From positions 3,815,001 through 3,879,000 of the forward strand of contig NZ_JAUSYQ010000002.1 in NCBI RefSeq assembly GCF_030816965.1: DNA of 64,000 bases, in the 5' to 3' direction. The notes below the pieces were generated by a model. That model was not told the origin of the DNA. It searched no databases and saw only the letters and a list, made by a program, of their open reading frames with translations. Positions within the stretch are counted from its first letter, which is position 1; every line of letters starts with the position of its first letter. The position numbers and the translations under genes are program-made. The DNA comes from Streptomyces canus (GTDB taxonomy: Bacteria; Actinomycetota; Actinomycetes; Streptomycetales; Streptomycetaceae). Shown piece by piece: positions 1-64,000 of the stretch.

Positions 1-211
1 GGTGGAAGGACCAGGCGCGGTCGAGCGAGCGCCGGCCGCGGTCGGTCGTGGCCTCCTTCACGAACCAGCGGGTGCCGTCGGGGAGCCGGACTCCGTGGGA
101 GAGGCAGCCGGAGTCCTGTTCGCGGAACGAACGGAACACCTGACCCACGGTCCGCAGGTACGGCTCGGTCCCGTGGATCTCGTCGACGTCCAGCAGGGGA
201 TGGGCGGTCAT
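1..211 (-). CDS. Partial kinase/phosphotransferase-like protein (N-terminus only)
   Basis: The first 70 codons of a gene that runs off the left edge of the window, read on the minus strand from the ATG at 211. The peptide begins MTAHPLLDVDEIHGTEPYLR and contains a GVRLPDGTRWFVKEA segment. The glycine-containing strand followed by a strand with a VK lysine resembles the ATP-binding lobe of aminoglycoside-phosphotransferase or Ser/Thr-kinase-like proteins. The catalytic loop lies outside the window, so the family call is an inference. It is transcribed in the same direction as cebR, 79 bp downstream of it. Confidence 0.45.
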   Translation of the reverse strand, partial: MTAHPLLDVDEIHGTEPYLRTVGQVFRSFREQDSGCLSHGVRLPDGTRWFVKEATTDRGRRSLDRAWSFH

Positions 212-290
212 GGCCTTCCAGGGTGATCCTTGCGTTCAACCTCTTGATGCTGCTGTGGCGCGTGGTCACCCCCGCCGCGACTCGCCGACG

Positions 291-1346
291 TCAGGACGAC
301 GCCCGCGCCACCAGTTCCGTGGCCAGGACCACCTGTCTGCGCTCCAGGCCCCGGGAGACCGCCGGGCGGCGGTCGGCGATCTCCGTGAGGAGGAGGTCGA
401 TCATGTGGCGGCCCATCTCCTCGATGGGCTGGCGGACGCTGGTCAGGGGCGGGTCCATGTGGCGCGCTATGGCCGAGTCGTCGTAGCCGATCAGGGCCAC
501 GTCGGAGGGGATGCTGCGCCCCTCCTCGCGCAGGACCTGGCGGGCGCCGGCCGCCATGACGTCCGAGCCGGCAAAGACCGCGTCCAGGTCGGGGCGGCGG
601 GCCAGCAGCCTGGTCATGGCCCGGCGTCCGCCCTCCTCGGTGAAGTCGCCGGGTTCGATCAGCCGCTCGTCCACCTCGTGGCCCGCGTCGCGCAGCGCGT
701 CCCGGTAGCCGTCGACGCGGCGCTGGGCGCCGTACACGTCGAGGCGGCCGGTGATGTGCGCGATCGCGCGGCGGCCGCCCGCCAGGAGGTGCTCCACGGC
801 CGAGCGGCCGCCGCCGTAGTTGTCGGAGTCCACGGACGGGAGGGTTTCCGCCGCCGAGCGCGGGCCGCTGATCACCGCCGGGATCTCCAGCTGGGACAGC
901 AGGTCGGGAAGCGGATCGTCGGCGTGGACCGACACCAGCAGGACACCGTCGACCCGGTGCGCCGCCAGGTACTGGGCCAGGCGCCGGCGTTCGCGGTCAC
1001 TACCCGCGAAGATCAGCAGGAGCTGCATCTCGGTGTCCGAGATCTCGGCGCCCACACCCTTCAGCATGTCCGAGAAGTACGGCTCTGCGAAGAACCGCGT
1101 CTCCGGTTCGGGCACGACCAGTGCGATCGCGTCGGTGCGGTTGGCCGCCAGGGCGCGCGCCGCGGTGTTCGGGACGTACCCGAGCTCTGCCACCGCCGCC
1201 TCGACCGCCGCGCGGGTGGCGTCGCTGACCCGGGGCGAGCCGTTGATCACCCGGGAAACGGTCCCCCGGCCGACGCCGGCGCGCGCGGCCACCTCTTCGA
1301 GGGTGGGCCGGCCACCGCTTCGGCTCCGCGCTCCGTGGCTTGCCAT
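291..1346 (-). CDS. cebR: CebR, LacI-family repressor of cello-oligosaccharide uptake
   Basis: 351 residues, the usual LacI-family length. The N-terminus carries a classical LacI helix-turn-helix (about residues 14-36, PTLEEVAARAGVGRGTVSRV) with the hinge-helix region LGYVPNTAARALAANRTD. A periplasmic-binding-protein-like effector domain fills the rest. It is divergent from cebEFG-bglC, and a perfect 14-bp CebR box lies between them. In streptomycetes CebR represses these genes and is released by cellobiose or cellotriose; that function is known for the family and assigned here by synteny. ATG start at 1346, preceded by a purine-rich AAGGCGGAG. Confidence 0.93.
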   Translation of the reverse strand: MASHGARSRSGGRPTLEEVAARAGVGRGTVSRVINGSPRVSDATRAAVEAAVAELGYVPNTAARALAANRTDAIALVVPEPETRFFAEPYFSDMLKGVGAEISDTEMQLLLIFAGSDRERRRLAQYLAAHRVDGVLLVSVHADDPLPDLLSQLEIPAVISGPRSAAETLPSVDSDNYGGGRSAVEHLLAGGRRAIAHITGRLDVYGAQRRVDGYRDALRDAGHEVDERLIEPGDFTEEGGRRAMTRLLARRPDLDAVFAGSDVMAAGARQVLREEGRSIPSDVALIGYDDSAIARHMDPPLTSVRQPIEEMGRHMIDLLLTEIADRRPAVSRGLERRQVVLATELVARASS

Positions 1347-1528
1347 GGGCTCCGCCTTCCCACCGTGTCTCTAAGCTGGCCTGGAATTTAACAGTCCCGT
1401 GTGTGGACGTGACGGTCACGGGGGCCGGTGGCCCCGCACCCCACTGCTTTGTGCGCGAGCGCCGGGGCGGGCCGAGTGGTTCCAGTTAACAGGCTGATAA
1501 CTGAAGGCATCTCCCCTCGCGCACTCCC

Positions 1529-1586
1529 TTGACACCCTCGCTCCAACCCGCGAACCTTCAACACATCACTTGTGGGAGCGCTCCCA
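1529..1586 (+). promoter_or_regulatory. cebE promoter with CebR operator
   Basis: A perfect -35 hexamer TTGACA lies at 1529-1534, with a weak -10 about 18 nt downstream (near 1553-1558). The perfect palindrome TGGGAGCGCTCCCA, matching the published CebR box, is at 1573-1586. The operator falls around or just after the expected transcription start, a position that would block initiation. The remaining bases of the 355-bp cebR-cebE gap (1347-1701) hold the cebE leader and presumably the cebR promoter. The box is seen directly; the promoter elements are inferred. Confidence 0.85.
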
Positions 1587-1701
1587 CGGTACCTGACACA
1601 TAAATATCCCGCACGTTCCCCGCCCGAGCCGCAGCAAGAACTAACGGGTCCAACAACGCAGTTGGCCGGGGGGTCGGCACGTCAGGCAACAGGAGGACGC
1701 A

Positions 1702-3027
1702 ATGCGCACGACTACCCGCCGGTCCCACCGGCTGTTGGCCCTGGCGGCCGTCGCCGCACTGACTACGGGAGTGCTGGCCGGCTGTGCCGGCGACTCGGAC
1801 AGCGACGACTCGTCGGGCTCGGGCAACAACTCGGGCGGCGGCAAGACCACGCTGACCGTCGGCACCTTCGGAGTCTTCGGCTACAAGCAGGCCGGTCTCT
1901 ACGACGAGTACACGAAGCTGCACCCGGACATCACCATCAAGGAGAACGTCACCACCCGGACCGACGTCTACTGGCCGAAGGTCCTCACCCGGTTGCAGGC
2001 CGGCTCCGGCACGGACGACATCCAGGCCATCGAGGTCGGCAACATCACCGAGGCCGTGCAGACGCAGGGCTCCAAGTTCGTCGACCTCGGCAAGGAGGTC
2101 GACAAGTCGCAGTGGCTGGACTGGAAGAACGCCCAGGCCACGACCGCGGACGGCAAGCTCATCGGGCTCGGCACCGACATCGGCCCGATGGCGATCTGCT
2201 ACCGCAAGGACCTGTTCGAGAAGGCCGGTCTGGAGACGGACCGCACCAAGCTCGCCGCGCAGTGGAAGGGCGACTGGAACAAGTACGTCGCCGTCGGCAA
2301 GGAGTACATGAAGAAGGCGCCGAGCGGCACCAAGTTCGTGGACTCGGCCTCCTCCGTCTACAACGCGGTCCTCAACGGTGAGAGCGAGCGCTACTACGAC
2401 AAGAGCGGCAAGGTCATCTGGGACAAGTCCAACGGCGTGAAGAACGCCTGGGACGTCGCGATGTCCGTGGCGACCAGCAACATGTCGGCGAAGCTCAAGC
2501 AGTTCGACAAGCCGTGGGACCAGGGCTACGCGAACGCCTCCTTCGCCACCGTGGCCTGCCCCGCCTGGATGATCGGCTACATCCAGGAGAAGTCCGGCGA
2601 GGCGGGCAAGGGCAAGTGGGACGTGGCGGCCGCGCCGACCGCGGGCAACTGGGGCGGCGCCTTCATCGGCGTGCCGACGGCGGGCAAGCACCAGAAGGAA
2701 GCCATCGCGCTGGCCAAGTGGCTGACCGCGCCCGAGCAGCAGGCGAAGGTCTTCGCCAAGCAGGCCAGCTTCCCGTCGGCCCCGTCGGCGTACTCGACTC
2801 TGAAGGCGGCCCCCGCCACCACGGAGTTCTTCAGCAACGCGCCGATCACGCAGATCTTCTCCGACGCGGCGAAGACGATCCCGGCGCAGGTCTTCGGCGT
2901 CAAGGACCAGCCGATCAACACCGCGCTGACCGACATCGGCATCCTCCAGGTCGAGCAGAAGGGCAAGTCGCCCGACCAGGGCTGGGACGCGGCCACGAAC
3001 GAGATCAAGGACGTGCTCGGCCAGTGA
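1702..3027 (+). CDS. cebE: CebE, cellobiose/cellotriose-binding lipoprotein
   Basis: 441-residue extracellular solute-binding protein (family 1, carbohydrate type). It has a lipoprotein signal peptide with lipobox LAGC (lipidated Cys at about residue 28), then a Ser/Gly/Asp-rich tether before the folded domain begins at TTLTVGTFGVFGYKQ. It captures cello-oligosaccharides outside the membrane and delivers them to CebFG. The start is supported by AGGAGG seven bases upstream (1690-1695). Its stop codon overlaps the GTG start of cebF. No ATPase is encoded nearby; in streptomycetes the shared ATPase MsiK, encoded elsewhere, energises this importer (family knowledge). Confidence 0.94.
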   Translation: MRTTTRRSHRLLALAAVAALTTGVLAGCAGDSDSDDSSGSGNNSGGGKTTLTVGTFGVFGYKQAGLYDEYTKLHPDITIKENVTTRTDVYWPKVLTRLQAGSGTDDIQAIEVGNITEAVQTQGSKFVDLGKEVDKSQWLDWKNAQATTADGKLIGLGTDIGPMAICYRKDLFEKAGLETDRTKLAAQWKGDWNKYVAVGKEYMKKAPSGTKFVDSASSVYNAVLNGESERYYDKSGKVIWDKSNGVKNAWDVAMSVATSNMSAKLKQFDKPWDQGYANASFATVACPAWMIGYIQEKSGEAGKGKWDVAAAPTAGNWGGAFIGVPTAGKHQKEAIALAKWLTAPEQQAKVFAKQASFPSAPSAYSTLKAAPATTEFFSNAPITQIFSDAAKTIPAQVFGVKDQPINTALTDIGILQVEQKGKSPDQGWDAATNEIKDVLGQ

Positions 3028-4052
3028 CAAGCCCCAAGCAGGCACTCGCGCATCCCGCGTCGAGCGCCGAGGCCGCGCCCGGCTCCCAGCCGGGCGCGGC
3101 CCGGGGCGCTCACGGTCACGGTACGCCGCCCGAGGGCAAGAGCCCCTGGCGCAGCCGGCTGTACCGCTGGGACATGAAAGCGTCGCCGTACGTGTTCATC
3201 GCCCCCTTCTTCGTCATCTTCGGGGCGTTCTCGCTGATCCCGCTGCTGTACACGGTCTGGTACTCGCTGCACGACGTGCAGTTGTCCTCGCTGGACACCC
3301 AGACCTGGGCGGGCCTGGACAACTACCAGAACCTGCTGTCCTCGGACTTCTTCTGGAACGCCCTCAAGAACACCTTCACCATCGGTGTGATCTCGACCGT
3401 GCCGCAGCTGATGGCGGCGATCGGACTCGCGCACCTGCTCAACTACCGGCTGCGCGGCTCGACCGTCTGGCGGGTCGTGATGCTGACCCCGTACGCCACC
3501 TCGGTGGCGGCGGCGACCCTCGTCTTCACGCTGCTGTACTCGTGGGACGGCGGCATGGTCAACTGGCTCCTCGACTTCGTGGGCATCGATCCCATCAACT
3601 GGCGTGAGTCCGACTGGGGTTCGCAGTTCGCGGTGTCGTCGATCGTGATCTGGCGGTGGACCGGCTACAACGCGCTGATCTACCTCGCCGCGATGCAGGC
3701 GATCCCGGCCGACCTGTACGAGTCGGCGGCGATCGACGGGGCCAACCGCTGGCAGCAGTTCATCCATGTGACGGTCCCGCAGCTTCGGCCGACCATCCTG
3801 TTCACGGTGGTGGTCTCCACCATCGGCGCGACCCAGCTCTTCGGTGAGCCTCTGCTGTTCGGCGGGGTCAGCGGCTCCAAGGGCGGCTCCGAGCACCAGT
3901 ACCAGACGCTCGGCCTGTACATGTACGACCAGGGCTGGATCATCGGCAACCTCGGCAAGGCGTCCGCGATCGCCTGGTCCATGTTCCTGATCCTGTTGAT
4001 CGTTGCCGCGATCAACCTGCTGGTCACCCGACGTCTGAGGAAGACCCAATGA
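3024..4052 (+). CDS. cebF: CebF, cello-oligosaccharide ABC permease (MalF type)
   Basis: 342-residue inner-membrane permease. The GTG start at 3024 overlaps the cebE stop (GTGA), which indicates translational coupling. A hydrophilic N-terminal stretch of about 55 residues precedes the first membrane segment (SPYVFIAPFFVIFGAFSLIP), followed by five more predicted segments. The EAA loop that contacts the ATPase is at about residues 231-255 (YESAAIDGANRWQQFIHVTV). It forms a heterodimer with CebG. Confidence 0.93.
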   Translation: MTSPKQALAHPASSAEAAPGSQPGAARGAHGHGTPPEGKSPWRSRLYRWDMKASPYVFIAPFFVIFGAFSLIPLLYTVWYSLHDVQLSSLDTQTWAGLDNYQNLLSSDFFWNALKNTFTIGVISTVPQLMAAIGLAHLLNYRLRGSTVWRVVMLTPYATSVAAATLVFTLLYSWDGGMVNWLLDFVGIDPINWRESDWGSQFAVSSIVIWRWTGYNALIYLAAMQAIPADLYESAAIDGANRWQQFIHVTVPQLRPTILFTVVVSTIGATQLFGEPLLFGGVSGSKGGSEHQYQTLGLYMYDQGWIIGNLGKASAIAWSMFLILLIVAAINLLVTRRLRKTQ

Positions 4053-4954
4053 CCACCAGTGAACTGACGCTGCCTCAGACAGAACCTCAGGCAGGGAAGA
4101 AGCGGGGCGCCTCCCGTCGGGTGATGGGCGCGGGCAAGCAGCTGCACGCGGGCCCGGTGACCTACCTGGTCCTGGCGGTCTTCGCGCTCGTCTCGCTGGC
4201 GCCCCTGGTGTGGACGGCGATCGCGGCCTCGCGCACCGACCACAGGCTCGCCGAGACGCCGCCGCCGCTGTGGTTCGGCGGGAACCTGTTCAAGAACATG
4301 CAGACCGCGTGGGACGAGGCCGGTCTCGGCACCGCGATGCTCAACAGCGTGATCGTCGCGGGCGCCATCACCATCAGCACCGTGCTGTTCTCCACGCTCG
4401 CCGGATTCGCCTTCGCCAAGCTGCGGTTCAGGTTCTCGGGCTTTCTGCTGCTGCTGACGATCGGCACGATGATGATCCCGCCGCAGCTGGCGGTCGTACC
4501 GCTGTATCTGTGGATGGCCGACCTCGGGTGGTCGAACCAGCTCCAGACGGTCATCCTGCCCACTCTTGTGACGGCCTTCGGCACCTTCTTCATGCGGCAG
4601 TACCTGTTGCAGGCGCTGCCGAGCGAGCTGATCGAGGCGGCCCGGGTGGACGGGGCGAGCAGCATCCGGGTGGTGTGGCACGTGGTCTTCCCGGCCGCGC
4701 GGCCGGCGATGGCCGTGCTCGGGCTGCTGACCTTCGTGTTCGCCTGGAACGACTTCCTGTGGCCGATCATCGCCCTGAACCAGCAGAACCCGACCGTGCA
4801 GGTCGCCCTCAACTCGCTGGGCACGGGTTATGTCCCCGACCAGGCCGTGATCATGGCGGGCGCGTTCCTCGGCACGCTGCCGCTGCTGATCGCCTTCATC
4901 CTGTTCGGCAAGCAGATCGTGGGCGGCATCATGCAGGGCGCGATCAAGGGCTGA
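4049..4954 (+). CDS. cebG: CebG, cello-oligosaccharide ABC permease (MalG type)
   Basis: 301-residue partner permease. Its ATG overlaps the cebF stop (ATGA). It has six predicted membrane segments and a well-conserved EAA loop at about residues 195-215 ([20 protein letters not shown]). It ends with the [12 protein letters not shown] tail typical of MalG-type proteins. With CebF it forms the channel through which CebE-delivered cellobiose or cellotriose enters the cell. Confidence 0.93.
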
Positions 4955-5054
4955 CACCCGTCCTACGGCTTTTCCGCCATCACTCCTGGGGCCGGGCCGG
5001 CGCCGCCTCGGCCCCTTCCCCTCCCCCTCCATCAGTCGCTCTGACGACCTCCAA

Positions 5055-5068
5055 TGGGAGCGCTTCCA
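5055..5068 (+). promoter_or_regulatory. Second CebR box, overlapping the bglC start codon
   Basis: TGGGAGCGCTTCCA differs from the perfect CebR palindrome at one position. Its last base is the A of the bglC ATG. The 113-bp cebG-bglC gap has no obvious terminator before it. The box could therefore repress a bglC promoter or act as a roadblock to read-through. It occupies the position of the ribosome-binding site, and its GGGAG may serve both as operator and as Shine-Dalgarno sequence. Confidence 0.85.
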
Positions 5069-6507
5069 TGCCTGAGTCCGAAACGCCGGCCGGCCCGGTG
5101 ACCTTTCCCCCCGCCTTCCTGTGGGGCGCCGCGACCTCCGCCTACCAGATCGAGGGGGCGGTGCGGGAGGACGGCCGTACGCCCTCCATCTGGGACACCT
5201 TCAGCCACACCCCGGGCAAGACGGCCGGCGGCGACCACGGTGACATCGCTGTCGACCACTACCACCGCTACCGCGACGACGTGGCGCTCATGGCCGACCT
5301 CGGCCTGACGGCGTACCGTTTCTCGATCTCCTGGTCCCGGGTGCAGCCGACGGGCCGCGGCCCCGCGGTCCAGCGGGGTCTGGACTTCTACCGCCGGCTG
5401 GTGGACGAGCTCCTCGCGCACGGCATCAAGCCGGCCGTGACGCTCTACCACTGGGACCTGCCCCAGGAGCTGGAGGACGCGGGCGGCTGGCCGGAGCGCG
5501 ACACGGCCTACCGCTTCGCCGAGTACGCGCAGATCGTCGGGGAGGCGCTCGGCGACCGGGTGGAACAGTGGATCACCCTCAACGAGCCGTGGTGCGCGGC
5601 CTTCCTGGGCTACGCGTCCGGGGTGCACGCGCCGGGCCGTACGGACCCCGCGGCCTCGCTGAAGGCGGCGCACACGCTGAACCTGGCGCACGGACTGGGC
5701 ACTTCGGCGCTGCGCGGGTCGATGCCGGCCCGCAACTCGGTGGCGCTCAGCCTCAACTCCTCGGTGGTCAGGCCCTTCTCGCAGGACGCGGCGGACCTCG
5801 CGGCGGCGCAGAAGATCGACGACCTGGCCAACGGTGTCTTCCACGGGCCGATCCTGCACGGTGCGTATCCGCAGACGCTGTTCGCGGCGACGGAGCTGAT
5901 CACGGACTGGTCGTTCGTCGAGGACGGCGATCTCGCCCTGATCAACCAGCCGCTGGACGCGCTGGGCCTCAACTACTACACGCCGGCACTGGTCTCGGCC
6001 GCCGACGCGGAGACAAGCGCACCGCGCGCCGACGGTCACGGCAGCAGCGCGCACTCCCCGTGGCCCGGGGCGGACGACGTCACCTTCCACCAGACCCCCG
6101 GTGAGCGCACGGAGATGGGCTGGACGATCGACCCGACGGGCCTGCACGACCTGATCATGCGCTACACCCGCGAGGCCCCGGGTCTGCCGCTGTACATCAC
6201 GGAGAACGGCGCGGCCTACGACGACAAGCCCGACCCCGACGGCCGCGTCCACGACCCCGAGCGGATCGCCTACCTACAGGGCCACCTCGCCGCGGTCCGC
6301 CGCGCGATCGCCGACGGCGCGGACGTCCGGGGCTACTACCTGTGGTCCCTGCTGGACAACTTCGAGTGGGCGTACGGCTACGAGAAGCGTTTCGGCGCGG
6401 TCTACGTGGACTACGCGACGCTGGAACGGACACCCAAGTCCAGCGCCCTCTGGTACGGCCGGGCAGCCCGCACGGGCACGCTCCCGGAGGTCCAGAGCAT
6501 CCAGTAG
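5068..6507 (+). CDS. bglC: BglC, intracellular GH1 beta-glucosidase
   Basis: 479 residues without a signal peptide. It hydrolyses imported cellobiose and cellotriose to glucose in the cytoplasm. GH1 signatures are complete: N-terminal [15 protein letters not shown], the acid/base Glu at about residue 173 in TLNEPW, and the nucleophile Glu at about 379 in [11 protein letters not shown]. The C-terminal [13 protein letters not shown] motif binds sugar. The start at 5068 was chosen because the conserved N-terminus begins there and the CebR box abuts it. In plant-pathogenic Streptomyces, BglC also influences the CebR inducer pool (literature; not testable here). Confidence 0.94.
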
Positions 6508-6534
6508 CCACCGCGGAGACGGGGGTCGGGGAAC

Positions 6535-6567
6535 GGGGCGCGGCAGCCGAGGGGGGTGCCGCGCCCC
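6535..6567 (+). terminator. Terminator hairpin after bglC
   Basis: An 11-bp perfect stem (GGGGCGCGGCA at 6535-6545 with TGCCGCGCCCC at 6557-6567) around an 11-nt loop. It lies 27 bp after the bglC stop. There is no T-tract, as is common for actinobacterial terminators. The following bases up to 6701 show no further gene. Confidence 0.75.
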
Positions 6568-6701
6568 GGCACATTCGTCACGTCGCGACAGCGCCTCGCC
6601 CCATTCCACTCCGTCGTGCGGTGGGCAGGGCTCGTGCGCAGTCCACCGCCCAGTTCGACCGCGGTGCGGCGCCAGCAGAGGTCCTGGCCCTGTTCCTGTG
6701 C

Positions 6702-7160
6702 TCAGATGCGACAAGTCTCCACTCCACGCACCGGCTGCGAGCACGGGCTGTACGACGACAAGGCGTACCGCTCCCCGCAGAGCTTGGACGTGTCGTCGAC
6801 ATCGGAAGTGAGCATGACCACCGGCCGATGCTGCCGCAGCGCCATCTCCGCGACTGCGGCATCGATCGCATACTTGTGGCCGTGAAGACCGGCGTTGATC
6901 AAGAGAGCGGAGGCGGCCTTCGCCTCCTCGTCACCGACGGGCACGATCCGCAGCCCGGACAGGACCCACGCAAGCCGGGCCTTGTCCGTCCGTCGATGGA
7001 CGGCCTCGATGACGGTGAGCGCGCTGATCACCGCCTCCATGCCGCGCTTGCGTGCTTCGGCGACAAGGGCCACGACTCGTTCGTCGTCGCCGACAAGCTT
7101 CGAAAGGCCCTCGCGGTCAAGGACGAGTGTGCCTTCGTGGCTCAGCTTGCGGCGGGCCAC
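6702..7160 (-). CDS. PIN-domain ribonuclease toxin (VapC-like)
   Basis: 152 residues from a GTG at 7160. The four acidic PIN-domain residues are present: Asp15 (TLVLDREGL), Glu52 (LTVIEAVHR), Asp100 (YAIDAAVAEMA) and Asp120 (LTSDVDD). VapC-type toxins cut tRNA or rRNA and are held inactive by a cognate VapB. The start overlaps the end of the antitoxin frame by 19 bp, the usual vapBC arrangement. The C-terminal tail after LCGERYAL (SSYSPCSQPVRGVETCRI) is longer than in typical relatives and may be a frameshifted end. The antitoxin frame upstream is truncated, so this toxin may be unrestrained or dead. Confidence 0.75.
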   Translation of the reverse strand: MARRKLSHEGTLVLDREGLSKLVGDDERVVALVAEARKRGMEAVISALTVIEAVHRRTDKARLAWVLSGLRIVPVGDEEAKAASALLINAGLHGHKYAIDAAVAEMALRQHRPVVMLTSDVDDTSKLCGERYALSSYSPCSQPVRGVETCRI

Positions 7161-7372
7161 TGGCCCTCCTCGGCGAAGACCTCGCCGAGGACACGCCGGG
7201 CGCTCTCCTGCTCCTGCTCGGAGATCGGCCCGTTGCGATGTTCGTAGTCCGCCAGATACTCGTCGAGGATCTGGCCGCACAGCTCGCGCTCCACGGCCGC
7301 GGTGATGAATGCGGAAAACTCTCGCTTGCCGACCCGCTGACGGATCGCCTCAGCCGTTCCCCGCTCTCGTCC
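7142..7372 (-). pseudogene. Antitoxin (VapB-like) reading frame lacking a normal start
   Basis: Reading back from the TGA at 7142-7144, this open frame encodes a peptide containing TAEAIRQRVGKREFSAFITA, then VERELCGQILDEYLADYEHR and ending EVFAEEGQWPAAS. This resembles the body and C-terminus of antitoxins paired with PIN toxins. No ATG, GTG or TTG precedes the conserved region. Upstream, the frame runs directly into the in-frame TGA of the beta-galactosidase gene (7373-7375). The only in-frame GTG is at the V of AAVEREL and would delete the DNA-binding N-terminus. About ten N-terminal residues seem to have been replaced by the 3' end of the neighbouring gene. A CTG or other rare start remains possible. 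Confidence 0.5.
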
Positions 7373-9358
7373 TCACGGCTCCCGTACGACCAGGACGTCC
7401 CCCGGCGCGACCGTCACCGCGCCGGCCCCGACCGGCTTGCCCGCCAACAGCTCCGTAGCCCCGGCCCGGACCTCGACCTCAGCATCCCGGTCCCCGTGAT
7501 TGATCAGGAAGAGGTAGTCGGCGTCCTCGCCCCTCCGCAGCACCGCCTCGACACCGTCCGGTGTCTCTCGCACCGGCTCCACTCCCGCCTCCCGGCGAAT
7601 GCGGTCCAGCAACCCGGCGAGGGTCTCCGGATCCGGGTGGGTCGCCAGGTACCAGGCCACGCCCTCGCCGTAGGTGTACCGGGTGACCGCCGGAACTCCG
7701 GTGAGGGGGCCCGAGGTGTACGACGTGACGGTCTCCGCTCCGGCGGGCGCGACCCGCTCCGACCACAGGGACGCCGTACCCCCGCCGCTCAGGCCGAGGG
7801 ACTCGTCCGGCAGCAGCGGGAACAGTTCGTCCGTGCTGACGCCGAGTGCCTCGCGGAAGGCGCCCGGATAACCGCCCAGGCGGACATGGCAGTTGGTGTC
7901 GACGGCCCCGCTGTGGAAGCCGACGACCAGGGTGCCGCCGCCCGACGCGAAGCCGGTCAGGTTCTCCGCGCCCGCGTCGTCGACCAGGTAGAGGGCGGGC
8001 GCGAGGACGAGGCGGTACCGCGACAGGTCCGCCGACGGGTGGACGAAGTCCACGGCCACGCCGGAGCGCCACAGCGGCTCGTACCAGGCGCGGACCATGT
8101 CGAGGTAGCGCACCGACTCGCTGGGCTGGGAGGGGAGTTCCAGGGCCCAGCGGGCGTTCCAGTCCCAGACGACGGCGACCGAGGCGGGGCTGGTGCTGCC
8201 CCGCACCTCCGCCAGTGCCTTCAGGTCCGCGCCCAGCGCCACCACGTCCCGCCAGATCTGGCTGTCGGTGCCGGCGTGCGGGAGCATCGCCGAGTGCCAC
8301 TGTTCGGCGCCCGCCTTCGCGGCCCGCCACTGGAAGTAGGCGATGCCGTCGGCACCTCGGGCGACGTGCCCCAGGGCGTTGCGGCGCAACTCACCGGGAT
8401 TCTTCGCCCGGTTGACGGGCTGCCAGTTCACCGCGCCCGTCGAGTGCTCCATCAGCAGCCACGGGCCGCCCGCCAGCGAACGGACCAGGTCGCCGCTGAG
8501 CGCGATGTCGATCTGCGACTCGGGGTCGGTGGAACGCAGGTAGTGGTCGTTGGAGACGACGTCCAGCTCCGGTGCCCAGCGCCAGTAGTCCAGCGCGTCG
8601 AAGTTGTACATCACCATGAAGTTGGTGGTGGCCGGCACCGCGGGGGCGGCCTCCCGCAGCACCTCACGCTCCGCCTTGCACAGCGCCAGCAGCGCGTCGC
8701 TGCAGAAGCGGCGCCAGTCCAGCTGATGGGTCGGGTTGGGCACAGCGCCGGTGGCGCGGGGCGGGATGATCTCGTCCCAGTCGTAGTACCACTGGCTCCA
8801 GAAGGCCGTACCCCAGGCGTGGTTCAGGGCTTCCAGATCGCCGTACCGCGACCGCAGCCACGCCCGGAACGCCTCCGCGCTCGCGTCGCAGTAGCACTCC
8901 GCGTTGTGACAGCCGTACTCGTTGTGGACGTGCCACATCACGACGGCCGGGTGGTCGGCGTACCGCTCCGCGAGCACCCGGGTGATCCGCAGGGCCGCCT
9001 CCCGGTAGGCGGGGCTCGACGGGCAGAACGTCTGGCGGCTGCCGTACGACAGTCTCCTGCCGTCCCTGTCGACCGGCAGCGCCTGCGGGTGCTTGCGGAA
9101 GAACCAGGCCGGCGGGGCCGCGGTGGGCGTCGCCAGGTCGGCGGCGATGCCGTTCTCGTGGAGCAGGGCGAGGATCTTGTCGAGGCGCGCGAAGTCGTAC
9201 TCGCCCTCGCGGGGTTCGAGGAACGCCCACGCGAAGATGTTGACGCTGACCATGTTCACGCCCGCCTCGCGCATGAGGCGTACGTCCTCGGCCCAGACCT
9301 CCTCGGGCCACTGCTCGGGGTTGTAGTCGCCGCCGTAGGCGATGCCCTCCGGGATCAT
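7373..9358 (-). CDS. GH42 beta-galactosidase
   Basis: 661 residues with no signal peptide, so a cytoplasmic enzyme cleaving terminal beta-galactosides from imported sugars. The N-terminus IAYGGDYNPEQWPEEVWAED is typical of GH42. The acid/base Glu is about residue 147 (WHVHNEYGCHN) and the nucleophile Glu about residue 304 (WLLMEHSTG). Four cysteines near C112, C150, C155 and C157 match the structural zinc site known in GH42 enzymes. The trimerisation and C-terminal beta domains follow. ATG at 9358 overlaps the stop of the alpha-galactosidase gene (ATGA). It is the last gene of a five-gene operon that starts with the binding protein. Confidence 0.92.
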   Translation of the reverse strand: MIPEGIAYGGDYNPEQWPEEVWAEDVRLMREAGVNMVSVNIFAWAFLEPREGEYDFARLDKILALLHENGIAADLATPTAAPPAWFFRKHPQALPVDRDGRRLSYGSRQTFCPSSPAYREAALRITRVLAERYADHPAVVMWHVHNEYGCHNAECYCDASAEAFRAWLRSRYGDLEALNHAWGTAFWSQWYYDWDEIIPPRATGAVPNPTHQLDWRRFCSDALLALCKAEREVLREAAPAVPATTNFMVMYNFDALDYWRWAPELDVVSNDHYLRSTDPESQIDIALSGDLVRSLAGGPWLLMEHSTGAVNWQPVNRAKNPGELRRNALGHVARGADGIAYFQWRAAKAGAEQWHSAMLPHAGTDSQIWRDVVALGADLKALAEVRGSTSPASVAVVWDWNARWALELPSQPSESVRYLDMVRAWYEPLWRSGVAVDFVHPSADLSRYRLVLAPALYLVDDAGAENLTGFASGGGTLVVGFHSGAVDTNCHVRLGGYPGAFREALGVSTDELFPLLPDESLGLSGGGTASLWSERVAPAGAETVTSYTSGPLTGVPAVTRYTYGEGVAWYLATHPDPETLAGLLDRIRREAGVEPVRETPDGVEAVLRRGEDADYLFLINHGDRDAEVEVRAGATELLAGKPVGAGAVTVAPGDVLVVREP

Positions 9359-10668
9359 CGGGCGTCTCCCGCGAGCAGCCGCCGGGTCGTCTCCACGCCC
9401 CACTGGTCCAGCGACAGCAGGCGGTCGCTCGACGCCATCAGGCCGCCCGTCGCCTCCACGTGGGCCGCCCAGCGCTCGCGGGTCTCCACGGCCGGGCGGG
9501 CCATCAGGCAGTCCGGGTCGTTGACCCAGAGCCGGCCGTGCTGCCACTGGCGGCCGACGCCGGTGAACTCCGCCGGGTCCTGGCCGGGCTGGCTGTAGTC
9601 GTCGGCCTCGGGGCGCCGGTGCGGGGCCGTGTCGGGGCTGACCCGCATCGCGTCGAACAGGCCGATGGAGGGCAGGACGGGCGCGCCGCAGCCGAGCAGG
9701 TAGGCGTCCTCGCCGATGGCCTCGCGGATCAGCTCGATCCCGGAGCGGTACGCCGTGAGCGCGTCCTCGGAGGAATGCCGTACGCCTTCCAGCGCCCCCG
9801 CGTACAGGAAGTCGACCTTGAAGTAGTCGTAGCCCTCGGACACCAGGGTCCTGAAGACCGACGCCAGGTACTCCGCCGCTTCGGGGCGGGTCGTGTCCAG
9901 GACGCACAGGTCGTGGCCCCAGTTGCGGCCGGCGTGCAGGAAGCCTCCGTCGAGGTCCTCGACCAGCCAGTCGGGGTGCTCGGCGGCCAGGTCACCGGCC
10001 GGGTCGACCAGGAAGGGGGCCGTCCAGATGCCGGCGCGGCGGCCCCGGGCCCGGATCGCGTCGGCGATGGCCGCGCGGGAGCGGAAGCGGCCGGAGAGGG
10101 TGAGCCAGTCGCCGAGGGCCTTCTGGTAGCCGTCGTCGATCTGGACGACGTCGATGGGCAGGTCGAGGGTGTCCATCGCACGGAGGTTCTCGTGGATGTC
10201 GTCCTCGGTGACGCCGGTGAAGTACTCGTACCAGGAGCACCAGACCGTGGGCGCCGGGCGCGGGGCCTCGACCCCGAGTCCGGCGGCCCACTCGGCCAGC
10301 GCCGACTGGATGTCCGTACCCGTGAACTCCTTCACCGGGCCGTCGGCGGAGACCTCCGCCACGGAGCCTTCGGCGACCAGGCGGATCGACGGGACCTCGT
10401 GCAGCGGGTCCGTCGCCGCCCACAGCCGTACCGGCGATCCGTCGCCCGGGTCCAGCGCCAGCAGCCCCTCGCCCTGGAAGGCGCCTTCGGGGACGGTGAC
10501 ACCCGGGCGGTAGCAGACCGTCGCCCAGTTCTCGTTCGTCGGACGGTACGGCTGGTCGCCGAGGGCGTAGACGCCGCTGGGGCTCCAGGACTGCCAGCCC
10601 TCCTCGTGGACGCGGGCCTTTCGGGGATCCACGGGCACGGAGGCGAGCGGCGTGAAGGGGTGGGGCAC
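9355..10668 (-). CDS. GH36-type alpha-galactosidase
   Basis: 437 residues, shorter than the classical 700-residue GH36 enzymes and without a signal peptide. Catalytic Asp286 lies in YFKVDFLYAG and the acid/base Asp346 in MRVSPDTAPH; WCSWYEYF and VVQIDDGYQ are also family motifs. It should remove alpha-1,6-galactose from imported melibiose- or raffinose-type sugars. GTG start at 10668, 27 bp from the permease stop, with GAGAGA upstream. It lies between the importer and the beta-galactosidase, so the operon can process both anomers. The substrate is inferred from family only. Confidence 0.88.
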   Translation of the reverse strand: MPHPFTPLASVPVDPRKARVHEEGWQSWSPSGVYALGDQPYRPTNENWATVCYRPGVTVPEGAFQGEGLLALDPGDGSPVRLWAATDPLHEVPSIRLVAEGSVAEVSADGPVKEFTGTDIQSALAEWAAGLGVEAPRPAPTVWCSWYEYFTGVTEDDIHENLRAMDTLDLPIDVVQIDDGYQKALGDWLTLSGRFRSRAAIADAIRARGRRAGIWTAPFLVDPAGDLAAEHPDWLVEDLDGGFLHAGRNWGHDLCVLDTTRPEAAEYLASVFRTLVSEGYDYFKVDFLYAGALEGVRHSSEDALTAYRSGIELIREAIGEDAYLLGCGAPVLPSIGLFDAMRVSPDTAPHRRPEADDYSQPGQDPAEFTGVGRQWQHGRLWVNDPDCLMARPAVETRERWAAHVEATGGLMASSDRLLSLDQWGVETTRRLLAGDAR

Positions 10669-10694
10669 GGTGGTTCTCTCTCAGGTGCGGGCGG

Positions 10695-11588
10695 TCAGCC
10701 CTTGTTGGCGCCGAGGGTCAGTCCGCTGACGAACTGGCGCTGGAGCACGAAGTACACGATCAGGGTGGGGATCGCGGTGAGCAGGGCGCCGGCGGCGACC
10801 AGGTTGGGGTCGGTGAAGTACTGGCCGGAGAGGTTGTTCAGGGCCGAGGTGATCGGCATGTTCTCGCCGGTGGAGATCAGCACGATGGCCCAGAAGAAGT
10901 CGTTGTAGATCCAGATGGACAGCAGGGTGCCCAGGGCCGCCATCGCGGGCTTGCACAGCGGCAGCACGATCTGCCAGTACATCCGCCACACGGAGGCGCC
11001 GTCGACCAGGGCGGCCTCGGTGAGCTCGTGGGGCAGCATGCGCATGTAGTTGGACAGTACGAAGGCGCAGAACCCGGACTGGAACGCCACGTGGATCAGG
11101 ACCAGGCCGAGTGCGGAGTCGTACAGCTTGCCGCTCATGGTGATGCCGGGCAGGTCGATGAGCAGGTACATGCGGTACAGCGGGGTGATGATGACCTGCT
11201 GCGGCAGCAGGTTGCCGGCGGTGAAGACCAGCAGCAGGAAGATGTTCAGCCGGAAGTCGAAGCGGGAGACGTAGAACGCGACCATCGACGACACCAGCAG
11301 GGTGACCAGCACCGCCGGGACCGCGATGAGCAGTGTGTTCCCGAAGTAGTGGAGCATGTCGGACTGCTCGAACGCGTTTTTGAAGTTGTCGAAGTTCAGC
11401 TTGTCCGGCCAGGAGACGTAGCCCTTGGTGCTGGTCTCGCTGTAGGGGCGCAGGGCCGCGAAGACGGCCCAGAGCAGCGGGGCGAGCCAGGCCAGCGAGG
11501 TGCCGATCAGGAAGACGTGCAGCAGGATCCGGGCGGGGCGCAGGGGGGTGCGCTGCTTGGCGCCGAGCGCGACGGTGGGGGTGCTCAT
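10695..11588 (-). CDS. Sugar ABC permease, MalG type (galactoside operon)
   Basis: 297 residues with six predicted membrane segments and an EAA loop (LTEAALVDGASVWRMYWQIV). The conserved C-terminus is RQFVSGLTLGANKG. The ATG at 11588 overlaps the stop of the preceding permease (ATGA). It pairs with the upstream permease to form the channel. No ATPase is in the operon, so a shared MsiK-type ATPase is expected. Confidence 0.9.
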   Translation of the reverse strand: MSTPTVALGAKQRTPLRPARILLHVFLIGTSLAWLAPLLWAVFAALRPYSETSTKGYVSWPDKLNFDNFKNAFEQSDMLHYFGNTLLIAVPAVLVTLLVSSMVAFYVSRFDFRLNIFLLLVFTAGNLLPQQVIITPLYRMYLLIDLPGITMSGKLYDSALGLVLIHVAFQSGFCAFVLSNYMRMLPHELTEAALVDGASVWRMYWQIVLPLCKPAMAALGTLLSIWIYNDFFWAIVLISTGENMPITSALNNLSGQYFTDPNLVAAGALLTAIPTLIVYFVLQRQFVSGLTLGANKG

Positions 11589-12565
11589 GCGCTGCGCTCC
11601 TTGCGGAAGGTCGAGATCAGGTACGGGATGATCACGACGAGGGAGATGACCAGCAGGACCACCGCGATCGCGGAGCCGTAGCCGATGCGGCTGGACTCGC
11701 CGATGATGTTGTTGGTGATCAGGATCGACAGCAGCTCGGTGCCCTGGGCGCCCTTGTTGAAGACGAAGACCAGGTCGAAGGCGCGCAGCGCCTCGATGAT
11801 GGTGACGACCAGGACGACGGTGTTGGTGGGGCGCAGGGTGGGGAAGATGACGTTCTTGAACGTCTGCCACTCGTTCGCGCCGTCCAGCGAGGACGCTTCC
11901 CGCAGCGAGGGGTCGACGCCCTTGAGGCCGGCCAGGTACAGGATCATCATGTAGCCGGTGTGCCGCCAGGACGCGGCGATCAGCACCGCCCACAGGTTCA
12001 GGTGCGGGTCGCCGATCCAGTCGATGTAGTGGCCGGGCTTGTTGGCCCCGATCAGGCTGTTGATCAGTCCGGTGTCGGGGTTGTAGACCAGCTGCCAGAC
12101 GAACCCGGTGACCGCGAGCGAGACCACGACCGGCAGGAAGAACGCGGTCTGGTAGACCCGGGAGAAACGGATCTTCTTGTCCAGCTGCACGGCCAGGAAC
12201 AGGCCGAACGGCGTCGGGATCAGGATGAGCACCACGAACCAGATGACGTTGTGCTCGACGGCCGGCCAGAACTGCGGGTTGTCGTTGAACAGCTGCTTGA
12301 AGTTGTCCAGGCCGACCCACTTGATGGAGCCGAAGCCGATGCCGTCCCAGCTGGTGAATGCCAGGGCGATCGAGGCCAGCGCGGTGACCCAGACCAGGGC
12401 CACGTGCAGGACGGTGGGCACGCCGGCCATGAAGCCGAGCGTGATGCGGTCACGGCGGGTCAGCAGGCGCTTGTGCCCCCGCGGGACCCGCTTCTTGACC
12501 GGCGCGGGGCCCGAAGGCGGCACGGCGGCCGCCTCCGGGCTCTTCATGTTCGTGTCGGTAGTCAT
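11585..12565 (-). CDS. Sugar ABC permease, MalF type (galactoside operon)
   Basis: 326 residues. A basic, proline-rich N-terminal segment of about 40 residues (VKKRVPRGHKRLLTRRDR) precedes the first membrane helix. The EAA loop REASSLDGANEWQTFKNVIF sits in the second half. It lies 13 bp downstream of the binding-protein gene and overlaps the next permease. Same operon and role as its partner. Confidence 0.9.
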   Translation of the reverse strand: MTTDTNMKSPEAAAVPPSGPAPVKKRVPRGHKRLLTRRDRITLGFMAGVPTVLHVALVWVTALASIALAFTSWDGIGFGSIKWVGLDNFKQLFNDNPQFWPAVEHNVIWFVVLILIPTPFGLFLAVQLDKKIRFSRVYQTAFFLPVVVSLAVTGFVWQLVYNPDTGLINSLIGANKPGHYIDWIGDPHLNLWAVLIAASWRHTGYMMILYLAGLKGVDPSLREASSLDGANEWQTFKNVIFPTLRPTNTVVLVVTIIEALRAFDLVFVFNKGAQGTELLSILITNNIIGESSRIGYGSAIAVVLLVISLVVIIPYLISTFRKERSA

Positions 12566-12578
12566 TTTGCCGCTCAGC

Positions 12579-13883
12579 TCAGGAGGACGCGAAGATCGTC
12601 TTCTTCTGGCGTTCGATCGAGGACAGCAGACTGTCGACGCCCTTGGGGTTCTGCAGGAACTTCTGGAGCGAGGGCTGCATCACCGTCGAGGTGAAGTCGG
12701 GACGGGAGTCACGGTCCATGAACTGGGTCAGGCTCTTGGCGCCCGAGATCATCTCGTACGCCTTCTTCTGCAGCGGCGTGTAGGAGGAGGTGTCGGCCTT
12801 GCTGGAGGCGGCCACCACACTGGAGTCGGCCTTGAGGTAGATCTGCTCCGCCGCCGGGGTGCCCAGGTACTCGAGCAGCTTGGCGACGCCGGCCTTGTTC
12901 TTCGGCGCCTTGGAGACCATGAAGCCGTCGGTGGGCGCCTCCACGGTGTCCTGCCCGTACGCGGAGTTGATCTCCGGGAAGGCGAAGAAGTCCAGGTCGT
13001 CCAGGTCCGCCTTGTCGGCGAACTGCTGCGCCACGAACGAGCCCAGCAGGTACATGCCGGCCTTCTTGGACACCAGCGTCTGCGCCGCGTCCTGCCAGGT
13101 CCGGCCCATGAAACCGTCCTGGTGGTAGGGCAGCAGCTCGGCCCAGTGGTCGAAGACGGCCTTGACCTTGGCGTCGGTCCACGCGGCCTTGCCCGCCATC
13201 AGCTCCACGTGGAAGTCGTAGCCGTTGAGGCGGAAGTTGATCTGGTCGAAGGTGCCCATCGCCGGCCAGGCGTCCTTGTCACCGAACGCGATCGGGACCA
13301 GGCCGTCCTTCTTCATCTGCTTGCACAGGGCGACCAGCTGGTCCCACGTGGTCGGAACCTCGTAGCCGTGCTGCTGGAAGACGCTCTTGCGGTAGAAGAT
13401 CGCCCACGGGTACGTGTACAGCGGCACGAAGTAGTACTTGCCGTCCGCGCCCTTGGACAGCTTCTTCATGGCGTCCGGGAAGTTGCCCCCGATCTTCTCC
13501 CACACGTCGTCGATCGGGGAGGCGAGGTTCTTGGCCGCGAAGAACTGCATCCGGTACCCGGCGAACCAGTTGAACACGTCGTCCGGCGTGCCCTGGAGGT
13601 ACGAGTTGATCTGCTCCTGGAACGTGTTGTGGTCCTTGGTGTTCACGTCGACCGTGATCCCGGACTGCTTCTGGAAGGCCGCGTAGATCTCGGCGAACGC
13701 CTTCTTCGGCACCGCGTCCGACGCGTTCGAACCCAGACTCACGGTCTTCGGGTCGCTGGAGCTGCCGCTGCTGCCACAGGCGGACAGCAACGGGATGCCC
13801 GCTCCGAGCAGGGCGGCGCCACCCATGCCCTTGAGCAGACCGCGGCGGCTGGGCGAAGGCAGGGAAGACGAGAGATCACGCAT
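12579..13883 (-). CDS. Extracellular sugar-binding lipoprotein (Tat-type signal)
   Basis: 434 residues, carbohydrate-type solute-binding protein. The N-terminus has a twin-arginine motif (SRRGLLKG) followed by a hydrophobic stretch and the lipobox LSAC, so it is probably a Tat-exported lipoprotein. It feeds the two permeases downstream. Clustering with alpha- and beta-galactosidase suggests galactosides or galacto-oligosaccharides as ligand; this is an inference from neighbours. ATG at 13883 with AGGAG seven bases upstream. It is the first gene of the operon and has no local repressor gene next to it. Confidence 0.9.
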   Translation of the reverse strand: MRDLSSSLPSPSRRGLLKGMGGAALLGAGIPLLSACGSSGSSSDPKTVSLGSNASDAVPKKAFAEIYAAFQKQSGITVDVNTKDHNTFQEQINSYLQGTPDDVFNWFAGYRMQFFAAKNLASPIDDVWEKIGGNFPDAMKKLSKGADGKYYFVPLYTYPWAIFYRKSVFQQHGYEVPTTWDQLVALCKQMKKDGLVPIAFGDKDAWPAMGTFDQINFRLNGYDFHVELMAGKAAWTDAKVKAVFDHWAELLPYHQDGFMGRTWQDAAQTLVSKKAGMYLLGSFVAQQFADKADLDDLDFFAFPEINSAYGQDTVEAPTDGFMVSKAPKNKAGVAKLLEYLGTPAAEQIYLKADSSVVAASSKADTSSYTPLQKKAYEMISGAKSLTQFMDRDSRPDFTSTVMQPSLQKFLQNPKGVDSLLSSIERQKKTIFASS

Positions 13884-13976
13884 GTACGGCTCCTGAAGGC
13901 AGGGGTTCGATCATGGAGGGTTTGGAGACCGGTCGTAATCAACCAGAAATCAACTTGACCGAACACGGTGGCGCAA

Positions 13977-13992
13977 TGACAGCGTTATGTCA
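13977..13992. promoter_or_regulatory. Inverted repeat upstream of the galactoside operon
   Basis: TGACA-N6-TGTCA, a short dyad 94-109 bp upstream of the binding-protein start. On the minus strand the same gap also has two GTTGATT direct repeats 11 bp apart (near 13936-13953). These are candidate operator elements in the 200-bp gap shared with the end of the chitinase gene. No known operator consensus was recognised. Confidence 0.3.
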
Positions 13993-14083
13993 GGTCATGC
14001 GTCAATAGCTATCGGCCCGATTTGTCGAAACGTGACCGACATCCCTGCCTATCGGTGACACAGGAGCCCGGTCGGCGACGGGG

Positions 14084-15466
14084 TCAGCTGTAGGCGGCGA
14101 AGGTCTTCGAGAAGGCGAACGCGTCCTGGACGATCGAGCTGCACGTCGCGTCGGCCGAGGGCTTCGCACCGCCGGAGCACTGCTTGTCCCGCGTGGCGGA
14201 CCACATCGACAGCCCGCCCAGGCCCTTCGCCTTGGCGAAGGCCACCAGCTGGGAGGCGTCGTCGACCTTGAAGATCTCCGAGGCCACGTCGTTGACCCCG
14301 ATCATGGGCGTCACGGCGACGGCGTTCCAGGCCGCGCTGTCGGACAGCCCGAGAACGCCCTTGACCTGTGCCTGGGTGGCGGTAGCGGCCTGCTCGGCGT
14401 GGGTGCCCATGTCTCCGCTGTACGAGGGCCCGTAGTCCATCGCCATGATGTTGACGGTGTCGATCTCGACGCCGTTCGACTTGGCGTTCGCGAGCAGGTC
14501 CACGCCGTCCTGGGTGAGGCCCTCGGGCATGACCGGGAGGGTGAAGGAGACATCCAGTCCGGGGTGCTGCGACTGGAGCTTCGCGATCGCCTGCGCCCGC
14601 CGGGTGTTCGCGGCCGTGTTCGGCAGCGCCCCGCCCTCCACGTCGAAGTCGACCTTGGTGAGGCCGTACGCGTCCACGGCCTTCCCGTACGCCGCCGCCA
14701 GCGCGTCCGCCGAGGAGCAGGTCGTGGCCAGCTCGGAGCCGGAGGCGCCGCCGAAGGAGACCCGGACGTCCCCGCCCTTCGCCCGCAGTGCGCCGATCTG
14801 CTGGCCCACGGCGTCGCTCGCCAGGTCGGTGACCCCGCCCCACTTGGGCGTGCAGCCGCCACCGTCGGTGACGAAGGCGAGGTTGTAGTTCTTGACGCCG
14901 GTGGACGCAGCGCTCGCCAGGAGGTCGAAGGCGGGAGAGAGGGAGGTGTCGACGTAGGGGGCGAAGCCGGTGCTCTCCGTGGGGGAAGCGGTGGAGGTGG
15001 GTGTGGGAGTGGGTGTAGGAGTGGGCGTGGGGGTGTCGTCGCCGTCGGTTGCGCAGTCGGCGTCGTCCATGCGACAGCCTGTGGGATCGCCCGTGCCGTT
15101 GACCACGAACCCGACCGTGACCGACTCACCGGCGACCAGACCGTCCGTGTCCCACCGGGGCGGCTTCACCGTGACGTGCCGCCCGCTCACTCCGGACTCC
15201 CCGTTCCACAGGGAACCGAGCGTGGATCCGCTCGGCAGGTCGAACTCCAGCTTCCAGTCCTTGTCCGCCGCACCGCTGTTGTTGGTGACGACGTACTGCG
15301 CGGTGTAACCCGTCGACCAGTCACTGGTCCTGGTGTACGCCACGCCGACCCCGGCTGCCTGGGCGGTACCGGTGACGAGGACCGCGCCACCCCCGACCAC
15401 GGCGGCGGCCACCGCCCCGCCGATCAACTTGTTCCTGCCACTCACCTTGCGCCGATGCATGCTCAT
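14084..15466 (-). CDS. Secreted chitinase, CBM2 plus GH18
   Basis: 460 residues from the ATG at 15466 (a second ATG lies at 15460). A Sec signal peptide ends near TAQAAG. A CBM2-type chitin/cellulose-binding domain follows (about residues 39-140), then a TPTPTPTPTPTPTST linker and a GH18 domain. The GH18 catalytic motif reads VDFDVEGG with Asp273, Asp275 and Glu277, so the catalytic acid is present. It resembles the ChiC/ChiD-type secreted chitinases of Streptomyces. It lies 74 bp downstream of a two-component gene pair on the same strand, an arrangement seen for other Streptomyces chitinases. No DasR box was found directly upstream. Confidence 0.9.
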   Translation of the reverse strand: MSMHRRKVSGRNKLIGGAVAAAVVGGGAVLVTGTAQAAGVGVAYTRTSDWSTGYTAQYVVTNNSGAADKDWKLEFDLPSGSTLGSLWNGESGVSGRHVTVKPPRWDTDGLVAGESVTVGFVVNGTGDPTGCRMDDADCATDGDDTPTPTPTPTPTPTSTASPTESTGFAPYVDTSLSPAFDLLASAASTGVKNYNLAFVTDGGGCTPKWGGVTDLASDAVGQQIGALRAKGGDVRVSFGGASGSELATTCSSADALAAAYGKAVDAYGLTKVDFDVEGGALPNTAANTRRAQAIAKLQSQHPGLDVSFTLPVMPEGLTQDGVDLLANAKSNGVEIDTVNIMAMDYGPSYSGDMGTHAEQAATATQAQVKGVLGLSDSAAWNAVAVTPMIGVNDVASEIFKVDDASQLVAFAKAKGLGGLSMWSATRDKQCSGGAKPSADATCSSIVQDAFAFSKTFAAYS

Positions 15467-15540
15467 GACGCGGCACGCTAGCGAGCCGGAATCGGGCAAA
15501 TGGCCTGATCAGGACGGGGGTTGAGGATCTTAGGGCGCCC

Positions 15541-16950
15541 TTAAGGAAGGGATCGGGGTCGGTTAAAGGTCGAGACCAATCTGCCCGTTCGACGTCGGCG
15601 CACCCGGTGTCCCCGGCGCACCGGTTCCCGTCCGTCCAGCTGGATCCAGATCCGCACCTCGGTGCCGCCCAGCACCGAGGACCCGATCCGTACGTCCCCG
15701 CCGGTCGACTCGGCGAGCCGCCGCACGATGTCGAGCCCGAGCCCGGTCGACCCGGCGCTGCCCGAACCCCGCCCGCGCGCCATCGCGGCCTCGGGGTCGC
15801 GGATGCCGGGCCCCGCGTCGGAGACGAGCACGATCACCGCGTCCTCGCCGTTGTGCACGTCGACCGCGAAGGCGGTGCCCTCCGGGGTGTGCCGGAAGAC
15901 GTTGCCGAGCAGAGCGTCCAGCGCGGCGGCGAGATCCGCCCGGGCCACAGGTATGCGCACCGGCCGCTCGGTGCCGGCCACCCGCCACTTGCGGCCCTCG
16001 TCCTCCGCGAGCGCGGACCAGAACCCCATCCGCTCCCGGACCACCTCGGCCGCGTCGCACCCGGCGCCGGGCCCGGCGGCCGCCGTCTGCGGCTTGGCCT
16101 CGCGGGCGGTACGGATGATGGTGTCGACCTCGCGCTCCAGCTGCGCGACCGCGGCCCGGGTCTGCTCCGCGGCGGGCCCGTCCCCGAGCGAGGCCGCGTT
16201 GAGCCGCAGCACGGTCAGCGGGGTGCGCAGCCGATGGGACAGATCGGCAGCCAACTCGCGCTCGTTCGCCAGCAGTTGTACGACCTGGTCGGCCATGGAG
16301 TTGAACGCGACCGCCGCCAGCCGCAGTTCGGTCGGCCCCTCCTCCGGCACCCTCGACCCCAGCTTCCCCTCCCCCAGTTCGTGGGCGCCCTCGACGAGCT
16401 TCTGAGCGGGCTGCACCATCCGTACGCCGAGCCGGTCGGCGACCGCGACCGAGCCGACGACGAGCGCGATGCCGACGCCCGCGAGCACCGCCCAGGCGGT
16501 CCCGACGCCGTTGCTCACCTCCGACTCGGGGACGTACACCTCGACGACGGCTATCTCGCCGGAGCTGAGCGCGACCGGCTGGAGCAGGGTGGAGCCGCCG
16601 GGCACCTCGGTGGTCGAGGCGCGGCCCAGTTTCCGCACGGTCGCGATGTCGGCGGCGGCGGCCCGCCGCCGCCCGATGTCGACGGCCTTCTGACCGCTTT
16701 TCCGGTCACCGTCGGCCGGTATGTGGACGGCCATCCCGGAGTCCGAGCCCGCGGAGGCGACGACCCGCTCCAGCTGATCGCGGTCGGTGGTGATGGACAG
16801 CGCCGGGGCGACGGCGGCGGCCTGCCGCTCGGCGTTGGAGAACGCGCGGTCCCGGGCCATCTCCCTGATGACCAGGCCGAGCGGGACGGCGAAGGCGACC
16901 ACGACCATGGTGGTGACCGCCAGGCAGACCTTGACCAGAGCCCATCTCAC
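15541..16950 (-). CDS. Sensor histidine kinase
   Basis: 469 residues. One membrane segment at about residues 4-27, a 115-residue extracellular sensor region, and a second segment at about 150-170. These are followed by HAMP, the dimerisation box with phospho-acceptor His239 (ADLSHRLRTPL), the N box (LLGNVFRHTPEG), and G boxes (SDAGPGI, STGLGLDIV). The GTG start at 16950 overlaps the response-regulator stop (GTGA). It probably signals to the regulator encoded just upstream. The ligand is unknown. The next gene is a chitinase, so control of chitin metabolism is possible but unproven. Confidence 0.9.
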   Translation of the reverse strand: MRWALVKVCLAVTTMVVVAFAVPLGLVIREMARDRAFSNAERQAAAVAPALSITTDRDQLERVVASAGSDSGMAVHIPADGDRKSGQKAVDIGRRRAAAADIATVRKLGRASTTEVPGGSTLLQPVALSSGEIAVVEVYVPESEVSNGVGTAWAVLAGVGIALVVGSVAVADRLGVRMVQPAQKLVEGAHELGEGKLGSRVPEEGPTELRLAAVAFNSMADQVVQLLANERELAADLSHRLRTPLTVLRLNAASLGDGPAAEQTRAAVAQLEREVDTIIRTAREAKPQTAAAGPGAGCDAAEVVRERMGFWSALAEDEGRKWRVAGTERPVRIPVARADLAAALDALLGNVFRHTPEGTAFAVDVHNGEDAVIVLVSDAGPGIRDPEAAMARGRGSGSAGSTGLGLDIVRRLAESTGGDVRIGSSVLGGTEVRIWIQLDGREPVRRGHRVRRRRTGRLVSTFNRPRSLP

Positions 16951-17651
16951 AGCGACAGCCCCCCGCCCGGTGGTTCCAGCTTCACGCCGACGCCCCGCAG
17001 GGTGTGCAGATAGCGGGGCTGCGCGGCCGTCTCCCCCAACTTGCGCCTGAGCCACGACAGATGGACGTCGATCGTCTGGTCGTCGCCGTAGGACTGCTGC
17101 CAGACCTCCGCGAGGAGTTCCTTGCGGGGCACGACCACCCCGGGGCGGGCGGCCAGGAAGGCGAGCAGGTCGAACTCGCGGCGGGTGAGGTCGAGTCGGA
17201 CGCCGTCCAGCTCGGCCTGGCGGCGCAGCGGGTCGACGCTCAGGCCGCCGACGCGCAGCACGGTCTCCGGCGGTCCGTCACCGCCGGCGGCACGGGACCG
17301 CCGTAGGACGGCGGCCATGCGGGCGGAGAGGTGCTCGACCGAGAAGGGCTTGGTGAGGTAGTCGTCCGCCCCGGCGTTCAGCAGTCGGACGATCTCCGTC
17401 TCGTCGTCCCGCGCGGTGGCGATGATGACCGGGACGTCGGTGATCCCGCGCAGCATCTTCAGGGCCTCGGACCCGTCCAGATCGGGCAGTCCGAGGTCCA
17501 GGATGACCACGTCGAAACGGAAATGGGCGACCTCGCGCAGCGCCTCCAGTGCCGTGCCGACACTGCGCACGGTGTGTGCCGCGTCGGTCAGGTGCCGGAT
17601 GAGCGCCGAGCGAACGAACTGGTCGTCCTCGACCACGAGCACACTTGCCAT
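16947..17651 (-). CDS. OmpR/PhoB-type response regulator
   Basis: 234 residues. Receiver domain with phospho-acceptor Asp52 (VVILDLGLPD), acidic pair VEDD at residues 8-10 and conserved Lys in YLTKPF. A winged-helix DNA-binding domain follows (LTRREFDLLAFLAARPGVVV ... YLHTLRGVGVKLE). The ATG at 17651 was preferred to an upstream GTG because the receiver fold begins at ASVLVVEDD. It is divergent from the secreted protein at 17750; the 98-bp gap should hold both promoters. Confidence 0.92.
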   Translation of the reverse strand: MASVLVVEDDQFVRSALIRHLTDAAHTVRSVGTALEALREVAHFRFDVVILDLGLPDLDGSEALKMLRGITDVPVIIATARDDETEIVRLLNAGADDYLTKPFSVEHLSARMAAVLRRSRAAGGDGPPETVLRVGGLSVDPLRRQAELDGVRLDLTRREFDLLAFLAARPGVVVPRKELLAEVWQQSYGDDQTIDVHLSWLRRKLGETAAQPRYLHTLRGVGVKLEPPGGGLSL

Positions 17652-17749
17652 GCGCGGCACCGTACGCCATGCGGGGGACCTCTTCCGGCGCCTGTGGACA
17701 ACTCGGTCCGGGTGCGCTCGGTGAGGTGCCTGAGGCAGTATGGCCCGCG

Positions 17750-18250
17750 ATGCGCAGAGGACTCGTACACGTACTGGCTTGGACGCTCGCCACGGGCGCG
17801 GCGGTCACGCTGTCGTGGTGGGGCGTCCACACGGTCATGGCGGGCACGGCCTACGATCCGCCGCGCGCCCTGCCCATCACCGCGGCCGAGGCGACGACAC
17901 AGGAGTCGAAGCCGCTGGCCTCACCGAGCCCGGCGAAGCGGCCGGCCCCGTCGAAGAGCCCGTCACCGGCGCCGAGTGCCACGTCCGCGAGCCCGCCGCC
18001 CTCGAAGAGCCCTTCTCCCACGGCTTCCGGTCAGGTCAGGAGCTACGACACCGACGGCGGCCGCGCGGTCTTCGACCTCGGCGAGAAGTCGGCGGCCCTG
18101 GTGTCCGCGACGCCGGGCACGGGGTGGTCGATGCAGGTGTGGAAGACGGAGTCGTGGATCCGGGTGGAGTTCACCTCGGGCGCGGACCGGGTGTCGGTGT
18201 TCTGCACCTGGCACGACGGACCGCCGCGGGTGGAGATCGGCACGTACTAG
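17750..18250 (+). CDS. Secreted or membrane-tethered protein with Ser/Pro/Lys linker
   Basis: 166 residues. The N-terminal hydrophobic segment (VLAWTLATGAAVTLSWWGVHTV) acts as signal or anchor. A low-complexity SPSPAKRPAPSKSPSPAP linker follows, then an 80-residue C-terminal domain (SYDTDGGRAVFDLGEKSAAL ... WMQ/W-rich strands). The C-terminal part looks like a small all-beta domain. I do not recognise the family beyond conserved Streptomyces secreted proteins. Divergent from the response regulator; the stop codon directly precedes an inverted-repeat element. Confidence 0.75.
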   Translation: MRRGLVHVLAWTLATGAAVTLSWWGVHTVMAGTAYDPPRALPITAAEATTQESKPLASPSPAKRPAPSKSPSPAPSATSASPPPSKSPSPTASGQVRSYDTDGGRAVFDLGEKSAALVSATPGTGWSMQVWKTESWIRVEFTSGADRVSVFCTWHDGPPRVEIGTY

Positions 18251-18362
18251 TGCCCCGGCAGGTGGTCTGACCCGTCGTGACGCCCGGCACGCTCCCGCAG
18301 AGGTGGTGCCCCTACTCGCACCGGACGCCGCGCCTGACGGGCGAACGTCACCTGCCCGGGCA
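18251..18362. repeat. 112-bp segment bounded by 14-bp inverted repeats
   Basis: TGCCCCGGCAGGTG (18251-18264) and CACCTGCCCGGGCA (18349-18362) are complementary at 13 of 14 positions. They enclose 84 bp without a gene. The segment fills the whole gap between two convergent genes. It could be a large bidirectional terminator or a degenerate miniature inverted-repeat element. No clear target-site duplication is visible. Confidence 0.45.
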
Positions 18363-18367
18363 TGGGG

Positions 18368-19219
18368 TCATCTGAAGGCGGAGGCCGGCGGGGCGGGTGA
18401 GGCCACCGCTCTGGCGTCCGTCACGGCCGCGGCGCCTCCGGTGAAGTCGAGGAGCGACTTGCCGTGTTCGACGCGGCCGGGGTGCGGGTCGGAGGCTGCG
18501 CGGCGGGTCAGTTCCGCGAGCGGCAGGGGGGTGTCGGAGGCGATCAGGACGGCGTTGCCGAAGCGTTTTCCGCGCAGGACCGTCGGGTCGGCCACGAGGG
18601 CGAGTTCGGGGAAGCGGGCGGCGGCGGTGGCGATCTGGCCGCGGAGATGGGCGAGCGGCGGTCCGTCGGCGAGGTTGGCGGCGTAGTACCCGCCCGGCTT
18701 GAGGGTCCGGCGGACCTCGTCGAGGAACTCGGTGGAGGTGAGATGGGCCGGGGTCCTGGCTGCGCTGAACACATCGGCGATCACGAGGTCGGCCCACCCG
18801 TCGGCCACTTTGGCGAGGCCCTCGCGCGCGTCGACGGACCGCACCCGTATCCGCGCGTTCTGCTCCAACGGGAGCTTCCGCCGGACCAGTTGGACCAGAG
18901 CGGCATCCCGCTCGACGACCTGCTGGGTGGAGCGGGAGCGGGTGGCGGCGAGATACCGGGCGAGGGTGAAGGCGCCTCCGCCGAGGTGCACGGCGTGCAC
19001 GGGCTTGCCGGGGGGCGCGACGAGGTCGATGACGTGGCCGAGGCGGCGCTGGTACTCGAAGGAGAGGTGGGTCGGGTCGTCCAGGTCGACGTGGGACTGC
19101 GGGGCGCCGTCGATGAGCAGCGTCCACGCGTGTGTGCGCTCGCGGTCGGGGATGAGCTCGGCGAGGCCGCCGTCCACGGGTTCTACGACGGCTTCGGCGG
19201 ACCTTCTGGACTTTCCCAC
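18368..19219 (-). CDS. Spermidine-synthase-like methyltransferase-fold protein
   Basis: 283 residues. The Rossmann-type core contains HAVHLGGGAFTLARYL (glycine-rich nucleotide-binding loop) and the acidic QQVVERD after strand 2. DLVIADVFSAARTPAHLTS follows. This pattern matches spermidine synthase-like proteins that lack the polyamine-binding N-terminal domain. These are common and functionally uncertain in actinobacteria, so polyamine synthesis should not be assumed. The Ala/Pro-rich tail (ASPAPPASAFR) is unstructured. Confidence 0.8.
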   Translation of the reverse strand: MGKSRRSAEAVVEPVDGGLAELIPDRERTHAWTLLIDGAPQSHVDLDDPTHLSFEYQRRLGHVIDLVAPPGKPVHAVHLGGGAFTLARYLAATRSRSTQQVVERDAALVQLVRRKLPLEQNARIRVRSVDAREGLAKVADGWADLVIADVFSAARTPAHLTSTEFLDEVRRTLKPGGYYAANLADGPPLAHLRGQIATAAARFPELALVADPTVLRGKRFGNAVLIASDTPLPLAELTRRAASDPHPGRVEHGKSLLDFTGGAAAVTDARAVASPAPPASAFR

Positions 19220-19289
19220 TCCGCCATTATCCGCAGCAGCGGGTGGTCACGCGGCCGCGGGCCGGTGGGGCCCCCTCAGACCGGCGAAC

Positions 19290-19682
19290 TCACTGGCAAT
19301 TGTCCGCGGCCTCGATGAGTCTCGCCGCCTCGCCCAGCGCTGCCCGCAGCACCGCCGGGTCCGTCGCCAGGTCGGCGTCTCCCGGTGGCAGCAGCCAGTC
19401 CGATCCCGCCACCGGAGGCTCCGGAGCCAGCCGCAGACCCCGGCCGTCCGTCTCCGTGCACGTACTCCCCGGCATGTCCCAACCTGCCGCGGTCCCCGGC
19501 GGCACCAAGAATCCCAACGTCTGGCCGCCGTCGTCATGCAGCACCGGCCCGACCCCGTCCCCCACCCCCCGCCGCAGGATGTCGACGGCCTCCAGGCCGT
19601 GTCGTGTCGGCACCGTGACCACGTCACAGGACACCGGCGTACAAGGATCGACGCTCTGGCTGATCTCCATCGCGGCCTCCAT
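19290..19682 (-). CDS. Short prim-pol-like conserved Streptomyces protein
   Basis: 130 residues from the ATG at 19682 (GAGG nine bases upstream). An upstream in-frame TTG at 19715 was rejected. The core CDVVTVPTRHGLEAVDILRR ... GQTLGFLVPPGTAAGWDM resembles the N-terminal part of bifunctional primase/polymerase-like domains and the protein at 27830-28420. The catalytic metal ligands of a true primase are not evident. It ends with LLPPGDADLATDPAVL ... AADNCQ. Function unknown. Confidence 0.65.
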   Translation of the reverse strand: MEAAMEISQSVDPCTPVSCDVVTVPTRHGLEAVDILRRGVGDGVGPVLHDDGGQTLGFLVPPGTAAGWDMPGSTCTETDGRGLRLAPEPPVAGSDWLLPPGDADLATDPAVLRAALGEAARLIEAADNCQ

Positions 19683-19934
19683 CAAGGAACCCTCGTCCGA
19701 CTCCGAGAATTTCAACGCGCGCCCGCGTCAACGGCTACGGCAGAAGTCCGCCGCAAAGGATGGCAGTTCATGGCAGATCCCGGATGAGATATCCGGTTTG
19801 TAGCCAAACCCCGCATCGCGACCCGGACACAGCAGGTACGTTCTTGCCCGCCGGAAACAGGGCGTCACACTGACAAACCAGTCAACTCACCCACCTCCGG
19901 CATGGTTCGACGGTTCGCACGAGAGGACCCGGCC

Positions 19935-21359
19935 ATGGCGTCGTCAATGGTGACCTCGTCCCAGTCCCCCACCCCACCGCGGCCGAACCTCGCGTTCCGG
20001 CGCCTGCGCGGACAGCGCTCGCCGGCCGAGTTCGCCGCGGCGGTTCGACGGGCCGCGCGCGAGATCGGCGAGCGGGTCAGCTGCGACGCGCGCTATGTGG
20101 GCCGCGTCGAGGCGGGCGAGATCCGCTGCCCCAACTACGCGTACGAACGGGTGTTCCTGCACATGTTCCCCGGCCGCACACTCACCGACCTGGGCTTCGC
20201 GCCCCGCGCCTCCGTACGCGGACGCCGGGCGCGTCCGGCGAGTGAGACAGAGGGGACGTACGAGCCGTATGACCCGCAAGAAACGCAGGACACGCAGGAC
20301 ACGCAAGACCCAGACGAGACGTACGACAACTACGAGGAGAGCGACGTGCTGCGTCGCGCATTCATGACCGGCGGGGGCGCCACGGTGGCCGCCGCCTCAC
20401 TGGGCCCCCTCGGGCTCGCCGTCGACGCCACGGCCGCCGGACGGCCGGTCCGCCGCGCCGGGACGGGCGAGGCGGGCGCCCTGGAAGAGGCCGTGCGCAG
20501 GATCCGGTTGCTCGACGACCGGCACGGCGCGGACGGCCTGTACCGGCGCGCGGCGGCTCCACTGCGCGCCGCCTACGCGCTGCTGGACGCCGGCGCGATC
20601 CGGCAGACGACCGCGGACCGACTGCACTCGGGCGCGGGCGAACTCGCCATCTCGGTGGGCTGGCTGGCCCACGACTCGGGACGCTTCGACGACGCCCGCT
20701 CGCACTACGCGGAGGCGCTCGCGACGGCCCGGGTGACCGGTGACGACGCTCTGGAGGCGCACGCCTTCTGCAACACGGCCTTCCTCGCGCGCGACGCGGG
20801 ACGGCCGCGTGAGGCGGTGCGGGCGGCACAGGCCGCGCAACGGGTGGCCCGGCCCCTGGGCTCGCCCCGACTGATGTCGCTGCTCGCGCTGCGCGAGGCG
20901 GGCGGCTGGGCGGGACTCGCCGACCGCACGGGATGCGAGCAGGCTCTCGCCCGCGCGCAGGCCTTCTTCGAACGAGGCCTCTCGGACGCCGACCCCGAGT
21001 GGATGAGTTTCTACGGCGAGGCCGAGCTGGAGGGTCTGGAGGCGCAGTGCTGGTCGACGCTGGGCGACTGGCGCCGGGCCGCCCGGCACGCGGGCCGGGC
21101 GGCGGATCTCCAGGATCCGCACTTCACCCGCAACATCGCGCTGTACACGGCCGAACTGGCCGACGACCTGGCCCGCGGCGGCCACCCCGACGAGAGTGCG
21201 GCGGCGGGGCTGCGGGTCCTGGATCTGCTGGGCGAGGTCCAGTCGTCCAGGATCCAGACGATGCTGGCGGGAACGGCGAGGGTGCTGCTGCCTCATCGGC
21301 GGGCGTCGGGGGTGTCGGCGTTCCTGGAACGTCATGCGTCGATGCCGAGGACCGCGTGA
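19935..21359 (+). CDS. NsdA-like HTH/TPR regulator
   Basis: 474 residues, cytoplasmic. The N-terminal 80 residues (LAFRRLRGQRSPAEFAAAVR ... YVGRVEAGEIRCPNYAYERV) form a degenerate XRE-like helix-turn-helix. A Glu/Asp/Gln-rich linker with DTQ repeats follows (about residues 112-136). Then comes the FMTGGGATVAAASLGPLGLA stretch and a long helical, TPR-like C-terminus. This architecture matches NsdA, a negative regulator of sporulation and antibiotic production in streptomycetes, and its paralogues; which paralogue this is cannot be decided without alignment. ATG with GAGAGGA eight bases upstream. Confidence 0.75.
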   Translation: MASSMVTSSQSPTPPRPNLAFRRLRGQRSPAEFAAAVRRAAREIGERVSCDARYVGRVEAGEIRCPNYAYERVFLHMFPGRTLTDLGFAPRASVRGRRARPASETEGTYEPYDPQETQDTQDTQDPDETYDNYEESDVLRRAFMTGGGATVAAASLGPLGLAVDATAAGRPVRRAGTGEAGALEEAVRRIRLLDDRHGADGLYRRAAAPLRAAYALLDAGAIRQTTADRLHSGAGELAISVGWLAHDSGRFDDARSHYAEALATARVTGDDALEAHAFCNTAFLARDAGRPREAVRAAQAAQRVARPLGSPRLMSLLALREAGGWAGLADRTGCEQALARAQAFFERGLSDADPEWMSFYGEAELEGLEAQCWSTLGDWRRAARHAGRAADLQDPHFTRNIALYTAELADDLARGGHPDESAAAGLRVLDLLGEVQSSRIQTMLAGTARVLLPHRRASGVSAFLERHASMPRTA

Positions 21360-21420
21360 GCGGGTCGTTGTCCGGCTGCGAGCCGGTGGGGGCTGGTCGC
21401 CACGGCGGATCCGCGCCCGA

Positions 21421-22017
21421 CTACGAGCCCAGATGCCCCAGGTCGTTCCAGCTCTCGATCGCCGGCTCGTCATAAGCCCAGCCCAGCACCGAAAGGGACG
21501 TCGGATTCAGCCGCACCCGCGCCGCGAAGTCGATCGGCAACCCCAGCCACCGCGCCCCGATGGACCGCAGAATGTGCCCGTGGGCGAACACCAGCACATC
21601 CCGGTCGGCGGAACGCGCCCAGGCGACGACCTCGTCCGCGCGCGAGGTGACCTCCGCCAGGGACTCCCCGTCCGGCACACCGTCCCGCCAGATCAGCCAC
21701 CCCGGCCGGACGGCCTGGATCTCGTCGGGGGTCATGCCCTCGTACGCGCCGTAGTCCCACTCCATGAGCGTGTCCCAGGTGGCCGCCCGCTCCGCGAACC
21801 CGGCGAGTTCACAGGTCTCCCGCGCGCGTGCCAGCGGGCTCGTGCGTATCTCCACCCCGGGGAGACCGTCGTGGGGGGCGCGGTGCAGCCGCTCGCCGAG
21901 CAGCTTGGCGCCCCGCCGTCCCTCCTCCAGGAGCGGCACGTCGGTCCTGCCGGTGTGCTTGCCGGACAGCGACCACTCGGTCTGTCCGTGCCGGGCCAGC
22001 AGGATGCGCGGAGCCAT
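21421..22017 (-). CDS. Histidine phosphatase (phosphoglycerate-mutase superfamily)
   Basis: 198 residues. The catalytic [11 protein letters not shown] motif is at residues 6-16; the second-half histidine lies in [11 protein letters not shown] and Glu in [10 protein letters not shown]. The enzyme class transfers phosphate through the first His. Small proteins like this act on sugar phosphates or nucleotides; the substrate is not predictable. Divergent from the PAP2 gene across a 209-bp gap (22018-22226). Confidence 0.88.
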
Positions 22018-22226
22018 GAAGAGACCTTTCCGGGGGAAAGCGGAGGCGGAACCCCTCCATCATCGCGCACGCTGTGCAGGAGCAACCCGACGGGCGATCT
22101 CAGCGTCTTTGAGGGCCGAAGGCGCTGCGTGGGGGCACTCCACATGGGCCCGCACATACGCCGTAAAGTGGCACGACCGGTCAAGGACCGCCGGACGCCG
22201 CGCGAAACGAAGGGGGACAGGATCGG

Positions 22227-23180
22227 ATGCCGCTGACCGAGACACCAGGCACCGAGGCAGTCCCGGACACGCGGCTGCGCTGGTGGACCGAGCTGCCCCT
22301 GATCCTGTTGGTGTACGCCTGCTACAGCGCCGGCCGGCTCCTCGCCAGAGGCGATGTCACGGGCGCCGTCGACCACGGCCTGGCGATCCTCAAGGTCGAG
22401 AAGTTCCTCTACCTCAACGCCGAGCATCCGCTCAACCGGCTGTTCACCAGCCAGACCTGGATCGGCGTACCGGCCGACTTCTGGTACGCCTCGCTGCACT
22501 ACCTGGTCACGCCGGCCATCCTGGTCTGGCTCTTCCGCTCGCGCGCCCTGCACTACCGCGCGGCCCGCACCTGGCTGATGACGTCCACGTTCATGGGTCT
22601 GATCGGCTTCACCCTGCTGCCGACCTGCCCGCCCCGCCTCCTGTCCGCGAGCCACGGCTTCGTCGACACGATGGCCCAGTACAGCTCGTACGGCTGGTGG
22701 GGCGGCGAGGCGAGCGCCCCGCGGGGTATGGGCGGCATGACGAACCAGTACGCGGCCATGCCGAGCCTGCATGTCGGCTGGGCCCTGTGGTGCGGTGTGA
22801 TGCTGTGGCGCTACGGCAGGACGCGTACGACGAAGGTCGCGGCCGTCGCCTACCCGCTGATCACCACGATCGTGGTCATGGGCACCGCGAACCACTACTT
22901 CCTCGACGCGGTCGCGGGCGCGGCCGTGATGGGCGTCGGGTTCCTGCTCGCCCCGTACGTCACACGGGCCGCGGAGCGGGCCACGGCGGGCGTCCGGGCC
23001 CGGATAGCCCCCGTCACCGCCGTCTCGCGGGACGCGGAGCCCTCAATTGTCAGTGACGGATGCCAGACTTCCGCGGGTGAGCACATTCCACGGCAGCGCG
23101 AGTCAGGCTTCGGAAGCGGAACCGAGCCGAGTACCTCTCCCGCGGAAGCGGGGGACGGCGCTCCGGCAGCGGCTCGCTGA
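22227..23180 (+). CDS. PAP2-superfamily integral membrane protein
   Basis: 317 residues with about six membrane helices. PAP2-type motifs are present in the second half: MPSLHVGWALW (His of motif 2) and GTANHYFLDAVAGAAVM (His of motif 3). This fits inositol-phosphorylceramide-synthase-like PAP2 proteins of actinobacteria, which act on lipid-linked phosphates at the membrane. The last about 45 residues (SIVSDGCQTSAGEHIPRQRE ...) are hydrophilic and atypical. They overlap the first 104 bp of the nuclease gene, so the tail may be a read-through extension. Confidence 0.82.
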   Translation: MPLTETPGTEAVPDTRLRWWTELPLILLVYACYSAGRLLARGDVTGAVDHGLAILKVEKFLYLNAEHPLNRLFTSQTWIGVPADFWYASLHYLVTPAILVWLFRSRALHYRAARTWLMTSTFMGLIGFTLLPTCPPRLLSASHGFVDTMAQYSSYGWWGGEASAPRGMGGMTNQYAAMPSLHVGWALWCGVMLWRYGRTRTTKVAAVAYPLITTIVVMGTANHYFLDAVAGAAVMGVGFLLAPYVTRAAERATAGVRARIAPVTAVSRDAEPSIVSDGCQTSAGEHIPRQRESGFGSGTEPSTSPAEAGDGAPAAAR

Positions 23181-24255
23181 GCTGCGCGGGCCCGAGGTAG
23201 CGGCCAAGGCACTGGACGCGCGCGCCCTCGCGGCCCTCGCCGCGAACCCCGGGTGCAAGCGGCGCGCGATCCTCGACGGCGCCGGGGTGAACAAGACGGC
23301 GGTGGCGAGCGCGCTGGGCGCGCCGTCCGCCTTCGGGCAGTCGCAGTTCGCCCTGACGCGGGGCAACGCCTTCGAGGCGAAGGTCAAGGCGGACGGCGGC
23401 GCGGAGCTGCTGCGGCTGGTGCACGAGCGGCTGGACCGCACCGCGCAGCCCCCCGCCGACGCCCGGGTCCCCGACCTCACCGCGATCGGCCCCGAGGGCC
23501 GTACCGCGCGTACGGCCCTGGCCCTGCGCGAGGCCACAGCGGCAGCAGGCACCTGGACGCTGCTCGACCACCCGATGCTCGCGCTCGACGTCGCCGGCTC
23601 CCCCGCCTTCCTGGAACCGGACGCGGTGGTCGTGCACCCGGACGGCAGCTGGACGGTCGTGGAGATCAAGTCCTTCCCGATGCTGGACGGTTCTGCGGAC
23701 CCGGCGAAGGTGGGCGCGGCCGCCCGCCAGGCCGCGGTGTACGTCCTGGCACTGGAGGAGGTCGCCGCCCGTCTGGAACCGGCTCCGAGGGTCCGCCACC
23801 GGGTTCTGCTGGTCTGCCCCAAGGACTTCTCCAACCTGCCCACCGCCTCGGCCGTCGACATCCGCAAGCAGCGCACGGTCACCGCCCGCCAGCTGGCCCG
23901 TCTCACCCGCATCCAGGACATCGCCGACGCCCTGCCCGACGGCACCTGCTTCGACCCCGACCAGCCCGCCGCCGAACTGACCGCGGCCGTCGAGTCGGTC
24001 CCGGCGACCTACGCCCCCGAATGCCTGTCCGCGTGCGAACTGGCCTTCCACTGCCGGGACCGCTCCCGCGCGGCCGGCGCGGTGACCTCCCTGGGCCGCC
24101 CGGTACGCGCGGAACTGGGCGGCCTGACGACGGTCGAGGAGGTCCTGGCCGCGGCCCGCGGCGAGGCCGGCGATCCGGACGATCCGGCGGTGGCCGCCCT
24201 GCGCAGGGCGGCCGACCTGCGCGCGGAGGCGCTGGGGGTGACCGCGTGTCGCTGA
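23077..24255 (+). CDS. Four-cysteine (Fe-S type) PD-(D/E)XK nuclease
   Basis: 392 residues from the GTG at 23077 (GTG 23053 also possible). The nuclease core reads LEPDAVVVHPDGSWTVVEIK, giving Asp182, Glu196 and Lys198; the downstream RQAAVY supplies the QxxxY motif (Gln218, Tyr222). One cysteine precedes the core in NPGCKRRAIL (Cys60). Three follow it in ECLSACELAFHC (Cys316, Cys320, Cys326). This Cys-(core)-CX3CX5C layout is that of the iron-sulfur nucleases Cas4, AddB and Dna2. A ssDNA- or flap-cutting nuclease is therefore likely. It overlaps both neighbours and heads a three-gene operon ending in a helicase. Confidence 0.8.
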   Translation: MSTFHGSASQASEAEPSRVPLPRKRGTALRQRLAELRGPEVAAKALDARALAALAANPGCKRRAILDGAGVNKTAVASALGAPSAFGQSQFALTRGNAFEAKVKADGGAELLRLVHERLDRTAQPPADARVPDLTAIGPEGRTARTALALREATAAAGTWTLLDHPMLALDVAGSPAFLEPDAVVVHPDGSWTVVEIKSFPMLDGSADPAKVGAAARQAAVYVLALEEVAARLEPAPRVRHRVLLVCPKDFSNLPTASAVDIRKQRTVTARQLARLTRIQDIADALPDGTCFDPDQPAAELTAAVESVPATYAPECLSACELAFHCRDRSRAAGAVTSLGRPVRAELGGLTTVEEVLAAARGEAGDPDDPAVAALRRAADLRAEALGVTACR

Positions 24256-25838
24256 TCGCCACCCTCGCCCGCCTCGAAGCCGTCAGCACCGGCCGCGCCC
24301 AGCCCGCCGCGACCGTCCTTCACCGCCACCTCTCCGACCGCCCCCTCGTCCTCGTCCCGCTCACCACCGCGGGCGAGGCCGGTGCCCCGCTGGGCGCGCT
24401 CGTGGGCACCGACCGGGACGCGCCGCAGCTCCTGGTCGTACCGCAGCCGCGGGACCGGGAGCTCAGGTTCGCGTTCCTGGCCGAGCTGGCGGACATCGTG
24501 CTGCCGTACGTCGACGGATACGCCGAATCGGTGGAGTCCGCCGAGCGCAATGAGACCGATCCGGAGACCGGCAAGCGGGTCAAGGTCGAGGTCGAGCTGT
24601 GCGCGGACGCCCCGCAGCTGATCCTGCCGAGCCGCGCGGGCATCGATTTCGTACGGCTGCTCGGACGCTCCATGCGTTTCCGGCGTACGGCGGAGCAGGA
24701 CCCGGAGACCCCGTATCCGGCCCCGCCCCGGGTGCCGTTGCTGGGCCGGTGGCTGACCCACTTCGGGGAGCGGGCCCGGGTGCCCGGCTCCTCGCTGCTG
24801 CTGGCGATGACGGACGTACTGGGCCGGCACTGGTCCACCGGCCAGTCCACGCTGGAGGACCAGCACCTGGGGGCGCTGCTCTCGTGGATCGACCCGCCGC
24901 AGGGCCGCTCGGGCGCCGAGGCCGCGCTGGAGGCCGAGCTCGCCCGGGACGACCACGGCCAGCTGCTGCACCCGCCCGCGGGGCCCGCCACCGACCCGGC
25001 GTTCGACAACAAGCTGCTCGCCCCGGCCCTCTTGCGCTACGACCGCGCGCGTACCGCCCTCGCCGCCGCCGAGGACGGTCTGGAGGCCGACGACCGGCTC
25101 GGCGCGCTCACCGCCGCCGAGCAGGAGATCCGGGCCCTGGTCGCGAGTCGCACCCGGCCGACCTGGGACGCGGTGTGGCGGGGCATCGACCTGCTGCGGA
25201 CGCTGCCCGAGGGGGCGCACGCCGAGGAGCGGTGGACGCGCGACCGCTGGTCGTTCACGAGCCACCGCGACCGGGTCGTGGCGGGCGAGCCCCCGCAGCC
25301 GCGCCGCGACGACGCGGTCACCGCCGCCAACAAGCTCGCCGCGCGCGAGCGCGAACAGGCTCGTCTGGAGGCGCAGGAGGCGCTCGACGACCCGCTGGTG
25401 ATGGCGGGGCGGCGGCTGGCCGGGGAGGCGTTCGCCGGGGAGGTCACGGACGTCGTGATGACGTACAGCGAGGGCAAGCGGCCGAGCCCGCGCCCGCTGG
25501 TGACCGTACGGACCGACGACCGGCCGCATCTGGGCGAGCGGGCCAAGGTGTACCGCGCGCTGGGCGGGAAGCCACAGTCGGCCGAGTTCGTGGGGTACGA
25601 GGAGGAGGGCGCCCTCGTCGTCCTCAAGATCCTCGACAAGATGGGCCGCGGCAAGGAGCCCGAGACCGGGTCCGTGCCCGAGAAGGGCGACCGGGTGTGT
25701 TTCACGCTCTTCGAGCACGAGCAGCGCGGCGGCGCGAAGCTGCCGGACCCGGAGGACACACCGTGGACGCACGGCGGGCCGCCGGGTGAGGCCGTGCAGG
25801 AGACCGCCGATCCCCTGACCCCGGAGGACCTCCTGTGA
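24246..25838 (+). CDS. Unknown protein between nuclease and helicase
   Basis: 530 residues from the GTG at 24246, overlapping the nuclease end by 10 bp; its stop overlaps the helicase start (GTGA). No membrane segments. The first half contains repeated LVLVPL and LLVVPQP strands and a DIVLPYVDGY segment. The middle is helical and charged (AANKLAAREREQARLEAQEA). The C-terminal part (about 400-500) is beta-rich, with VRTDDRPHLGERAKVYRALG, then GALVVLKILDKMGRGKEPE and KGDRVCFTLFEHEQRGGAK; it could be an OB- or SH3-like nucleic-acid-binding domain. I do not recognise a family. Coupling suggests a structural partner of the nuclease and helicase. Confidence 0.75.
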   Translation: MSLIATLARLEAVSTGRAQPAATVLHRHLSDRPLVLVPLTTAGEAGAPLGALVGTDRDAPQLLVVPQPRDRELRFAFLAELADIVLPYVDGYAESVESAERNETDPETGKRVKVEVELCADAPQLILPSRAGIDFVRLLGRSMRFRRTAEQDPETPYPAPPRVPLLGRWLTHFGERARVPGSSLLLAMTDVLGRHWSTGQSTLEDQHLGALLSWIDPPQGRSGAEAALEAELARDDHGQLLHPPAGPATDPAFDNKLLAPALLRYDRARTALAAAEDGLEADDRLGALTAAEQEIRALVASRTRPTWDAVWRGIDLLRTLPEGAHAEERWTRDRWSFTSHRDRVVAGEPPQPRRDDAVTAANKLAAREREQARLEAQEALDDPLVMAGRRLAGEAFAGEVTDVVMTYSEGKRPSPRPLVTVRTDDRPHLGERAKVYRALGGKPQSAEFVGYEEEGALVVLKILDKMGRGKEPETGSVPEKGDRVCFTLFEHEQRGGAKLPDPEDTPWTHGGPPGEAVQETADPLTPEDLL

Positions 25839-27172
25839 CCACCCGGACCTTCGACCCCGGTGCCGAAGCCGCCCGCGCCACCGACGCGATCCTCCGCGAC
25901 ACCCTGCACGGCACCCACCGAGGTGTCGTCGTCGACTCCCCGCCCGGCGCCGGCAAGTCCACCCTCGTCGTCCGTGCCGCGCTGGAACTGGCCGACGCGG
26001 GGCGCTCCCTGATGGTCGTGGCGCAGACGAACGCCCAGGTGGACGATCTGGTCCTGCGGCTCGCCGAGAAGAATCCCGAACTGCCGGTCGGGCGGCTGCA
26101 CAGCAGTGACGCCGACCCGTACGACAAGGCGCTGGACGCGCTGGCGAACGTACGGAAGTCGGCGAAGGCGGGTGATCTGACCGGGCTGCCCGTGGTGATC
26201 TCCACGGCCGCCAAGTGGGGGCATGTGAAGGTCGACGAGCCGTGGGCGCACGCGATCGTGGACGAGGCGTACCAGATGCGCTCGGACGCGCTGCTGGCGG
26301 TGGCGGGGCTGTTCGAGCGGGCGTTGTTCGTGGGCGACCCCGGGCAGCTGGACCCGTTCGCGATCGTGGGCAGCGAGCAGTGGGCGGGGCTGTCGTACGA
26401 CCCCTCGGCCTCGGCGGTGACGACCCTGCTGGCCCACAACCCGGAGCTGCCCCAGCACCGCCTGCCGGTGTCCTGGCGGCTGCCCGCCTCGGCCGCGCCC
26501 CTGGTCTCGGACGCCTTCTACCCGTACACGCCCTTCCGCAGCGGCACGGACCACGGCGACCGCCGGCTCACCTTCGGCGTCCCCTCTGACGGCTCGGGCC
26601 CGGACCGGGTGATCGACGCGGCGGCGGAGTCCGGCTGGGGCCTGCTGGAGCTGCCCGCGCGGCACACTCCGCGCACGGACCCCGAGGCGGTACGGGCCGT
26701 CGCGACCGTCGTGCGACGGCTGCTGGACCGGGGCGGGGCGGCCACGTCGGAGCGCTCGCCGGACCCCGCGCCGCTCACCGCCGACCGCATCGCCGTGGGC
26801 ACGGCCCACCGCGACCAGGCGGCGGCCGTCCGCGCGGCGCTCGCCGACCTCGGCGTCATGGACGTCACCGTCGACACCGCGAACCGTCTTCAGGGCCGCG
26901 AGTACGACGTCACGGTCGTCCTCCACCCCCTCTCCGGCCGCCCCGACGCCACCGCCTTCCATCTGGAGACGGGCCGCCTGTGCGTCCTGGCCTCCCGACA
27001 CCGCCACGCGTGCGTCGTGGTGTGCCGCGCGGGCGTGAGCGAGCTCCTGGACGACTACCCGTCGACGGAGCCGGTCCAGCTGGGGACGCTGGTGAAGTTT
27101 CCGGACGGCTGGGAGGCGAACCACGCGGTACTGGCACGGCTGGCGGAGCACCGGGTGGCCTGGCGACCGTGA
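25835..27172 (+). CDS. Superfamily 1 (UPF1/DNA2-like) helicase
   Basis: 445 residues, GTG start overlapping the previous stop. Helicase motifs in order: Walker A PPGAGKST (residues 36-43), motif Ia VVAQTNAQVDDL, motif II DEAY (143-146), motif III GDPGQLDPF (167-175), motif IV-like SWRLP (213-217), motif V DTANRLQGREYD (347-358) and motif VI ASRHRH (386-391). Q-motif and large 1B/2B insertions are minimal, so it is a compact SF1B-like motor. Paired with the Fe-S nuclease it resembles a split Dna2 (nuclease plus helicase). Confidence 0.85.
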   Translation: MTTRTFDPGAEAARATDAILRDTLHGTHRGVVVDSPPGAGKSTLVVRAALELADAGRSLMVVAQTNAQVDDLVLRLAEKNPELPVGRLHSSDADPYDKALDALANVRKSAKAGDLTGLPVVISTAAKWGHVKVDEPWAHAIVDEAYQMRSDALLAVAGLFERALFVGDPGQLDPFAIVGSEQWAGLSYDPSASAVTTLLAHNPELPQHRLPVSWRLPASAAPLVSDAFYPYTPFRSGTDHGDRRLTFGVPSDGSGPDRVIDAAAESGWGLLELPARHTPRTDPEAVRAVATVVRRLLDRGGAATSERSPDPAPLTADRIAVGTAHRDQAAAVRAALADLGVMDVTVDTANRLQGREYDVTVVLHPLSGRPDATAFHLETGRLCVLASRHRHACVVVCRAGVSELLDDYPSTEPVQLGTLVKFPDGWEANHAVLARLAEHRVAWRP

Positions 27173-27308
27173 GCGGGAACATCGCGCGGGCCGTAGACCT
27201 TGGTACCGCCGGAGGCGCCCCGCCCTCTTGCATGGGCGCGGGACAATGGACGGTGGCCCATGCACAGACGGGCCGCCGGTACGGACGACGTACGAGGAGG
27301 ATGAAGAC

Positions 27309-27677
27309 ATGGCGGAGCCCACGCCGCGTCGGAACGAACCGCGGCTGCGCCCCGCGCCCCTGCTGTTCGAGCCCGCACAGGTGGCCGACGACCCGGAGCA
27401 CTTCTTCGACCTCGAGTCGATGGACGACCCGCGCGCGCTGCTGAGCCGGTCCACCGAGCTGGCGCACGCCTTCCGTGCGGCGGCGGACCGTGCCGTGGAG
27501 TTCCAGGCGATGGCGGCGGCGCAGTTGGCCGACCCCAGGCGCTTCGACCGGCTCACGACGGCCGACATCGCCGAGCGCGCGGAGTGGACCGAGGACTACG
27601 CCAAGAAGATGGTCGAGTTCGGCCGGGATCTGCTGCGGGGCGCGGAGGGCGGAGCGGGGCACGCCGACCCCGTGTGA
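27309..27677 (+). CDS. Small conserved acidic hypothetical protein
   Basis: 122 residues, cytoplasmic. A basic start (PTPRRNEPRLRPAP) is followed by an acidic helix-rich body (FFDLESMDDPRALLSRSTEL ... YAKKMVEFGRDLL). ATG at 27309 with GAGGAGG at the right distance. It lies 136 bp after the helicase and could be a separate unit. No domain recognised. Confidence 0.65.
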   Translation: MAEPTPRRNEPRLRPAPLLFEPAQVADDPEHFFDLESMDDPRALLSRSTELAHAFRAAADRAVEFQAMAAAQLADPRRFDRLTTADIAERAEWTEDYAKKMVEFGRDLLRGAEGGAGHADPV

Positions 27678-27724
27678 GCCACGGGCACCGCCCTCGCCGC
27701 CGCGCCATAGCCGCCGAAACAATC

Positions 27725-27740
27725 CCTGGCATATGCCAGG
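27725..27740. promoter_or_regulatory. 16-bp perfect palindrome CCTGGCATATGCCAGG
   Basis: A perfect dyad 90-105 bp upstream of the ATG at 27830 and 48 bp after the preceding stop. It looks like an operator half-site pair. The related sequence CTGGCATGTGCCAG occurs at 42058-42071, so the two may bind the same regulator. The regulator is not known. Confidence 0.4.
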
Positions 27741-27829
27741 CAGGCAAGATACCCCTCCTCGGCCCCTCCTGTCCCGATTTTCCGCAACCCTGTGGAACGG
27801 CCTGCTCACGCCCGGTAGATGTAGGTGGC

Positions 27830-28420
27830 ATGAGCACTCGCGACGAACCGCTCTCCGACACACGCTTCGACGTCTCCGGCGTCACCGCGGAGGGAGCCGC
27901 CTGGCTCGCCTCGGCGGGCACGTACCCGCGCAGCACCCTCGCGCTGTGGGAGGAGCGCCCCGCGGCCCCGGTCGTTCTGCCCTGCGGCACCGCCTTCGAC
28001 GTGGTGAGCGCCCCCGCGATCTTCGGACGCCGGATGCTCGACCGGCTCTGGGAGGAGGGGCCGGGCTCGGGGCCGGTGGCGACACTCCGGGCGCGAATGC
28101 TGCTGTTCGCGGCGCCCGGCACGGCTCAGCGGCTGCCGTCGCTGTTGCGGTGGGAGGAGATCGGCCGTACGGCCGCGATCCCGCCGCTGCTGTGCCACGG
28201 CATCGGCGACGCGGTCACCGTCCCGGCCCCGCTGAGCGCCCCGGAATCCACGCCGACCTCCCGCTGGCTGGTCGCCCCCGACACCCGCCACCCCTGGCTG
28301 CCGGGCCCGGAAATCCTGCTCTGGGCGGCGGTACGAGCGGCTCGCGCCGCCGTGCGGATATCGATTTTTCCCCCCGCCGATCAGGATGCTAAGGTCTACG
28401 ACGTCAGCAGGCGCCGCTAG
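27830..28420 (+). CDS. Prim-pol-like short protein ending inside a tRNA gene
   Basis: 196 residues from the ATG at 27830. The core GTAFDVVSAPAIFGRRMLDRL ... RMLLFAAPGTAQRLPSLLRW parallels the protein at 19290-19682. Both look like shortened bifunctional primase/polymerase-type domains without obvious catalytic acids. The C-terminus PPADQDAKVYDVSRRR is encoded partly by the tRNA-Lys acceptor region. The TAG stop (28418-28420) lies within the first ten bases of the tRNA, so transcription of this gene may lead into it. Confidence 0.65.
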   Translation: MSTRDEPLSDTRFDVSGVTAEGAAWLASAGTYPRSTLALWEERPAAPVVLPCGTAFDVVSAPAIFGRRMLDRLWEEGPGSGPVATLRARMLLFAAPGTAQRLPSLLRWEEIGRTAAIPPLLCHGIGDAVTVPAPLSAPESTPTSRWLVAPDTRHPWLPGPEILLWAAVRAARAAVRISIFPPADQDAKVYDVSRRR

Positions 28421-28484
28421 CTCAGTTGGTTAGAGCAGCTGACTCTTAATCAGCGGGTCCGGGGTTCGAGTCCCTGGCGGCGCA
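28411..28484 (+). tRNA. tRNA-Lys(CTT), copy 1
   Basis: 74 nt with the full cloverleaf: acceptor stem GCGCCGC/GCGGCGC, D arm, anticodon CTT in GACTCTTAATC, T arm GGGGTTCGAGTCCC, and discriminator A at 28484. CCA is not encoded. The sequence is identical to copies 2 and 3. Its first ten bases overlap the 3' end of the preceding CDS. Confidence 0.97.
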
Positions 28485-28491
28485 CAGACAG

Positions 28492-28528
28492 TGAAGGCCT
28501 CTCGCAACTGCGGGGGGCCTTCATTCTT
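28492..28528 (+). terminator. Terminator after tRNA-Lys copy 1
   Basis: TGAAGGCC (28492-28499) pairs with GGCCTTCA (28516-28523), followed by TTCTT. It lies eight bases after the tRNA end. Confidence 0.7.
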
Positions 28529-28554
28529 GACGGCACCGCAGGGCGGCCGGGGGT

Positions 28555-28618
28555 CCGGGGGTCGCCCCCTGGAAGATGCAGCATCAGCGGGTCCGGGGTT
28601 CGAGTCCCTGGCGGCGCA
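28555..28618 (+). repeat. GC hairpin plus 36-nt copy of the tRNA-Lys 3' half (copy 1)
   Basis: The hairpin CCGGGGG-TCG-CCCCCTGG (28555-28572) is followed by GGAAGATGCAGC-like sequence. An exact 36-nt copy of the tRNA-Lys 3' half (from ATCAGCGGG to the discriminator A) sits at 28583-28618. There is no acceptor 5' strand, D arm or anticodon, so it cannot be a tRNA. A strong hairpin follows. The same layout recurs after copies 2 and 3. Confidence 0.85.
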
Positions 28619-28622
28619 CGAT

Positions 28623-28677
28623 GTCGAGGGCGAGGCGTGTTCGCGGAAAGCGCGAACCGGCCTCGCCCTCGACGTTT
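28623..28677 (+). terminator. Strong terminator hairpin after tRNA half 1
   Basis: A 14-bp perfect stem (GTCGAGGGCGAGGC at 28623-28636 with GCCTCGCCCTCGAC at 28660-28673), with an inner small hairpin and a short GTTTC tail. It could also end the protease gene on the other strand. No further feature is seen up to 28752. Confidence 0.8.
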
Positions 28678-28752
28678 CTGCGCGGCTGCGCCGCGCGTTG
28701 TGGGGGCTCCGCCACCCACACCCCGTGGCCCACCGCGCCGTCGGCCGGGAAG

Positions 28753-30042
28753 TCACCCGAGCGCGATCTCCACGTGCCACGCCCCGGTGGCCGTTCGTCC
28801 GGTCACCTTCACGCGTACGTGCTCGCCCGGGACCGTGAAGGTCTCGCCGATGTCGACGGGGGCGTCCGCGAGGGGTGGGTAGACGGAGTTCTCCCAGCAG
28901 GCCTCGGTACGGGGGTGGGCGTCGATCACCTGGATCGGGCCGCCGCCGGACGCGGCGCCGCTGTGGACGCGGTAGATCAGTACACCCTGCCGGCAGGCCG
29001 CCGCGTCGTCGCCCATCGCCGCGCGTCCCTCGAAGGCGAGCGCACTGTCGGCCCCGGTACGCACGACCGCGAGCTTGGTGCCGCGACCGGGCCCGAAGAT
29101 CCCGGCGTTGCCAGGACCGGCCCCCAGCGGCTCCAGCGTCAGCCGCGTCGGTTTCGGCCCCCGTACGCACACCACCTGCCGCCGCTCCAGCCAGCCCAGC
29201 TTCCACTTGTGCCAGGCGAACAGATCCGGGGCGAGCCCGAACTGGCTGCCCATCAGGTCCCAGTCACCGACATAGGTGTCCCAGTCGCCCTTGCCGTCCA
29301 TCGGCCGGTGGTAGAGATCCGGCAGGTCGAACACATGCCCCGTCTCATGGGCCAGGACCAGGCGGTCCGGCGGGTGCTTCTCGAAGACGGTGACCACCCG
29401 GCGGATGTCCGTGCCGTCGGCGCGCAGCGGTACGTCCAGGTTGACGACCTTCGTGGCGTCCGAGTCGACGCCGGGCGCGTCCGGGTCGGCGACGAAGTAG
29501 ACGACGTCATAGCGCGAGAAGTCGACCTGCCCGTCGGCCGCGGCGAGCGCGTCGCGCAGGTAGGCCCCCCGGTCCGCGGCGCTCCAGTCGCGCTGTATGG
29601 CGTAGGCCGTCGACGGGCGCGGCATCCGGATCCAGTGCCGCAGCGGGTGCGGGCGCAGGGTGAAGCGGCCGTAGGAGGCGTGCTGGAAGAAGCGGGTGGT
29701 GGCCGGGAAGTGATCGGCGGCCAGCTGGGCGGGGGCGGTCACCGGCGAGGCGTCCGGGAAGGACAGGAAGACCATGACCGCGTCGAGGGCGCGGGCCGGG
29801 CGCGGATAGGCGGTGTTCCAGGTGTCGAGGCCCTCCGAGTGGTGGGCCTCGGTGCGCTCCAGGGTGCAGGGCTCGGACGAGAAGGGTTCGGCGGCCGAGG
29901 GGCCGGTGACGAGGGAGGTGGAGGCGAGGGCCGCCATGGTGGTGAACACGGCGGCGGTGCTGCGCAGTCGGGGGCGCGGGAGTGTGCGCGGAAACGGGCG
30001 CGGCAACGGGACCTCCGGGAGCGGTTTCACGGGATACCGCAC
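28753..30042 (-). CDS. Secreted M6-like zinc metalloprotease
   Basis: 429 residues, GTG start at 30042. A long basic N-terminal region precedes a hydrophobic signal segment (STAAVFTTMAALASTSLVTG) with cleavage near PSAAEP. The zinc motif reads LAHETGHVFDLPDLY: HExxH plus the downstream DLPDLY, typical of the immune-inhibitor-A (M6) family. WDLMGSQFG follows, as in that family. It is probably exported and degrades extracellular protein. The C-terminal about 150 residues are beta-rich. Confidence 0.82.
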   Translation of the reverse strand: MRYPVKPLPEVPLPRPFPRTLPRPRLRSTAAVFTTMAALASTSLVTGPSAAEPFSSEPCTLERTEAHHSEGLDTWNTAYPRPARALDAVMVFLSFPDASPVTAPAQLAADHFPATTRFFQHASYGRFTLRPHPLRHWIRMPRPSTAYAIQRDWSAADRGAYLRDALAAADGQVDFSRYDVVYFVADPDAPGVDSDATKVVNLDVPLRADGTDIRRVVTVFEKHPPDRLVLAHETGHVFDLPDLYHRPMDGKGDWDTYVGDWDLMGSQFGLAPDLFAWHKWKLGWLERRQVVCVRGPKPTRLTLEPLGAGPGNAGIFGPGRGTKLAVVRTGADSALAFEGRAAMGDDAAACRQGVLIYRVHSGAASGGGPIQVIDAHPRTEACWENSVYPPLADAPVDIGETFTVPGEHVRVKVTGRTATGAWHVEIALG

Positions 30043-30265
30043 CCAGCCTGTGTGGTTTTGCAGTAGTACGCCCTGTTTATCTGCACCGGACGAGTGAGAT
30101 GGCGCGACCTGCCGGACCGGCCGACACCCCCGAATCGCTCACGGAACGTCACAACCGGTCCCAAGACCCAAGAACCCGTCCAGCTGCGGGCAGAAACGAT
30201 CTGCCAGAAGGGGTTGCCGGTCCTCCGGAGTGGGCAATGGCTGGAAGGGCCCGGGGGCAGCCTCT

Positions 30266-30319
30266 ATGATCGGCACACTTTCCTGCGCGGACAGCGATCG
30301 AGTGCACTGCGGGAGCTAG
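30266..30319 (+). CDS. Possible 17-codon leader ORF upstream of cdgA
   Basis: ATG to TAG encodes MIGTLSCADSDRVHCGS. A GGGGG precedes the ATG by about eight bases. The stop lies two bases before the GTG of cdgA and overlaps its GGGAG ribosome-binding site, so ribosomes ending here could re-initiate on cdgA. Nothing outside this arrangement supports expression. Confidence 0.35.
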   Translation: MIGTLSCADSDRVHCGS

Positions 30320-30321
30320 CG

Positions 30322-32136
30322 GTGAACGGAACGTCCGAAGGGCCGGCGCCCGCGGCAGACCCCGACGGGTCGGCCGTAACAGAGAGTGATATCACGACAC
30401 CTGCTCGCACGGAGCCCCCGACGCACCGTGCCGCGTTCGAGGCGGCGCCGCTGGCCATGGCCGTAGTGGACCGCGAGGGCACGGTCGTCGACGCCAATCC
30501 CGCCTTCGGCGAGCTGCTCGGCGCCGTACCGGAGGAGTTGGCCGGGGCCCAGGCCGCCGACCTGGTGGATCTGACCTCGGACGCCCGCACCTGGCATTCC
30601 TACCGCGAGGTGCTGCGCGGCCGGCAGGCGAAGCTGCGCTGCAAGCGGCGGCTCAAGCATCCCGACGGGCACTCGGTGTGGGCGCAGATCACGATCACGC
30701 CGCTGGCCGAAGGCTCCCAGGGGTCCCCCGGCGTCCTGCTGTCCGTCGCCGACATCACGGCCCGTCGTGAACTCCAGGCCCGGCTGCGGCACTTGCAGAT
30801 GCACGACCCGGTGACGCGGCTCCCCAACCGCACGCTGTTCTTCGAGCGGCTGACGGCCGCGCTGGAGCCGGAGTCGTACGAGCAGGGCGGCACGGGCCGG
30901 ATCGGGCTGTGCTATCTGGACCTCGACGGGTTCCAGGCCGTCAACGACACCCTCGGCCACCGGGTCGGCGACCGGCTGCTGGCCGCCGTCGCCGAGCGGC
31001 TCACGCGCTGCGCGGACGAGGCCGGCCAGGGGCGGGCGACCGCTCCCCTGGTGGCGCGGCTGGGCGGTGACGAGTTCGCGCTGCTCGTCGAGGACTCCAC
31101 CGGCACCGAACAGCTCGCCGACCTCGCCGAGTCCCTGCTGAAGGCCGTCCAGGCGCCCTTCGACGTCTCCGGCAACCGGATGTCGGTGTCGGCGTCGATC
31201 GGGGTCGTCGAGCGGCGGGCGGAGGGCACCTCGGCGACGTGTCTGATGCAGGCCGCCGACACCACGCTGTACTGGGCCAAGGCGGACGGCCGGGACCGCT
31301 GGACGCTCTTCGACCCCGAGCGCAACGCCCACCGCATGACGCGCCAGGCCCTGGCCTCCACGCTCCGTCCCGCCATCGAGCGCGGCGAGTTCCAGCTGGA
31401 GTACCAGCCGCTGGTGAGCATGGAGGACGGTCGGTTGCGCGGGGTCGAGGCGCTGGTGCGCTGGAACCACCCGCAGTTCGGGATGCTGACGCCGAATCGG
31501 TTCATCGCACTGGCCGAGGAGGACGGCTCGATCGTCCCGCTCGGCCGCTGGATCCTCGACACCGCCTGCCGCCAGGCCCGTTCATGGCAGCTCGACCACC
31601 CCGACGAGCCGCCGATCTTCGTCAGCGTCAATGTGGCGGTCCGTCAGGTCTGGGACTCCGACCTGGTCGCGGACGTGGCGAAGACCCTCGCGGAGACCGG
31701 CCTGGCGCCCCATCTCCTCCAGCTCGAACTCACCGAGTCGGCGGTGATGGGTTCGGCGGGCCGCCCGCTCCAGGCCCTCCAGGCGCTGAGCGACATGGGC
31801 GTCGGCATCGCGATCGACGACTTCGGCACGGGCTACTCGAACCTCGCCTATCTCAGCCGCCTGCCGGTCTCCGTCCTGAAGCTGGACGGCTCCTTCGTGC
31901 GCGGCTTCCAGTACGAGGGCGAGGGCGTCCCCCCGAACCCGGCCGACGAGGTCGTCGTCGAGGCGATGATCCAGCTCGCCCACCGCCTCGGCCTCACCGT
32001 CACCGCGGAGTGCGTCGAGACCTCGGCCCAGGCCACCCGGCTGCGCCGGATCGGCTGCGACACCGGCCAGGGCTGGCTGTACTCGCGGCCGGTGTCGCCG
32101 GATCGTATCTCCGGGCTGATGGGCGTGAAGGCCTAG
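30322..32136 (+). CDS. cdgA: CdgA-like cyclic-di-GMP protein (PAS-GGDEF-EAL)
   Basis: 604 residues from the GTG at 30322 (GGGAG upstream). PAS domain at about residues 35-150 (FEAAPLAMAVVDREGTVVDA), GGDEF domain with intact GGDEF at 248-252, and EAL domain with EAL at about 376 and DDFGTGYSNL at about 499. Both synthesis and degradation motifs look intact. An RxxD allosteric I-site is absent five residues before GGDEF. No membrane segments. S. coelicolor CdgA has the same architecture and similar location; it is a BldD target that affects development (literature). The 3' end overlaps the convergent LLM gene by four bases. Confidence 0.85.
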   Translation: MNGTSEGPAPAADPDGSAVTESDITTPARTEPPTHRAAFEAAPLAMAVVDREGTVVDANPAFGELLGAVPEELAGAQAADLVDLTSDARTWHSYREVLRGRQAKLRCKRRLKHPDGHSVWAQITITPLAEGSQGSPGVLLSVADITARRELQARLRHLQMHDPVTRLPNRTLFFERLTAALEPESYEQGGTGRIGLCYLDLDGFQAVNDTLGHRVGDRLLAAVAERLTRCADEAGQGRATAPLVARLGGDEFALLVEDSTGTEQLADLAESLLKAVQAPFDVSGNRMSVSASIGVVERRAEGTSATCLMQAADTTLYWAKADGRDRWTLFDPERNAHRMTRQALASTLRPAIERGEFQLEYQPLVSMEDGRLRGVEALVRWNHPQFGMLTPNRFIALAEEDGSIVPLGRWILDTACRQARSWQLDHPDEPPIFVSVNVAVRQVWDSDLVADVAKTLAETGLAPHLLQLELTESAVMGSAGRPLQALQALSDMGVGIAIDDFGTGYSNLAYLSRLPVSVLKLDGSFVRGFQYEGEGVPPNPADEVVVEAMIQLAHRLGLTVTAECVETSAQATRLRRIGCDTGQGWLYSRPVSPDRISGLMGVKA

Positions 32137-33224
32137 CGGGTCGTGGGCAGTCCGTAGGCGTCCGCGACGAGCTCGTAGGAGCGCAGGCGTACGTCACCGC
32201 CGTGCGCGTTGCCCGTGAGCATCAACTCGTCGGCGCCGGTGCGCTTGTGGAGGTCGTCGAGGCCGGAGCGGACCTCGTCGGCGGTGCCGTGGATGACGTT
32301 GGCGTTCCAGGAGCTCGCGAACTCCTCCTCCATCGGGCTGAATTCGTGGGCCTCCGCCTCCTCGGGGGTGGGGACCAGGCCGGGGCGGCCGGTGCGCAGC
32401 CGGATCATGCTGAGCGCGGCGGCGCGGACCTGGCGGCGGGCCTCCTTCTCGTCGTCGGTGGCGAGGGCGGAGACTCCGATGAGGGCGTACGGCTCGTCGA
32501 GGACCGCGGAGGGCCGGAAGGACTCGCGGTACAGGTCCAGGGCCGGGATGGTGTTCTGCGCCGAGAAGTGGTGCGCGAAGGCGAAGGGCAGGCCGAGGGA
32601 GCCGGCCAGCCGGGCGCTGAAGCCGGAGGAGCCCAGCAGCCAGAGCGGCGGGCGGTGCGGGGACTGGACGCCGCCGGGTGAGGTCGCCTGGACGGGGCCG
32701 GGTACGGCGTGGATACGGCGGTAGGGGTGGCCGTCGGGGAAGTCGTCGTCCAGGAAGCGGGTGAGCTCGGCGAGCTGCTCGGGGAAGTCGTCGGCGCCCT
32801 CGTGCAGGCTGTCGGCGCGGCGCAGGGCCGCGGCGGTGGCGCCGTCCGTGCCGGGCGCCCGTCCGAGGCCCAGGTCGATCCGTCCCGGGGCCATCGCCTC
32901 CAGCGTGCCGAACTGCTCCGCGATCACCAGCGGGGCGTGGTTGGGGAGCATGACGCCGCCCGAGCCGAGCCGGATGCGGGTGGTGTGGGCGGCGAGGTGG
33001 GCGAGGATCACCGCGGGGGACGAGGACGCCACGCCCGGCATGGAGTGGTGCTCGGCGACCCAGTAGCGGTGGAAGCCGCGGGACTCGGTGAGCTTGGCGA
33101 TGGCGACGCTGGTGCGCAGGGCGTCGGTGGCCGTGCGTCCGGCGCCGACGGTGACCAGGTCGAGTACCGAGAGAGGTACGGGGGCGGTGCCCTGTGCAGT
33201 ACCTCGGATCTCGTCTTCCGCCAC
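32133..33224 (-). CDS. LLM-class flavin-dependent monooxygenase
   Basis: 363 residues from the GTG at 33224, with AGGAGG nine bases upstream. An upstream ATG at 33245 lacks this signal. Luciferase-like signatures: GFHRYWVAEHHSMPGVASSS and IRLGSGGVMLPNHAPLVIAE, then GLGRAPGTDGAT. The family oxidises small molecules with FMNH2; the substrate is unknown. It shares the CTAG at 32133-32136 with the cdgA stop, tail to tail. Confidence 0.85.
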   Translation of the reverse strand: MAEDEIRGTAQGTAPVPLSVLDLVTVGAGRTATDALRTSVAIAKLTESRGFHRYWVAEHHSMPGVASSSPAVILAHLAAHTTRIRLGSGGVMLPNHAPLVIAEQFGTLEAMAPGRIDLGLGRAPGTDGATAAALRRADSLHEGADDFPEQLAELTRFLDDDFPDGHPYRRIHAVPGPVQATSPGGVQSPHRPPLWLLGSSGFSARLAGSLGLPFAFAHHFSAQNTIPALDLYRESFRPSAVLDEPYALIGVSALATDDEKEARRQVRAAALSMIRLRTGRPGLVPTPEEAEAHEFSPMEEEFASSWNANVIHGTADEVRSGLDDLHKRTGADELMLTGNAHGGDVRLRSYELVADAYGLPTTR

Positions 33225-33416
33225 GGTGGGGTGCCTCCTGCTCATGAGCCGTGCGCTGTCAGTCAGGAGATAACAGGAGAGTGTCCCCGTTTATTCCCGG
33301 ACGGGACCGAGGATTCCTGGAGCGTCGGCTTCCACATCCCGACCTGCGTCGACCGCTTGCCGCACCGGCCCCCGGGTACTCAGAGCGCACAAATCCACAA
33401 TTCGGGAGGGATCGCC

Positions 33417-33677
33417 ATGACGCGAGAGAACCCGTCGCGGCCGTCGGAACTCGGACCGCTCGAACCCGGCACCAGACAGCGCGCCCAGTTGTCCATCCGT
33501 ATCGCCGACATCGCGTGGACCGCGCTGAGTGTCGTCGCCGCCCTGTGGGCGGTCCTGGCCGCCGTCGACGCCGTGCGCGGCACCGGCTCGTGGGCCTACT
33601 GCGCGGTGGCCCTGGTGCTGCTGGCCGTCGGCCTGACGATGCGGTTGCGTGCCGTCCGCCGCCGTGACCGGATGTGA
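33417..33677 (+). CDS. Small two-helix membrane protein
   Basis: 86 residues, ATG with GGGAGG upstream. Two predicted membrane helices (IAWTALSVVAALWAVLAAVDAV and WAYCAVALVLLAVGLTMRL) and a basic C-terminus. It lies 15 bp before the next membrane gene, probably an operon. No family recognised. Confidence 0.65.
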   Translation: MTRENPSRPSELGPLEPGTRQRAQLSIRIADIAWTALSVVAALWAVLAAVDAVRGTGSWAYCAVALVLLAVGLTMRLRAVRRRDRM

Positions 33678-33692
33678 CGGGGGAGGCAGGCC

Positions 33693-34226
33693 GTGGAACG
33701 CGTCAACTCCTTTCTCGGCAAGCACGTGTGGGTCCAGGTCGTCCTGTCCCTCCTGGTCGCGTGCGTCGTGGTCCTGCTGCTGTCCCCGGAGCGCTCGATC
33801 GCCTCCGCCCTGCGGTACGTGGTGTTCGGGTCGGTCGGCGGGATCGGCGTCATGCTCGTCGTGCGGCGCCGGGAGAAGCGGGCCGCCGGAGGCTCCGTGG
33901 ACGGCCTGGTGTCGCTGGACCGGAAGCTGCGCCGGGGAGAGGTCCCCACGGCGCCGCAGGAGCGGCAGGCCATGCGCGACCTGGTCGAGCGGCGTCTGCA
34001 CCGCACCCGCCACCGGGTCGCCGCCCAGGTCGTCCTCGCCGTCCTGTCCTGCGCGGTCGTGGTGCTGACGGCCCTGACCGCGACCCTGCCGCAGACCCTC
34101 GGCATGTTCCTGTTCGCCGCGGTCTTCCTGGGCTGGCTCGTCCTGTACGGAAACCGTCAGCACCGGCGACTGCGCGCCATGCACACGGAACTCACCGCCG
34201 AGGCCGCCCAGGACCGTCGGCGGTGA
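33693..34226 (+). CDS. Four-helix membrane protein of unknown function
   Basis: 177 residues from a GTG at 33693. Helices near residues 12-31 and 41-58 are followed by a charged cytoplasmic loop (RRREKRAAGG ... ERRLHRTRH). Two more helices lie near 112-150. The tail is basic. Paired with the small membrane gene upstream. Function unknown. Confidence 0.65.
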   Translation: MERVNSFLGKHVWVQVVLSLLVACVVVLLLSPERSIASALRYVVFGSVGGIGVMLVVRRREKRAAGGSVDGLVSLDRKLRRGEVPTAPQERQAMRDLVERRLHRTRHRVAAQVVLAVLSCAVVVLTALTATLPQTLGMFLFAAVFLGWLVLYGNRQHRRLRAMHTELTAEAAQDRRR

Positions 34227-34244
34227 ACCCTGAACAGGCGCGTC

Positions 34245-34976
34245 TCACACCTGGACGATCGGCTCCCTGGTGAACAGCGCCCCCAGGGCCGAAGCGTTCA
34301 CCCGGCGGTCCGTCAGCCGCAGCCCCTCCCAGACCGTGACCTGGTTCGCGGTGAGGACCGGTTTGCCGAGCTCCTTCTCCAGGGCCGGGATGTGGCTGGC
34401 CGTGTGGAGGGCCGTGTCCGGGAGGAGCACCGCCTCGGCGTCCGGTGAGTCGGCCTCCCGGGCCAGCGCGAAGACCTCCTCCTCGCCCCAGGTGCCGACC
34501 TCCGCGGCGGTGATGATCCCGGCGCCGCGGACCTGGAGGACCTCGACTCCGCCCGCCCGCAGGAACTCCGCGAACAGGCCCGCCACGTCGTCCGGGTAGG
34601 TCGCCGCGACCGCCACCCGCCCGGCCCCGATCTCCTGGGCCGCGTGCACGAAGGCGAACGACGTCGAGGACGCGGGCATGCCGGCCGCGAGGGCGAGGGT
34701 GCGCACCTGCTCGTGGGCGCCCTCCCAGCCGTAGACGAAACTGCCGCTGGTGCAGGCCCAGACGACGGACTCGGCGCCCGACATGCGCAGTCCCTCGACG
34801 CCCGCGGCGAGCCGTTCGGCCGAGCCCATCTCCAGGAGGGCGTCCACGCGGTGCGCGTCGGTGCCGATGTCGGTGTGGACGACGTCCAGGCGGATGTCGC
34901 TGCCCAGGAGCTGTTCGATGCGCGGATAGTCGTCCTCGGCGGAGTGGCCCGGGTAGAGGAATCCGAGAGCGGTCAT
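34245..34976 (-). CDS. EutA/Asp-Glu-racemase-like protein with a single catalytic cysteine
   Basis: 243 residues. The first active-site motif VVWACTSGSF supplies Cys75. The second active-site cysteine of maleate isomerases and racemases is replaced: LLPDTALHTASH has Asp187 where the neighbour has Cys194. This one-cysteine pattern recalls arylmalonate decarboxylase-type enzymes and EutA of ectoine utilisation. It is coupled by ATGA to the upstream paralogue. Probably acts in the catabolic pathway served by the EhuBCDA importer 4 kb away. Confidence 0.78.
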   Translation of the reverse strand: MTALGFLYPGHSAEDDYPRIEQLLGSDIRLDVVHTDIGTDAHRVDALLEMGSAERLAAGVEGLRMSGAESVVWACTSGSFVYGWEGAHEQVRTLALAAGMPASSTSFAFVHAAQEIGAGRVAVAATYPDDVAGLFAEFLRAGGVEVLQVRGAGIITAAEVGTWGEEEVFALAREADSPDAEAVLLPDTALHTASHIPALEKELGKPVLTANQVTVWEGLRLTDRRVNASALGALFTREPIVQV

Positions 34977-35797
34977 GTCCAGCCTTCCTGCTGCTGCTCT
35001 TCGTCCGGCAGGCCCCGGACTTCCGGCAGTCCCGGAATCTCCGGGCGCACGGGGCCGCACCTCGCCGCCGGATCGATCAGCGCCTGGTACGGTCCCACGG
35101 CTCGGGTACCCAGTCGGCGCAGCGCGGCCCACATCGTCACCTGGTTGGCCGAGATCACTGGTATGCGCAGTTCCGCTTCCAGTTGCGGGATGACGTCGTA
35201 CGTCGGCAGGTTGGTGCAGCTGATGAACAGCGCCTGGGCGTCGCCCCGTACGGCCTTGTGGGCCATCTCGGAGACCTGGCGGTAAGGCACCTTCCAGATG
35301 TGCCGGGTCAGGCCCATGTAGGCGCATCCGGTGACCGAGACGCCCGCCTCGGCGACGTACTCCTCCAGCGACCTGGTCACCGACACCGTGTACGGCGTCA
35401 CCAGCGCCACCCGGCGGACGCCGAGTTCGGCGAGGGCGTCCAGGAGGGCGCCGGACGTGGTCAGCGACGGGACCGCGCCCGCCCTGGTCATGGCCGCGCA
35501 CATGGCGCGTTCCCCGGCGATCCCGCCGACGAAGCTGCCGGAGGTGCAGGCGTAGGCGACCACCTCGGGGGCGATGGCGTTGAGCGTGCGCACCGCCTCG
35601 TGCAGGGTCTCGTGCTCGCTGACCAGACGGGCCAGGTCGAGGCTGACCTCGACGGGAACGTACGGGGTGCGGGTCAGATGGAGCGAGATCTCGTCGGGGA
35701 CCCACCGCCACAGCTCGCGATCCAGCGCGAAGTCGAAGGGGGCGACGACACCGACACCGCGCTGGGGGCGCGGACCACCTAGAAAAGAAACGTCCAT
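34973..35797 (-). CDS. Maleate-isomerase/EutA-like protein, two-cysteine form
   Basis: 274 residues from the ATG at 35797 (a GTG at 35815 is also open). Both cysteines of maleate cis-trans isomerase-type enzymes are present: Cys84 in YACTSGSF and Cys194 in FISCTNLPTYD. The fold is that of the aspartate/glutamate racemase superfamily. It lies divergent from the 2-hydroxyacid dehydrogenase. The C-terminus has a hydrophilic EEQQQEGWT tail. Isomerisation or racemisation of a dicarboxylate-like substrate is a reasonable inference. Confidence 0.8.
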   Translation of the reverse strand: MDVSFLGGPRPQRGVGVVAPFDFALDRELWRWVPDEISLHLTRTPYVPVEVSLDLARLVSEHETLHEAVRTLNAIAPEVVAYACTSGSFVGGIAGERAMCAAMTRAGAVPSLTTSGALLDALAELGVRRVALVTPYTVSVTRSLEEYVAEAGVSVTGCAYMGLTRHIWKVPYRQVSEMAHKAVRGDAQALFISCTNLPTYDVIPQLEAELRIPVISANQVTMWAALRRLGTRAVGPYQALIDPAARCGPVRPEIPGLPEVRGLPDEEQQQEGWT

Positions 35798-35995
35798 GGC
35801 AGAGACCGGCCTCACGGTGAGAGACGGGGGGACAGCGGAACGTGCACAACGCCCGTGTTGACGAAGGTAGGTTCGGGTGCGAGCGTGGTCAATCCGCCCA
35901 TGTCACGCTCACGTCACACCGGTGTCACCGCCGGCGTTCCCGCCCATGTCAGACGCCCGGCAGCCCCCGCGATAATCCGTAGAAACGGTGCCTCG

Positions 35996-36943
35996 ATGTC
36001 CGTCCCCACCCTTCTCGTCCTTGACGCCGACCCCCTGCCCCGGCTCGGAACGCTCACCGGCCGGGCCCGGATCGAGCACGCGGACGGGACCACGCTCGCC
36101 GAGCGGCTGCCGTCCGCCGACGTGCTGCTGGTCTGGGACTTCACCTCGACCGCGGTGCGTGACGCGTGGCCGGGCGAGGGCCCGCGGCCGCGCTGGGTGC
36201 ACACGGCGAGCGCGGGCGTGGACCATCTGATGTGCCCGCAACTCGCCGTCTCCGACACCGTGGTGACCAACGCCCGCGGGGTCTTCGACCAGCCGATCGC
36301 CGAGTACGTCGCCGCGCTGGTCCTGACGATGGCGAAGGACCTGCCCCGGACGCTGGAGCTGCAGCGGGAGGGCGTGTGGCGGCACCGGGAGTCCCAGCGG
36401 GTGGCCGGGACCCGTGCCTGTGTGGTTGGTTCCGGGCCCATCGGCCGGGCGATCGTGAGCACCCTCAAGGCGCTCGGTGTCACCACCGCCCTCGTCGGCC
36501 GGCGTTCCCGCACCGGGATCCACGGCCCCGACGACCTCGACCGTCTGATGGCCCGCGCCGACTGGGTGATCGCGGCCGCCCCGCTCACCGCGGACACACA
36601 CGGCATGTTCGACGCCCGCCGCTTCGGGATGATGCAGCCCTCCGCGCGGTTCATCAACATCGGCCGGGGCCAGCTGGTCGTCGAGGACGCGCTGGTGGAG
36701 GCGGTGTCCAAGCGGTGGATCGCCGGGGCCGCCCTCGATGTGTTCGACACCGAACCGCTGCCGTCCGACAGTCCGTTGTGGCAGGTGCCGGGCCTGATCG
36801 TGTCCCCGCACATGAGCGGTGACACGGTCGGCTGGCGCGATGAACTCGGCACGCAGTTCTTGCAGTTGTACGACCGCTGGGAGGCGGGCAGATCACTGCC
36901 GAACGTGGTCGACAAGCAACGCGGGTACGTGCCGGGGCACTGA
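35996..36943 (+). CDS. D-2-hydroxyacid dehydrogenase
   Basis: 315 residues. Nucleotide-binding loop VVGSGPIGRA, catalytic Arg in NIGRGQLV, Glu in DVFDTEPLP and His in SPHMSGDT. It reduces 2-keto acids or oxidises D-2-hydroxy acids with NAD(P)H. It lies 19 bp before the amidase gene and probably shares its mRNA. The partner in the pathway is unknown. Confidence 0.88.
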   Translation: MSVPTLLVLDADPLPRLGTLTGRARIEHADGTTLAERLPSADVLLVWDFTSTAVRDAWPGEGPRPRWVHTASAGVDHLMCPQLAVSDTVVTNARGVFDQPIAEYVAALVLTMAKDLPRTLELQREGVWRHRESQRVAGTRACVVGSGPIGRAIVSTLKALGVTTALVGRRSRTGIHGPDDLDRLMARADWVIAAAPLTADTHGMFDARRFGMMQPSARFINIGRGQLVVEDALVEAVSKRWIAGAALDVFDTEPLPSDSPLWQVPGLIVSPHMSGDTVGWRDELGTQFLQLYDRWEAGRSLPNVVDKQRGYVPGH

Positions 36944-36962
36944 ACGTCGAGCGGAGGGGCAC

Positions 36963-38390
36963 ATGCAGGACCTCACCGAACTGACCGCCATACAACTCGT
37001 GGAGGGCTACCGCAAGGGCGAGTTCAGCCCCGTGGAGGCGACCCGGGCGGCTCTGGACCGGGCCGAACGGATCCAGCCGGAGGTGAACGCGTTCGTGCGG
37101 CTGACCGGCGAGGAGGCCCTGGCGCAGGCCCGCGCCTCGGCCGACCGCTGGCGACGGGGGGAGCCGTCCGGGGCGGTGGACGGTGTCCCGGTCACGGTGA
37201 AGGACATCCTGCTGCTGCGCGGCGCCCCGACGCTGAAGGGCTCCAGGACGATCCCGGAGAGCGGCACCTGGGACGAGGACGCGCCGTCCGTCGCCCGGCT
37301 GCGCGAGCAGGGAGCGGTCTTCCTCGGCAAGACCACGACCCCCGAGTTCGGCTGGAAGGGGGTCACGGACTCGCCGCTGTCGGGCGTGACGCGCAATCCC
37401 TACGACCCGACGCGCACCGCGGGCGGTTCCAGCGGGGGCGCCGCGGCGGCCGTGGCCCTGGGCGCGGGGCCGCTCGCGCTCGGCACGGACGGCGGGGGCA
37501 GCGTCCGTATACCGGCCGCGTTCTGCGGGATCTTCGCCCTCAAGCCGACATACGGCCGCGTGCCGCTGTACCCGGCGAGCGCCTTCGGCACCCTCGCCCA
37601 CGTGGGCCCGATGACCCGCGACGCGGCCGACGCGGCACTGCTCCTCGACGTCATCGGGGTGCCGGACTCCCGTGACTGGTCGGCACTGGGCCCGGCGGCC
37701 GGTCCGTTCACGGCGGCCCTGTCGGGCGGGGTGCGCGGGCTGCGGGTCGCGTACTCGCCGTCCCTCGGCGGCCAGGTGGCCGTACAGCCCGGGGTGGCCG
37801 CGGCGGTACGGCGGGCCGTGGAGCGCCTGGCCGGACTCGGCGCGTACGTCACCGAGACCGATCCCGACTTCGCCGACCCGGTGGACGCCTTCCACACCCT
37901 GTGGTTCAGCGGGGCGGCCCGGGTGACCCAGCATCTCGGGCCGCACCAGCGGGAGGTGCTGGACCCGGGGCTCCGGGCGATCTGCGGCCTGGGGGCGCGC
38001 ATGAGTGCGCTCGACTACCTGGCCGCGGTCGACGTCCGGATGGAACTCGGGCGCCGGATGGGCCGCTTCCACGACTCCTACGACCTGTTGGTCACTCCGG
38101 CCCTTCCGATCACCGCGTTCGAGGCGGGCACGGAGGTCCCGAAGGGCTCGGGGCACCACCGGTGGACGGGCTGGACGCCCTTCACCTACCCCTTCAACAT
38201 GACGCAGCAGCCCGCGGCGTCCGTCCCGGTGGGGACCGACGCCGACGGGCTGCCGGTGGGACTCCAGATCGTGGCGGCCCGGCACCGGGACGACCTGGTG
38301 CTACGGGCGGCTCACGCACTCTACGAGGCGGAAACGGCAGGCATCCGGCCACCCGCCCCGGTCGGCGTAAGGAGCGTCACGCCCGGCTGA
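36963..38390 (+). CDS. Amidase (amidase-signature family)
   Basis: 475 residues. The Ser-cisSer-Lys triad is complete: Lys80 in [10 protein letters not shown], Ser156 in [11 protein letters not shown] and nucleophile Ser180 in [18 protein letters not shown] with GGAGGGG upstream. It hydrolyses a carboxamide, releasing ammonia and acid. It follows the dehydrogenase and overlaps the convergent DUF3830 gene by 14 bp. Linked to the ABC importer, it may attack the imported compound. Confidence 0.9.
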
Positions 38391-38871
38391 AACGCAGGCT
38401 CTCGCCGAGGGCGCCCGCGCGCCAGAGGTCGTTGCAGCCCTCGGCCAGGGCGTCCAGTCCGTCCACCACCTGGCCCCAGACGATCCCCGGCACCCAGCCC
38501 ACGTCGGCGTTCAGGAGCAGGTTGTTGCGTTCGTAGAACAGGGCCAGGTCGACGACGGTCGTGCCGGCACGGACCTCGCGGTCGTAGCCGTAGGACTTGG
38601 TGCCGAGTTCGGTGCCCGCGAAGGAGAAATAGCAGAGATCTCCGGGAATCGGAGTAACTGTCGGATTTTCCAGGGGTGGTTCTGATTCTGCGAAAGGCGG
38701 GAAAAGGGCGTAGATCTCGTTGCGTGCGTACTTCGCGTGATAGACGTCACCGGCGAGCGGGAGGGCATCCCATACGGCCGCGCAGGTGATCGGCGCCCGA
38801 TCGTCCAGGAGCTTTGCCGTGGCGGTGATTCCCCGCTTGACCAGCGAGACTTCGATGTAGCGGTCAGCCAT
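38377..38871 (-). CDS. DUF3830-family protein
   Basis: 164 residues. The sequence (ITATAKLLDDRAPITCAAVW ... GDVYHAKYARNEIYALFPPF) matches the DUF3830 family, which has a cyclophilin-like fold. Family members are often encoded beside amidases and racemase-like proteins. The start of the gene is more AT-rich than its neighbours. It is divergent from ehuB across a 97-bp gap that should hold both promoters. Confidence 0.8.
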   Translation of the reverse strand: MADRYIEVSLVKRGITATAKLLDDRAPITCAAVWDALPLAGDVYHAKYARNEIYALFPPFAESEPPLENPTVTPIPGDLCYFSFAGTELGTKSYGYDREVRAGTTVVDLALFYERNNLLLNADVGWVPGIVWGQVVDGLDALAEGCNDLWRAGALGESLRFSRA

Positions 38872-38968
38872 GCATTCCATGGTCCCCCGCCGGTCAAGAG
38901 GGCCTCGGTCCGGAACGGGGCTCAAATCGATCTGCATAAGTCGCATCCGGTCGGGTAGCCGCGCCGCC

Positions 38969-39874
38969 ATGGCTCCACCACTGGAACATGGCGAACACAT
39001 ATCCGGGACCACCCGCCGATCGCTGCTCGCGGGGGTAGCGGCGCTCGGTGCGCTGGGCGCCGCGGGCTGCTCACGCGTGGCCACCGCCTCGACCACGGGA
39101 GGTGGTGAACTGCTCGACCGGCTCAGGGCGGCAGGTGTCGTACGGCTGGGAATCGCGGGTGAGATCCCGTTCGGATACATCGACAAGAACGGCGACCTCA
39201 CCGGCGAGGCACCAGAACTCGCGAGGGTCATATTCAAGCGGCTCGGGGTGGACAAGGTGCAGCCCGTGCCCACCGAGTTCGGCTCGCTCATTCCCGGGCT
39301 GAATTCTCAGCAGTTCGATGTCGTGGCGGCCGGGATGTACGTCACCCCGGAACGCTGTGAACAGGTGATCTTCGCCGATCCCGACTACCAGATGCTCGAT
39401 TCCTTCATCGTGCGCAAGGGAAATCCCAAAGGTCTTCACAACTACAAGGACGTCGTCGAGAAGAAGGCGAAGTTCGCCACCGGGACCGGCTACGCGGAGA
39501 TCGGGTACGCCGTCGAGGCGGGATACAAGGAAAGCGACATCCTGATCGTGCCGGACCAGGTCGCGGGGCTGAACGCCGTGGAGGCGGGACGCGTCGACGT
39601 GTTCGCCGGGACCGCGCTCACCACCCGCGAGGTGGTGAAGAAATCGGCCAAGGCGGAGGCCACGAAGGCCTTCACCCCGACCGTCGGCGGCAAGCCGCAC
39701 GTCGACGGGGGCGCCTTCGCGTTCCGCCGGACCGAGACCAACCTGCGGGACGCCTTCAACGCCGAACTGCGGAAGCTGAAGAAGAGCGGGGAGCTGTTCC
39801 GGGTCCTCAAGCCCTTCGGGTTCACGCAGGCCGAGATGACGGACCTGACCGCGAAGGAGCTCTGCGGCGGATGA
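38969..39874 (+). CDS. ehuB: EhuB-like substrate-binding lipoprotein
   Basis: 301 residues. Twin-arginine motif TTRRSLLAG and lipobox GAAGC (Cys34). The family 3 solute-binding fold begins at LLDRLRAAGVVRLGIAGEIPFGYIDKNG. Together with the two permeases and ATPase it matches the ectoine/hydroxyectoine importer EhuABCD. Specificity for ectoine is inferred from family resemblance and from two EutA-like neighbours; polar amino acids or related amides remain possible. The stop overlaps the ehuC start. Confidence 0.82.
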   Translation: MAPPLEHGEHISGTTRRSLLAGVAALGALGAAGCSRVATASTTGGGELLDRLRAAGVVRLGIAGEIPFGYIDKNGDLTGEAPELARVIFKRLGVDKVQPVPTEFGSLIPGLNSQQFDVVAAGMYVTPERCEQVIFADPDYQMLDSFIVRKGNPKGLHNYKDVVEKKAKFATGTGYAEIGYAVEAGYKESDILIVPDQVAGLNAVEAGRVDVFAGTALTTREVVKKSAKAEATKAFTPTVGGKPHVDGGAFAFRRTETNLRDAFNAELRKLKKSGELFRVLKPFGFTQAEMTDLTAKELCGG

Positions 39875-40569
39875 CCTCCGGACTCTGGGAACTGGTACTC
39901 AAGGGCATCTGGACGACGGTCCAGCTGCTGTTCTTCAGCGCGATCCTCGCCGCCGCCGTGTCCTTCGTGGTCGGCGTCCTGCGCACCCACCGGCTGTGGA
40001 TCGTCCGCTTCCTCGCGGGCTTCTACACCGAGGTGTTCCGCGGGACCTCGGCGCTGGTGATGATCTTCTGGGTGTTCTTCGTGCTGCCACCGGCCTTCGG
40101 CTGGCAGCTGGTGCCGATGTGGGCGGGCACCCTCGCACTTGGACTGACCTACGGGGCGTACGGCTCCGAGATCGTGCGCGGGGCGCTCAAGGCGGTCGAC
40201 CCGGCGCAGCAGGAGGGCGGGATCGCACTGAGCTTCACGCCCTGGCAGCGCCTGCGGCTGATCCTGCTGCCGCAGGCGGTGCCGGAGATGATCCCGCCGT
40301 TCTCCAACCTGCTGATCGAGCTGCTCAAGGGCACCGCGCTGGTGTCCGTGATGGGCATGGGCGATCTGGCGTTCAGCGGCAACCTGGTGCGGCTCGCGCT
40401 CCAGGAGAGCGCCGGGATCTACACGTATCTGCTGCTCATCTACTTCGTGATCGCCTTCCTGCTCACCCGGTTGATGCGGGGCCTCGAGAAGAAGCTCAAG
40501 GCGGGGGTCGGCAAGGAGCCCACGCGTGAGGTCCAGGTGCCCGAGCCCGTCGGAGGTGGTGTCGGATGA
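39871..40569 (+). CDS. ehuC: EhuC-like amino-acid-type ABC permease
   Basis: 232 residues, ATG overlapping the ehuB stop. The His/Glu/Gln-type permease motif EIVRGALKAVDPAQQEGGIA sits in the EAA-loop region. Three to five membrane helices. It forms the channel with EhuD. Confidence 0.85.
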   Translation: MTSGLWELVLKGIWTTVQLLFFSAILAAAVSFVVGVLRTHRLWIVRFLAGFYTEVFRGTSALVMIFWVFFVLPPAFGWQLVPMWAGTLALGLTYGAYGSEIVRGALKAVDPAQQEGGIALSFTPWQRLRLILLPQAVPEMIPPFSNLLIELLKGTALVSVMGMGDLAFSGNLVRLALQESAGIYTYLLLIYFVIAFLLTRLMRGLEKKLKAGVGKEPTREVQVPEPVGGGVG

Positions 40570-41216
40570 CATGGGACTGGAGTGCCGTAAGCGACTTCAT
40601 GCCGCAGTTCCGGGACGGGCTGCTGGTCACCCTTCAGGCCCTCGCGCTCGGCTCGCTGATCTCCTTCGCGCTCGGCCTGGTCTGGGCGCTGCTGATGCGC
40701 GCGCCCTCACGGTTCGTGCGCTGGCCGGTCGGGGTGGTCACGGAGTTCGTGCGCAACACCCCGCTACTGGTCCAGCTGTTCTTCCTGTTCTATGTGCTGC
40801 CCGAGTGGGGCGTGACCCTCTCGGCGCTGGCCACCGGTGTCATCGGGATCGGGCTGCACTACTCGACGTACACCATGCAGGTCTACCGGGCCGGTATCGA
40901 GGCGGTACCGACCGGCCAGTGGGAGGCGGCGACGGCGCTGAACCTGCCGCGCGTGCGGACCTGGCAGGTGGTGATCCTGCCGCAGGCGATCCGCCGGGTC
41001 GTGCCGGCTCTCGGCAACTACGTGATCTCGATGCTCAAGGACACACCGATGCTGATGGTCATCACGGTCCTGGAGATGCTCGGCCAGGCGCGGCTGTTCG
41101 CCCAGGAGCACTTCCAGTTCACCGAGCCGCTGACCGTGATCGGCGTGGCCTTCATCGTCATCTCCTATCTGGCCTCCCTTCTTCTGCGATCCCTGGAGCG
41201 ACGTCTTGTCCGCTGA
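40566..41216 (+). CDS. ehuD: EhuD-like amino-acid-type ABC permease
   Basis: 216 residues, ATG overlapping the ehuC stop. Motif VYRAGIEAVPTGQWEAATAL is the EAA-loop signature. C-terminal RSLERRLVR. It overlaps the ATPase gene by 11 bp. Confidence 0.86.
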   Translation: MTWDWSAVSDFMPQFRDGLLVTLQALALGSLISFALGLVWALLMRAPSRFVRWPVGVVTEFVRNTPLLVQLFFLFYVLPEWGVTLSALATGVIGIGLHYSTYTMQVYRAGIEAVPTGQWEAATALNLPRVRTWQVVILPQAIRRVVPALGNYVISMLKDTPMLMVITVLEMLGQARLFAQEHFQFTEPLTVIGVAFIVISYLASLLLRSLERRLVR

Positions 41217-42003
41217 CACTCCCCTGATGAAAGAACCCGACGCAGGCGCCAACCCGCCGGTGGACGGCAGCGAGCTGATCCGCTTCGAGAACGTGACCAA
41301 GCGCTTCGGGTCGAACACCGTCCTGGACCGGCTGAACTTCTCCGTGGACTCCGGCAAGCATGTGACGCTGATCGGTCCCTCCGGGTCCGGCAAGACCACG
41401 ATCCTGCGGATGCTGATGACGCTGACCAAGCCCGACGAGGGCACGGTCACGGTCGACGACCAGACCCTGTTCCCGGCGCCGGAGAAGCAGCTGCGCGAGG
41501 TGCGCAAGAAGATCGGGATGGTCTTCCAGCAGTTCAACCTGTTCCCGAACATGACGGTCCTGCGCAACATCACCGAGGCGCCCGTCACCGTGCTCGGCAT
41601 GTCCAAGGACGAGGCGGAGGCACGCGCGCGTGAGCTGCTCGACCTGGTGGGCCTCGCGGACAAGGCCGGCGCCCGGCCGACCCAGCTCTCCGGCGGGCAG
41701 CAGCAGCGGGTGGCGATCGCGCGGGCGCTGGCGATGCGGCCGCGGGTGCTGCTGCTCGACGAGGTGACCTCGGCGCTCGACCCGGAGCTGGTCGCGGGCG
41801 TCCTCGACGTGCTACGGGACATCGCCCGCACCACCGACATCACGATGCTCTGTGTGACCCACGAGATGAACTTCGCCCGGGACATCTCCGACCAGGTCCT
41901 GATGTTCGACTCGGGCCGCATCATCGAGTCGGGCGCGCCGGAGAAGATCTTCAGCGAGCCCGAGCAGGACCGCACCCGGGAATTTCTCAGCGCGGTTCTC
42001 TGA
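41206..42003 (+). CDS. ehuA: EhuA-like ABC ATPase
   Basis: 265 residues from a TTG at 41206 (GGAG about nine bases upstream); an ATG at 41227 lacks a ribosome-binding site. Walker A GPSGSGKTT, Q-loop VFQQFNLF, signature LSGGQQQRVAIARAL, Walker B VLLLDEVTSALD and switch His in VTHEM are all present. It powers the EhuBCD importer. All four importer genes overlap. Confidence 0.9.
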   Translation: MSADTPLMKEPDAGANPPVDGSELIRFENVTKRFGSNTVLDRLNFSVDSGKHVTLIGPSGSGKTTILRMLMTLTKPDEGTVTVDDQTLFPAPEKQLREVRKKIGMVFQQFNLFPNMTVLRNITEAPVTVLGMSKDEAEARARELLDLVGLADKAGARPTQLSGGQQQRVAIARALAMRPRVLLLDEVTSALDPELVAGVLDVLRDIARTTDITMLCVTHEMNFARDISDQVLMFDSGRIIESGAPEKIFSEPEQDRTREFLSAVL

Positions 42004-42057
42004 CTACAAGAGGTGAACGGCGTTCAATCTTCGAGGTCCCGGACCCGGGTCATGTCT

Positions 42058-42071
42058 CTGGCATGTGCCAG
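42058..42071. promoter_or_regulatory. 14-bp palindrome CTGGCATGTGCCAG upstream of the IclR gene
   Basis: A dyad with six-base arms in the 220-bp ehuA-iclR gap, 153 bp upstream of the IclR start. It differs only at the centre from the palindrome at 27725-27740. It could be the IclR operator or a weak terminator for the ehu operon. No other feature is recognised in the gap apart from a probable promoter near 42130-42180. Confidence 0.4.
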
Positions 42072-42223
42072 GGTGTCAGCGCCCCTGCTGAGAGGCCCGA
42101 CCCGGGGACGGAATCTCGTCAACAGCCGCTCACTACAAGTCTATTGCCGGTTATCGTGGAGGGGATCGCTGTCTGGATTACGGCCCAGTAGTAGTGCGAC
42201 CGAGCGAGCGCAGGGGGAAAACC

Positions 42224-42982
42224 GTGGCGCTGAAGCACGAACCGACCGCGCCGTACCACTCGGCCCAGGACGCACTACGCGTCCTGGAGACGGTGGCGCG
42301 GCACACCGCCGGAGTCACCGACGTCGAACTCGCCCGTACCACCGGCCTCGACCCGGAGCGGCTGACCACCCTCCTGAGGATGCTGCGCCGCGAGGGGTAC
42401 GTCGAGCAGGTCGCCGACGGCGCGTATGTGACGGGAGCCGCCCTGACCAGGCTGAGCTCCGCGCACGACCGCGAAGAGGCCCTTCGCGACAAGCTCCAGC
42501 ACACCCTCGACGAACTGCGCGACTCGATCGGCGCGGCCGTCTACATCAGCCGGTACGTCGACGGCGAGGTCACCATCGCCCAGTACGCCGACGGTCCCGC
42601 CACCCCGGCGGTCAACGAGTGGGTGGACTTCCGCTCCTCCGCCCACGCCACCGCCCTCGGCAAGAGCCTGCTCAGCCAGCTCGACCACAACGGCCGCCGC
42701 GACCACCTCTCCCGGCACCGCATGACCCGCCTCACCTCGCGGACCATCACCAACGACAAGCTGCTGCTCTCCCGCCTGGAGGCCCAGCCGCCCACGGTCC
42801 CCCATCTCGACCTCCAGGAGTACGCGGTGGGCACGGTCTGCGCGGCCGTCCCGATCACGGCGGGTTCCGCGGTGGGCTGCCTGGCGCTGTCCCTCCCGAT
42901 CCACCAGGCCCACCGGCTCCGCCAGGCGACGGACCGCCTGAACAGGGGAGCGACGCCGGTACTGCTGTCCCTGGCGATCTGA
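42224..42982 (+). CDS. IclR-family transcriptional regulator
   Basis: 252 residues from the GTG at 42224 (GGGGGA six bases upstream). N-terminal winged helix (ALRVLETVARHTAGVTDVEL ... LRMLRREGYVEQV), then an IclR effector domain (WVDFRSSAHATALGKSLLSQ and GTVCAAVPITAGSAVGCLAL). It probably controls the ehu/amidase/racemase cluster in response to the imported compound or a product. Confidence 0.88.
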   Translation: MALKHEPTAPYHSAQDALRVLETVARHTAGVTDVELARTTGLDPERLTTLLRMLRREGYVEQVADGAYVTGAALTRLSSAHDREEALRDKLQHTLDELRDSIGAAVYISRYVDGEVTIAQYADGPATPAVNEWVDFRSSAHATALGKSLLSQLDHNGRRDHLSRHRMTRLTSRTITNDKLLLSRLEAQPPTVPHLDLQEYAVGTVCAAVPITAGSAVGCLALSLPIHQAHRLRQATDRLNRGATPVLLSLAI

Positions 42983-43073
42983 GAGCGGCCGTCCGAGGTT
43001 GGTCAGAAGCACCCCTCGGGACCAGGTAGTATTTTTCTGTCGCCAGCCGCCGAAGGCGGAGGGCGAGAGTCAT

Positions 43074-43147
43074 GCGCCGCTAGCTCAGTTGGTTAGAGCA
43101 GCTGACTCTTAATCAGCGGGTCCGGGGTTCGAGTCCCTGGCGGCGCA
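43074..43147 (+). tRNA. tRNA-Lys(CTT), copy 2
   Basis: 74 nt, identical to copy 1: acceptor GCGCCGC/GCGGCGC, anticodon CTT, discriminator A. A short AT-rich element (AGTATTTTTCTG near 43027) upstream may be its promoter. Confidence 0.97.
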
Positions 43148-43152
43148 CCGGT

Positions 43153-43184
43153 GAAGGGCCTCTCGTGGGAGCGAGGGGCCCTTC
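43153..43184 (+). terminator. Terminator after tRNA-Lys copy 2
   Basis: GAAGGGCCTCTCG (43153-43165) pairs with CGAGGGGCCCTTC (43172-43184) over 13 positions with one G-U pair, followed by GAGGTTTTC. An almost identical hairpin follows the tRNA half at 43290-43321. Confidence 0.85.
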
Positions 43185-43219
43185 GAGGTTTTCAAGGTGC
43201 CGCGAGGTCGGCTGGGGGT

Positions 43220-43284
43220 CTGGGGGTTATCCCCCAGAGGGATGCAGCATCAGCGGGTCCGGGGTTCGAGTCCCTGGCGGCGCA
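43220..43284 (+). repeat. GC hairpin plus 36-nt copy of the tRNA-Lys 3' half (copy 2)
   Basis: Hairpin CTGGGGG-TTAT-CCCCCAG (43220-43237), then GATGCAGC, then an exact 36-nt tRNA-Lys 3' half (43249-43284). Compared with copy 3, a T-A pair in the stem replaces a C-G pair, a compensated change. The antisense strand of this half supplies the C-terminus and stop codon of the acyl-CoA-ligase-like gene. Confidence 0.85.
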
Positions 43285-44896
43285 CCGGTGAAGGGCCTCT
43301 CGTGAGAGCGAGGGGCCCTTCGGCGTCTTCCAGTCTCCGGTACGTCCGTGTCCCGGGTGGCCGCCACCACACCGGGTCCGCGCACCGCACGCCCTCTTTC
43401 CTGAGCCGCGCCCGGTGGATCTTGTTCGTGGCGGTGACCGGCATCCGCTCCACCACCCGCACGAACCGGGGTGCCATCTTCGTCCCGAGATCCGGCTGGG
43501 CTTCCAGGAAGTCCACGAAGGCCTCCGGATCGAAGGTCCCGGCGATGGTCGCCATCACCTGGTCCCCGGTCACCGGATCCGGCACCGCGTACACGGCGGC
43601 GGCCACCGCCCCCTCGTAGCGCGCGAGGATGTTCTCGATCATCGCGGCGGCCAGGTTCTCGCTGTCGACGCGCAGCCGGTCGTCGGTACGGCCCGCGAAG
43701 TAGAGATAGCCGTCGGCGTCCCGGTAGAAGAGGTCCCCGGTCCAGTACCAGCCACCCCGGCGGCGCTCGGCCTCCGCCTCCGGGTTGCGCCAGTACCCCT
43801 CGAAGGGGTTCGGGGCCCGGTTCACCAGCTCGCCTATCGCCTCGTCCCCGTTCAGCAGCCGCCCGGCCGCATCGAATCGTGCGGGGGGACACTCCTGCTG
43901 AGTCTCCTGATCGAGTACGACGAGCCCGGGTCCCGCCCGCCCGACCGCACCCTCCGGCGTGCCGGGCGCCCACTGGATCGCCGCGCCACCCTCGGAGGAC
44001 CCGTACCCCTCGACCAGCCGGACCCCGAACCGCCGCTCGAAGGCCGCCGCGTCCACCGCCCCCGCCTCGGTACCGAAGCCGAGCCGCAGCGGGTTGTCCC
44101 GGTCGTCCTCGCGGGGCTCGGTGGCCAGGACGTACTGGATCGCCCGGCCGACATAGGTGAAGTACGTCGCCCCGTACGCGCGCACGTCCGCCAGGAACCC
44201 CGACGCCGAGAACCGCCGTCTCAGCGCGACCCCCGCCCCGCTCGCCAGCGCGGGCGCCCAGTCGGCGATCACGGCGTTGCCGTGGAACATCGGCATGCAG
44301 AGGTAGTGCACGCCGTCGGGACCGAGCCGGAACTGGTCGGCCAGCGACCTCCCCGCCGCGGCCAGGCGGCCCTGGGAGCAGAGCGCGGCCTTGGGGGCGC
44401 CGGTCGAGCCGGAGGTGAAGTAGAGGAGCAGCCGGTCGTCGGGTGTGGCGTGGGAGGCGTCGGGTTCGGCGTCGGCGTAGGGCGCGAGGAGGGTGTCGCA
44501 CTCCTCGGTGCCGGTCACCAGCAGACGGACGCCGGGGAGGTCGAGGTCCCGCAGCAACGGCAGGTGGGACGCCTCGGTGATCAGCAGGCGGCACTCGGTG
44601 TGCAGGATGTCGCGGGCCAGTTCGGGGCCCCGGCGGGTGGGGTTGACGCCGGCGACGGCGGCACGGGCGAGGGCGGCGGCGCTCAGCCACAGCGGGTACT
44701 CGGGCGTGTTGTCGAGCAGCACACCGATGTGGGCCCCGGCGCCCGGCAGCAGATCGGTGAGCAGTGCCGCCCGTGCGGCGGCACCAGCGGCGACCTCGTG
44801 GTGGGTGAGCGCCCGCCCCTCGAACCACAGTCCGGGCCGGTCGTCACCCCACCGGTCGGCGACGAGCTCCGCGACCGTACGCCTCCTGGATTCCAT
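43250..44896 (-). CDS. AMP-binding acyl-CoA synthetase-like protein with abnormal C-terminus
   Basis: 548 residues from the ATG at 44896. Adenylation motifs: P-loop LLYFTSGSTGAPKAA, A5 YGSSEGGAA, A7/A8 YWTGDLFYRDADGYLYFAGR and RTDDRLRVDSEN, and A10 Lys in TNKIHRARLR. It would activate a fatty or other carboxylic acid to an acyl-CoA. The last about 28 residues (LEDAEGPLALTRGPSPVRRQ ...) are not family sequence: they are translated antisense from a terminator and the tRNA-Lys half, and the stop lies inside it. The natural 3' end was apparently replaced. Located 41 bp after the DUF3592 gene. Confidence 0.83.
   Translation of the reverse strand: MESRRRTVAELVADRWGDDRPGLWFEGRALTHHEVAAGAAARAALLTDLLPGAGAHIGVLLDNTPEYPLWLSAAALARAAVAGVNPTRRGPELARDILHTECRLLITEASHLPLLRDLDLPGVRLLVTGTEECDTLLAPYADAEPDASHATPDDRLLLYFTSGSTGAPKAALCSQGRLAAAGRSLADQFRLGPDGVHYLCMPMFHGNAVIADWAPALASGAGVALRRRFSASGFLADVRAYGATYFTYVGRAIQYVLATEPREDDRDNPLRLGFGTEAGAVDAAAFERRFGVRLVEGYGSSEGGAAIQWAPGTPEGAVGRAGPGLVVLDQETQQECPPARFDAAGRLLNGDEAIGELVNRAPNPFEGYWRNPEAEAERRRGGWYWTGDLFYRDADGYLYFAGRTDDRLRVDSENLAAAMIENILARYEGAVAAAVYAVPDPVTGDQVMATIAGTFDPEAFVDFLEAQPDLGTKMAPRFVRVVERMPVTATNKIHRARLRKEGVRCADPVWWRPPGTRTYRRLEDAEGPLALTRGPSPVRRQGLEPRTR
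43290..43321 (+). terminator. Terminator after tRNA half 2 (duplicate of 43153-43184)
   Basis: GAAGGGCCTCTCG and CGAGGGGCCCTTC around GTGAGAG. It differs from the hairpin after the tRNA only in the loop, so tRNA 3' half plus terminator form a direct duplication. Confidence 0.85.
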
Positions 44897-44937
44897 GGGC
44901 GTGTACGGTAGTTGACGAGCCGTCAGATGTGGAGGGT

Positions 44938-45372
44938 CTAGGACAGCGCGGTGAGGGTGACCATGACGACCATGCAGACCAGTACGACCACGACGGCGCA
45001 GGCGACCACCGCGCAGGCGGCGCACCCGTGCCCGCCACGGCCCGGGCGGGCCGTGGCCACGACATCCGGGCCGTCGGCGTAGTGGACGGTGACGATGTCG
45101 CCCTCGAGCGTCGTCCCCGGACCGCCCTCCTCCTCGAACCGGACGACCCGGCCGTCACGGGCCCTGAACTCGTACACATGGCGCAGGCTGGTGTACACCC
45201 GGGAGTCACCGCCCCCGTGCGCCGTCGCGTACACCCGCAGGCACCGCGCCTCGGCCGTCAGCCCGCTCCTCCAGGCACTGCGCGCCCGGTGCCAGCGCCG
45301 CACCCCGAGGTACGCGCCGAACAGGGCCACGGCCATGATCTGGACGGGAATGAGGTAGAAGAAGGCGTCCAT
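44938..45372 (-). CDS. DUF3592-type membrane protein
   Basis: 144 residues from the ATG at 45372 (GGGGGA six bases upstream). One helix at the N-terminus (FFYLIPVQIMAVALFGAYLG), an extracytoplasmic or cytosolic beta domain with LRHVYEFRARDGRVVRFEE, and a second, very hydrophobic C-terminal helix with several Cys (CAACAVVACAVVVVLVCMVV). This matches the small DUF3592 proteins of actinobacteria. Function unknown. Confidence 0.75.
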   Translation of the reverse strand: MDAFFYLIPVQIMAVALFGAYLGVRRWHRARSAWRSGLTAEARCLRVYATAHGGGDSRVYTSLRHVYEFRARDGRVVRFEEEGGPGTTLEGDIVTVHYADGPDVVATARPGRGGHGCAACAVVACAVVVVLVCMVVMVTLTALS

Positions 45373-45457
45373 GACAGATCCCCCGAGGTCAGGCACCGAT
45401 CGCGTGATCGTGTGGGGAACCTACCCCGGGGGACACCTGGACTGTCTCAAGTGATGC

Positions 45458-46063
45458 TCAGAACGTGACGTCCGAGCAGGCGTAGAAGGCGTTCGTCGTG
45501 TCGGCGATCGTCCACACCGCGACGATCACATGCCGTCCGCTGAGCCCGGACGGCAGGGTGCCGCTGTGGGAGAGGGTCGAGGGAGGTCGCTGGCCGTTGT
45601 AGGGGACGGTCAGGAACGGGGTGAGGTTGAGGTCGGAGCGGGCCAGGTTGTGGTTCTGGTTCCAGCCCGCCTTGGTGACGTAGTACTTGAAGTCGGTCGT
45701 CGCGTGCATGGCGGTGAACTGCCAGCGGAAGGTGTAGCTCTGGCCGCCCGTCACCTTGGTCGCCGGCCAGGCGCTGCCGGACGGCGTCCTCGGCGCGCTG
45801 AGCTGGCTGAAGCGGCTCACGCCGCCGTTGCATATCTGGCCGTCGGCCGGACCGCCGGCCGGGAAGCCCTTGGGGCCCTCGACGCTCTGCGGCTCCCACT
45901 GGATGTCGCCGCAGTTCGTCACGGTGCCGTTCTGGCAGAGCTTCTGCCTGCTGATGGGGAGGTCGGTGTAGCCGTGGCTGCTGGCGCCGCCGGAGGAGAG
46001 CACGACGGCTCCGGTGGTGGCGAGGCCCACCACGGCGGCGTACCACTTGGTCTTTTTGCGCAT
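45458..46063 (-). CDS. Secreted AA10 lytic polysaccharide monooxygenase (LpmP/CHB type)
   Basis: 201 residues. Signal peptide ends before His30 (SSGGASS-HGYTDLPISRQ), leaving the N-terminal copper-brace histidine; the second copper ligand is His120 (FTAMHATTDFKYY). The domain is a stand-alone chitin-type AA10 without linker or CBM. It cleaves crystalline chitin or a related beta-glycan oxidatively. From memory, S. lividans LpmP, encoded just upstream of cslA-glxA, corresponds to this gene and assists glycan deposition at hyphal tips. A DasR-type box precedes it. Confidence 0.9.
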   Translation of the reverse strand: MRKKTKWYAAVVGLATTGAVVLSSGGASSHGYTDLPISRQKLCQNGTVTNCGDIQWEPQSVEGPKGFPAGGPADGQICNGGVSRFSQLSAPRTPSGSAWPATKVTGGQSYTFRWQFTAMHATTDFKYYVTKAGWNQNHNLARSDLNLTPFLTVPYNGQRPPSTLSHSGTLPSGLSGRHVIVAVWTIADTTNAFYACSDVTF

Positions 46064-46104
46064 GCTGCCGCTCCTGGAGAACGTGGGGGAAGTTCAGTGA
46101 GCTT

Positions 46105-46120
46105 GCAGGTCTAGACCAAG
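46105..46120 (-). promoter_or_regulatory. DasR-responsive element (dre) upstream of the LPMO
   Basis: On the minus strand CTTGGTCTAGACCTGC, containing TGGTCTAGACC, the core of the dre consensus ACTGGTCTAGACCACT. It lies 42-57 bp upstream of the LPMO start. DasR represses chitin/GlcNAc genes and is released by glucosamine-phosphate (literature). No other such core was seen in the window. Confidence 0.8.
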
Positions 46121-46159
46121 TCCCAGATTATTACCGTGCGTTGACCATGTCCATACCAA

Positions 46160-47269
46160 TCACGCGCCCTGTTCGCCACGCCCCGCGCAGAACGCCACCG
46201 TCAAGTCCTTCACCAGCGCCTTGCGTTCGTAGTCGTCCAGTTCCACCAGGCCCCGCATGGTCAGCCGGGTCACGGTGTCCTCCACCGAGTCCACGACCGA
46301 GGTGAGCATGGTGGCCCGGTGCTGGGCGTCCAGCGCGGCGATGCGGCGGCGGTGCATCGCCGCGGCGACCTCGGGGGCGTACTCGACGCGCAGCGGCTGG
46401 ACCGAGAAGACCTCGACGCCGACGGGCGCGGTCTCCGCGGCCACCAGCCGGGTCAGCGCCTCCCCCGCCGCGTCGACCGAGCCGCGGCCGGAGCCCGGCG
46501 CCTCCACCGGGACCCGGGCGAGCGCGGCCTCCACGCACTCGCGCAGAAACCTCTCGTGGTCGTCGACGCCCAGCGTGGCCCGCGCGGTGTCCCGCACCCG
46601 CCACACCACGAGGACGACGACCCGCAGCGCGACCCCGCTCGCGTCGGCGGCCGGCATCGGCTCGCCGCGCCAGTGCCGCAGCCGCACGTCGACCCGGCGG
46701 CGCAGCAGCAGCGGGTTGACCCACATCAGGCCGGTGCGCCGGACGGTCCCCCGGTAGCGGCCGAACATCCCGAGCACCCAGGCGCGCCCGGTACGACCGC
46801 AGGCCAGTCCGCCGAAACCGAACAGGCCGAGGGCACCGGCTCCCGCGTACGCCGCCCACTGCGCCGGGCCGAGGCCCGCGCCCGCGAACTCCGGGATCCT
46901 GAGAGCCTTCAAGGCGAGCGGCGGCAGCAGCCCCGCCCACCATGAGGTGACCGCGCACCCGGCCAGTCCGCAGGCGCCGGCGAGAACGCCCGCCGAGCCC
47001 GGCAGCACCCGCGCGGGGCGCTCGGCCAGCCCGGGGTCGACGTCGGGGGCGGGACGCGGGGTGGCCTGGCCGGTTCTGCGCAGGCGGGGCTGCTCCCCGG
47101 TGCCCTGCCGGCGTGCCACCACCGCGGGCCTCAGCGGGACCGACACCGGGTCCGGGTCGTCGCGGAAGAGCAGATGGACGGGGATCTCGGTGGTCGCCTC
47201 GTTCTGGATGAGCCGGGCGGGCCGTGACGGCCCCTCGGACTCGGGGGTGTGTGAAGTGGTCGCGCTCAT
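46160..47269 (-). CDS. SPFH/band-7 domain membrane protein
   Basis: 369 residues from the ATG at 47269 (GGAGG six bases upstream). A proline/arginine-rich cytosolic N-terminus is followed by two membrane segments (VLAGACGLAGCAVTSWWAGL and WAAYAGAGALGLFGFGGLAC). An SPFH domain follows (GLMWVNPLLLRRRVDVRLRH ... GVALRVVVLVVWRV) with the long helix AMHRRRIAALDAQHRATMLT. Members scaffold membrane microdomains. Located between the LPMO and the NlpC/P60 gene. Confidence 0.8.
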   Translation of the reverse strand: MSATTSHTPESEGPSRPARLIQNEATTEIPVHLLFRDDPDPVSVPLRPAVVARRQGTGEQPRLRRTGQATPRPAPDVDPGLAERPARVLPGSAGVLAGACGLAGCAVTSWWAGLLPPLALKALRIPEFAGAGLGPAQWAAYAGAGALGLFGFGGLACGRTGRAWVLGMFGRYRGTVRRTGLMWVNPLLLRRRVDVRLRHWRGEPMPAADASGVALRVVVLVVWRVRDTARATLGVDDHERFLRECVEAALARVPVEAPGSGRGSVDAAGEALTRLVAAETAPVGVEVFSVQPLRVEYAPEVAAAMHRRRIAALDAQHRATMLTSVVDSVEDTVTRLTMRGLVELDDYERKALVKDLTVAFCAGRGEQGA

Positions 47270-47306
47270 GGGTGCCTCCAGCCTCCGCGCCAGATGCGTC
47301 ACAACA

Positions 47307-47382
47307 GGTGATGACCGCCAGGTGATGACGAGCCAGGTGATGACGAGATGACGCGCCGGGTGATGACGCGTCGGGTGACTAC
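47307..47382. repeat. Spaced direct repeats GGTGATGAC
   Basis: GGTGATGAC occurs at 47307, 47321, 47336 and 47359, with a variant GGTGACTAC at 47374. Spacing is 14, 15, 23 and 15 bp. The array fills the gap between the SPFH start and the NlpC/P60 stop. It could be a binding-site array or slippage-derived. Confidence 0.55.
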
Positions 47383-48707
47383 GAGAAGAGCCGCCGCCAG
47401 GTCTCCGGCCCCGGATAGCCGTCCGCCGCGCCGCCCCGCCAGCCCTGGGCACGCTGGAAGGCCTCGACGCCCCGCCGGTCCGGCTCGCCCCAGCGCGGTC
47501 CCGGCCTGGTCGTGTAGTACTTGCCGAACCCTTTTTTCACCAGCTGTCTGCCGAGCTGGGTGACGTACTTGTTGGTCGCCCCGGGGCGGAACATCGCACG
47601 CCCCGGGTAACCGGGAACGCCGTGCGAGGAAGGCGCCTGCAGACCCGCCGCCCTCGTCCGACCGCCCGCCTCGATGTCCTTGCCGCCGCCCGTCACCAGC
47701 AGCGTCCAGGTCCGCGCCCTGGGCAGCCCGTCCGCGTCCTTGCCCCGCCACCCCTGCGCCTGCTGGAACGCCTGGGTGGCCCTGCGGTCCGCGTCCGCCC
47801 AGCGGGGTCCGGGACCGGAGGTGTAGTAGCGCCCGGCGCCGCGTGCGACGAGCATCCGCCCGAGCTGGGTGACGTACTTGTTGTGGGCCCCGGGCCCGAA
47901 GTAGGCACTCCCCGGGTAGGGCGTCACGGCCGGTGAGCCCGGCTTGGCGTTGTCGGGCTCGGCGGGATCCGTCCCGGCGCCCGCGGTGCCGTCCGCGAGC
48001 CCCTTATACCGGTAGGCGACGTATCGGTCCGAGTTGCTCCAGTAGGCGTACGGGGTGGCCTGCTCGCGGGCGTGCGGGCGGGCCTCCTCGTAGGCGACGT
48101 AGTAGGTGCGCGTGTAGTCCGTCCAGCCGCCGAAGATGACAACGTGGGAGCCCTGCTCGGGGTTGTCCGTGTTGTGGAAGAGCAGGATGTCGCCGGGTTG
48201 CAGGTCGTCCTTGGCGATCTTGATCCCGTACTGGCCGAGGCTGCCGGTCCACTCGTTGCCCGGCAGGTTCCAGGCCATGGACACGAAGCCCGAGCAGTCC
48301 TGACGGTAGCCGTCGCTCCAGTACTCGGACATGCTGTACGGCACCTTCGCGGCGACCCACTGCTTGGCCCGTCTGATGATGTCGGCGCGGGTGATGGTCG
48401 TCGCCTTGACGACCGCCGGCCTGCCGCGGGGGTCGTCCAGCGGAGCCTTGCCGCCCTGCGGGGTGTCGGGCTCGTCACCCGCGGGAACGCCGGGAACGCC
48501 GGGGCGGGCGGGATCTTGGGGGGCGGCGAAGGCCGGGGCCGCGTGGACCGCGCCGAAGGCGGTGGAGGCCGCGGCGGCCAGGATCACGACTCGGGTGGCG
48601 GCCGGGTGACCGCCGGTCGAACGTGGGAGAACGCGACGCCAGTGGACGCATCCAGGGCAGTCGCAGTCGCTCGCGGGATCGATTTCCTCGAATACCGGAG
48701 TCCCCAT
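47379..48707 (-). CDS. NlpC/P60-type cell-wall hydrolase with two wall-binding repeats
   Basis: 442 residues from the ATG at 48707 (GAGGGG upstream). An unusual cytosolic N-terminus with DCDCPGC (Cys15, 17, 20) precedes a membrane/signal segment (VVILAAAASTAFGAVHAAPAF). The peptidase domain has Cys138 in RQDCSGFVSMAWNLPG and His188 in GSHVVIFGG. Two 70-residue repeats follow (NKYVTQLGRMLVARGAGRYY and NKYVTQLGRQLVKKGFGKYY, each ending in an FQ.AQGW motif), which resemble peptidoglycan-binding repeats. It probably cuts peptide cross-links in peptidoglycan. Confidence 0.85.
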   Translation of the reverse strand: MGTPVFEEIDPASDCDCPGCVHWRRVLPRSTGGHPAATRVVILAAAASTAFGAVHAAPAFAAPQDPARPGVPGVPAGDEPDTPQGGKAPLDDPRGRPAVVKATTITRADIIRRAKQWVAAKVPYSMSEYWSDGYRQDCSGFVSMAWNLPGNEWTGSLGQYGIKIAKDDLQPGDILLFHNTDNPEQGSHVVIFGGWTDYTRTYYVAYEEARPHAREQATPYAYWSNSDRYVAYRYKGLADGTAGAGTDPAEPDNAKPGSPAVTPYPGSAYFGPGAHNKYVTQLGRMLVARGAGRYYTSGPGPRWADADRRATQAFQQAQGWRGKDADGLPRARTWTLLVTGGGKDIEAGGRTRAAGLQAPSSHGVPGYPGRAMFRPGATNKYVTQLGRQLVKKGFGKYYTTRPGPRWGEPDRRGVEAFQRAQGWRGGAADGYPGPETWRRLFS

Positions 48708-48860
48708 GCGACGCCCCTCACGCTCCAGGTAGATATGTCCGCAACTGTGCACATTCGTCAGTTTCTCAACTGTCGCCCGGACGCGCATGCTGACGGTCCG
48801 AACGATGTACCGGGGTCCGGAGCACCCTCCCGCTTCCGGTAGAGTTCTGCAGGTCAGCAG

Positions 48861-48934
48861 GCGCCGCTAGCTCAGTTGGTTAGAGCAGCTGACTCTTAAT
48901 CAGCGGGTCCGGGGTTCGAGTCCCTGGCGGCGCA
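48861..48934 (+). tRNA. tRNA-Lys(CTT), copy 3
   Basis: 74 nt, identical to copies 1 and 2. The 10 bp before it (AGGTCAGCAG-like) resemble the sequence before copy 1, suggesting that the flank was duplicated too. Confidence 0.97.
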
Positions 48935-48944
48935 CCGACGATGC

Positions 48945-48972
48945 CAGGCCCCCCACGAAAGCGGGGGGCCTG
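48945..48972 (+). terminator. Terminator after tRNA-Lys copy 3
   Basis: CAGGCCCCCC (48945-48954) pairs with GGGGGGCCTG (48963-48972) around an ACGAAAGC loop. Confidence 0.8.
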
Positions 48973-49036
48973 ACATGCTTGGGCGAGTTGCCCCGGCACA
49001 CCAGGGCGACCGGGGTTCGACAGGGGTGGCTGGGGG

Positions 49037-49103
49037 CCCGGGGGGTCATCCCCCGGGAAGACGCAGCATCAGCGGGTCCGGGGCTCGAGGCCCTGGCGGC
49101 GCA
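49037..49103 (+). repeat. GC hairpin plus decayed tRNA-Lys 3' half (copy 3)
   Basis: Hairpin CCCGGGGG-GTCAT-CCCCCGGG (49037-49057), then ACGCAGC, then a 36-nt tRNA-Lys 3' half (49068-49103). It has two substitutions in the T arm (GGGGCTCGAGGCCC), one on each side of the loop. This copy is less constrained than copies 1 and 2. Confidence 0.82.
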
Positions 49104-49113
49104 CCGACATGGG

Positions 49114-49139
49114 AGGCCCCTCGCCTGGGCGAGGGGCCT
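49114..49139 (+). terminator. Terminator after tRNA half 3
   Basis: AGGCCCCTCGCC (49114-49125) pairs with GGCGAGGGGCCT (49128-49139), a 12-bp stem with a TTCTTGT tail. Confidence 0.85.
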
Positions 49140-49484
49140 TCTTGTATGACAGGCGCCACATTGATCGCGTATGACCGGTAAACACCGCGTTTCGCATCTT
49201 GCGATCATGATGAGCACCGTAGAACCCTGGTTTTTCAAGATGCTGCGGATACGCGGCAGTTGGGGGGCAAGGATCCGGTTGCCGGTGTTGCGGGGAAAGG
49301 GGCCCCGCTTCGGAGGACGCCGAGGGGGGCGTCTGCAACCGGAAGGTCGCTGTTACCTGTCTAATGCTGTGAAGATTGTGGTGACTGCGGCCCACCACTG
49401 ATACGTCTGTGAAGGTCGAGGGGGACCAGAGCAGGCGTAAGGAAACGACGACACGCGGCTCGTCCGCGTGTGGGGGGATGACTC
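49140..49484 (+). promoter_or_regulatory. cslA upstream region
   Basis: 345 bp without a convincing gene, less GC-rich than the surroundings (AAACACCGCG ... TTTTTCAAGATGC). A TAATGCT -10-like element lies near 49361-49367, giving a 5' leader of more than 100 nt before the cslA ATG. A long, structured leader is possible. No known riboswitch motif recognised. An open 76-codon frame at 49171-49401 has no recognisable protein. Confidence 0.4.
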
Positions 49485-51494
49485 ATGACGTCGACGCCGA
49501 CGGGCGCCCGGCAGAACTTCGACCCGTCCGACACCACTCAGCTCAGGCTGCCTTCGCATCGGACCGGCACACTGCGCCGGATAAAGAAGACGCTTCCGAA
49601 ATACGACTACGAGCACTACAGCAGACTGGCCGGCCCCCTCACGCAGCCCGATCCGGGCCGGCCCTACAAGGTGCAGTACCGCTCGCTGATCTCGCAGGAA
49701 CCGCACCGCATCCGGGTCGCCCTGATGCTCGCCGCGGCGCCGCTGCTCTCACTGGTCCTGCTGGCCTGGCTGCTGCAGCCCGAGCACTGGACCGAGCGGG
49801 AGTACCCGGCCTTCTCCTGGCTGCCGGCGCTGGACATCGTCATGCTGGTCTCGATCGGCCTGATCGAGTTCTTCCGCTGCATGAACGTCCTGTCCAACGC
49901 GCACGCCACCCTGGTCGCCCGCGACCCGATCCCGGTGGTGCCCGAAACCGGCACCAGAGTCGCCTTCCTCACCTCCTTCGTGCCCGGCAAGGAGCCGCTG
50001 GAGATGGTGACGAAGACACTGGAAGCCGCGGTGAAGATCCGCCACCGCGGCCTCATGCACGTCTGGCTCCTGGACGAGGGCGACGACCCCGCGGTCAAGG
50101 AGGTGTGCGCCCGGCTCGGCGTGCACCACTTCTCCCGCAAGGGCGTCGAGAAGTGGAACCGGCCCAAGGGCCCGCACCGCGCCAAGACCAAGCACGGCAA
50201 CTACAACGCCTGGCTGGACGCGCACGGCGACCAGTACGACTACTTCGCCTCCGTGGACACCGACCACGTGCCGCTGCCCAACTACCTGGAGCGGATGCTC
50301 GGCTACTTCCGCGACCCGGACATCGGCTTCGTGATCGGCCCGCAGGTCTACGGCAACTACGACAACTTCGTCACCAAGGCCGCCGAGTCCCAGCAGTTCC
50401 TCTTCCACGCGCTGATCCAGCGCGCCGGCAACAAGTACGGCGCCCCGATGTTCGTGGGCACCTCCAACGCCGTACGGATCAAGGCGCTGAAGCAGATCGG
50501 CGGGCTGTACGACTCGATCACCGAGGACATGGCCACCGGCTTCGAGATCCACCGCGCCAAGAACCCCGCGACCGGCAGGAAGTGGCGCTCGGTCTACACC
50601 CCGGACGTGCTCGCGGTCGGTGAGGGCCCCAGCGCCTGGACCGACTTCTTCACCCAGCAGATGCGCTGGTCGCGCGGGACGTACGAGACGATCCTCAAGC
50701 AGTACTGGAAGGGCTGGTACTCGCTGCCGCCGAGCAAGCTCTTCAACTACACGATGATGATCATCTTCTACCCGATGTCCGCCCTCAACTGGATCCTCGC
50801 GGCCCTGAGCTGCGCGCTGTTCCTGGGCCTGGGCGCCTCGGGTGTGAACATCGACCCGACCGTGTGGCTGATGCTCTACGGCAACGCCTCCGCGCTCCAG
50901 ATCGGCCTGTACATCTGGAACCGCCGCCACAACGTCTCCCCGCACGAGCCCGAGGGCTCCGGCGGTGTCGCGGGCATGGTGATGTCGGCGCTGTCCGCCC
51001 CGCTGTACGCGAAGGCGCTGGTCGACTCGCTGCTGCGGCGCAAGAGCAAGTTCGTGGTGACGCCCAAGGGCGACTCGGCCAGCCCCGACCGGTGGTTCGC
51101 GACCTTCCGCTACCACTGGTACTTCATCCTGATCTTCGGTGGCTCGATCGGTGCCGGTGTCGCCCTCGGGCACTCGCACCCCGCGATGATCATCTGGGCG
51201 ACCTTCGCCATGCTGATCACCGCGACACCGATCTTCACCTGGCGGCACATGCTGCGACAGGCGAAGAAGAAACCCGCCGCGACCGCCGAGGAGCCCCAGG
51301 GGCCGGTGATTCCGGCTCAGATTCCGGCGCAGTACCAGCCGCAGCCGCTGCCTGCCCAGCAGGCCCCGGCCCCGCACGCCCCGGCCCACAAGCCGACCTG
51401 GGCCGCCGCCTCCAACCCGGGCACCGCAGGCGACGGGGGCAACGACCAGACCATGCAGATCGCCCTTGGTGGACTTGGGGGACGTAAGGAATGA
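49485..51494 (+). CDS. cslA: CslA, cellulose-synthase-like glycosyltransferase
   Basis: 669 residues, membrane-bound GT2 enzyme. Two N-terminal helices (about residues 79-96 and 115-130) precede the catalytic domain: DEGDD at 197, DxD at 258-260 (VDTDHVP), TED (acceptor-site Asp348) and QxxRW at 391-395 (QQMRW). Several helices follow, then a Pro/Ala/Gln-rich cytosolic tail. It polymerises a beta-linked glycan at hyphal tips, required for morphology in S. coelicolor/lividans (literature). No PilZ domain is seen. Stop overlaps glxA. Confidence 0.95.
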   Translation: MTSTPTGARQNFDPSDTTQLRLPSHRTGTLRRIKKTLPKYDYEHYSRLAGPLTQPDPGRPYKVQYRSLISQEPHRIRVALMLAAAPLLSLVLLAWLLQPEHWTEREYPAFSWLPALDIVMLVSIGLIEFFRCMNVLSNAHATLVARDPIPVVPETGTRVAFLTSFVPGKEPLEMVTKTLEAAVKIRHRGLMHVWLLDEGDDPAVKEVCARLGVHHFSRKGVEKWNRPKGPHRAKTKHGNYNAWLDAHGDQYDYFASVDTDHVPLPNYLERMLGYFRDPDIGFVIGPQVYGNYDNFVTKAAESQQFLFHALIQRAGNKYGAPMFVGTSNAVRIKALKQIGGLYDSITEDMATGFEIHRAKNPATGRKWRSVYTPDVLAVGEGPSAWTDFFTQQMRWSRGTYETILKQYWKGWYSLPPSKLFNYTMMIIFYPMSALNWILAALSCALFLGLGASGVNIDPTVWLMLYGNASALQIGLYIWNRRHNVSPHEPEGSGGVAGMVMSALSAPLYAKALVDSLLRRKSKFVVTPKGDSASPDRWFATFRYHWYFILIFGGSIGAGVALGHSHPAMIIWATFAMLITATPIFTWRHMLRQAKKKPAATAEEPQGPVIPAQIPAQYQPQPLPAQQAPAPHAPAHKPTWAAASNPGTAGDGGNDQTMQIALGGLGGRKE

Positions 51495-53428
51495 ACGACC
51501 GTGCAGGCCGCCGCCGCGCCCGTCGACTCGCGATCGGTACGGCGGTGGTGCTCGCGCTGGCCGGGATGAACGGCCCGTGGCTGTACCGCTTCGGGACGGA
51601 GAAATACCACCAGTACCAGATCAACAAGCCCGAGTACAAAGCCGAGAACGGCAAGTGGGAGATCGTCGACTTCCCCGAGAAGTACCGGCAGAACACCATC
51701 CACGCGGCGCTGCTGCGCACCGGGAAGGTGCTGCTGGTGGCGGGCTCGGGCAACAACCAGGACAACTTCGACGCGAAGAAGTTCGACACCCGGATCTGGG
51801 ACCCGGTCAAGGGCACGATCAAGAAGGTGCCGACACCGAAGGACCTGTTCTGCACCGGGCACACCCAGCTCGCGAACGGCAATCTGCTGATCGCCGGTGG
51901 CACCAAGCGGTACGAGAAGCTCAAGGGTGACGTCACCAAGGCCGGCGGCCTGATGATCGTCCACAACGAGAACCCGGACCAGCCGATCACCTTGCCGGCG
52001 GGCACCAAGTTCACCGGCAAGGAGAACGGCAAGACCTTCGTCTCCAAGGACCCGGTCGTCGTGGAGCGGGCGACGAAGGTCTTCGACAAGAAGACCGGGA
52101 AGTTCCTGCGCAACGACCCCGGCCTCGGGCGTATCTACGTCGAGGCGCAGAAGAGCGGTGCCAAGTATCAGACGGGTACCCAGGACAACTACCGGATCCA
52201 GGGTCTGACCGGGGCCGATGCCCGTAACACCTACGGCATCGCGCAGAAGATCGCGCTCGACAAGAAGGACTTCCAGGGGATCCGGGACGCCTTCGAGTTC
52301 GACCCGGTCGCCGAGAAGTACATCAAGGTCGACCCGATGAAGGAGGCACGCTGGTATCCGACGCTCACGACCCTGAGCGACGGGAAGGTCCTCAGTGTCT
52401 CCGGGCTCGACGACATCGGGCAGCTGGTGCCGGGCAAGAACGAGGTCTTCGACCCGAAGACCAAGAAGTGGACGTACCTGCCGAAGGTCCGTCAGTTCCC
52501 GACGTACCCGGCGCTGTTCCTCATGCAGAACGGAAAGGTCTTCTACTCGGGGTCGAACGCGGGGTACGGGCCGGACAACGTGGGCCGGGTGCCGGGCATC
52601 TGGGACGTGGACACCAACAAGTTCACGAAGATCCCCGGGCTCAGCGACGCCAACGAGATGGAGACCTCCGGGACCGTACTGCTGCCGCCGGCACAGGACG
52701 AGAAGTTCATGGTGATCGGAGGCGGCGGGGTCGGCGAGTCCAAGCTGTCCAGCAACCGGACGCGGATCGTGGACATGAAGGCGGACAGCCCGAAGTTCGT
52801 GGACGGGCCGACGCTGGAGAAGGGGACGCGGTATCCGCAGGCGTCGATCCTTCCCGACGACAGCGTGCTGGTGTCCGGGGGGTCGGAGGACTATCGCGGA
52901 CGCGGTGACTCCAACATCCTTCAGGCTCGGCTGTACCACCCCGACACCAACACGTTCGAGTCGGTGGCCGACCCTCTCGTGGGGCGCAACTACCACTCCG
53001 GGTCGCTGCTGTTGCCGGACGGGCGGGTGATGTTCTTCGGGTCGGACTCGCTGTACGGGGACAAGGCGAACACCAAGCCGGGTGTCTTTGAGCAGCGGAT
53101 CGAGATCTATACGCCGCCCTATCTGTACCGGGATTCGCGGCCTTCGCTGTCCGGGGGGCCGCAGACGATCGCTCGGGGTGCCTCCGGGACGTTCACCTCT
53201 CCGCAGGCTTCTGTGATCAAGAAGGTGCGGTTGATGCGGCCCAGCGCTTCCACTCATGTGACCGATGTGGATCAGCGGTCCATCGAGCTGAAGTTCACGG
53301 TCTCCGGGGACAAGGTGAAGGTGACTGTGCCGGAGAACAAGAATCTGGTGCAGTCCGGGTGGTACATGCTGTTCGTCGATGACGATCAGGGGACGCCGTC
53401 CAAGGCACAGTGGGTTCGAGTGCCGTAA
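51491..53428 (+). CDS. glxA: GlxA, galactose-oxidase-like radical copper oxidase
   Basis: 645 residues, the length of the characterised S. lividans protein; ATG overlaps the cslA stop. An N-terminal membrane anchor (RLAIGTAVVLALAGMNGPWL) holds the beta-propeller outside. Cys121 (DLFCTGHTQ) is the expected thioether cysteine of the Tyr-Cys cofactor. Kelch-like repeats run through the middle (YPTLTTLSDGKVLSVSGLDD), with the copper-ligand region GRNYHSGSLLLPDGRVMFFG and a C-terminal DUF1929-type domain. It modifies or matures the CslA glycan. Confidence 0.95.
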   Translation: MNDRAGRRRARRLAIGTAVVLALAGMNGPWLYRFGTEKYHQYQINKPEYKAENGKWEIVDFPEKYRQNTIHAALLRTGKVLLVAGSGNNQDNFDAKKFDTRIWDPVKGTIKKVPTPKDLFCTGHTQLANGNLLIAGGTKRYEKLKGDVTKAGGLMIVHNENPDQPITLPAGTKFTGKENGKTFVSKDPVVVERATKVFDKKTGKFLRNDPGLGRIYVEAQKSGAKYQTGTQDNYRIQGLTGADARNTYGIAQKIALDKKDFQGIRDAFEFDPVAEKYIKVDPMKEARWYPTLTTLSDGKVLSVSGLDDIGQLVPGKNEVFDPKTKKWTYLPKVRQFPTYPALFLMQNGKVFYSGSNAGYGPDNVGRVPGIWDVDTNKFTKIPGLSDANEMETSGTVLLPPAQDEKFMVIGGGGVGESKLSSNRTRIVDMKADSPKFVDGPTLEKGTRYPQASILPDDSVLVSGGSEDYRGRGDSNILQARLYHPDTNTFESVADPLVGRNYHSGSLLLPDGRVMFFGSDSLYGDKANTKPGVFEQRIEIYTPPYLYRDSRPSLSGGPQTIARGASGTFTSPQASVIKKVRLMRPSASTHVTDVDQRSIELKFTVSGDKVKVTVPENKNLVQSGWYMLFVDDDQGTPSKAQWVRVP

Positions 53429-53432
53429 TACC

Positions 53433-53478
53433 AAAAACGCTCCCGCACCTTTGCTTTTGGGTGCGGGAGCGTTTTTTT
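53433..53478. terminator. Bidirectional terminator between glxA and the GH6 gene
   Basis: A 16-bp stem: AAAAACGCTCCCGCAC (53433-53448) with GTGCGGGAGCGTTTTT (53461-53476), A-run on one side and T-run on the other. It is a canonical intrinsic terminator in both directions. Confidence 0.95.
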
Positions 53479-53493
53479 GGGCTGGTCGCGTCC

Positions 53494-54534
53494 CTAGGTG
53501 TCCGACCCTCGCGCCAGTTTCAACGCGTACTGAGGCCACCACTGACCCGCCTTCGGGCCGCCCTTGCACTCGCCGTCCGACTCTCCCGGGCGCTTGACCC
53601 ACAGGTAGGCGTCCACCAGCGGGTCCGCCGTCTGTGTCGTCGGCGTCTCCCCCAGCGCTCTGCCCGGTGGGTTGCACCAGCGTTCGTTCTCGTCGCCGCC
53701 CTTGTACGGGCCGTTGCCGTTGCGGCTGGTGTCGATCACGAAGTGTTTGTTGCCCACCTTGGCGGAGAGCTGCTTGCCGTAGGCGATGGAGTCCTTGGTG
53801 GAGTAGAAGTTGGAGACGTTCACCGAGAAGCCGTCGGCCTTGGCGACGCCGGCCCACTTCAAGGGCTCGAAGATCTCGTCGGGGTGGCCCCAGCCCGCGT
53901 TGCCCGCGTCCAGGTAGACCTTCGTGTCCTTCAGGGACTTGAGCTTCTCGATGGCGCCGGTGAGCAGGTCGTAGCGTTCCTCGTGGAACTCCTCCTTGGT
54001 GCAGCCGTCGACCAGGTGCAGAACCGCGTCCGGTTCGAGGATCACCGTCGCCGAGCGGTCACCGATGCCCGCCGCCACACCGTCGATCCAGGTCCGGTAG
54101 GCGTTGCCGTCGGCGGCGCCGCCCTGGGAGTACTGGCCGCAGTCGCGGTGCGGGATGTTGTAGAGGACCAGAAGGGCCGTACGGCCGGCCTTGTCCGCGG
54201 CCTCGGTGAAGCCGCGTGCCTCCTGCTCCGGGTTCTCCGGACCGATCCACTCGCCGGTCGGCTGCTGGGCGATCTTGCGGATCTGTTCGGCCTCGTCGTC
54301 CTTGCCGCTCTTCACATACGCCGCGACCTGCTTGGCCGCGTTGCCGTCCGGGTTGACCCAGAACGGGTCGGCCTCCTTGGGCTGCTGGGTGATTCCGGCA
54401 CCGACCTTGTCGCCTTCGCCCCCTTTGTCTCCTTCTCCCGAGGACGAACACGCGGCGAGCAGCAGTGCCGCCCCCAGCACCGCCGCGGAAACCCGTGCGC
54501 GGGTCGCCCTCCTGGCCCCCCTGCTGACGTACAT
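53494..54534 (-). CDS. cslZ: CslZ-like GH6 endoglucanase lipoprotein
   Basis: 346 residues from the ATG at 54534 (GGGGGG upstream). Lipobox LAAC (Cys29) follows the signal; a Gly/Asp/Lys-rich tether precedes the GH6 domain (ADPFWVNPDGNAAKQVAAYV). Catalytic-region motifs: YNIPHRDCGQYSQGG, ILEPDAVLHL, DAGNAGWGHPD, and WVKRPGESDGEC near the C-terminus. It hydrolyses beta-1,4-glucan at the surface. Convergent with cslA-glxA; in streptomycetes this gene belongs to the tip-glycan cluster (symbol from memory). Confidence 0.9.
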   Translation of the reverse strand: MYVSRGARRATRARVSAAVLGAALLLAACSSSGEGDKGGEGDKVGAGITQQPKEADPFWVNPDGNAAKQVAAYVKSGKDDEAEQIRKIAQQPTGEWIGPENPEQEARGFTEAADKAGRTALLVLYNIPHRDCGQYSQGGAADGNAYRTWIDGVAAGIGDRSATVILEPDAVLHLVDGCTKEEFHEERYDLLTGAIEKLKSLKDTKVYLDAGNAGWGHPDEIFEPLKWAGVAKADGFSVNVSNFYSTKDSIAYGKQLSAKVGNKHFVIDTSRNGNGPYKGGDENERWCNPPGRALGETPTTQTADPLVDAYLWVKRPGESDGECKGGPKAGQWWPQYALKLARGSDT

Positions 54535-55136
54535 CCAATTCCCCCCTGGGTGCACCGTGGAAAGTCTCAATCGTGACACACCCGTCGCGCCGCCCACGAG
54601 GTCGCCGAAGCCTTGTCCACGAGCCGTTACACCGTTCCTAGGGGCTGAGCGGGAGTGATTCCTGTTGCCAGGGTTCATGCTCAGCCGAACGCCCCGAACG
54701 GTGTTGGGCGTTCTGGTCGCCCGCTTTCGCTCCGCGGTCCGGCGGCACGCATCGTGTGCGTGGTCCGGGAAGGGGAGGGCGGGGTCCCTCGCGCCCGGGG
54801 GCACGCCGGTCGGCCTGGACGGTCCGATGCCCGTGCACATCGCTCTGGTGTGCACGGGGCGGTGTCGTCCGTCGCCGGATCGGGTGTCCCCGAGCCACGA
54901 GCACGGTACTTGGCGTCCATCGGCCTCTAGGCCCGGGCGCTCGTACGTTCTAGAGTCGCCTCATACGGACACGGCCCCAGCCCCCTGGCCGCAGTCAGCA
55001 CCCACCGTGCCTCCCAGGCCTCCCGCGCCGTCGTCGGGTTACTCCCGCAGCCCGAGCGTGCGTGGTCGAGGACCAGCCCGGTCGGCGACTTCGGGGGAGC
55101 GGGTCGCCGACCGGGCCAGGTGCTGCCTCCCGGGTT
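54535..55136. other. 602-bp gap without a recognised gene
   Basis: Several open frames exist on both strands but none has a plausible protein sequence or ribosome-binding site. The left end should contain the GH6 promoter on the minus strand; the right end holds the sortase terminator. Nothing else was recognised. Confidence 0.5.
55077..55115 (-). terminator. Terminator hairpin after the sortase gene
   Basis: A perfect 13-bp stem: CCCGGTCGGCGAC (55077-55089) with GTCGCCGACCGGG (55103-55115). It lies 22 bp beyond the sortase stop codon. Confidence 0.8.
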
Positions 55137-55838
55137 CTACAGGCCCGTCCCCGTCAGATACGCCGAGACGATCACGTTCGCCGTGTAGCTGCGGGTCGCC
55201 CGGTCGAAGGTGCCGCCGCAGGTGATCAGGCGCAGTTCGGCGCGGCCCGACTCGCGGGGGCCGTAGGCCTGGCGGGCGTCGAAGCTCTCACGGCTGACGA
55301 CCCGTACGTCGTCGACGGTGAACTCGGCGACCCTGCCGTCGTCGCGGATCACCCGGACCGTCTCGCCCGGCTTCAGGGTGCTGATCCGGTAGAACACCGC
55401 GGGCCGGGTCTCGGTGTCGACGTGTCCCACCATCAGCGCGGTCCCGGCGGCCCCCGGTTTCGCGCCGGCCGCGTACCAGCCGACGATTCCGGGCCGGCCG
55501 AAGGGCGGCGGGTCGAGGGCGCCCTTCGCGTCCAGTCCGCGGGTCACCACGGGCGCCTGGACCCCGAGGTCCGGGATATCGAGGCGCTGCGGCCGTGCTC
55601 CCTTCAAGGGCCTTGCGGCGGGCGGCAGTTCGACGGCCCCGGGCAGGCGCCCGACCGCGGCCACGTCACCGGTGGTCGGCGCGGACATGCCGTGCCGTAC
55701 GTCGGTCACCTCGCGGCCCCACAGCCACAGCCCGAGCAGCAGCACCGCCCAGGTCACGCCGGCCAGCAGCCGTCCGGTCCCGGAGACGTGTTCGCGGTGG
55801 GCGGGGCCGCCTTCCGGGTCGGAGAAACGGTCGGACAT
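55137..55838 (-). CDS. Class F sortase
   Basis: 233 residues. N-terminal anchor helix (LLAGVTWAVLLLGLWLWG). Catalytic residues His139 (MVGHVDT), Cys207 (LRLITCGG) and a conserved Arg in FDRATRSYTA are all present. Class F sortases are typical of actinobacteria; substrates are poorly defined. It lies six bp after the gene for a secreted protein with a C-terminal helix, probably its substrate or partner. Confidence 0.9.
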   Translation of the reverse strand: MSDRFSDPEGGPAHREHVSGTGRLLAGVTWAVLLLGLWLWGREVTDVRHGMSAPTTGDVAAVGRLPGAVELPPAARPLKGARPQRLDIPDLGVQAPVVTRGLDAKGALDPPPFGRPGIVGWYAAGAKPGAAGTALMVGHVDTETRPAVFYRISTLKPGETVRVIRDDGRVAEFTVDDVRVVSRESFDARQAYGPRESGRAELRLITCGGTFDRATRSYTANVIVSAYLTGTGL

Positions 55839-55844
55839 CTGCGG

Positions 55845-56384
55845 TCAGCCCGTCTCCCGACTCCGGCGGCTGCGGCGCAGCACTACGGCGACCGCCGCGA
55901 CCCCGGCGAGCACCAGGCCGGTCACGGCCTGCCCGGTGCCGGGTCCGGTGGGTTGGGGCTCCATGGCGGAGAGGTGGGTGGCGGTCCAGCCGCCGCCCGC
56001 GTTCACCGGGGCGACAGGGGTCGCGAGGGCGTTCGCGGAGGCGGTGGCGCCCTTTGCCGTTACGACCGTGATGCGGCCCTTCACCTGGAAGTCGGCGCAG
56101 GTGATCTCCACGTCGTAGGGGCCCGGTTCGATCGAGGAGCGGACGCGGGTCTCGCCGGCGAGGCTGCCGTCGGCCCCCGTCAGCCGGGCGTCCGCGACGA
56201 ACGCGGCCGAGGCGGCGGTGGCCGTCTTCCCCGCGCAGCCGGTCACCCGCAGCGTGAGGTCGGCGCCGGCGGCCGGGGAGGAGGGAGTCACCGAGACGCT
56301 GCCGCCGTCCGCCGCCTGCGCGGCCGGGGCGAAGGCGGCGACAGCCAGAACAACGGTACAGAGAGTGAGGCGTACTGAACCCAT
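55845..56384 (-). CDS. Secreted protein with C-terminal anchor, partner of the sortase
   Basis: 179 residues. Sec signal (LTLCTVVLAVAAFAPAAQA), then an Ig-like beta domain with two cysteines (VTGCAGKTA, EITCADFQV). A C-terminal PQPTGPGTG segment leads into a hydrophobic helix and a basic tail (RRSRRSRETG). The tail has the plan of a sorting signal but lacks LPxTG or LAxTG. It is upstream of the sortase in the same operon. Confidence 0.78.
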   Translation of the reverse strand: MGSVRLTLCTVVLAVAAFAPAAQAADGGSVSVTPSSPAAGADLTLRVTGCAGKTATAASAAFVADARLTGADGSLAGETRVRSSIEPGPYDVEITCADFQVKGRITVVTAKGATASANALATPVAPVNAGGGWTATHLSAMEPQPTGPGTGQAVTGLVLAGVAAVAVVLRRSRRSRETG

Positions 56385-56471
56385 CGTGAACCTCCAGATA
56401 CCTGGAGGGTCTCCCGGGAGGCCCGGGTCCGCATCCCGGAGGAGGTGCCGTGTGCTCCGTTCGGGTCCGCC

Positions 56472-57251
56472 TCAGATCCGGTCGACGAGGTCCGCGATGG
56501 AGTCCACGACCTTCGAGGGCCGGTACGGGAAGGCCTCGACCTGCTCGGGGCGGGTCAGGCCGGTGAGCACCAGGAAGGTCTGCATGCCGGCCTCCATGCC
56601 GGCCAGGACGTCGGTGTCCATGCGGTCGCCGATCATCGCGCTGGTCTCGGAGTGCGCGCCGATGGTGTTGAGTCCGGTGCGCATCATCAGCGGGTTGGGC
56701 TTGCCCGCGAAGTACGGCTGCTTGCCGGTCGCCTTGGTGATCAGGGCGGCGACGGCGCCGGTGGCCGGCAGCGCGCCCTCCGCGGAGGGGCCGGTCTCGT
56801 CGGGGTTGGTGCAGATGAAACGGGCGCCGTCGTTGATGAGCCGGACCGCCTTGGTCATGGCCTCGAAGGAGTAGGTGCGGGTCTCCCCGAGAACGACGTA
56901 GTCGGGCTCGTGGTCGGTGAGGATGTAGCCGATGTCGTGCAGCGCTGTGGTCAGACCCGCCTCGCCGATGACGTACGCCGTGCCCTCGGGCCGCTGGTCG
57001 TCCAGGAACTGGGCGGTGGCCAGGGCGGAGGTCCAGATGTTCTCGATCGGAACGTCCAGGCCCATGCGGCGCAGGCGGGCGTGCAGGTCGCGCGGGGTGT
57101 AGATGGAGTTGTTGGTCAGCACCAGGAAGGGCTTGCCGGACTCGCGGAGCTTCTTCAGGAAGGCGTCGGCGCCGGGGATCGGCACGCCCTCGTGGATGAG
57201 CACACCGTCCATGTCGGTGAGCCACGAATCGATGGGCTTGCGGTCTGCCAT
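56472..57251 (-). CDS. HAD-IIA phosphatase (NagD-like)
   Basis: 259 residues. Motif I DMDGVL (nucleophile Asp), motif II LTNNS, and motif III/IV GDRMDTDVLAGMEAG with KPN ahead of it. The cap is the type-IIA kind. NagD-like enzymes dephosphorylate nucleotides or sugar phosphates. It stands alone between the sortase pair and the LAxTG protein. Confidence 0.9.
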   Translation of the reverse strand: MADRKPIDSWLTDMDGVLIHEGVPIPGADAFLKKLRESGKPFLVLTNNSIYTPRDLHARLRRMGLDVPIENIWTSALATAQFLDDQRPEGTAYVIGEAGLTTALHDIGYILTDHEPDYVVLGETRTYSFEAMTKAVRLINDGARFICTNPDETGPSAEGALPATGAVAALITKATGKQPYFAGKPNPLMMRTGLNTIGAHSETSAMIGDRMDTDVLAGMEAGMQTFLVLTGLTRPEQVEAFPYRPSKVVDSIADLVDRI

Positions 57252-57364
57252 GTGCGGGGTCTCCTGCCGTACGCGTGTACGCCGTGCTGCGTCGGCCCCA
57301 GCCTAGACAGTGGCCGGATCTTGGGGGAATGGCCAGTTCGGGACAGGTCTCGGAAGGTTCGGGG

Positions 57365-58165
57365 TCAACGGCGGCCGCGGGCTCGCAGGATCGCGCCCAC
57401 CGTGACCAGGAGGAGGGAGACGGCCGCGAGGGCGGCGGCCACGCCGGGGCCGGTGCTGGCGAGTTCCTCGACCGCGTCCGTGAAGGGGAGGCCTTCCGGG
57501 GTGGCCGGGTCGGGGTGCGGGCTCGAGCTCGGGCTCGGGCTCGGATCGGTGTCGATGCCGGCGCCAGTGCTGGTGCCGGTGCCGGTGCCGATGCCGAAGC
57601 GGTAGTCGTTGGACTGCCCCACCCAGTCGCCGTCATCACCGTGCCGCTGGACGACGGCCGCGTTGACGGTGACCTCGTTCGGCACGGCGTCCGGGGTGAG
57701 CGCGAGCCGGACCTTCACGGTGACGGTCTTTCCGGGGCCGACGGTGAACCCGGCTCCTCCGAAAGCCCCGACGAGTTCGTCCTCGTCGGTGCTCTCGAAG
57801 CGGACGGCGCGGGTGCGGGGGCCGTCGTAGAACTCCAGGCGGGGCTGGGAGGGCTTCAGGACGTGTCGCTCGTCGACGAGGACGACGACGGGGTGGACTG
57901 CTGCGCAGGTGCGCCGGGTCGTGTTGGTGAGGTCCAGGTACCAGATGCTGTAGCCGCCACCGGCCTCATAGACGGCGGGACCGCCGTGGATGCGGGTGGT
58001 GAGGGGGAAGACGCGGCCGGTGGGGGCGCAGGAGTCACCGACGCGGACCACGGGGGTGGGAGTGGCGGGGGCCCGGAAGGCCGCCGCCGGGGGTGCGGGG
58101 AACAGGGCGGCTGCCGCCGCGAGGCCGAGGAGGGCTGGCGTATAGGCGTGCACATACCGTCGCAT
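57365..58165 (-). CDS. LAxTG-type cell-wall-anchored protein
   Basis: 266 residues from the ATG at 58165. Signal peptide (PALLGLAAAAALFPAPPAAAF), a beta-rich domain of about 150 residues, a low-complexity GIGTGTGTSTGAG and SPSPSSSPHPDP spacer, and a sorting signal LASTG (235-239) followed by a hydrophobic helix and RARGRR. LAxTG is recognised by class E sortases, which are not encoded in this window. The surface domain is not recognised. Confidence 0.85.
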   Translation of the reverse strand: MRRYVHAYTPALLGLAAAAALFPAPPAAAFRAPATPTPVVRVGDSCAPTGRVFPLTTRIHGGPAVYEAGGGYSIWYLDLTNTTRRTCAAVHPVVVLVDERHVLKPSQPRLEFYDGPRTRAVRFESTDEDELVGAFGGAGFTVGPGKTVTVKVRLALTPDAVPNEVTVNAAVVQRHGDDGDWVGQSNDYRFGIGTGTGTSTGAGIDTDPSPSPSSSPHPDPATPEGLPFTDAVEELASTGPGVAAALAAVSLLLVTVGAILRARGRR

Positions 58166-58248
58166 GAACACATGACCCTGTCGGGCGCGGGCGGCCGGCC
58201 GGGGATGCCGCTCCGTGAGGTCCCGGAAGTCCCCTCGATCAGCGGACG

Positions 58249-59511
58249 TCAGGCGTCGGCTCGTCCGAACAGCGGGCCCAGCACGAGCTGCGCCGCCCCG
58301 TCGGCGACCTCGCCGGGCGCGGCTCGTACGGGGACCGGCTCCTCGCCTGCGCGCCGGGCGCGTTCGTCGAGGACGGCCGCGACCCCTCGGAGGAACGCGT
58401 CCGGGGCGGTGGCGATGGTACGGCCGCCCAGCAGGACCACGTCGATGTCGAGCAGGGCGACGAGGTTGCCGGTCGCGATGCCGAGGACCCGTGCCGCTTC
58501 GGCGAGGTTGCCGCGGGCCACCGCCGCCAGGCACAGCGCCTCGACGCAGCCCCTGTCACCGCATCCGCAGGGCGGCCCGTCGAGCTGGACGACCTGGTGT
58601 CCGAACTCCCCTGCCCCGGTCCGCGCACCCCGGTGCACGGCCCCGTCGATGACGAGCCCGGCGCCGAGGCCCGTACCGAGATGCAGATACGCGAACGACC
58701 CGCGCTCCCCCGCGACCGCGAGCCCCAGCGCGGCCGCGTTGGTGTCCTTGTCGACGACCACGGGCACCCCGAGCCGCCGCGCGAGCGCGTCCCGCAGCGG
58801 AAAGCCGTCCCACTCGGGGAAGCCGGTGACGCGGTGCAGCACACCCCGGCTGTGGTCGAGGGGACCGGGAAGGGCGACGCCGACACCGAGGAGGGCGGGG
58901 AGGAACTCGGCGGGGAGCTCCGGGGTACCGGTGGATGACCGCGTGTCCGCACCGGCCGCCCCCACCTCACCCGGACCCTGAACCCCCTCCACCGACGCCG
59001 ACCCACCGCCCGGCAACCCCGCGGCGCCGGTGGATGCACCCGTGTCCTGCCCAGCGGCCCCCGTCCCGTCCCCTGCCCGCACCCCCTTCGCCAGCGCCTC
59101 CACCTGCCCCGCGACCACCGCCACGACAGCCTCCGCCCCCGCGCCCAGGTCCAGCGCGGCGCAGCGCTCGGCCACCACCGTTCCCGCCAGGTCCACCAGC
59201 ACGGCCCGCAGTGCGTCCCGGTCCAGGTGGACGCCCACCGCGTGGCCCGCGCCCGGCACCAGTCGCAGTACCGTCCGCCGCTTGCCGCCCGTCGAGGCGC
59301 GGTGTCCCGCCTCCACCGCGAGGCCCTCCTCCCGGAGCCGGGCGGTGATCTTGCTGACGGCCTGGGGGGTGAGGCCCGTGCGGTCGGCGAGTTCCAGCCG
59401 GCTGATTCCCTCTGCGCCCGCGCCCCGCAGCAGGTCGAGCACGAGCGCGGTGTTGTGGCTGCGCAGGGCCAGGAGGTTGGCGCCGCCGTTCGTCCTGTTC
59501 ACGTCTGCCAT
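58249..59511 (-). CDS. ROK-family transcriptional regulator with inserted linker
   Basis: 420 residues from the ATG at 59511. N-terminal winged helix (LLRGAGAEGISRLELADRTG), ROK sugar-kinase-like domain with VVVDKDTNAAALG and the zinc motif CGCGDRGC. About 55 residues of Gly/Ala/Ser/Thr-rich sequence (near residues 142-197, GDGTGAAGQDTGASTGAAG) interrupt the fold. The gene is divergent from an oxidoreductase, and a perfect palindrome lies between them, probably its operator. Effector unknown, likely a sugar. Confidence 0.88.
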   Translation of the reverse strand: MADVNRTNGGANLLALRSHNTALVLDLLRGAGAEGISRLELADRTGLTPQAVSKITARLREEGLAVEAGHRASTGGKRRTVLRLVPGAGHAVGVHLDRDALRAVLVDLAGTVVAERCAALDLGAGAEAVVAVVAGQVEALAKGVRAGDGTGAAGQDTGASTGAAGLPGGGSASVEGVQGPGEVGAAGADTRSSTGTPELPAEFLPALLGVGVALPGPLDHSRGVLHRVTGFPEWDGFPLRDALARRLGVPVVVDKDTNAAALGLAVAGERGSFAYLHLGTGLGAGLVIDGAVHRGARTGAGEFGHQVVQLDGPPCGCGDRGCVEALCLAAVARGNLAEAARVLGIATGNLVALLDIDVVLLGGRTIATAPDAFLRGVAAVLDERARRAGEEPVPVRAAPGEVADGAAQLVLGPLFGRADA

Positions 59512-59526
59512 TCTCCGCCACGCTTG

Positions 59527-59553
59527 CACTTTGGCAACAGCGTTGCCAAAGTG
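59527..59553. promoter_or_regulatory. Perfect 12-bp inverted repeat, ROK operator
   Basis: CACTTTGGCAAC (59527-59538), three-base spacer AGC, GTTGCCAAAGTG (59542-59553). It fills over half of the 48-bp gap between the divergent ROK and oxidoreductase starts, so one bound protein could repress both genes. Confidence 0.85.
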
Positions 59554-59559
59554 GGAGGC

Positions 59560-60633
59560 ATGACTGCTGCTGACCTCCGCGTGGGCCTCGTCGGCTACGG
59601 CCTCGCGGGCTCCGTCTTCCACGCCCCGCTGATCGCCGCCACCGAGGGCCTCACCCTCGACACGGTGGTCACCTCGAACCCCGAGCGGCAGGAACAGGCC
59701 CGCGCCGAGTTCCCGGACGTGCGTACGGTCGCGGGCGCCGACGAGCTGTTCGCCCGCGCCGCCGACCTGGACCTCATCGTCATCGCGTCGCCCAACAAGA
59801 CGCACGTCCCGCTCGCCACCACCGCCCTGAAGGCGGGCCTGCCGGTCGTGGTCGACAAGCCGATCGCAGGTACGGCGGCCGAGGCGCGGGAGCTGGCGGC
59901 GCTGGCCGAGGAGCGCGGCGTGCTCCTCTCCGTCTTCCAGAACCGGCGCTGGGACAACGACTTCCTGACCCTCCGCAAGCTCCTCGACGAGGGCGAACTG
60001 GGCGACGTATGGCGCTTCGAGTCCCGTTTCGAGCGGTGGCGGCCGCAGCCCAAGGGCGGCTGGCGCGAGTCCGGCGACCCCGCAGAGGTCGGAGGTCTTC
60101 TCTACGACCTCGGCAGCCACGTCGTCGACCAGGCCCTGACCCTGTTCGGACCCGCCGCCTCCGTGTACGCGGAGGCGGACGTCCGCCGCCCGGGCGCCGA
60201 GGTCGACGACGACACGTTCATCGCGATCACCCACGCGAGCGGCGTCCGCTCCCACCTCTACGTCTCCGCCACCACCGCCCAACTCGGCCCCCGTTTCCGG
60301 GTGCTGGGCTCCAAGGCGGGCTATGTGAAGTACGGCCTCGACCCGCAGGAGGCCGCGCTGCGGGAGGGCGAGCGCCCCAACGCGGCGGCCGGCTGGGGCC
60401 GGGAGCCGGAGTCGCTGTGGGGCCGGCTCGGCTCGGGCGAGTCCCCCGTGACGGGCGGCGGCAGCCCCGTCCCCACCCTTTCCGGCGACTACCCCGCTTA
60501 CTATGCGGCCGTGGCCAGGGCCCTTACCGGCGCCGGCACCAACCCGGTGCCCGCACTGGAGGCGGCCGCCGCCCTCGACGTACTGGAGGCGGCGCGCCGT
60601 TCGGCCCACGACGGAGTGGCGGTGGAGCTGTGA
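59560..60633 (+). CDS. Gfo/Idh/MocA-type oxidoreductase
   Basis: 357 residues. Nucleotide-binding loop GLVGYGLAGSVFH and the family Lys in VVVDKPIAG are present, with the C-terminal substrate domain (YDLGSHVVDQALTLFG). ATG with GGGAGG directly before it. It would oxidise or reduce a sugar or inositol-like compound with NAD(P). Its stop overlaps the next gene by four bases. Confidence 0.88.
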   Translation: MTAADLRVGLVGYGLAGSVFHAPLIAATEGLTLDTVVTSNPERQEQARAEFPDVRTVAGADELFARAADLDLIVIASPNKTHVPLATTALKAGLPVVVDKPIAGTAAEARELAALAEERGVLLSVFQNRRWDNDFLTLRKLLDEGELGDVWRFESRFERWRPQPKGGWRESGDPAEVGGLLYDLGSHVVDQALTLFGPAASVYAEADVRRPGAEVDDDTFIAITHASGVRSHLYVSATTAQLGPRFRVLGSKAGYVKYGLDPQEAALREGERPNAAAGWGREPESLWGRLGSGESPVTGGGSPVPTLSGDYPAYYAAVARALTGAGTNPVPALEAAAALDVLEAARRSAHDGVAVEL

Positions 60634-61139
60634 CGCACAACACCGAGCTGACCCCGAAGTTCCATCCGGAACTGACCCCGCCCCTTGAGGAGCTCGAGGC
60701 GCAGGAACGCCGCCTGGTCTTCCGGCAGTTCACGTACGACGACGCGTGGGCGCTGGGATCCCTGCTGGTCGAGCTGGCCCGGGAGCGGCAGGCGCCGGTG
60801 GCCATCGACATCCACCGCGGCGGCCAGCAGCTCTTCCACGCCGCCCTGCCGGGCTCCACCCCGGACAACGACGCCTGGATCGACCGCAAGCGCCGGGTCG
60901 TGGAGCGCTACGGCTCCGCCTCCTACCTGGTCGGTGCCCGCTTCCGCGCCAAGGGCAGCACCTTCGAGGAGTCCTCGCGGCTGGACCCGGACGAGTACGC
61001 GGCCCACGGCGGCTCCTTCCCCATCACGGTGGAGGGCGTGGGCGTCGTCGGCACGGTGACGGTCTCGGGCCTGCCCCAGCTCCAGGACCACCGTTTCGTG
61101 GTCGAGGTGCTGGAGGAGTTCCTGAGCAAGGACCGATAG
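60630..61139 (+). CDS. UPF0303/heme-degrading-domain-like protein
   Basis: 169 residues from the GTG at 60630, overlapping the oxidoreductase stop. Conserved AWALGSLLVELARERQAPVA and IDIHRGGQQLFHAALPGSTP match the UPF0303 group annotated as heme-degrading-domain proteins. Its biochemical role is uncertain. Co-expression with the oxidoreductase is likely. Confidence 0.82.
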   Translation: MTHNTELTPKFHPELTPPLEELEAQERRLVFRQFTYDDAWALGSLLVELARERQAPVAIDIHRGGQQLFHAALPGSTPDNDAWIDRKRRVVERYGSASYLVGARFRAKGSTFEESSRLDPDEYAAHGGSFPITVEGVGVVGTVTVSGLPQLQDHRFVVEVLEEFLSKDR

Positions 61140-61185
61140 TCCGGGACAGGAATTATCGCCGGGGCCTCCCACGTTGGCACCTGCC

Positions 61186-62043
61186 ATGAAGGAGACCATC
61201 GGAAAGTACGGCATCTGGAACGGCGGCGGCCTGCGTTCGGAGGACCCGTCCCAGCGGGGCGAACGCGCCGAGGCCGCCGCCGAGTTGGCGGAACTCGGGT
61301 TCGGCGCGATCTGGCTGGGCGGCAGCAGTTCGGCCGCCAACGCCGCCCCGCTGCTCGAGGCGACCTCCCGGATCGCCGTCGGCACCAGCATCCAGAGCAT
61401 CTGGGACCACGAACCGGAGTCCGCCGCCGCGAGCTTCACCGACCTGAACGCCGCCCACCCCGGCCGTTTCGTCCTGGGCCTGGGCGTCAGCCACGCCAAG
61501 CTCGCCGACCAGTACCGGCGCCCGTACTCGGCCCTGGTGGCCTACCTGGACGCCCTGGACGAGGCGGGAGTCCCTGCCGAAAGCCGCGTGCTGGCCGCGC
61601 TGGGCCCCAAAACCATCGCGCTGGCCCGGGACCGCGCGGCCGGCTCGATCCCGTATCTGATCACCGCGGAGCAGACGGCACGGTCCCGCGAACTGCTGGG
61701 CGAGGCACCCCTGTTGGCACCGGAGCTGAAGGTCGTCCTCGAATCCGACCCCACCAAGGCCCGCAGCGTGGCCCGCGACTACCTCGCCATCTACCTGGGC
61801 CTGCCCAACTACACCAACAACTTCCTCCGCAACGGCTTCACGGAGGACGACCTGAAGGACGGCGGCAGCGACCGCCTGGTCGACGCGGTCTACGCCTGGG
61901 GCACGGACGAGAAGATCCGCGCCCGTATCGACGAGTTCATCGAGGCGGGCGCGGACCATGTGGCCCTGCAGATCGTGGACGGAGGCCCGCGCTACGACCT
62001 CCCGAGGCAGGCCTGGCGCAGGCTGGCGTCGCTACTGGGGTGA
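61186..62043 (+). CDS. LLM-class F420-dependent oxidoreductase
   Basis: 285 residues from the ATG at 61186. N-terminus KYGIWNGGGLRSEDPSQRGE and ELGFGAIWLGGSS, then RFVLGLGVSHAKLADQYRRP. This matches the F420-type subset of luciferase-like proteins in actinobacteria. It is 46 bp after the previous gene and may be in the same operon. Substrate unknown. Confidence 0.84.
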   Translation: MKETIGKYGIWNGGGLRSEDPSQRGERAEAAAELAELGFGAIWLGGSSSAANAAPLLEATSRIAVGTSIQSIWDHEPESAAASFTDLNAAHPGRFVLGLGVSHAKLADQYRRPYSALVAYLDALDEAGVPAESRVLAALGPKTIALARDRAAGSIPYLITAEQTARSRELLGEAPLLAPELKVVLESDPTKARSVARDYLAIYLGLPNYTNNFLRNGFTEDDLKDGGSDRLVDAVYAWGTDEKIRARIDEFIEAGADHVALQIVDGGPRYDLPRQAWRRLASLLG

Positions 62044-62165
62044 CTGGACCCACCCAGGGGCGCGGGACTGTGTCCATGTGCGGCTCCGCCGCGTGGGCGC
62101 GACAGGCCGCAGACGGCCCGCGGTCGCCGGACAACGCGCAGTCCCCGGCTCTCCCAGCGGAGCGC

Positions 62166-63023
62166 CTACGCGTCCTTGAACTCCTGGCGCTGACGCCCGA
62201 GCCCCGAGATCTCCAGTTCCACCACATCCCCGGACCGGAGATAGGGCTTGGGCTCGGGCTCCCCCATCGCGACCCCGGCCGGTGTGCCGGTGTTGATGAC
62301 GTCTCCGGGGTACAGGGTCATGAACTGGCTGACGTACCGCACCACTTCACCGACCGGGAAGATCTGCTCGGCGGTCGTGCCGTTCTGCTTCTGCTCTCCG
62401 TTGACCCACAGCTTCAGGGACAGATTCTGCGGATCGGGAACCTCGTCCGCGGTCACCAGCCAGGGCCCCAGGGGATTGAAGGTCTCGCAGTTCTTCCCCT
62501 TGTCCCACGTCCCCCCGCGCTCGATCTGGAACTCCCGCTCGGACACGTCGTGCGCCACCGCGTACCCGGCGACATGGGCGAGCCCCTCCGCCGCGGACTC
62601 CAGGTAGCGGGCCGTACGCCCGATGACGACCGCCAGCTCGACCTCCCAGTCGGTCTTCACCGACCGCCGGGGCACCAGCACCGTGTCGTAAGGGCCCACC
62701 ACCGTGTCCGCGGCCTTGAAGAAGATCACCGGCTCGGCGGGCGGCTCGGCCCCCGTCTCGCGCGCGTGGTCGTGATAGTTGAGCCCGATGCAGACGATCT
62801 TCCCGATCCGGGCGATCGGCGGCCCGACGCGCAGCCCCGTGGCGTCCAGCGCCGGCAGTTCCCCGGCCTCCGCGGCCGAACGGACCCGGCCGAGTGCCGC
62901 GTCGTCGGCGAGCAGCGTCCCGTCGATGTCGTCCACGACACCGGACAGGTCCCGCAGGACCCCGTCGGCGTCGAGCAGCGCGGGCGTCTCCGTTCCCGCC
63001 GTACCGACTCGCAGCAGCTTCAT
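62166..63023 (-). CDS. Fumarylacetoacetate-hydrolase-family protein
   Basis: 285 residues from the ATG at 63023. Family core KIVCIGLNYHDHARETG, the metal-binding Glu pair in KTDWEVELAVVIG and NTGTPAGVAMG near the end. Members cleave C-C bonds or decarboxylate keto acids in aromatic and sugar-acid breakdown. Convergent with the LLM gene across 122 bp. Substrate unknown. Confidence 0.87.
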   Translation of the reverse strand: MKLLRVGTAGTETPALLDADGVLRDLSGVVDDIDGTLLADDAALGRVRSAAEAGELPALDATGLRVGPPIARIGKIVCIGLNYHDHARETGAEPPAEPVIFFKAADTVVGPYDTVLVPRRSVKTDWEVELAVVIGRTARYLESAAEGLAHVAGYAVAHDVSEREFQIERGGTWDKGKNCETFNPLGPWLVTADEVPDPQNLSLKLWVNGEQKQNGTTAEQIFPVGEVVRYVSQFMTLYPGDVINTGTPAGVAMGEPEPKPYLRSGDVVELEISGLGRQRQEFKDA

Positions 63024-63139
63024 GATCACTATCTCCCTCGATTGCGGGGCGCCAGCCGACGGGTGCAGCCATCGGATGACTGGTCGATCCTCCAAGCTGA
63101 GTGTCCAGTCCGCAATACCTGGTTCACGGACTGGACCGG

Positions 63140-63853
63140 TCAGCGGTAGAGGGCCGCCCTCTCGACCGCGGCCCACGTCGAACTGGTCACCACATACAGC
63201 GCTGCCGCCAGGGGCACCACGGCCACGGTGAAGAGGGTGAAGAAGGACATGAACGGCATCACCTTGCTCATCGCGCCCGCCCCGGGCACCGGCTGCCCGT
63301 CCGTCACCGGCATGACCGGGTTCGCGGCCATCATCCGCTTCGTGCGGCGGTAGTTGAAGGTCGCCACCACGATCACGAACGCGAACAGGCAGACGTACAC
63401 GAGCCCCGCTCCCTGGAACATCCCGCCGTCCCCGAGCGCGTCCGCCCAGCGCCCGCCGAGCGGTGCGGCGAACAGCTCGTGGCCGAGCAGTTCGTTGGCC
63501 TTCCCGCCGATCGTCGTGTTGGAGAAGAGGTGGTAGAGCAGGAAGAACGCCGGCATCTGGAACATCACGGGCAGGCAGCCGGTCAGCGGTGAGACCTTCT
63601 CCTCGGCGTGCAGTTCCAGCATCGCCTTCTGGAGCTTGTCGGGGTTGCCCTTGTGCTTCGTGCGCAGCTCGGCGATCTTCGGCTGGAGCCTGGTGCGGGC
63701 CTTCTGACCGCGGGCGGCGGCGCGGGACAGGGGGTGCACGAGCAGTCGTACGAAAGCGGTGAACAGGACGATCGCGGCGGCGGCCGCGGTGGCGCCGAAC
63801 AGGGGGTGGAGCAGGTCGGCGAGATGCTGGACCAGATCAGCGAAGACGGACAT
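63140..63853 (-). CDS. YidC/Oxa1-type membrane insertase, paralogue
   Basis: 237 residues with five predicted helices, about half the length of the oriC-linked YidC. The conserved core LPVMFQMPAFFLLYHLFS and the cytoplasmic loop ARTRLQPKIAELRTKHKGNP are present. It has no rnpA or rpmH beside it, so it is a second, accessory insertase. It may serve a limited set of membrane proteins. ATG at 63853 with GGAGGG upstream. Confidence 0.85.
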   Translation of the reverse strand: MSVFADLVQHLADLLHPLFGATAAAAAIVLFTAFVRLLVHPLSRAAARGQKARTRLQPKIAELRTKHKGNPDKLQKAMLELHAEEKVSPLTGCLPVMFQMPAFFLLYHLFSNTTIGGKANELLGHELFAAPLGGRWADALGDGGMFQGAGLVYVCLFAFVIVVATFNYRRTKRMMAANPVMPVTDGQPVPGAGAMSKVMPFMSFFTLFTVAVVPLAAALYVVTSSTWAAVERAALYR

Positions 63854-64000
63854 GGGTGAGCCCTCCGGGGGGTCTCGTCGTGCCGGGAGTGGTGCGAGGC
63901 GGCATGACGACCCGCGCGGGGTGTCCTTACGAGAAGTGAGTCCCTACGCGACGGTCGCCGGGAGGGCGTGTCCGGGCGCTCGGGGGCGGGGGCGGCCCTT

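Follow-up and report, generated by a model that had tools for sequence, protein, structure and literature searches.

The stretch of Streptomyces canus DNA considered here, which we call the window, is 64,000 nucleotides long (contig NZ_JAUSYQ010000002.1, positions 3,815,001 to 3,879,000), and it contains three successive genes on the same strand, nuc, mid and hel, preceded by a motif of a kind familiar from DNA-damage promoters:

23047..23069, plus strand: DNA-damage promoter motif of the RecA-NDp type (PafBC/ClgR class), TTGTCAGTG-N8-CAGACT, 30 nt ahead of the start codon of nuc
23077..24255, plus strand: nuc, 392 aa, GTG start; putative RecB-family nuclease of the iron-staple type
24246..25838, plus strand: mid, 530 aa, with no match to a known family and with a C-terminal TPWTHGGPP motif
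25835..27172, plus strand: hel, 445 aa, a compact SF1 helicase motor of the UPF1/DNA2-like kind

The overlaps between successive genes, 10 bp (24246-24255) and 4 bp (25835-25838, GTGA), have the values given in the first-pass annotation of this DNA, and each is seen in 14 of 16 same-genus loci, counted with start codons picked to match those in the window and leaving aside the nuc of locus L017, which carries a stop from extraction. A longer nuc reading frame could begin with a TTG at 23047, and we prefer 23077 because the longer frame would start within the promoter motif.

We regard nuc as a putative iron-staple-type RecB-family nuclease, an assignment supported by its sequence and, in particular, by the following residues:

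23254-23256, plus strand: codon of Cys60, the first of the four conserved cysteines
23620-23622, plus strand: codon of Asp182, a RecB motif residue
23662-23670, plus strand: codons of Glu196-Ile-Lys198, a RecB motif
24022-24024, 24034-24036 and 24052-24054, plus strand: codons of Cys316, Cys320 and Cys326, which form CX3CX5C

All four RecB motifs (RGxxFE, EPD, EIK and QxxxY) are present, and in an alignment of 133 rows, at least three of which duplicate a locus fetched twice, the ungapped rows keep Glu100 in 120 of 128, Asp182 in 130 of 132, Gln218 in 132 of 132 and Tyr222 in 131 of 132; Glu196 (124/132) and Lys198 (123/132) are lost exclusively in rows of one clade, clade C. The protein has cysteines at 60, 247, 291, 316, 320, 326 and 391, among which Cys316, Cys320 and Cys326 occur in all 133 rows and Cys60 in each of the 122 rows that are ungapped at its position (11 others have a gap), so that one conserved cysteine precedes the nuclease core and three follow it. 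This four-cysteine pattern is more than chance, and together with the motifs it upholds the earlier reading of a PD-(D/E)XK core with Cys60 and a CX3CX5C at 316-326; the spacing in Cas4, AddB and DNA2 is CX2CX5C. Profile searches were less generous. Pfam PDDEXK_1 matches relatives of nuc weakly (7 of 78 members, best E 0.0048; 6 of 26, best E 0.0033) and does not match the window nuc itself, while a PDB profile search gave no match counted as meaningful; de novo repeat proteins and, at E 0.7, an 'ssDNA binding protein' came up there and were rejected as compositional or chance. A profile-profile comparison with fused bacterial DNA2-like proteins was likewise not significant (E 0.07), in a test that a control pair of accepted RecB-like families also failed (E 0.063).

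The motor chain, hel, matches AAA_11 (E 1.1e-11) and AAA_12 (E 9.9e-8), both above the curated cut-offs, its motifs (Walker A SPPGAGKST at 35-43, DEAYQ at 143-147, GDPGQLD at 167-173 and QGRE at 353-356) show few exceptions in the tabulated residues of 122 aligned rows, and DNA2, UPF1 and SMUBP-2 are among its best matches in the PDB, all of which bears out the first-pass view of a compact 445-residue motor with the full set of SF1 motifs. Against the motor of the fused DNA2-like proteins it reaches E 1.5e-24, the one significant result among nuc, mid and hel, with a comparison set of 10 proteins that includes wrong-frame ORFs (for the nuc and mid values two such ORFs were removed, leaving 8). 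Candidate memberships of NCBIfam PLuB and of PADLOC Mokosh were rejected, since the former match and the partial helicase match to the latter span the motor only. We thus predict a UPF1/DNA2-like SF1B helicase, whose polarity, going by its family only, would be 5'-3'.

The middle protein is a different matter. Searches with Pfam, NCBIfam, PADLOC and PDB profiles returned no credible family for mid, just as the first-pass annotation had recognised none; its C-terminal motif is kept in most relatives. For the nucleic-acid-binding beta domain that the first-pass annotation suspected at the C-terminus, the Pfam and PDB profile searches likewise gave no credible match. No relative was found in phage records or viral contigs, and a viral or phage origin was rejected as unsupported by these searches. 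The thought that mid might supply the 1B barrel absent from the compact hel motor was also set aside as speculation, the profile-profile comparison with the fused DNA2-like proteins giving no signal (E 0.19).

How does the trio compare with known machines? The closest in plan are Bad of Geobacillus stearothermophilus and eukaryotic DNA2, which likewise unite an iron-staple RecB-family nuclease with an SF1B motor, in an N-to-C order that is the gene order of the operon. The trio differs from them in being encoded as separate chains and not as a single polypeptide (there are three ORFs in the window, and nuc, mid and hel are separate genes in the relatives mapped), in the extra protein mid, in the CX3CX5C of nuc and in that nuc does not match the profile of the fused family significantly. 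In AddAB and AdnAB, too, an iron-staple nuclease (AddB) is joined to an SF1 motor acting at DNA ends; those motors are UvrD-like and SF1A, whereas hel is UPF1/DNA2-like, and we know of no mid-like subunit there. HerA, for its part, is an FtsK-like hexamer, and NurA is not known to be an Fe-S protein. By description (PMC5715905), the archaeal Mre11-Rad50-HerA-NurA set resembles the trio in coupling a helicase and a nuclease to Mre11-Rad50 (SbcCD). For Bad and DNA2, PMC7430649 describes four RecB motifs and four spanning cysteines, features also found in the nuc sequence; according to the same paper, Mycobacteria and Rhodococcus have DNA2-like proteins of a second class. The TM0106-type fused RecB nuclease-helicases (TIGR03491) have a motor clearly homologous to hel, at the E value given above, but are fused where the trio is split; a TIGR03491 search found none in three same-genus genomes, this one included, among the genomes listed, and one genome (G031) holds both a TIGR03491-type fused protein and the split trio.

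In the Streptomyces genomes sampled the operon is close to universal, mid being found in 281 of 295 and without a match in 14, and the window copy has a putative DNA-damage switch in front of it. It is by the names of the closest proteins that these genomes are taken to be Streptomyces. In PMC5656591 the RecA-NDp consensus is tTGTCRgtg-N8-TAnnnT, and the window has TTGTCAGTG exactly and at the usual spacing, with C rather than T as the first -10 base. The same 9-mer is exact in the core Streptomyces loci L001 (the window) to L015 and in L183, for which a shuffle control was run, and it is kept also where the upstream match is a histidine phosphatase rather than PAP2. This genome has 98 motif matches versus 3 for the reversed pattern, and the motif lies 24-72 nt before dinB, rarA, ruvB, uvrA, uvrB and ogt; ten proteins behind matches were profiled, hand-picked and not random, most of them as recognised repair genes, and among 32 motif rows checked for downstream ORFs, 8 had none by our rule and several more were short or doubtful. 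An extended motif occurs in 199 of the 295 Streptomyces genomes (the reversed pattern appears 0 times in the table) and was not found in exact form in the other 96; in all 20 genomes paired by eye, which were those that showed both positions, it precedes mid by 1.2-1.5 kb. In G562, a genome with the extended motif, mid had no match. Ahead of the operon in other genera, and in clades B and C, we did not find the motif, so that the case for DNA-damage control covers the core Streptomyces loci only. PMC9380542 reports an initial search by which the PafBC motif of M. smegmatis did not seem to be conserved in S. venezuelae.

Putting these pieces together, we think it rather probable that nuc, mid and hel encode a split Dna2-like DNA-processing complex, which forms a core repair operon in Streptomyces and whose paralogs have been recruited to defence loci. 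The nuclease, presumed to hold an Fe-S cluster, and the SF1B motor would be active as separate chains of one complex, and mid would join or regulate them. In the core operon, DNA damage would act through the RecA-NDp-type promoter to induce all three genes for genome maintenance, and the complex most likely serves recombinational repair by unwinding and trimming DNA ends, flaps or stalled-fork intermediates.

The accessory paralogs add a further dimension. They include a fourth gene, found upstream of the trio in most other loci as well, for which profile searches gave no family (best in this genome E 0.22), and they lie beside SbcCD and Wadjet (JetABCD, types I and II) or next to a pPIWI-RE module; PADLOC 2.0.0 has no model that matches nuc, mid or the fourth gene. 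In each of the nuc, mid and hel trees, clades A, B and C come out as monophyletic groups. Six of nine clade B loci stand directly upstream of Wadjet, of type I at L134, L135 and L170 and of type II at L167, L169 and L171, and clade B copies occur on two plasmids and also close to the end of a chromosome; two more type II JetA genes, in G101 and G705, are 9 and 12 kb distant from a copy of the trio. All eight clade C loci adjoin three pPIWI-RE-type genes (profile check on L176 only), with SNF2-type defence helicases downstream in both loci scanned, and the clade C nuc has lost catalytic residues while keeping its cysteines. At 10 of the 102 loci mapped, sbcD is a direct neighbour of the module; in Kibdelosporangium and in one Micromonospora it lies downstream and has the same orientation. 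The four-gene versions probably process DNA that their neighbours cut. A bolder proposal, which we put forward tentatively, is that a split 'Mre11-Rad50 + Dna2' resectosome serves as the DNA-end-destroying arm of Wadjet and pPIWI-RE immunity, and was domesticated in Streptomyces as a damage-inducible repair complex with mid as a new essential subunit; Wadjet would open circular plasmids, SbcCD and the quartet would degrade the linear product, and the nuc of the pPIWI-RE branch would be a catalytically dead Fe-S scaffold.

The same neighbourhoods, plasmid copies and defence helicases could also mean that the trio is mainly an anti-plasmid or anti-phage module, in which case the core copy in Streptomyces would be an immune system, domesticated or constitutive, that degrades incoming or linearised DNA. 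We judge this distinctly less likely than the repair reading. The first-pass suggestion of a defence complex fits the accessory paralogs, but it is less supported for the window copy because nearly all the Streptomyces sampled have the core version, with its promoter motif of the repair type; in addition, a tblastn search of the window and of 80 loci of other actinobacteria with type I Jet proteins gave no match, and the missing PADLOC models and viral relatives noted above also speak against it.

Those 80 loci, the top 80 among at least 550 relatives, bear on a further possibility, namely that the genes are merely co-transcribed, with nuc-mid as one unit and hel as an independent helicase. 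Directly upstream of mid, nuc is found in 80 of 80, and hel lies downstream in 70, four of them after inserts of 1-2.5 kb; in the remaining ten, all Micromonospora or Verrucosispora, hel was not within the fetched flank and nuc-mid were still joined. A regular separation of the genes, which the first-pass annotation named as counting against it, is therefore seen for hel in part and for nuc-mid not at all: two further genomes keep nuc-mid together with hel some 36 and 49 kb away, that is, still present. The nuc and mid profiles each match 12 genomes of a 296-genome sample, 11 in common, and a local reading of the two genomes matched by one profile alone finds all three genes in each, three of the four junctions being 4-bp overlaps. 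This co-occurrence favours the split machine with a third partner proposed at the outset, and since two genomes outside the class keep the trio in order and the three gene trees share their clades, we consider mere co-transcription improbable. The usable sets leave out, for nuc, 2 of 80 loci (L054, open N-terminus; L077, a stop from extraction), for mid 1 of 80 (L107, cut by a contig end) and for hel 2 of 70 (L099 and L103, stops from extraction); the nuc alignment took in 77 of the 80 loci, that of hel 34 of 68 usable ones and that of mid 78 of 80 (without L107 and the near-identical L034) plus 10 proteins out of 120 listed. One copy appears as both L030 and L181, and L024 and L032 have identical mid. 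We take the genera of this top 80 to be all mycelium-forming, and claim no link to filamentous growth from such a list.

Finally, action on RNA, or on R-loops and RNA:DNA hybrids during transcription-replication conflict, is conceivable because hel falls in the UPF1-like branch, with UPF1 and SMUBP-2 besides DNA2 among its best matches, but it is the least probable reading, given that iron-staple RecB-family nucleases of known activity act on DNA (PMC7430649) and that both the paralog neighbours (SbcCD, Wadjet, pPIWI-RE) and the other targets of the promoter are DNA-centred.

If our preferred reading of a split Dna2-like repair complex is true, the main antibiotic-producing genus would possess a repair complex that is near-universal in the genomes sampled and contains, in mid, a protein family of no known fold. 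Streptomyces chromosomes are linear and prone to breakage and rearrangement, and their DNA-end-processing enzymes are only partly known. The paralogs would tie DNA repair to anti-plasmid and pPIWI-RE immunity and, because two Wadjet types share the position behind clade B and the pPIWI-RE-linked clade has lost nuclease residues, the fate of DNA after a Wadjet cut becomes directly testable.

The operon at issue comprises three genes that overlap by 10 bp (nuc/mid) and 4 bp (mid/hel), within a window that covers 3.815-3.879 Mb on one contig of a 10.66-Mb genome, whose closest proteins mark it as a Streptomyces:

22227-23180: PAP2-phosphatase gene (PF14378), whose 3' end contains the nuc start
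23047-23069: RecA-NDp-type motif TTGTCAGTGACGGATGCCAGACT, 30 nt before the nuc start
23077-24255, + strand: nuc, putative nuclease, 392 aa
24246-25838, + strand: mid, partner of no known family, 530 aa
25835-27172, + strand: hel, SF1 helicase, 445 aa

The helicase is readily recognised, with AAA_11 (1.1e-11) and AAA_12 (9.9e-8) both above the Pfam cut-off and matches to DNA2, SMUBP-2 and UPF1 in the PDB, while searches of Pfam, NCBIfam and PADLOC with the single sequences returned nothing for nuc and no credible match for mid, for which profile searches with its relatives were equally void of credible matches. For nuc, relatives help: PDDEXK_1 was reached by 7 of 78 (best E 0.0048, values up to 1 being allowed) and by 6 of 26 picked for diversity (best 0.0033), and the RecB motifs RGxxFE, EPD, EIK and QxxxY, together with four cysteines, are near-invariant over 133 aligned rows, some of which are the same locus again. 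By the sequence criteria in section 14 of PMC7430649, nuc is a predicted iron-staple nuclease, though its C-terminal cysteines are spaced CX3CX5C.

The linkage of the three genes is conserved well beyond this strain. Within the class, mid is present in 29 of 197 genomes, 16 of them from the window's genus, and with a paralogous mid as query it was found in 281 of 295 same-genus genomes. Named genomes, when scanned, yielded at least 550 relatives, and among the best 80 of these (from Nocardia, Actinomadura, Streptosporangium, Nonomuraea, Micromonospora, Frankia, Kibdelosporangium, Dactylosporangium and others) nuc lies just upstream of mid in 80/80 and hel downstream in 70/80. In four of those 70, three from Micromonospora and one from Sphaerisporangium (loci L072, L073, L080 and L091), an insert of about 1-2.5 kb separates mid from hel. 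At the other ten (nine Micromonospora, one Verrucosispora) hel was not found in the fetched flank, the contig ending there in one case; five other Micromonospora loci keep it. In two genomes outside this set, G095 and G196, hel is likewise not next to nuc-mid but lies about 36 and 49 kb away. Across a 296-genome phylum sample the nuc and mid profiles each matched 12 genomes, 11 in common, and the two singletons (G348 and G427, outside the class) proved on local reading to hold the full trio in order, so that nuc and mid are both present in 13/13 genomes matched by either profile. Single-locus searches there gave E-values of 4e-30 and 4e-28 for nuc, 8e-20 and 4e-20 for mid and 4e-62 and 6e-68 for hel; three of the four junctions are 4-bp overlaps, and both nuc proteins keep the four cysteines and the core Asp, Glu, Lys, Gln and Tyr.

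The motif before nuc resembles tTGTCRgtg-N8-TannnT, the consensus that PMC5656591 gives for those DNA-damage genes of M. tuberculosis that are independent of LexA/RecA; in Streptomyces this promoter type is named RecA-NDp (PMC5087735). Its best class occurs in 17 of 127 upstream regions, representing 16 distinct loci (L001-L015 and L183), all of them core Streptomyces copies; it was seen in none of the regions tested from other genera, clade B or clade C, and in 0.016% of 6350 mononucleotide shuffles. The 9-mer has one mismatch at L016 and two at L185, and the region of L184 was cut off in this test. PAP2 coding sequence is ruled out as its explanation by L011 and L015, where the motif is kept and the upstream match is a histidine phosphatase. 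The trio's site, in extended form, is found in 199 of 295 same-genus genomes, with no reversed extended pattern among the rows listed, and lies 1.2-1.5 kb upstream of mid in 20/20 genomes paired by eye. The window's genome holds 98 motifs against 3 of the reversed pattern. Taking the first 30 matches as loci, we profiled ten downstream ORFs, hand-picked and so non-random: a DinB-type polymerase, RarA/MgsA, RuvB, a DEAD-box helicase, UvrA, UvrB, O6-methylguanine methyltransferase (Ogt), an endonuclease-VII-like protein, a RecD2-HHH protein and one without family. At 8 of 32 motif rows no ORF was found by the assignment rule, so some matches are not promoters. The excess over the reversed pattern and the repair genes behind some of the matches suggest that this Streptomyces may possess a LexA-independent DNA-damage regulon, in tension with the remark in PMC9380542 that an initial search pointed to a lack of conservation of the PafBC motif of M. 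smegmatis in S. venezuelae.

Streptomyces also carry additional trio copies, and clades A, B and C are each monophyletic in the nuc, mid and hel trees, whose deeper branches are mostly poorly supported and differ from tree to tree. Clade B (nine loci; two plasmids, seven genomes) has sbcD adjoining the trio in 7/9 and Wadjet directly downstream in 6/9, three of type I and three of type II, the neighbours being profile-checked at L135 and L171. The seven clade B genomes contain a single DUF3375 (type I JetA) match, which adjoins the trio. DUF2397 (type II JetA) is found six times, spread over three of the genomes, and adjoins the trio in three of the six cases. In G554, 6.8 kb separates the clade B copy from the end of its 8.27-Mb contig, fitting the Wadjet enrichment toward Streptomyces chromosome ends described in PMC10482375. 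At this locus (L168, G554:C1:1-20000) sbcC-sbcD and the trio with a fourth gene fill the first 10 kb or so. Among all 102 mapped loci sbcD adjoins the module in 10, and in Kibdelosporangium (L103) and Micromonospora (L077) it is downstream on the same strand. In clade C, a divergent three-gene set adjoins 8/8 loci, matching PprPDDEXK, PprRE/pPIWI_RE_Y and PprDinG/pPIWI_RE_Z where profiled (L176). Here nuc has Arg for Lys198 in 8/8 loci and Leu for Glu196 in 7/8, and every row keeps the three C-terminal cysteines. SNF2-type defence helicases directly 3' of hel (L176:10235-13411 and L178:10695-13919; C3a139-like and HmaA-like in PADLOC) suggest larger defence islands.

The fourth gene, of about 280 aa, lies 5' of nuc in 79 of 102 mapped nuc-holding loci, plus L167 and L168, where gene calling overlooked it, and in 17/17 clade B and C loci. 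Profile searches found no family for its product, the N-terminal part of which looks like a coiled coil. Neither the window nor L183 or L185 shows it 5' of nuc, and a search of the window's genome did not find it (best E 0.22).

Two ORFs follow hel in the window: a small one at 27228-27677, with counterparts that likewise follow hel at L002 and L005, and a Prim-Pol-like one at 27584-28420 (PF09250, E 1.6e-5) that ends at a tRNA-Lys. Within about 20 kb there are three copies of a tRNA-Lys(CTT) gene (28411-28485, 43074-43149, 48861-48936) that match each other exactly along their length, the first two each followed after 48 nt by an unassigned tRNA-like call; the three could mark duplicated integration sites.

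We found no description of this operon among the papers listed on nuclease-helicases, Wadjet/pPIWI, Streptomyces defence systems, RecA-NDp and end resection, a search mostly of titles and abstract openings with subscription journals largely outside. What the analysis shows is gene anatomy, conservation, promoter motif and neighbourhood; the mechanism that follows is a proposal. The operon order of nuclease, middle and motor is collinear with DNA2, and we propose that Hel would translocate along single-stranded DNA that Nuc trims, with Mid as a bridge between them that may also supply DNA binding. DNA damage would raise expression through RecA-NDp. By analogy with archaeal and eukaryotic resection, a complex beside SbcCD would receive ends opened by Mre11-Rad50; where it lies behind Wadjet, its role would be to destroy the plasmid once linearised, and in clade C the neighbouring PprPDDEXK nuclease could stand in for a presumably dead Nuc.
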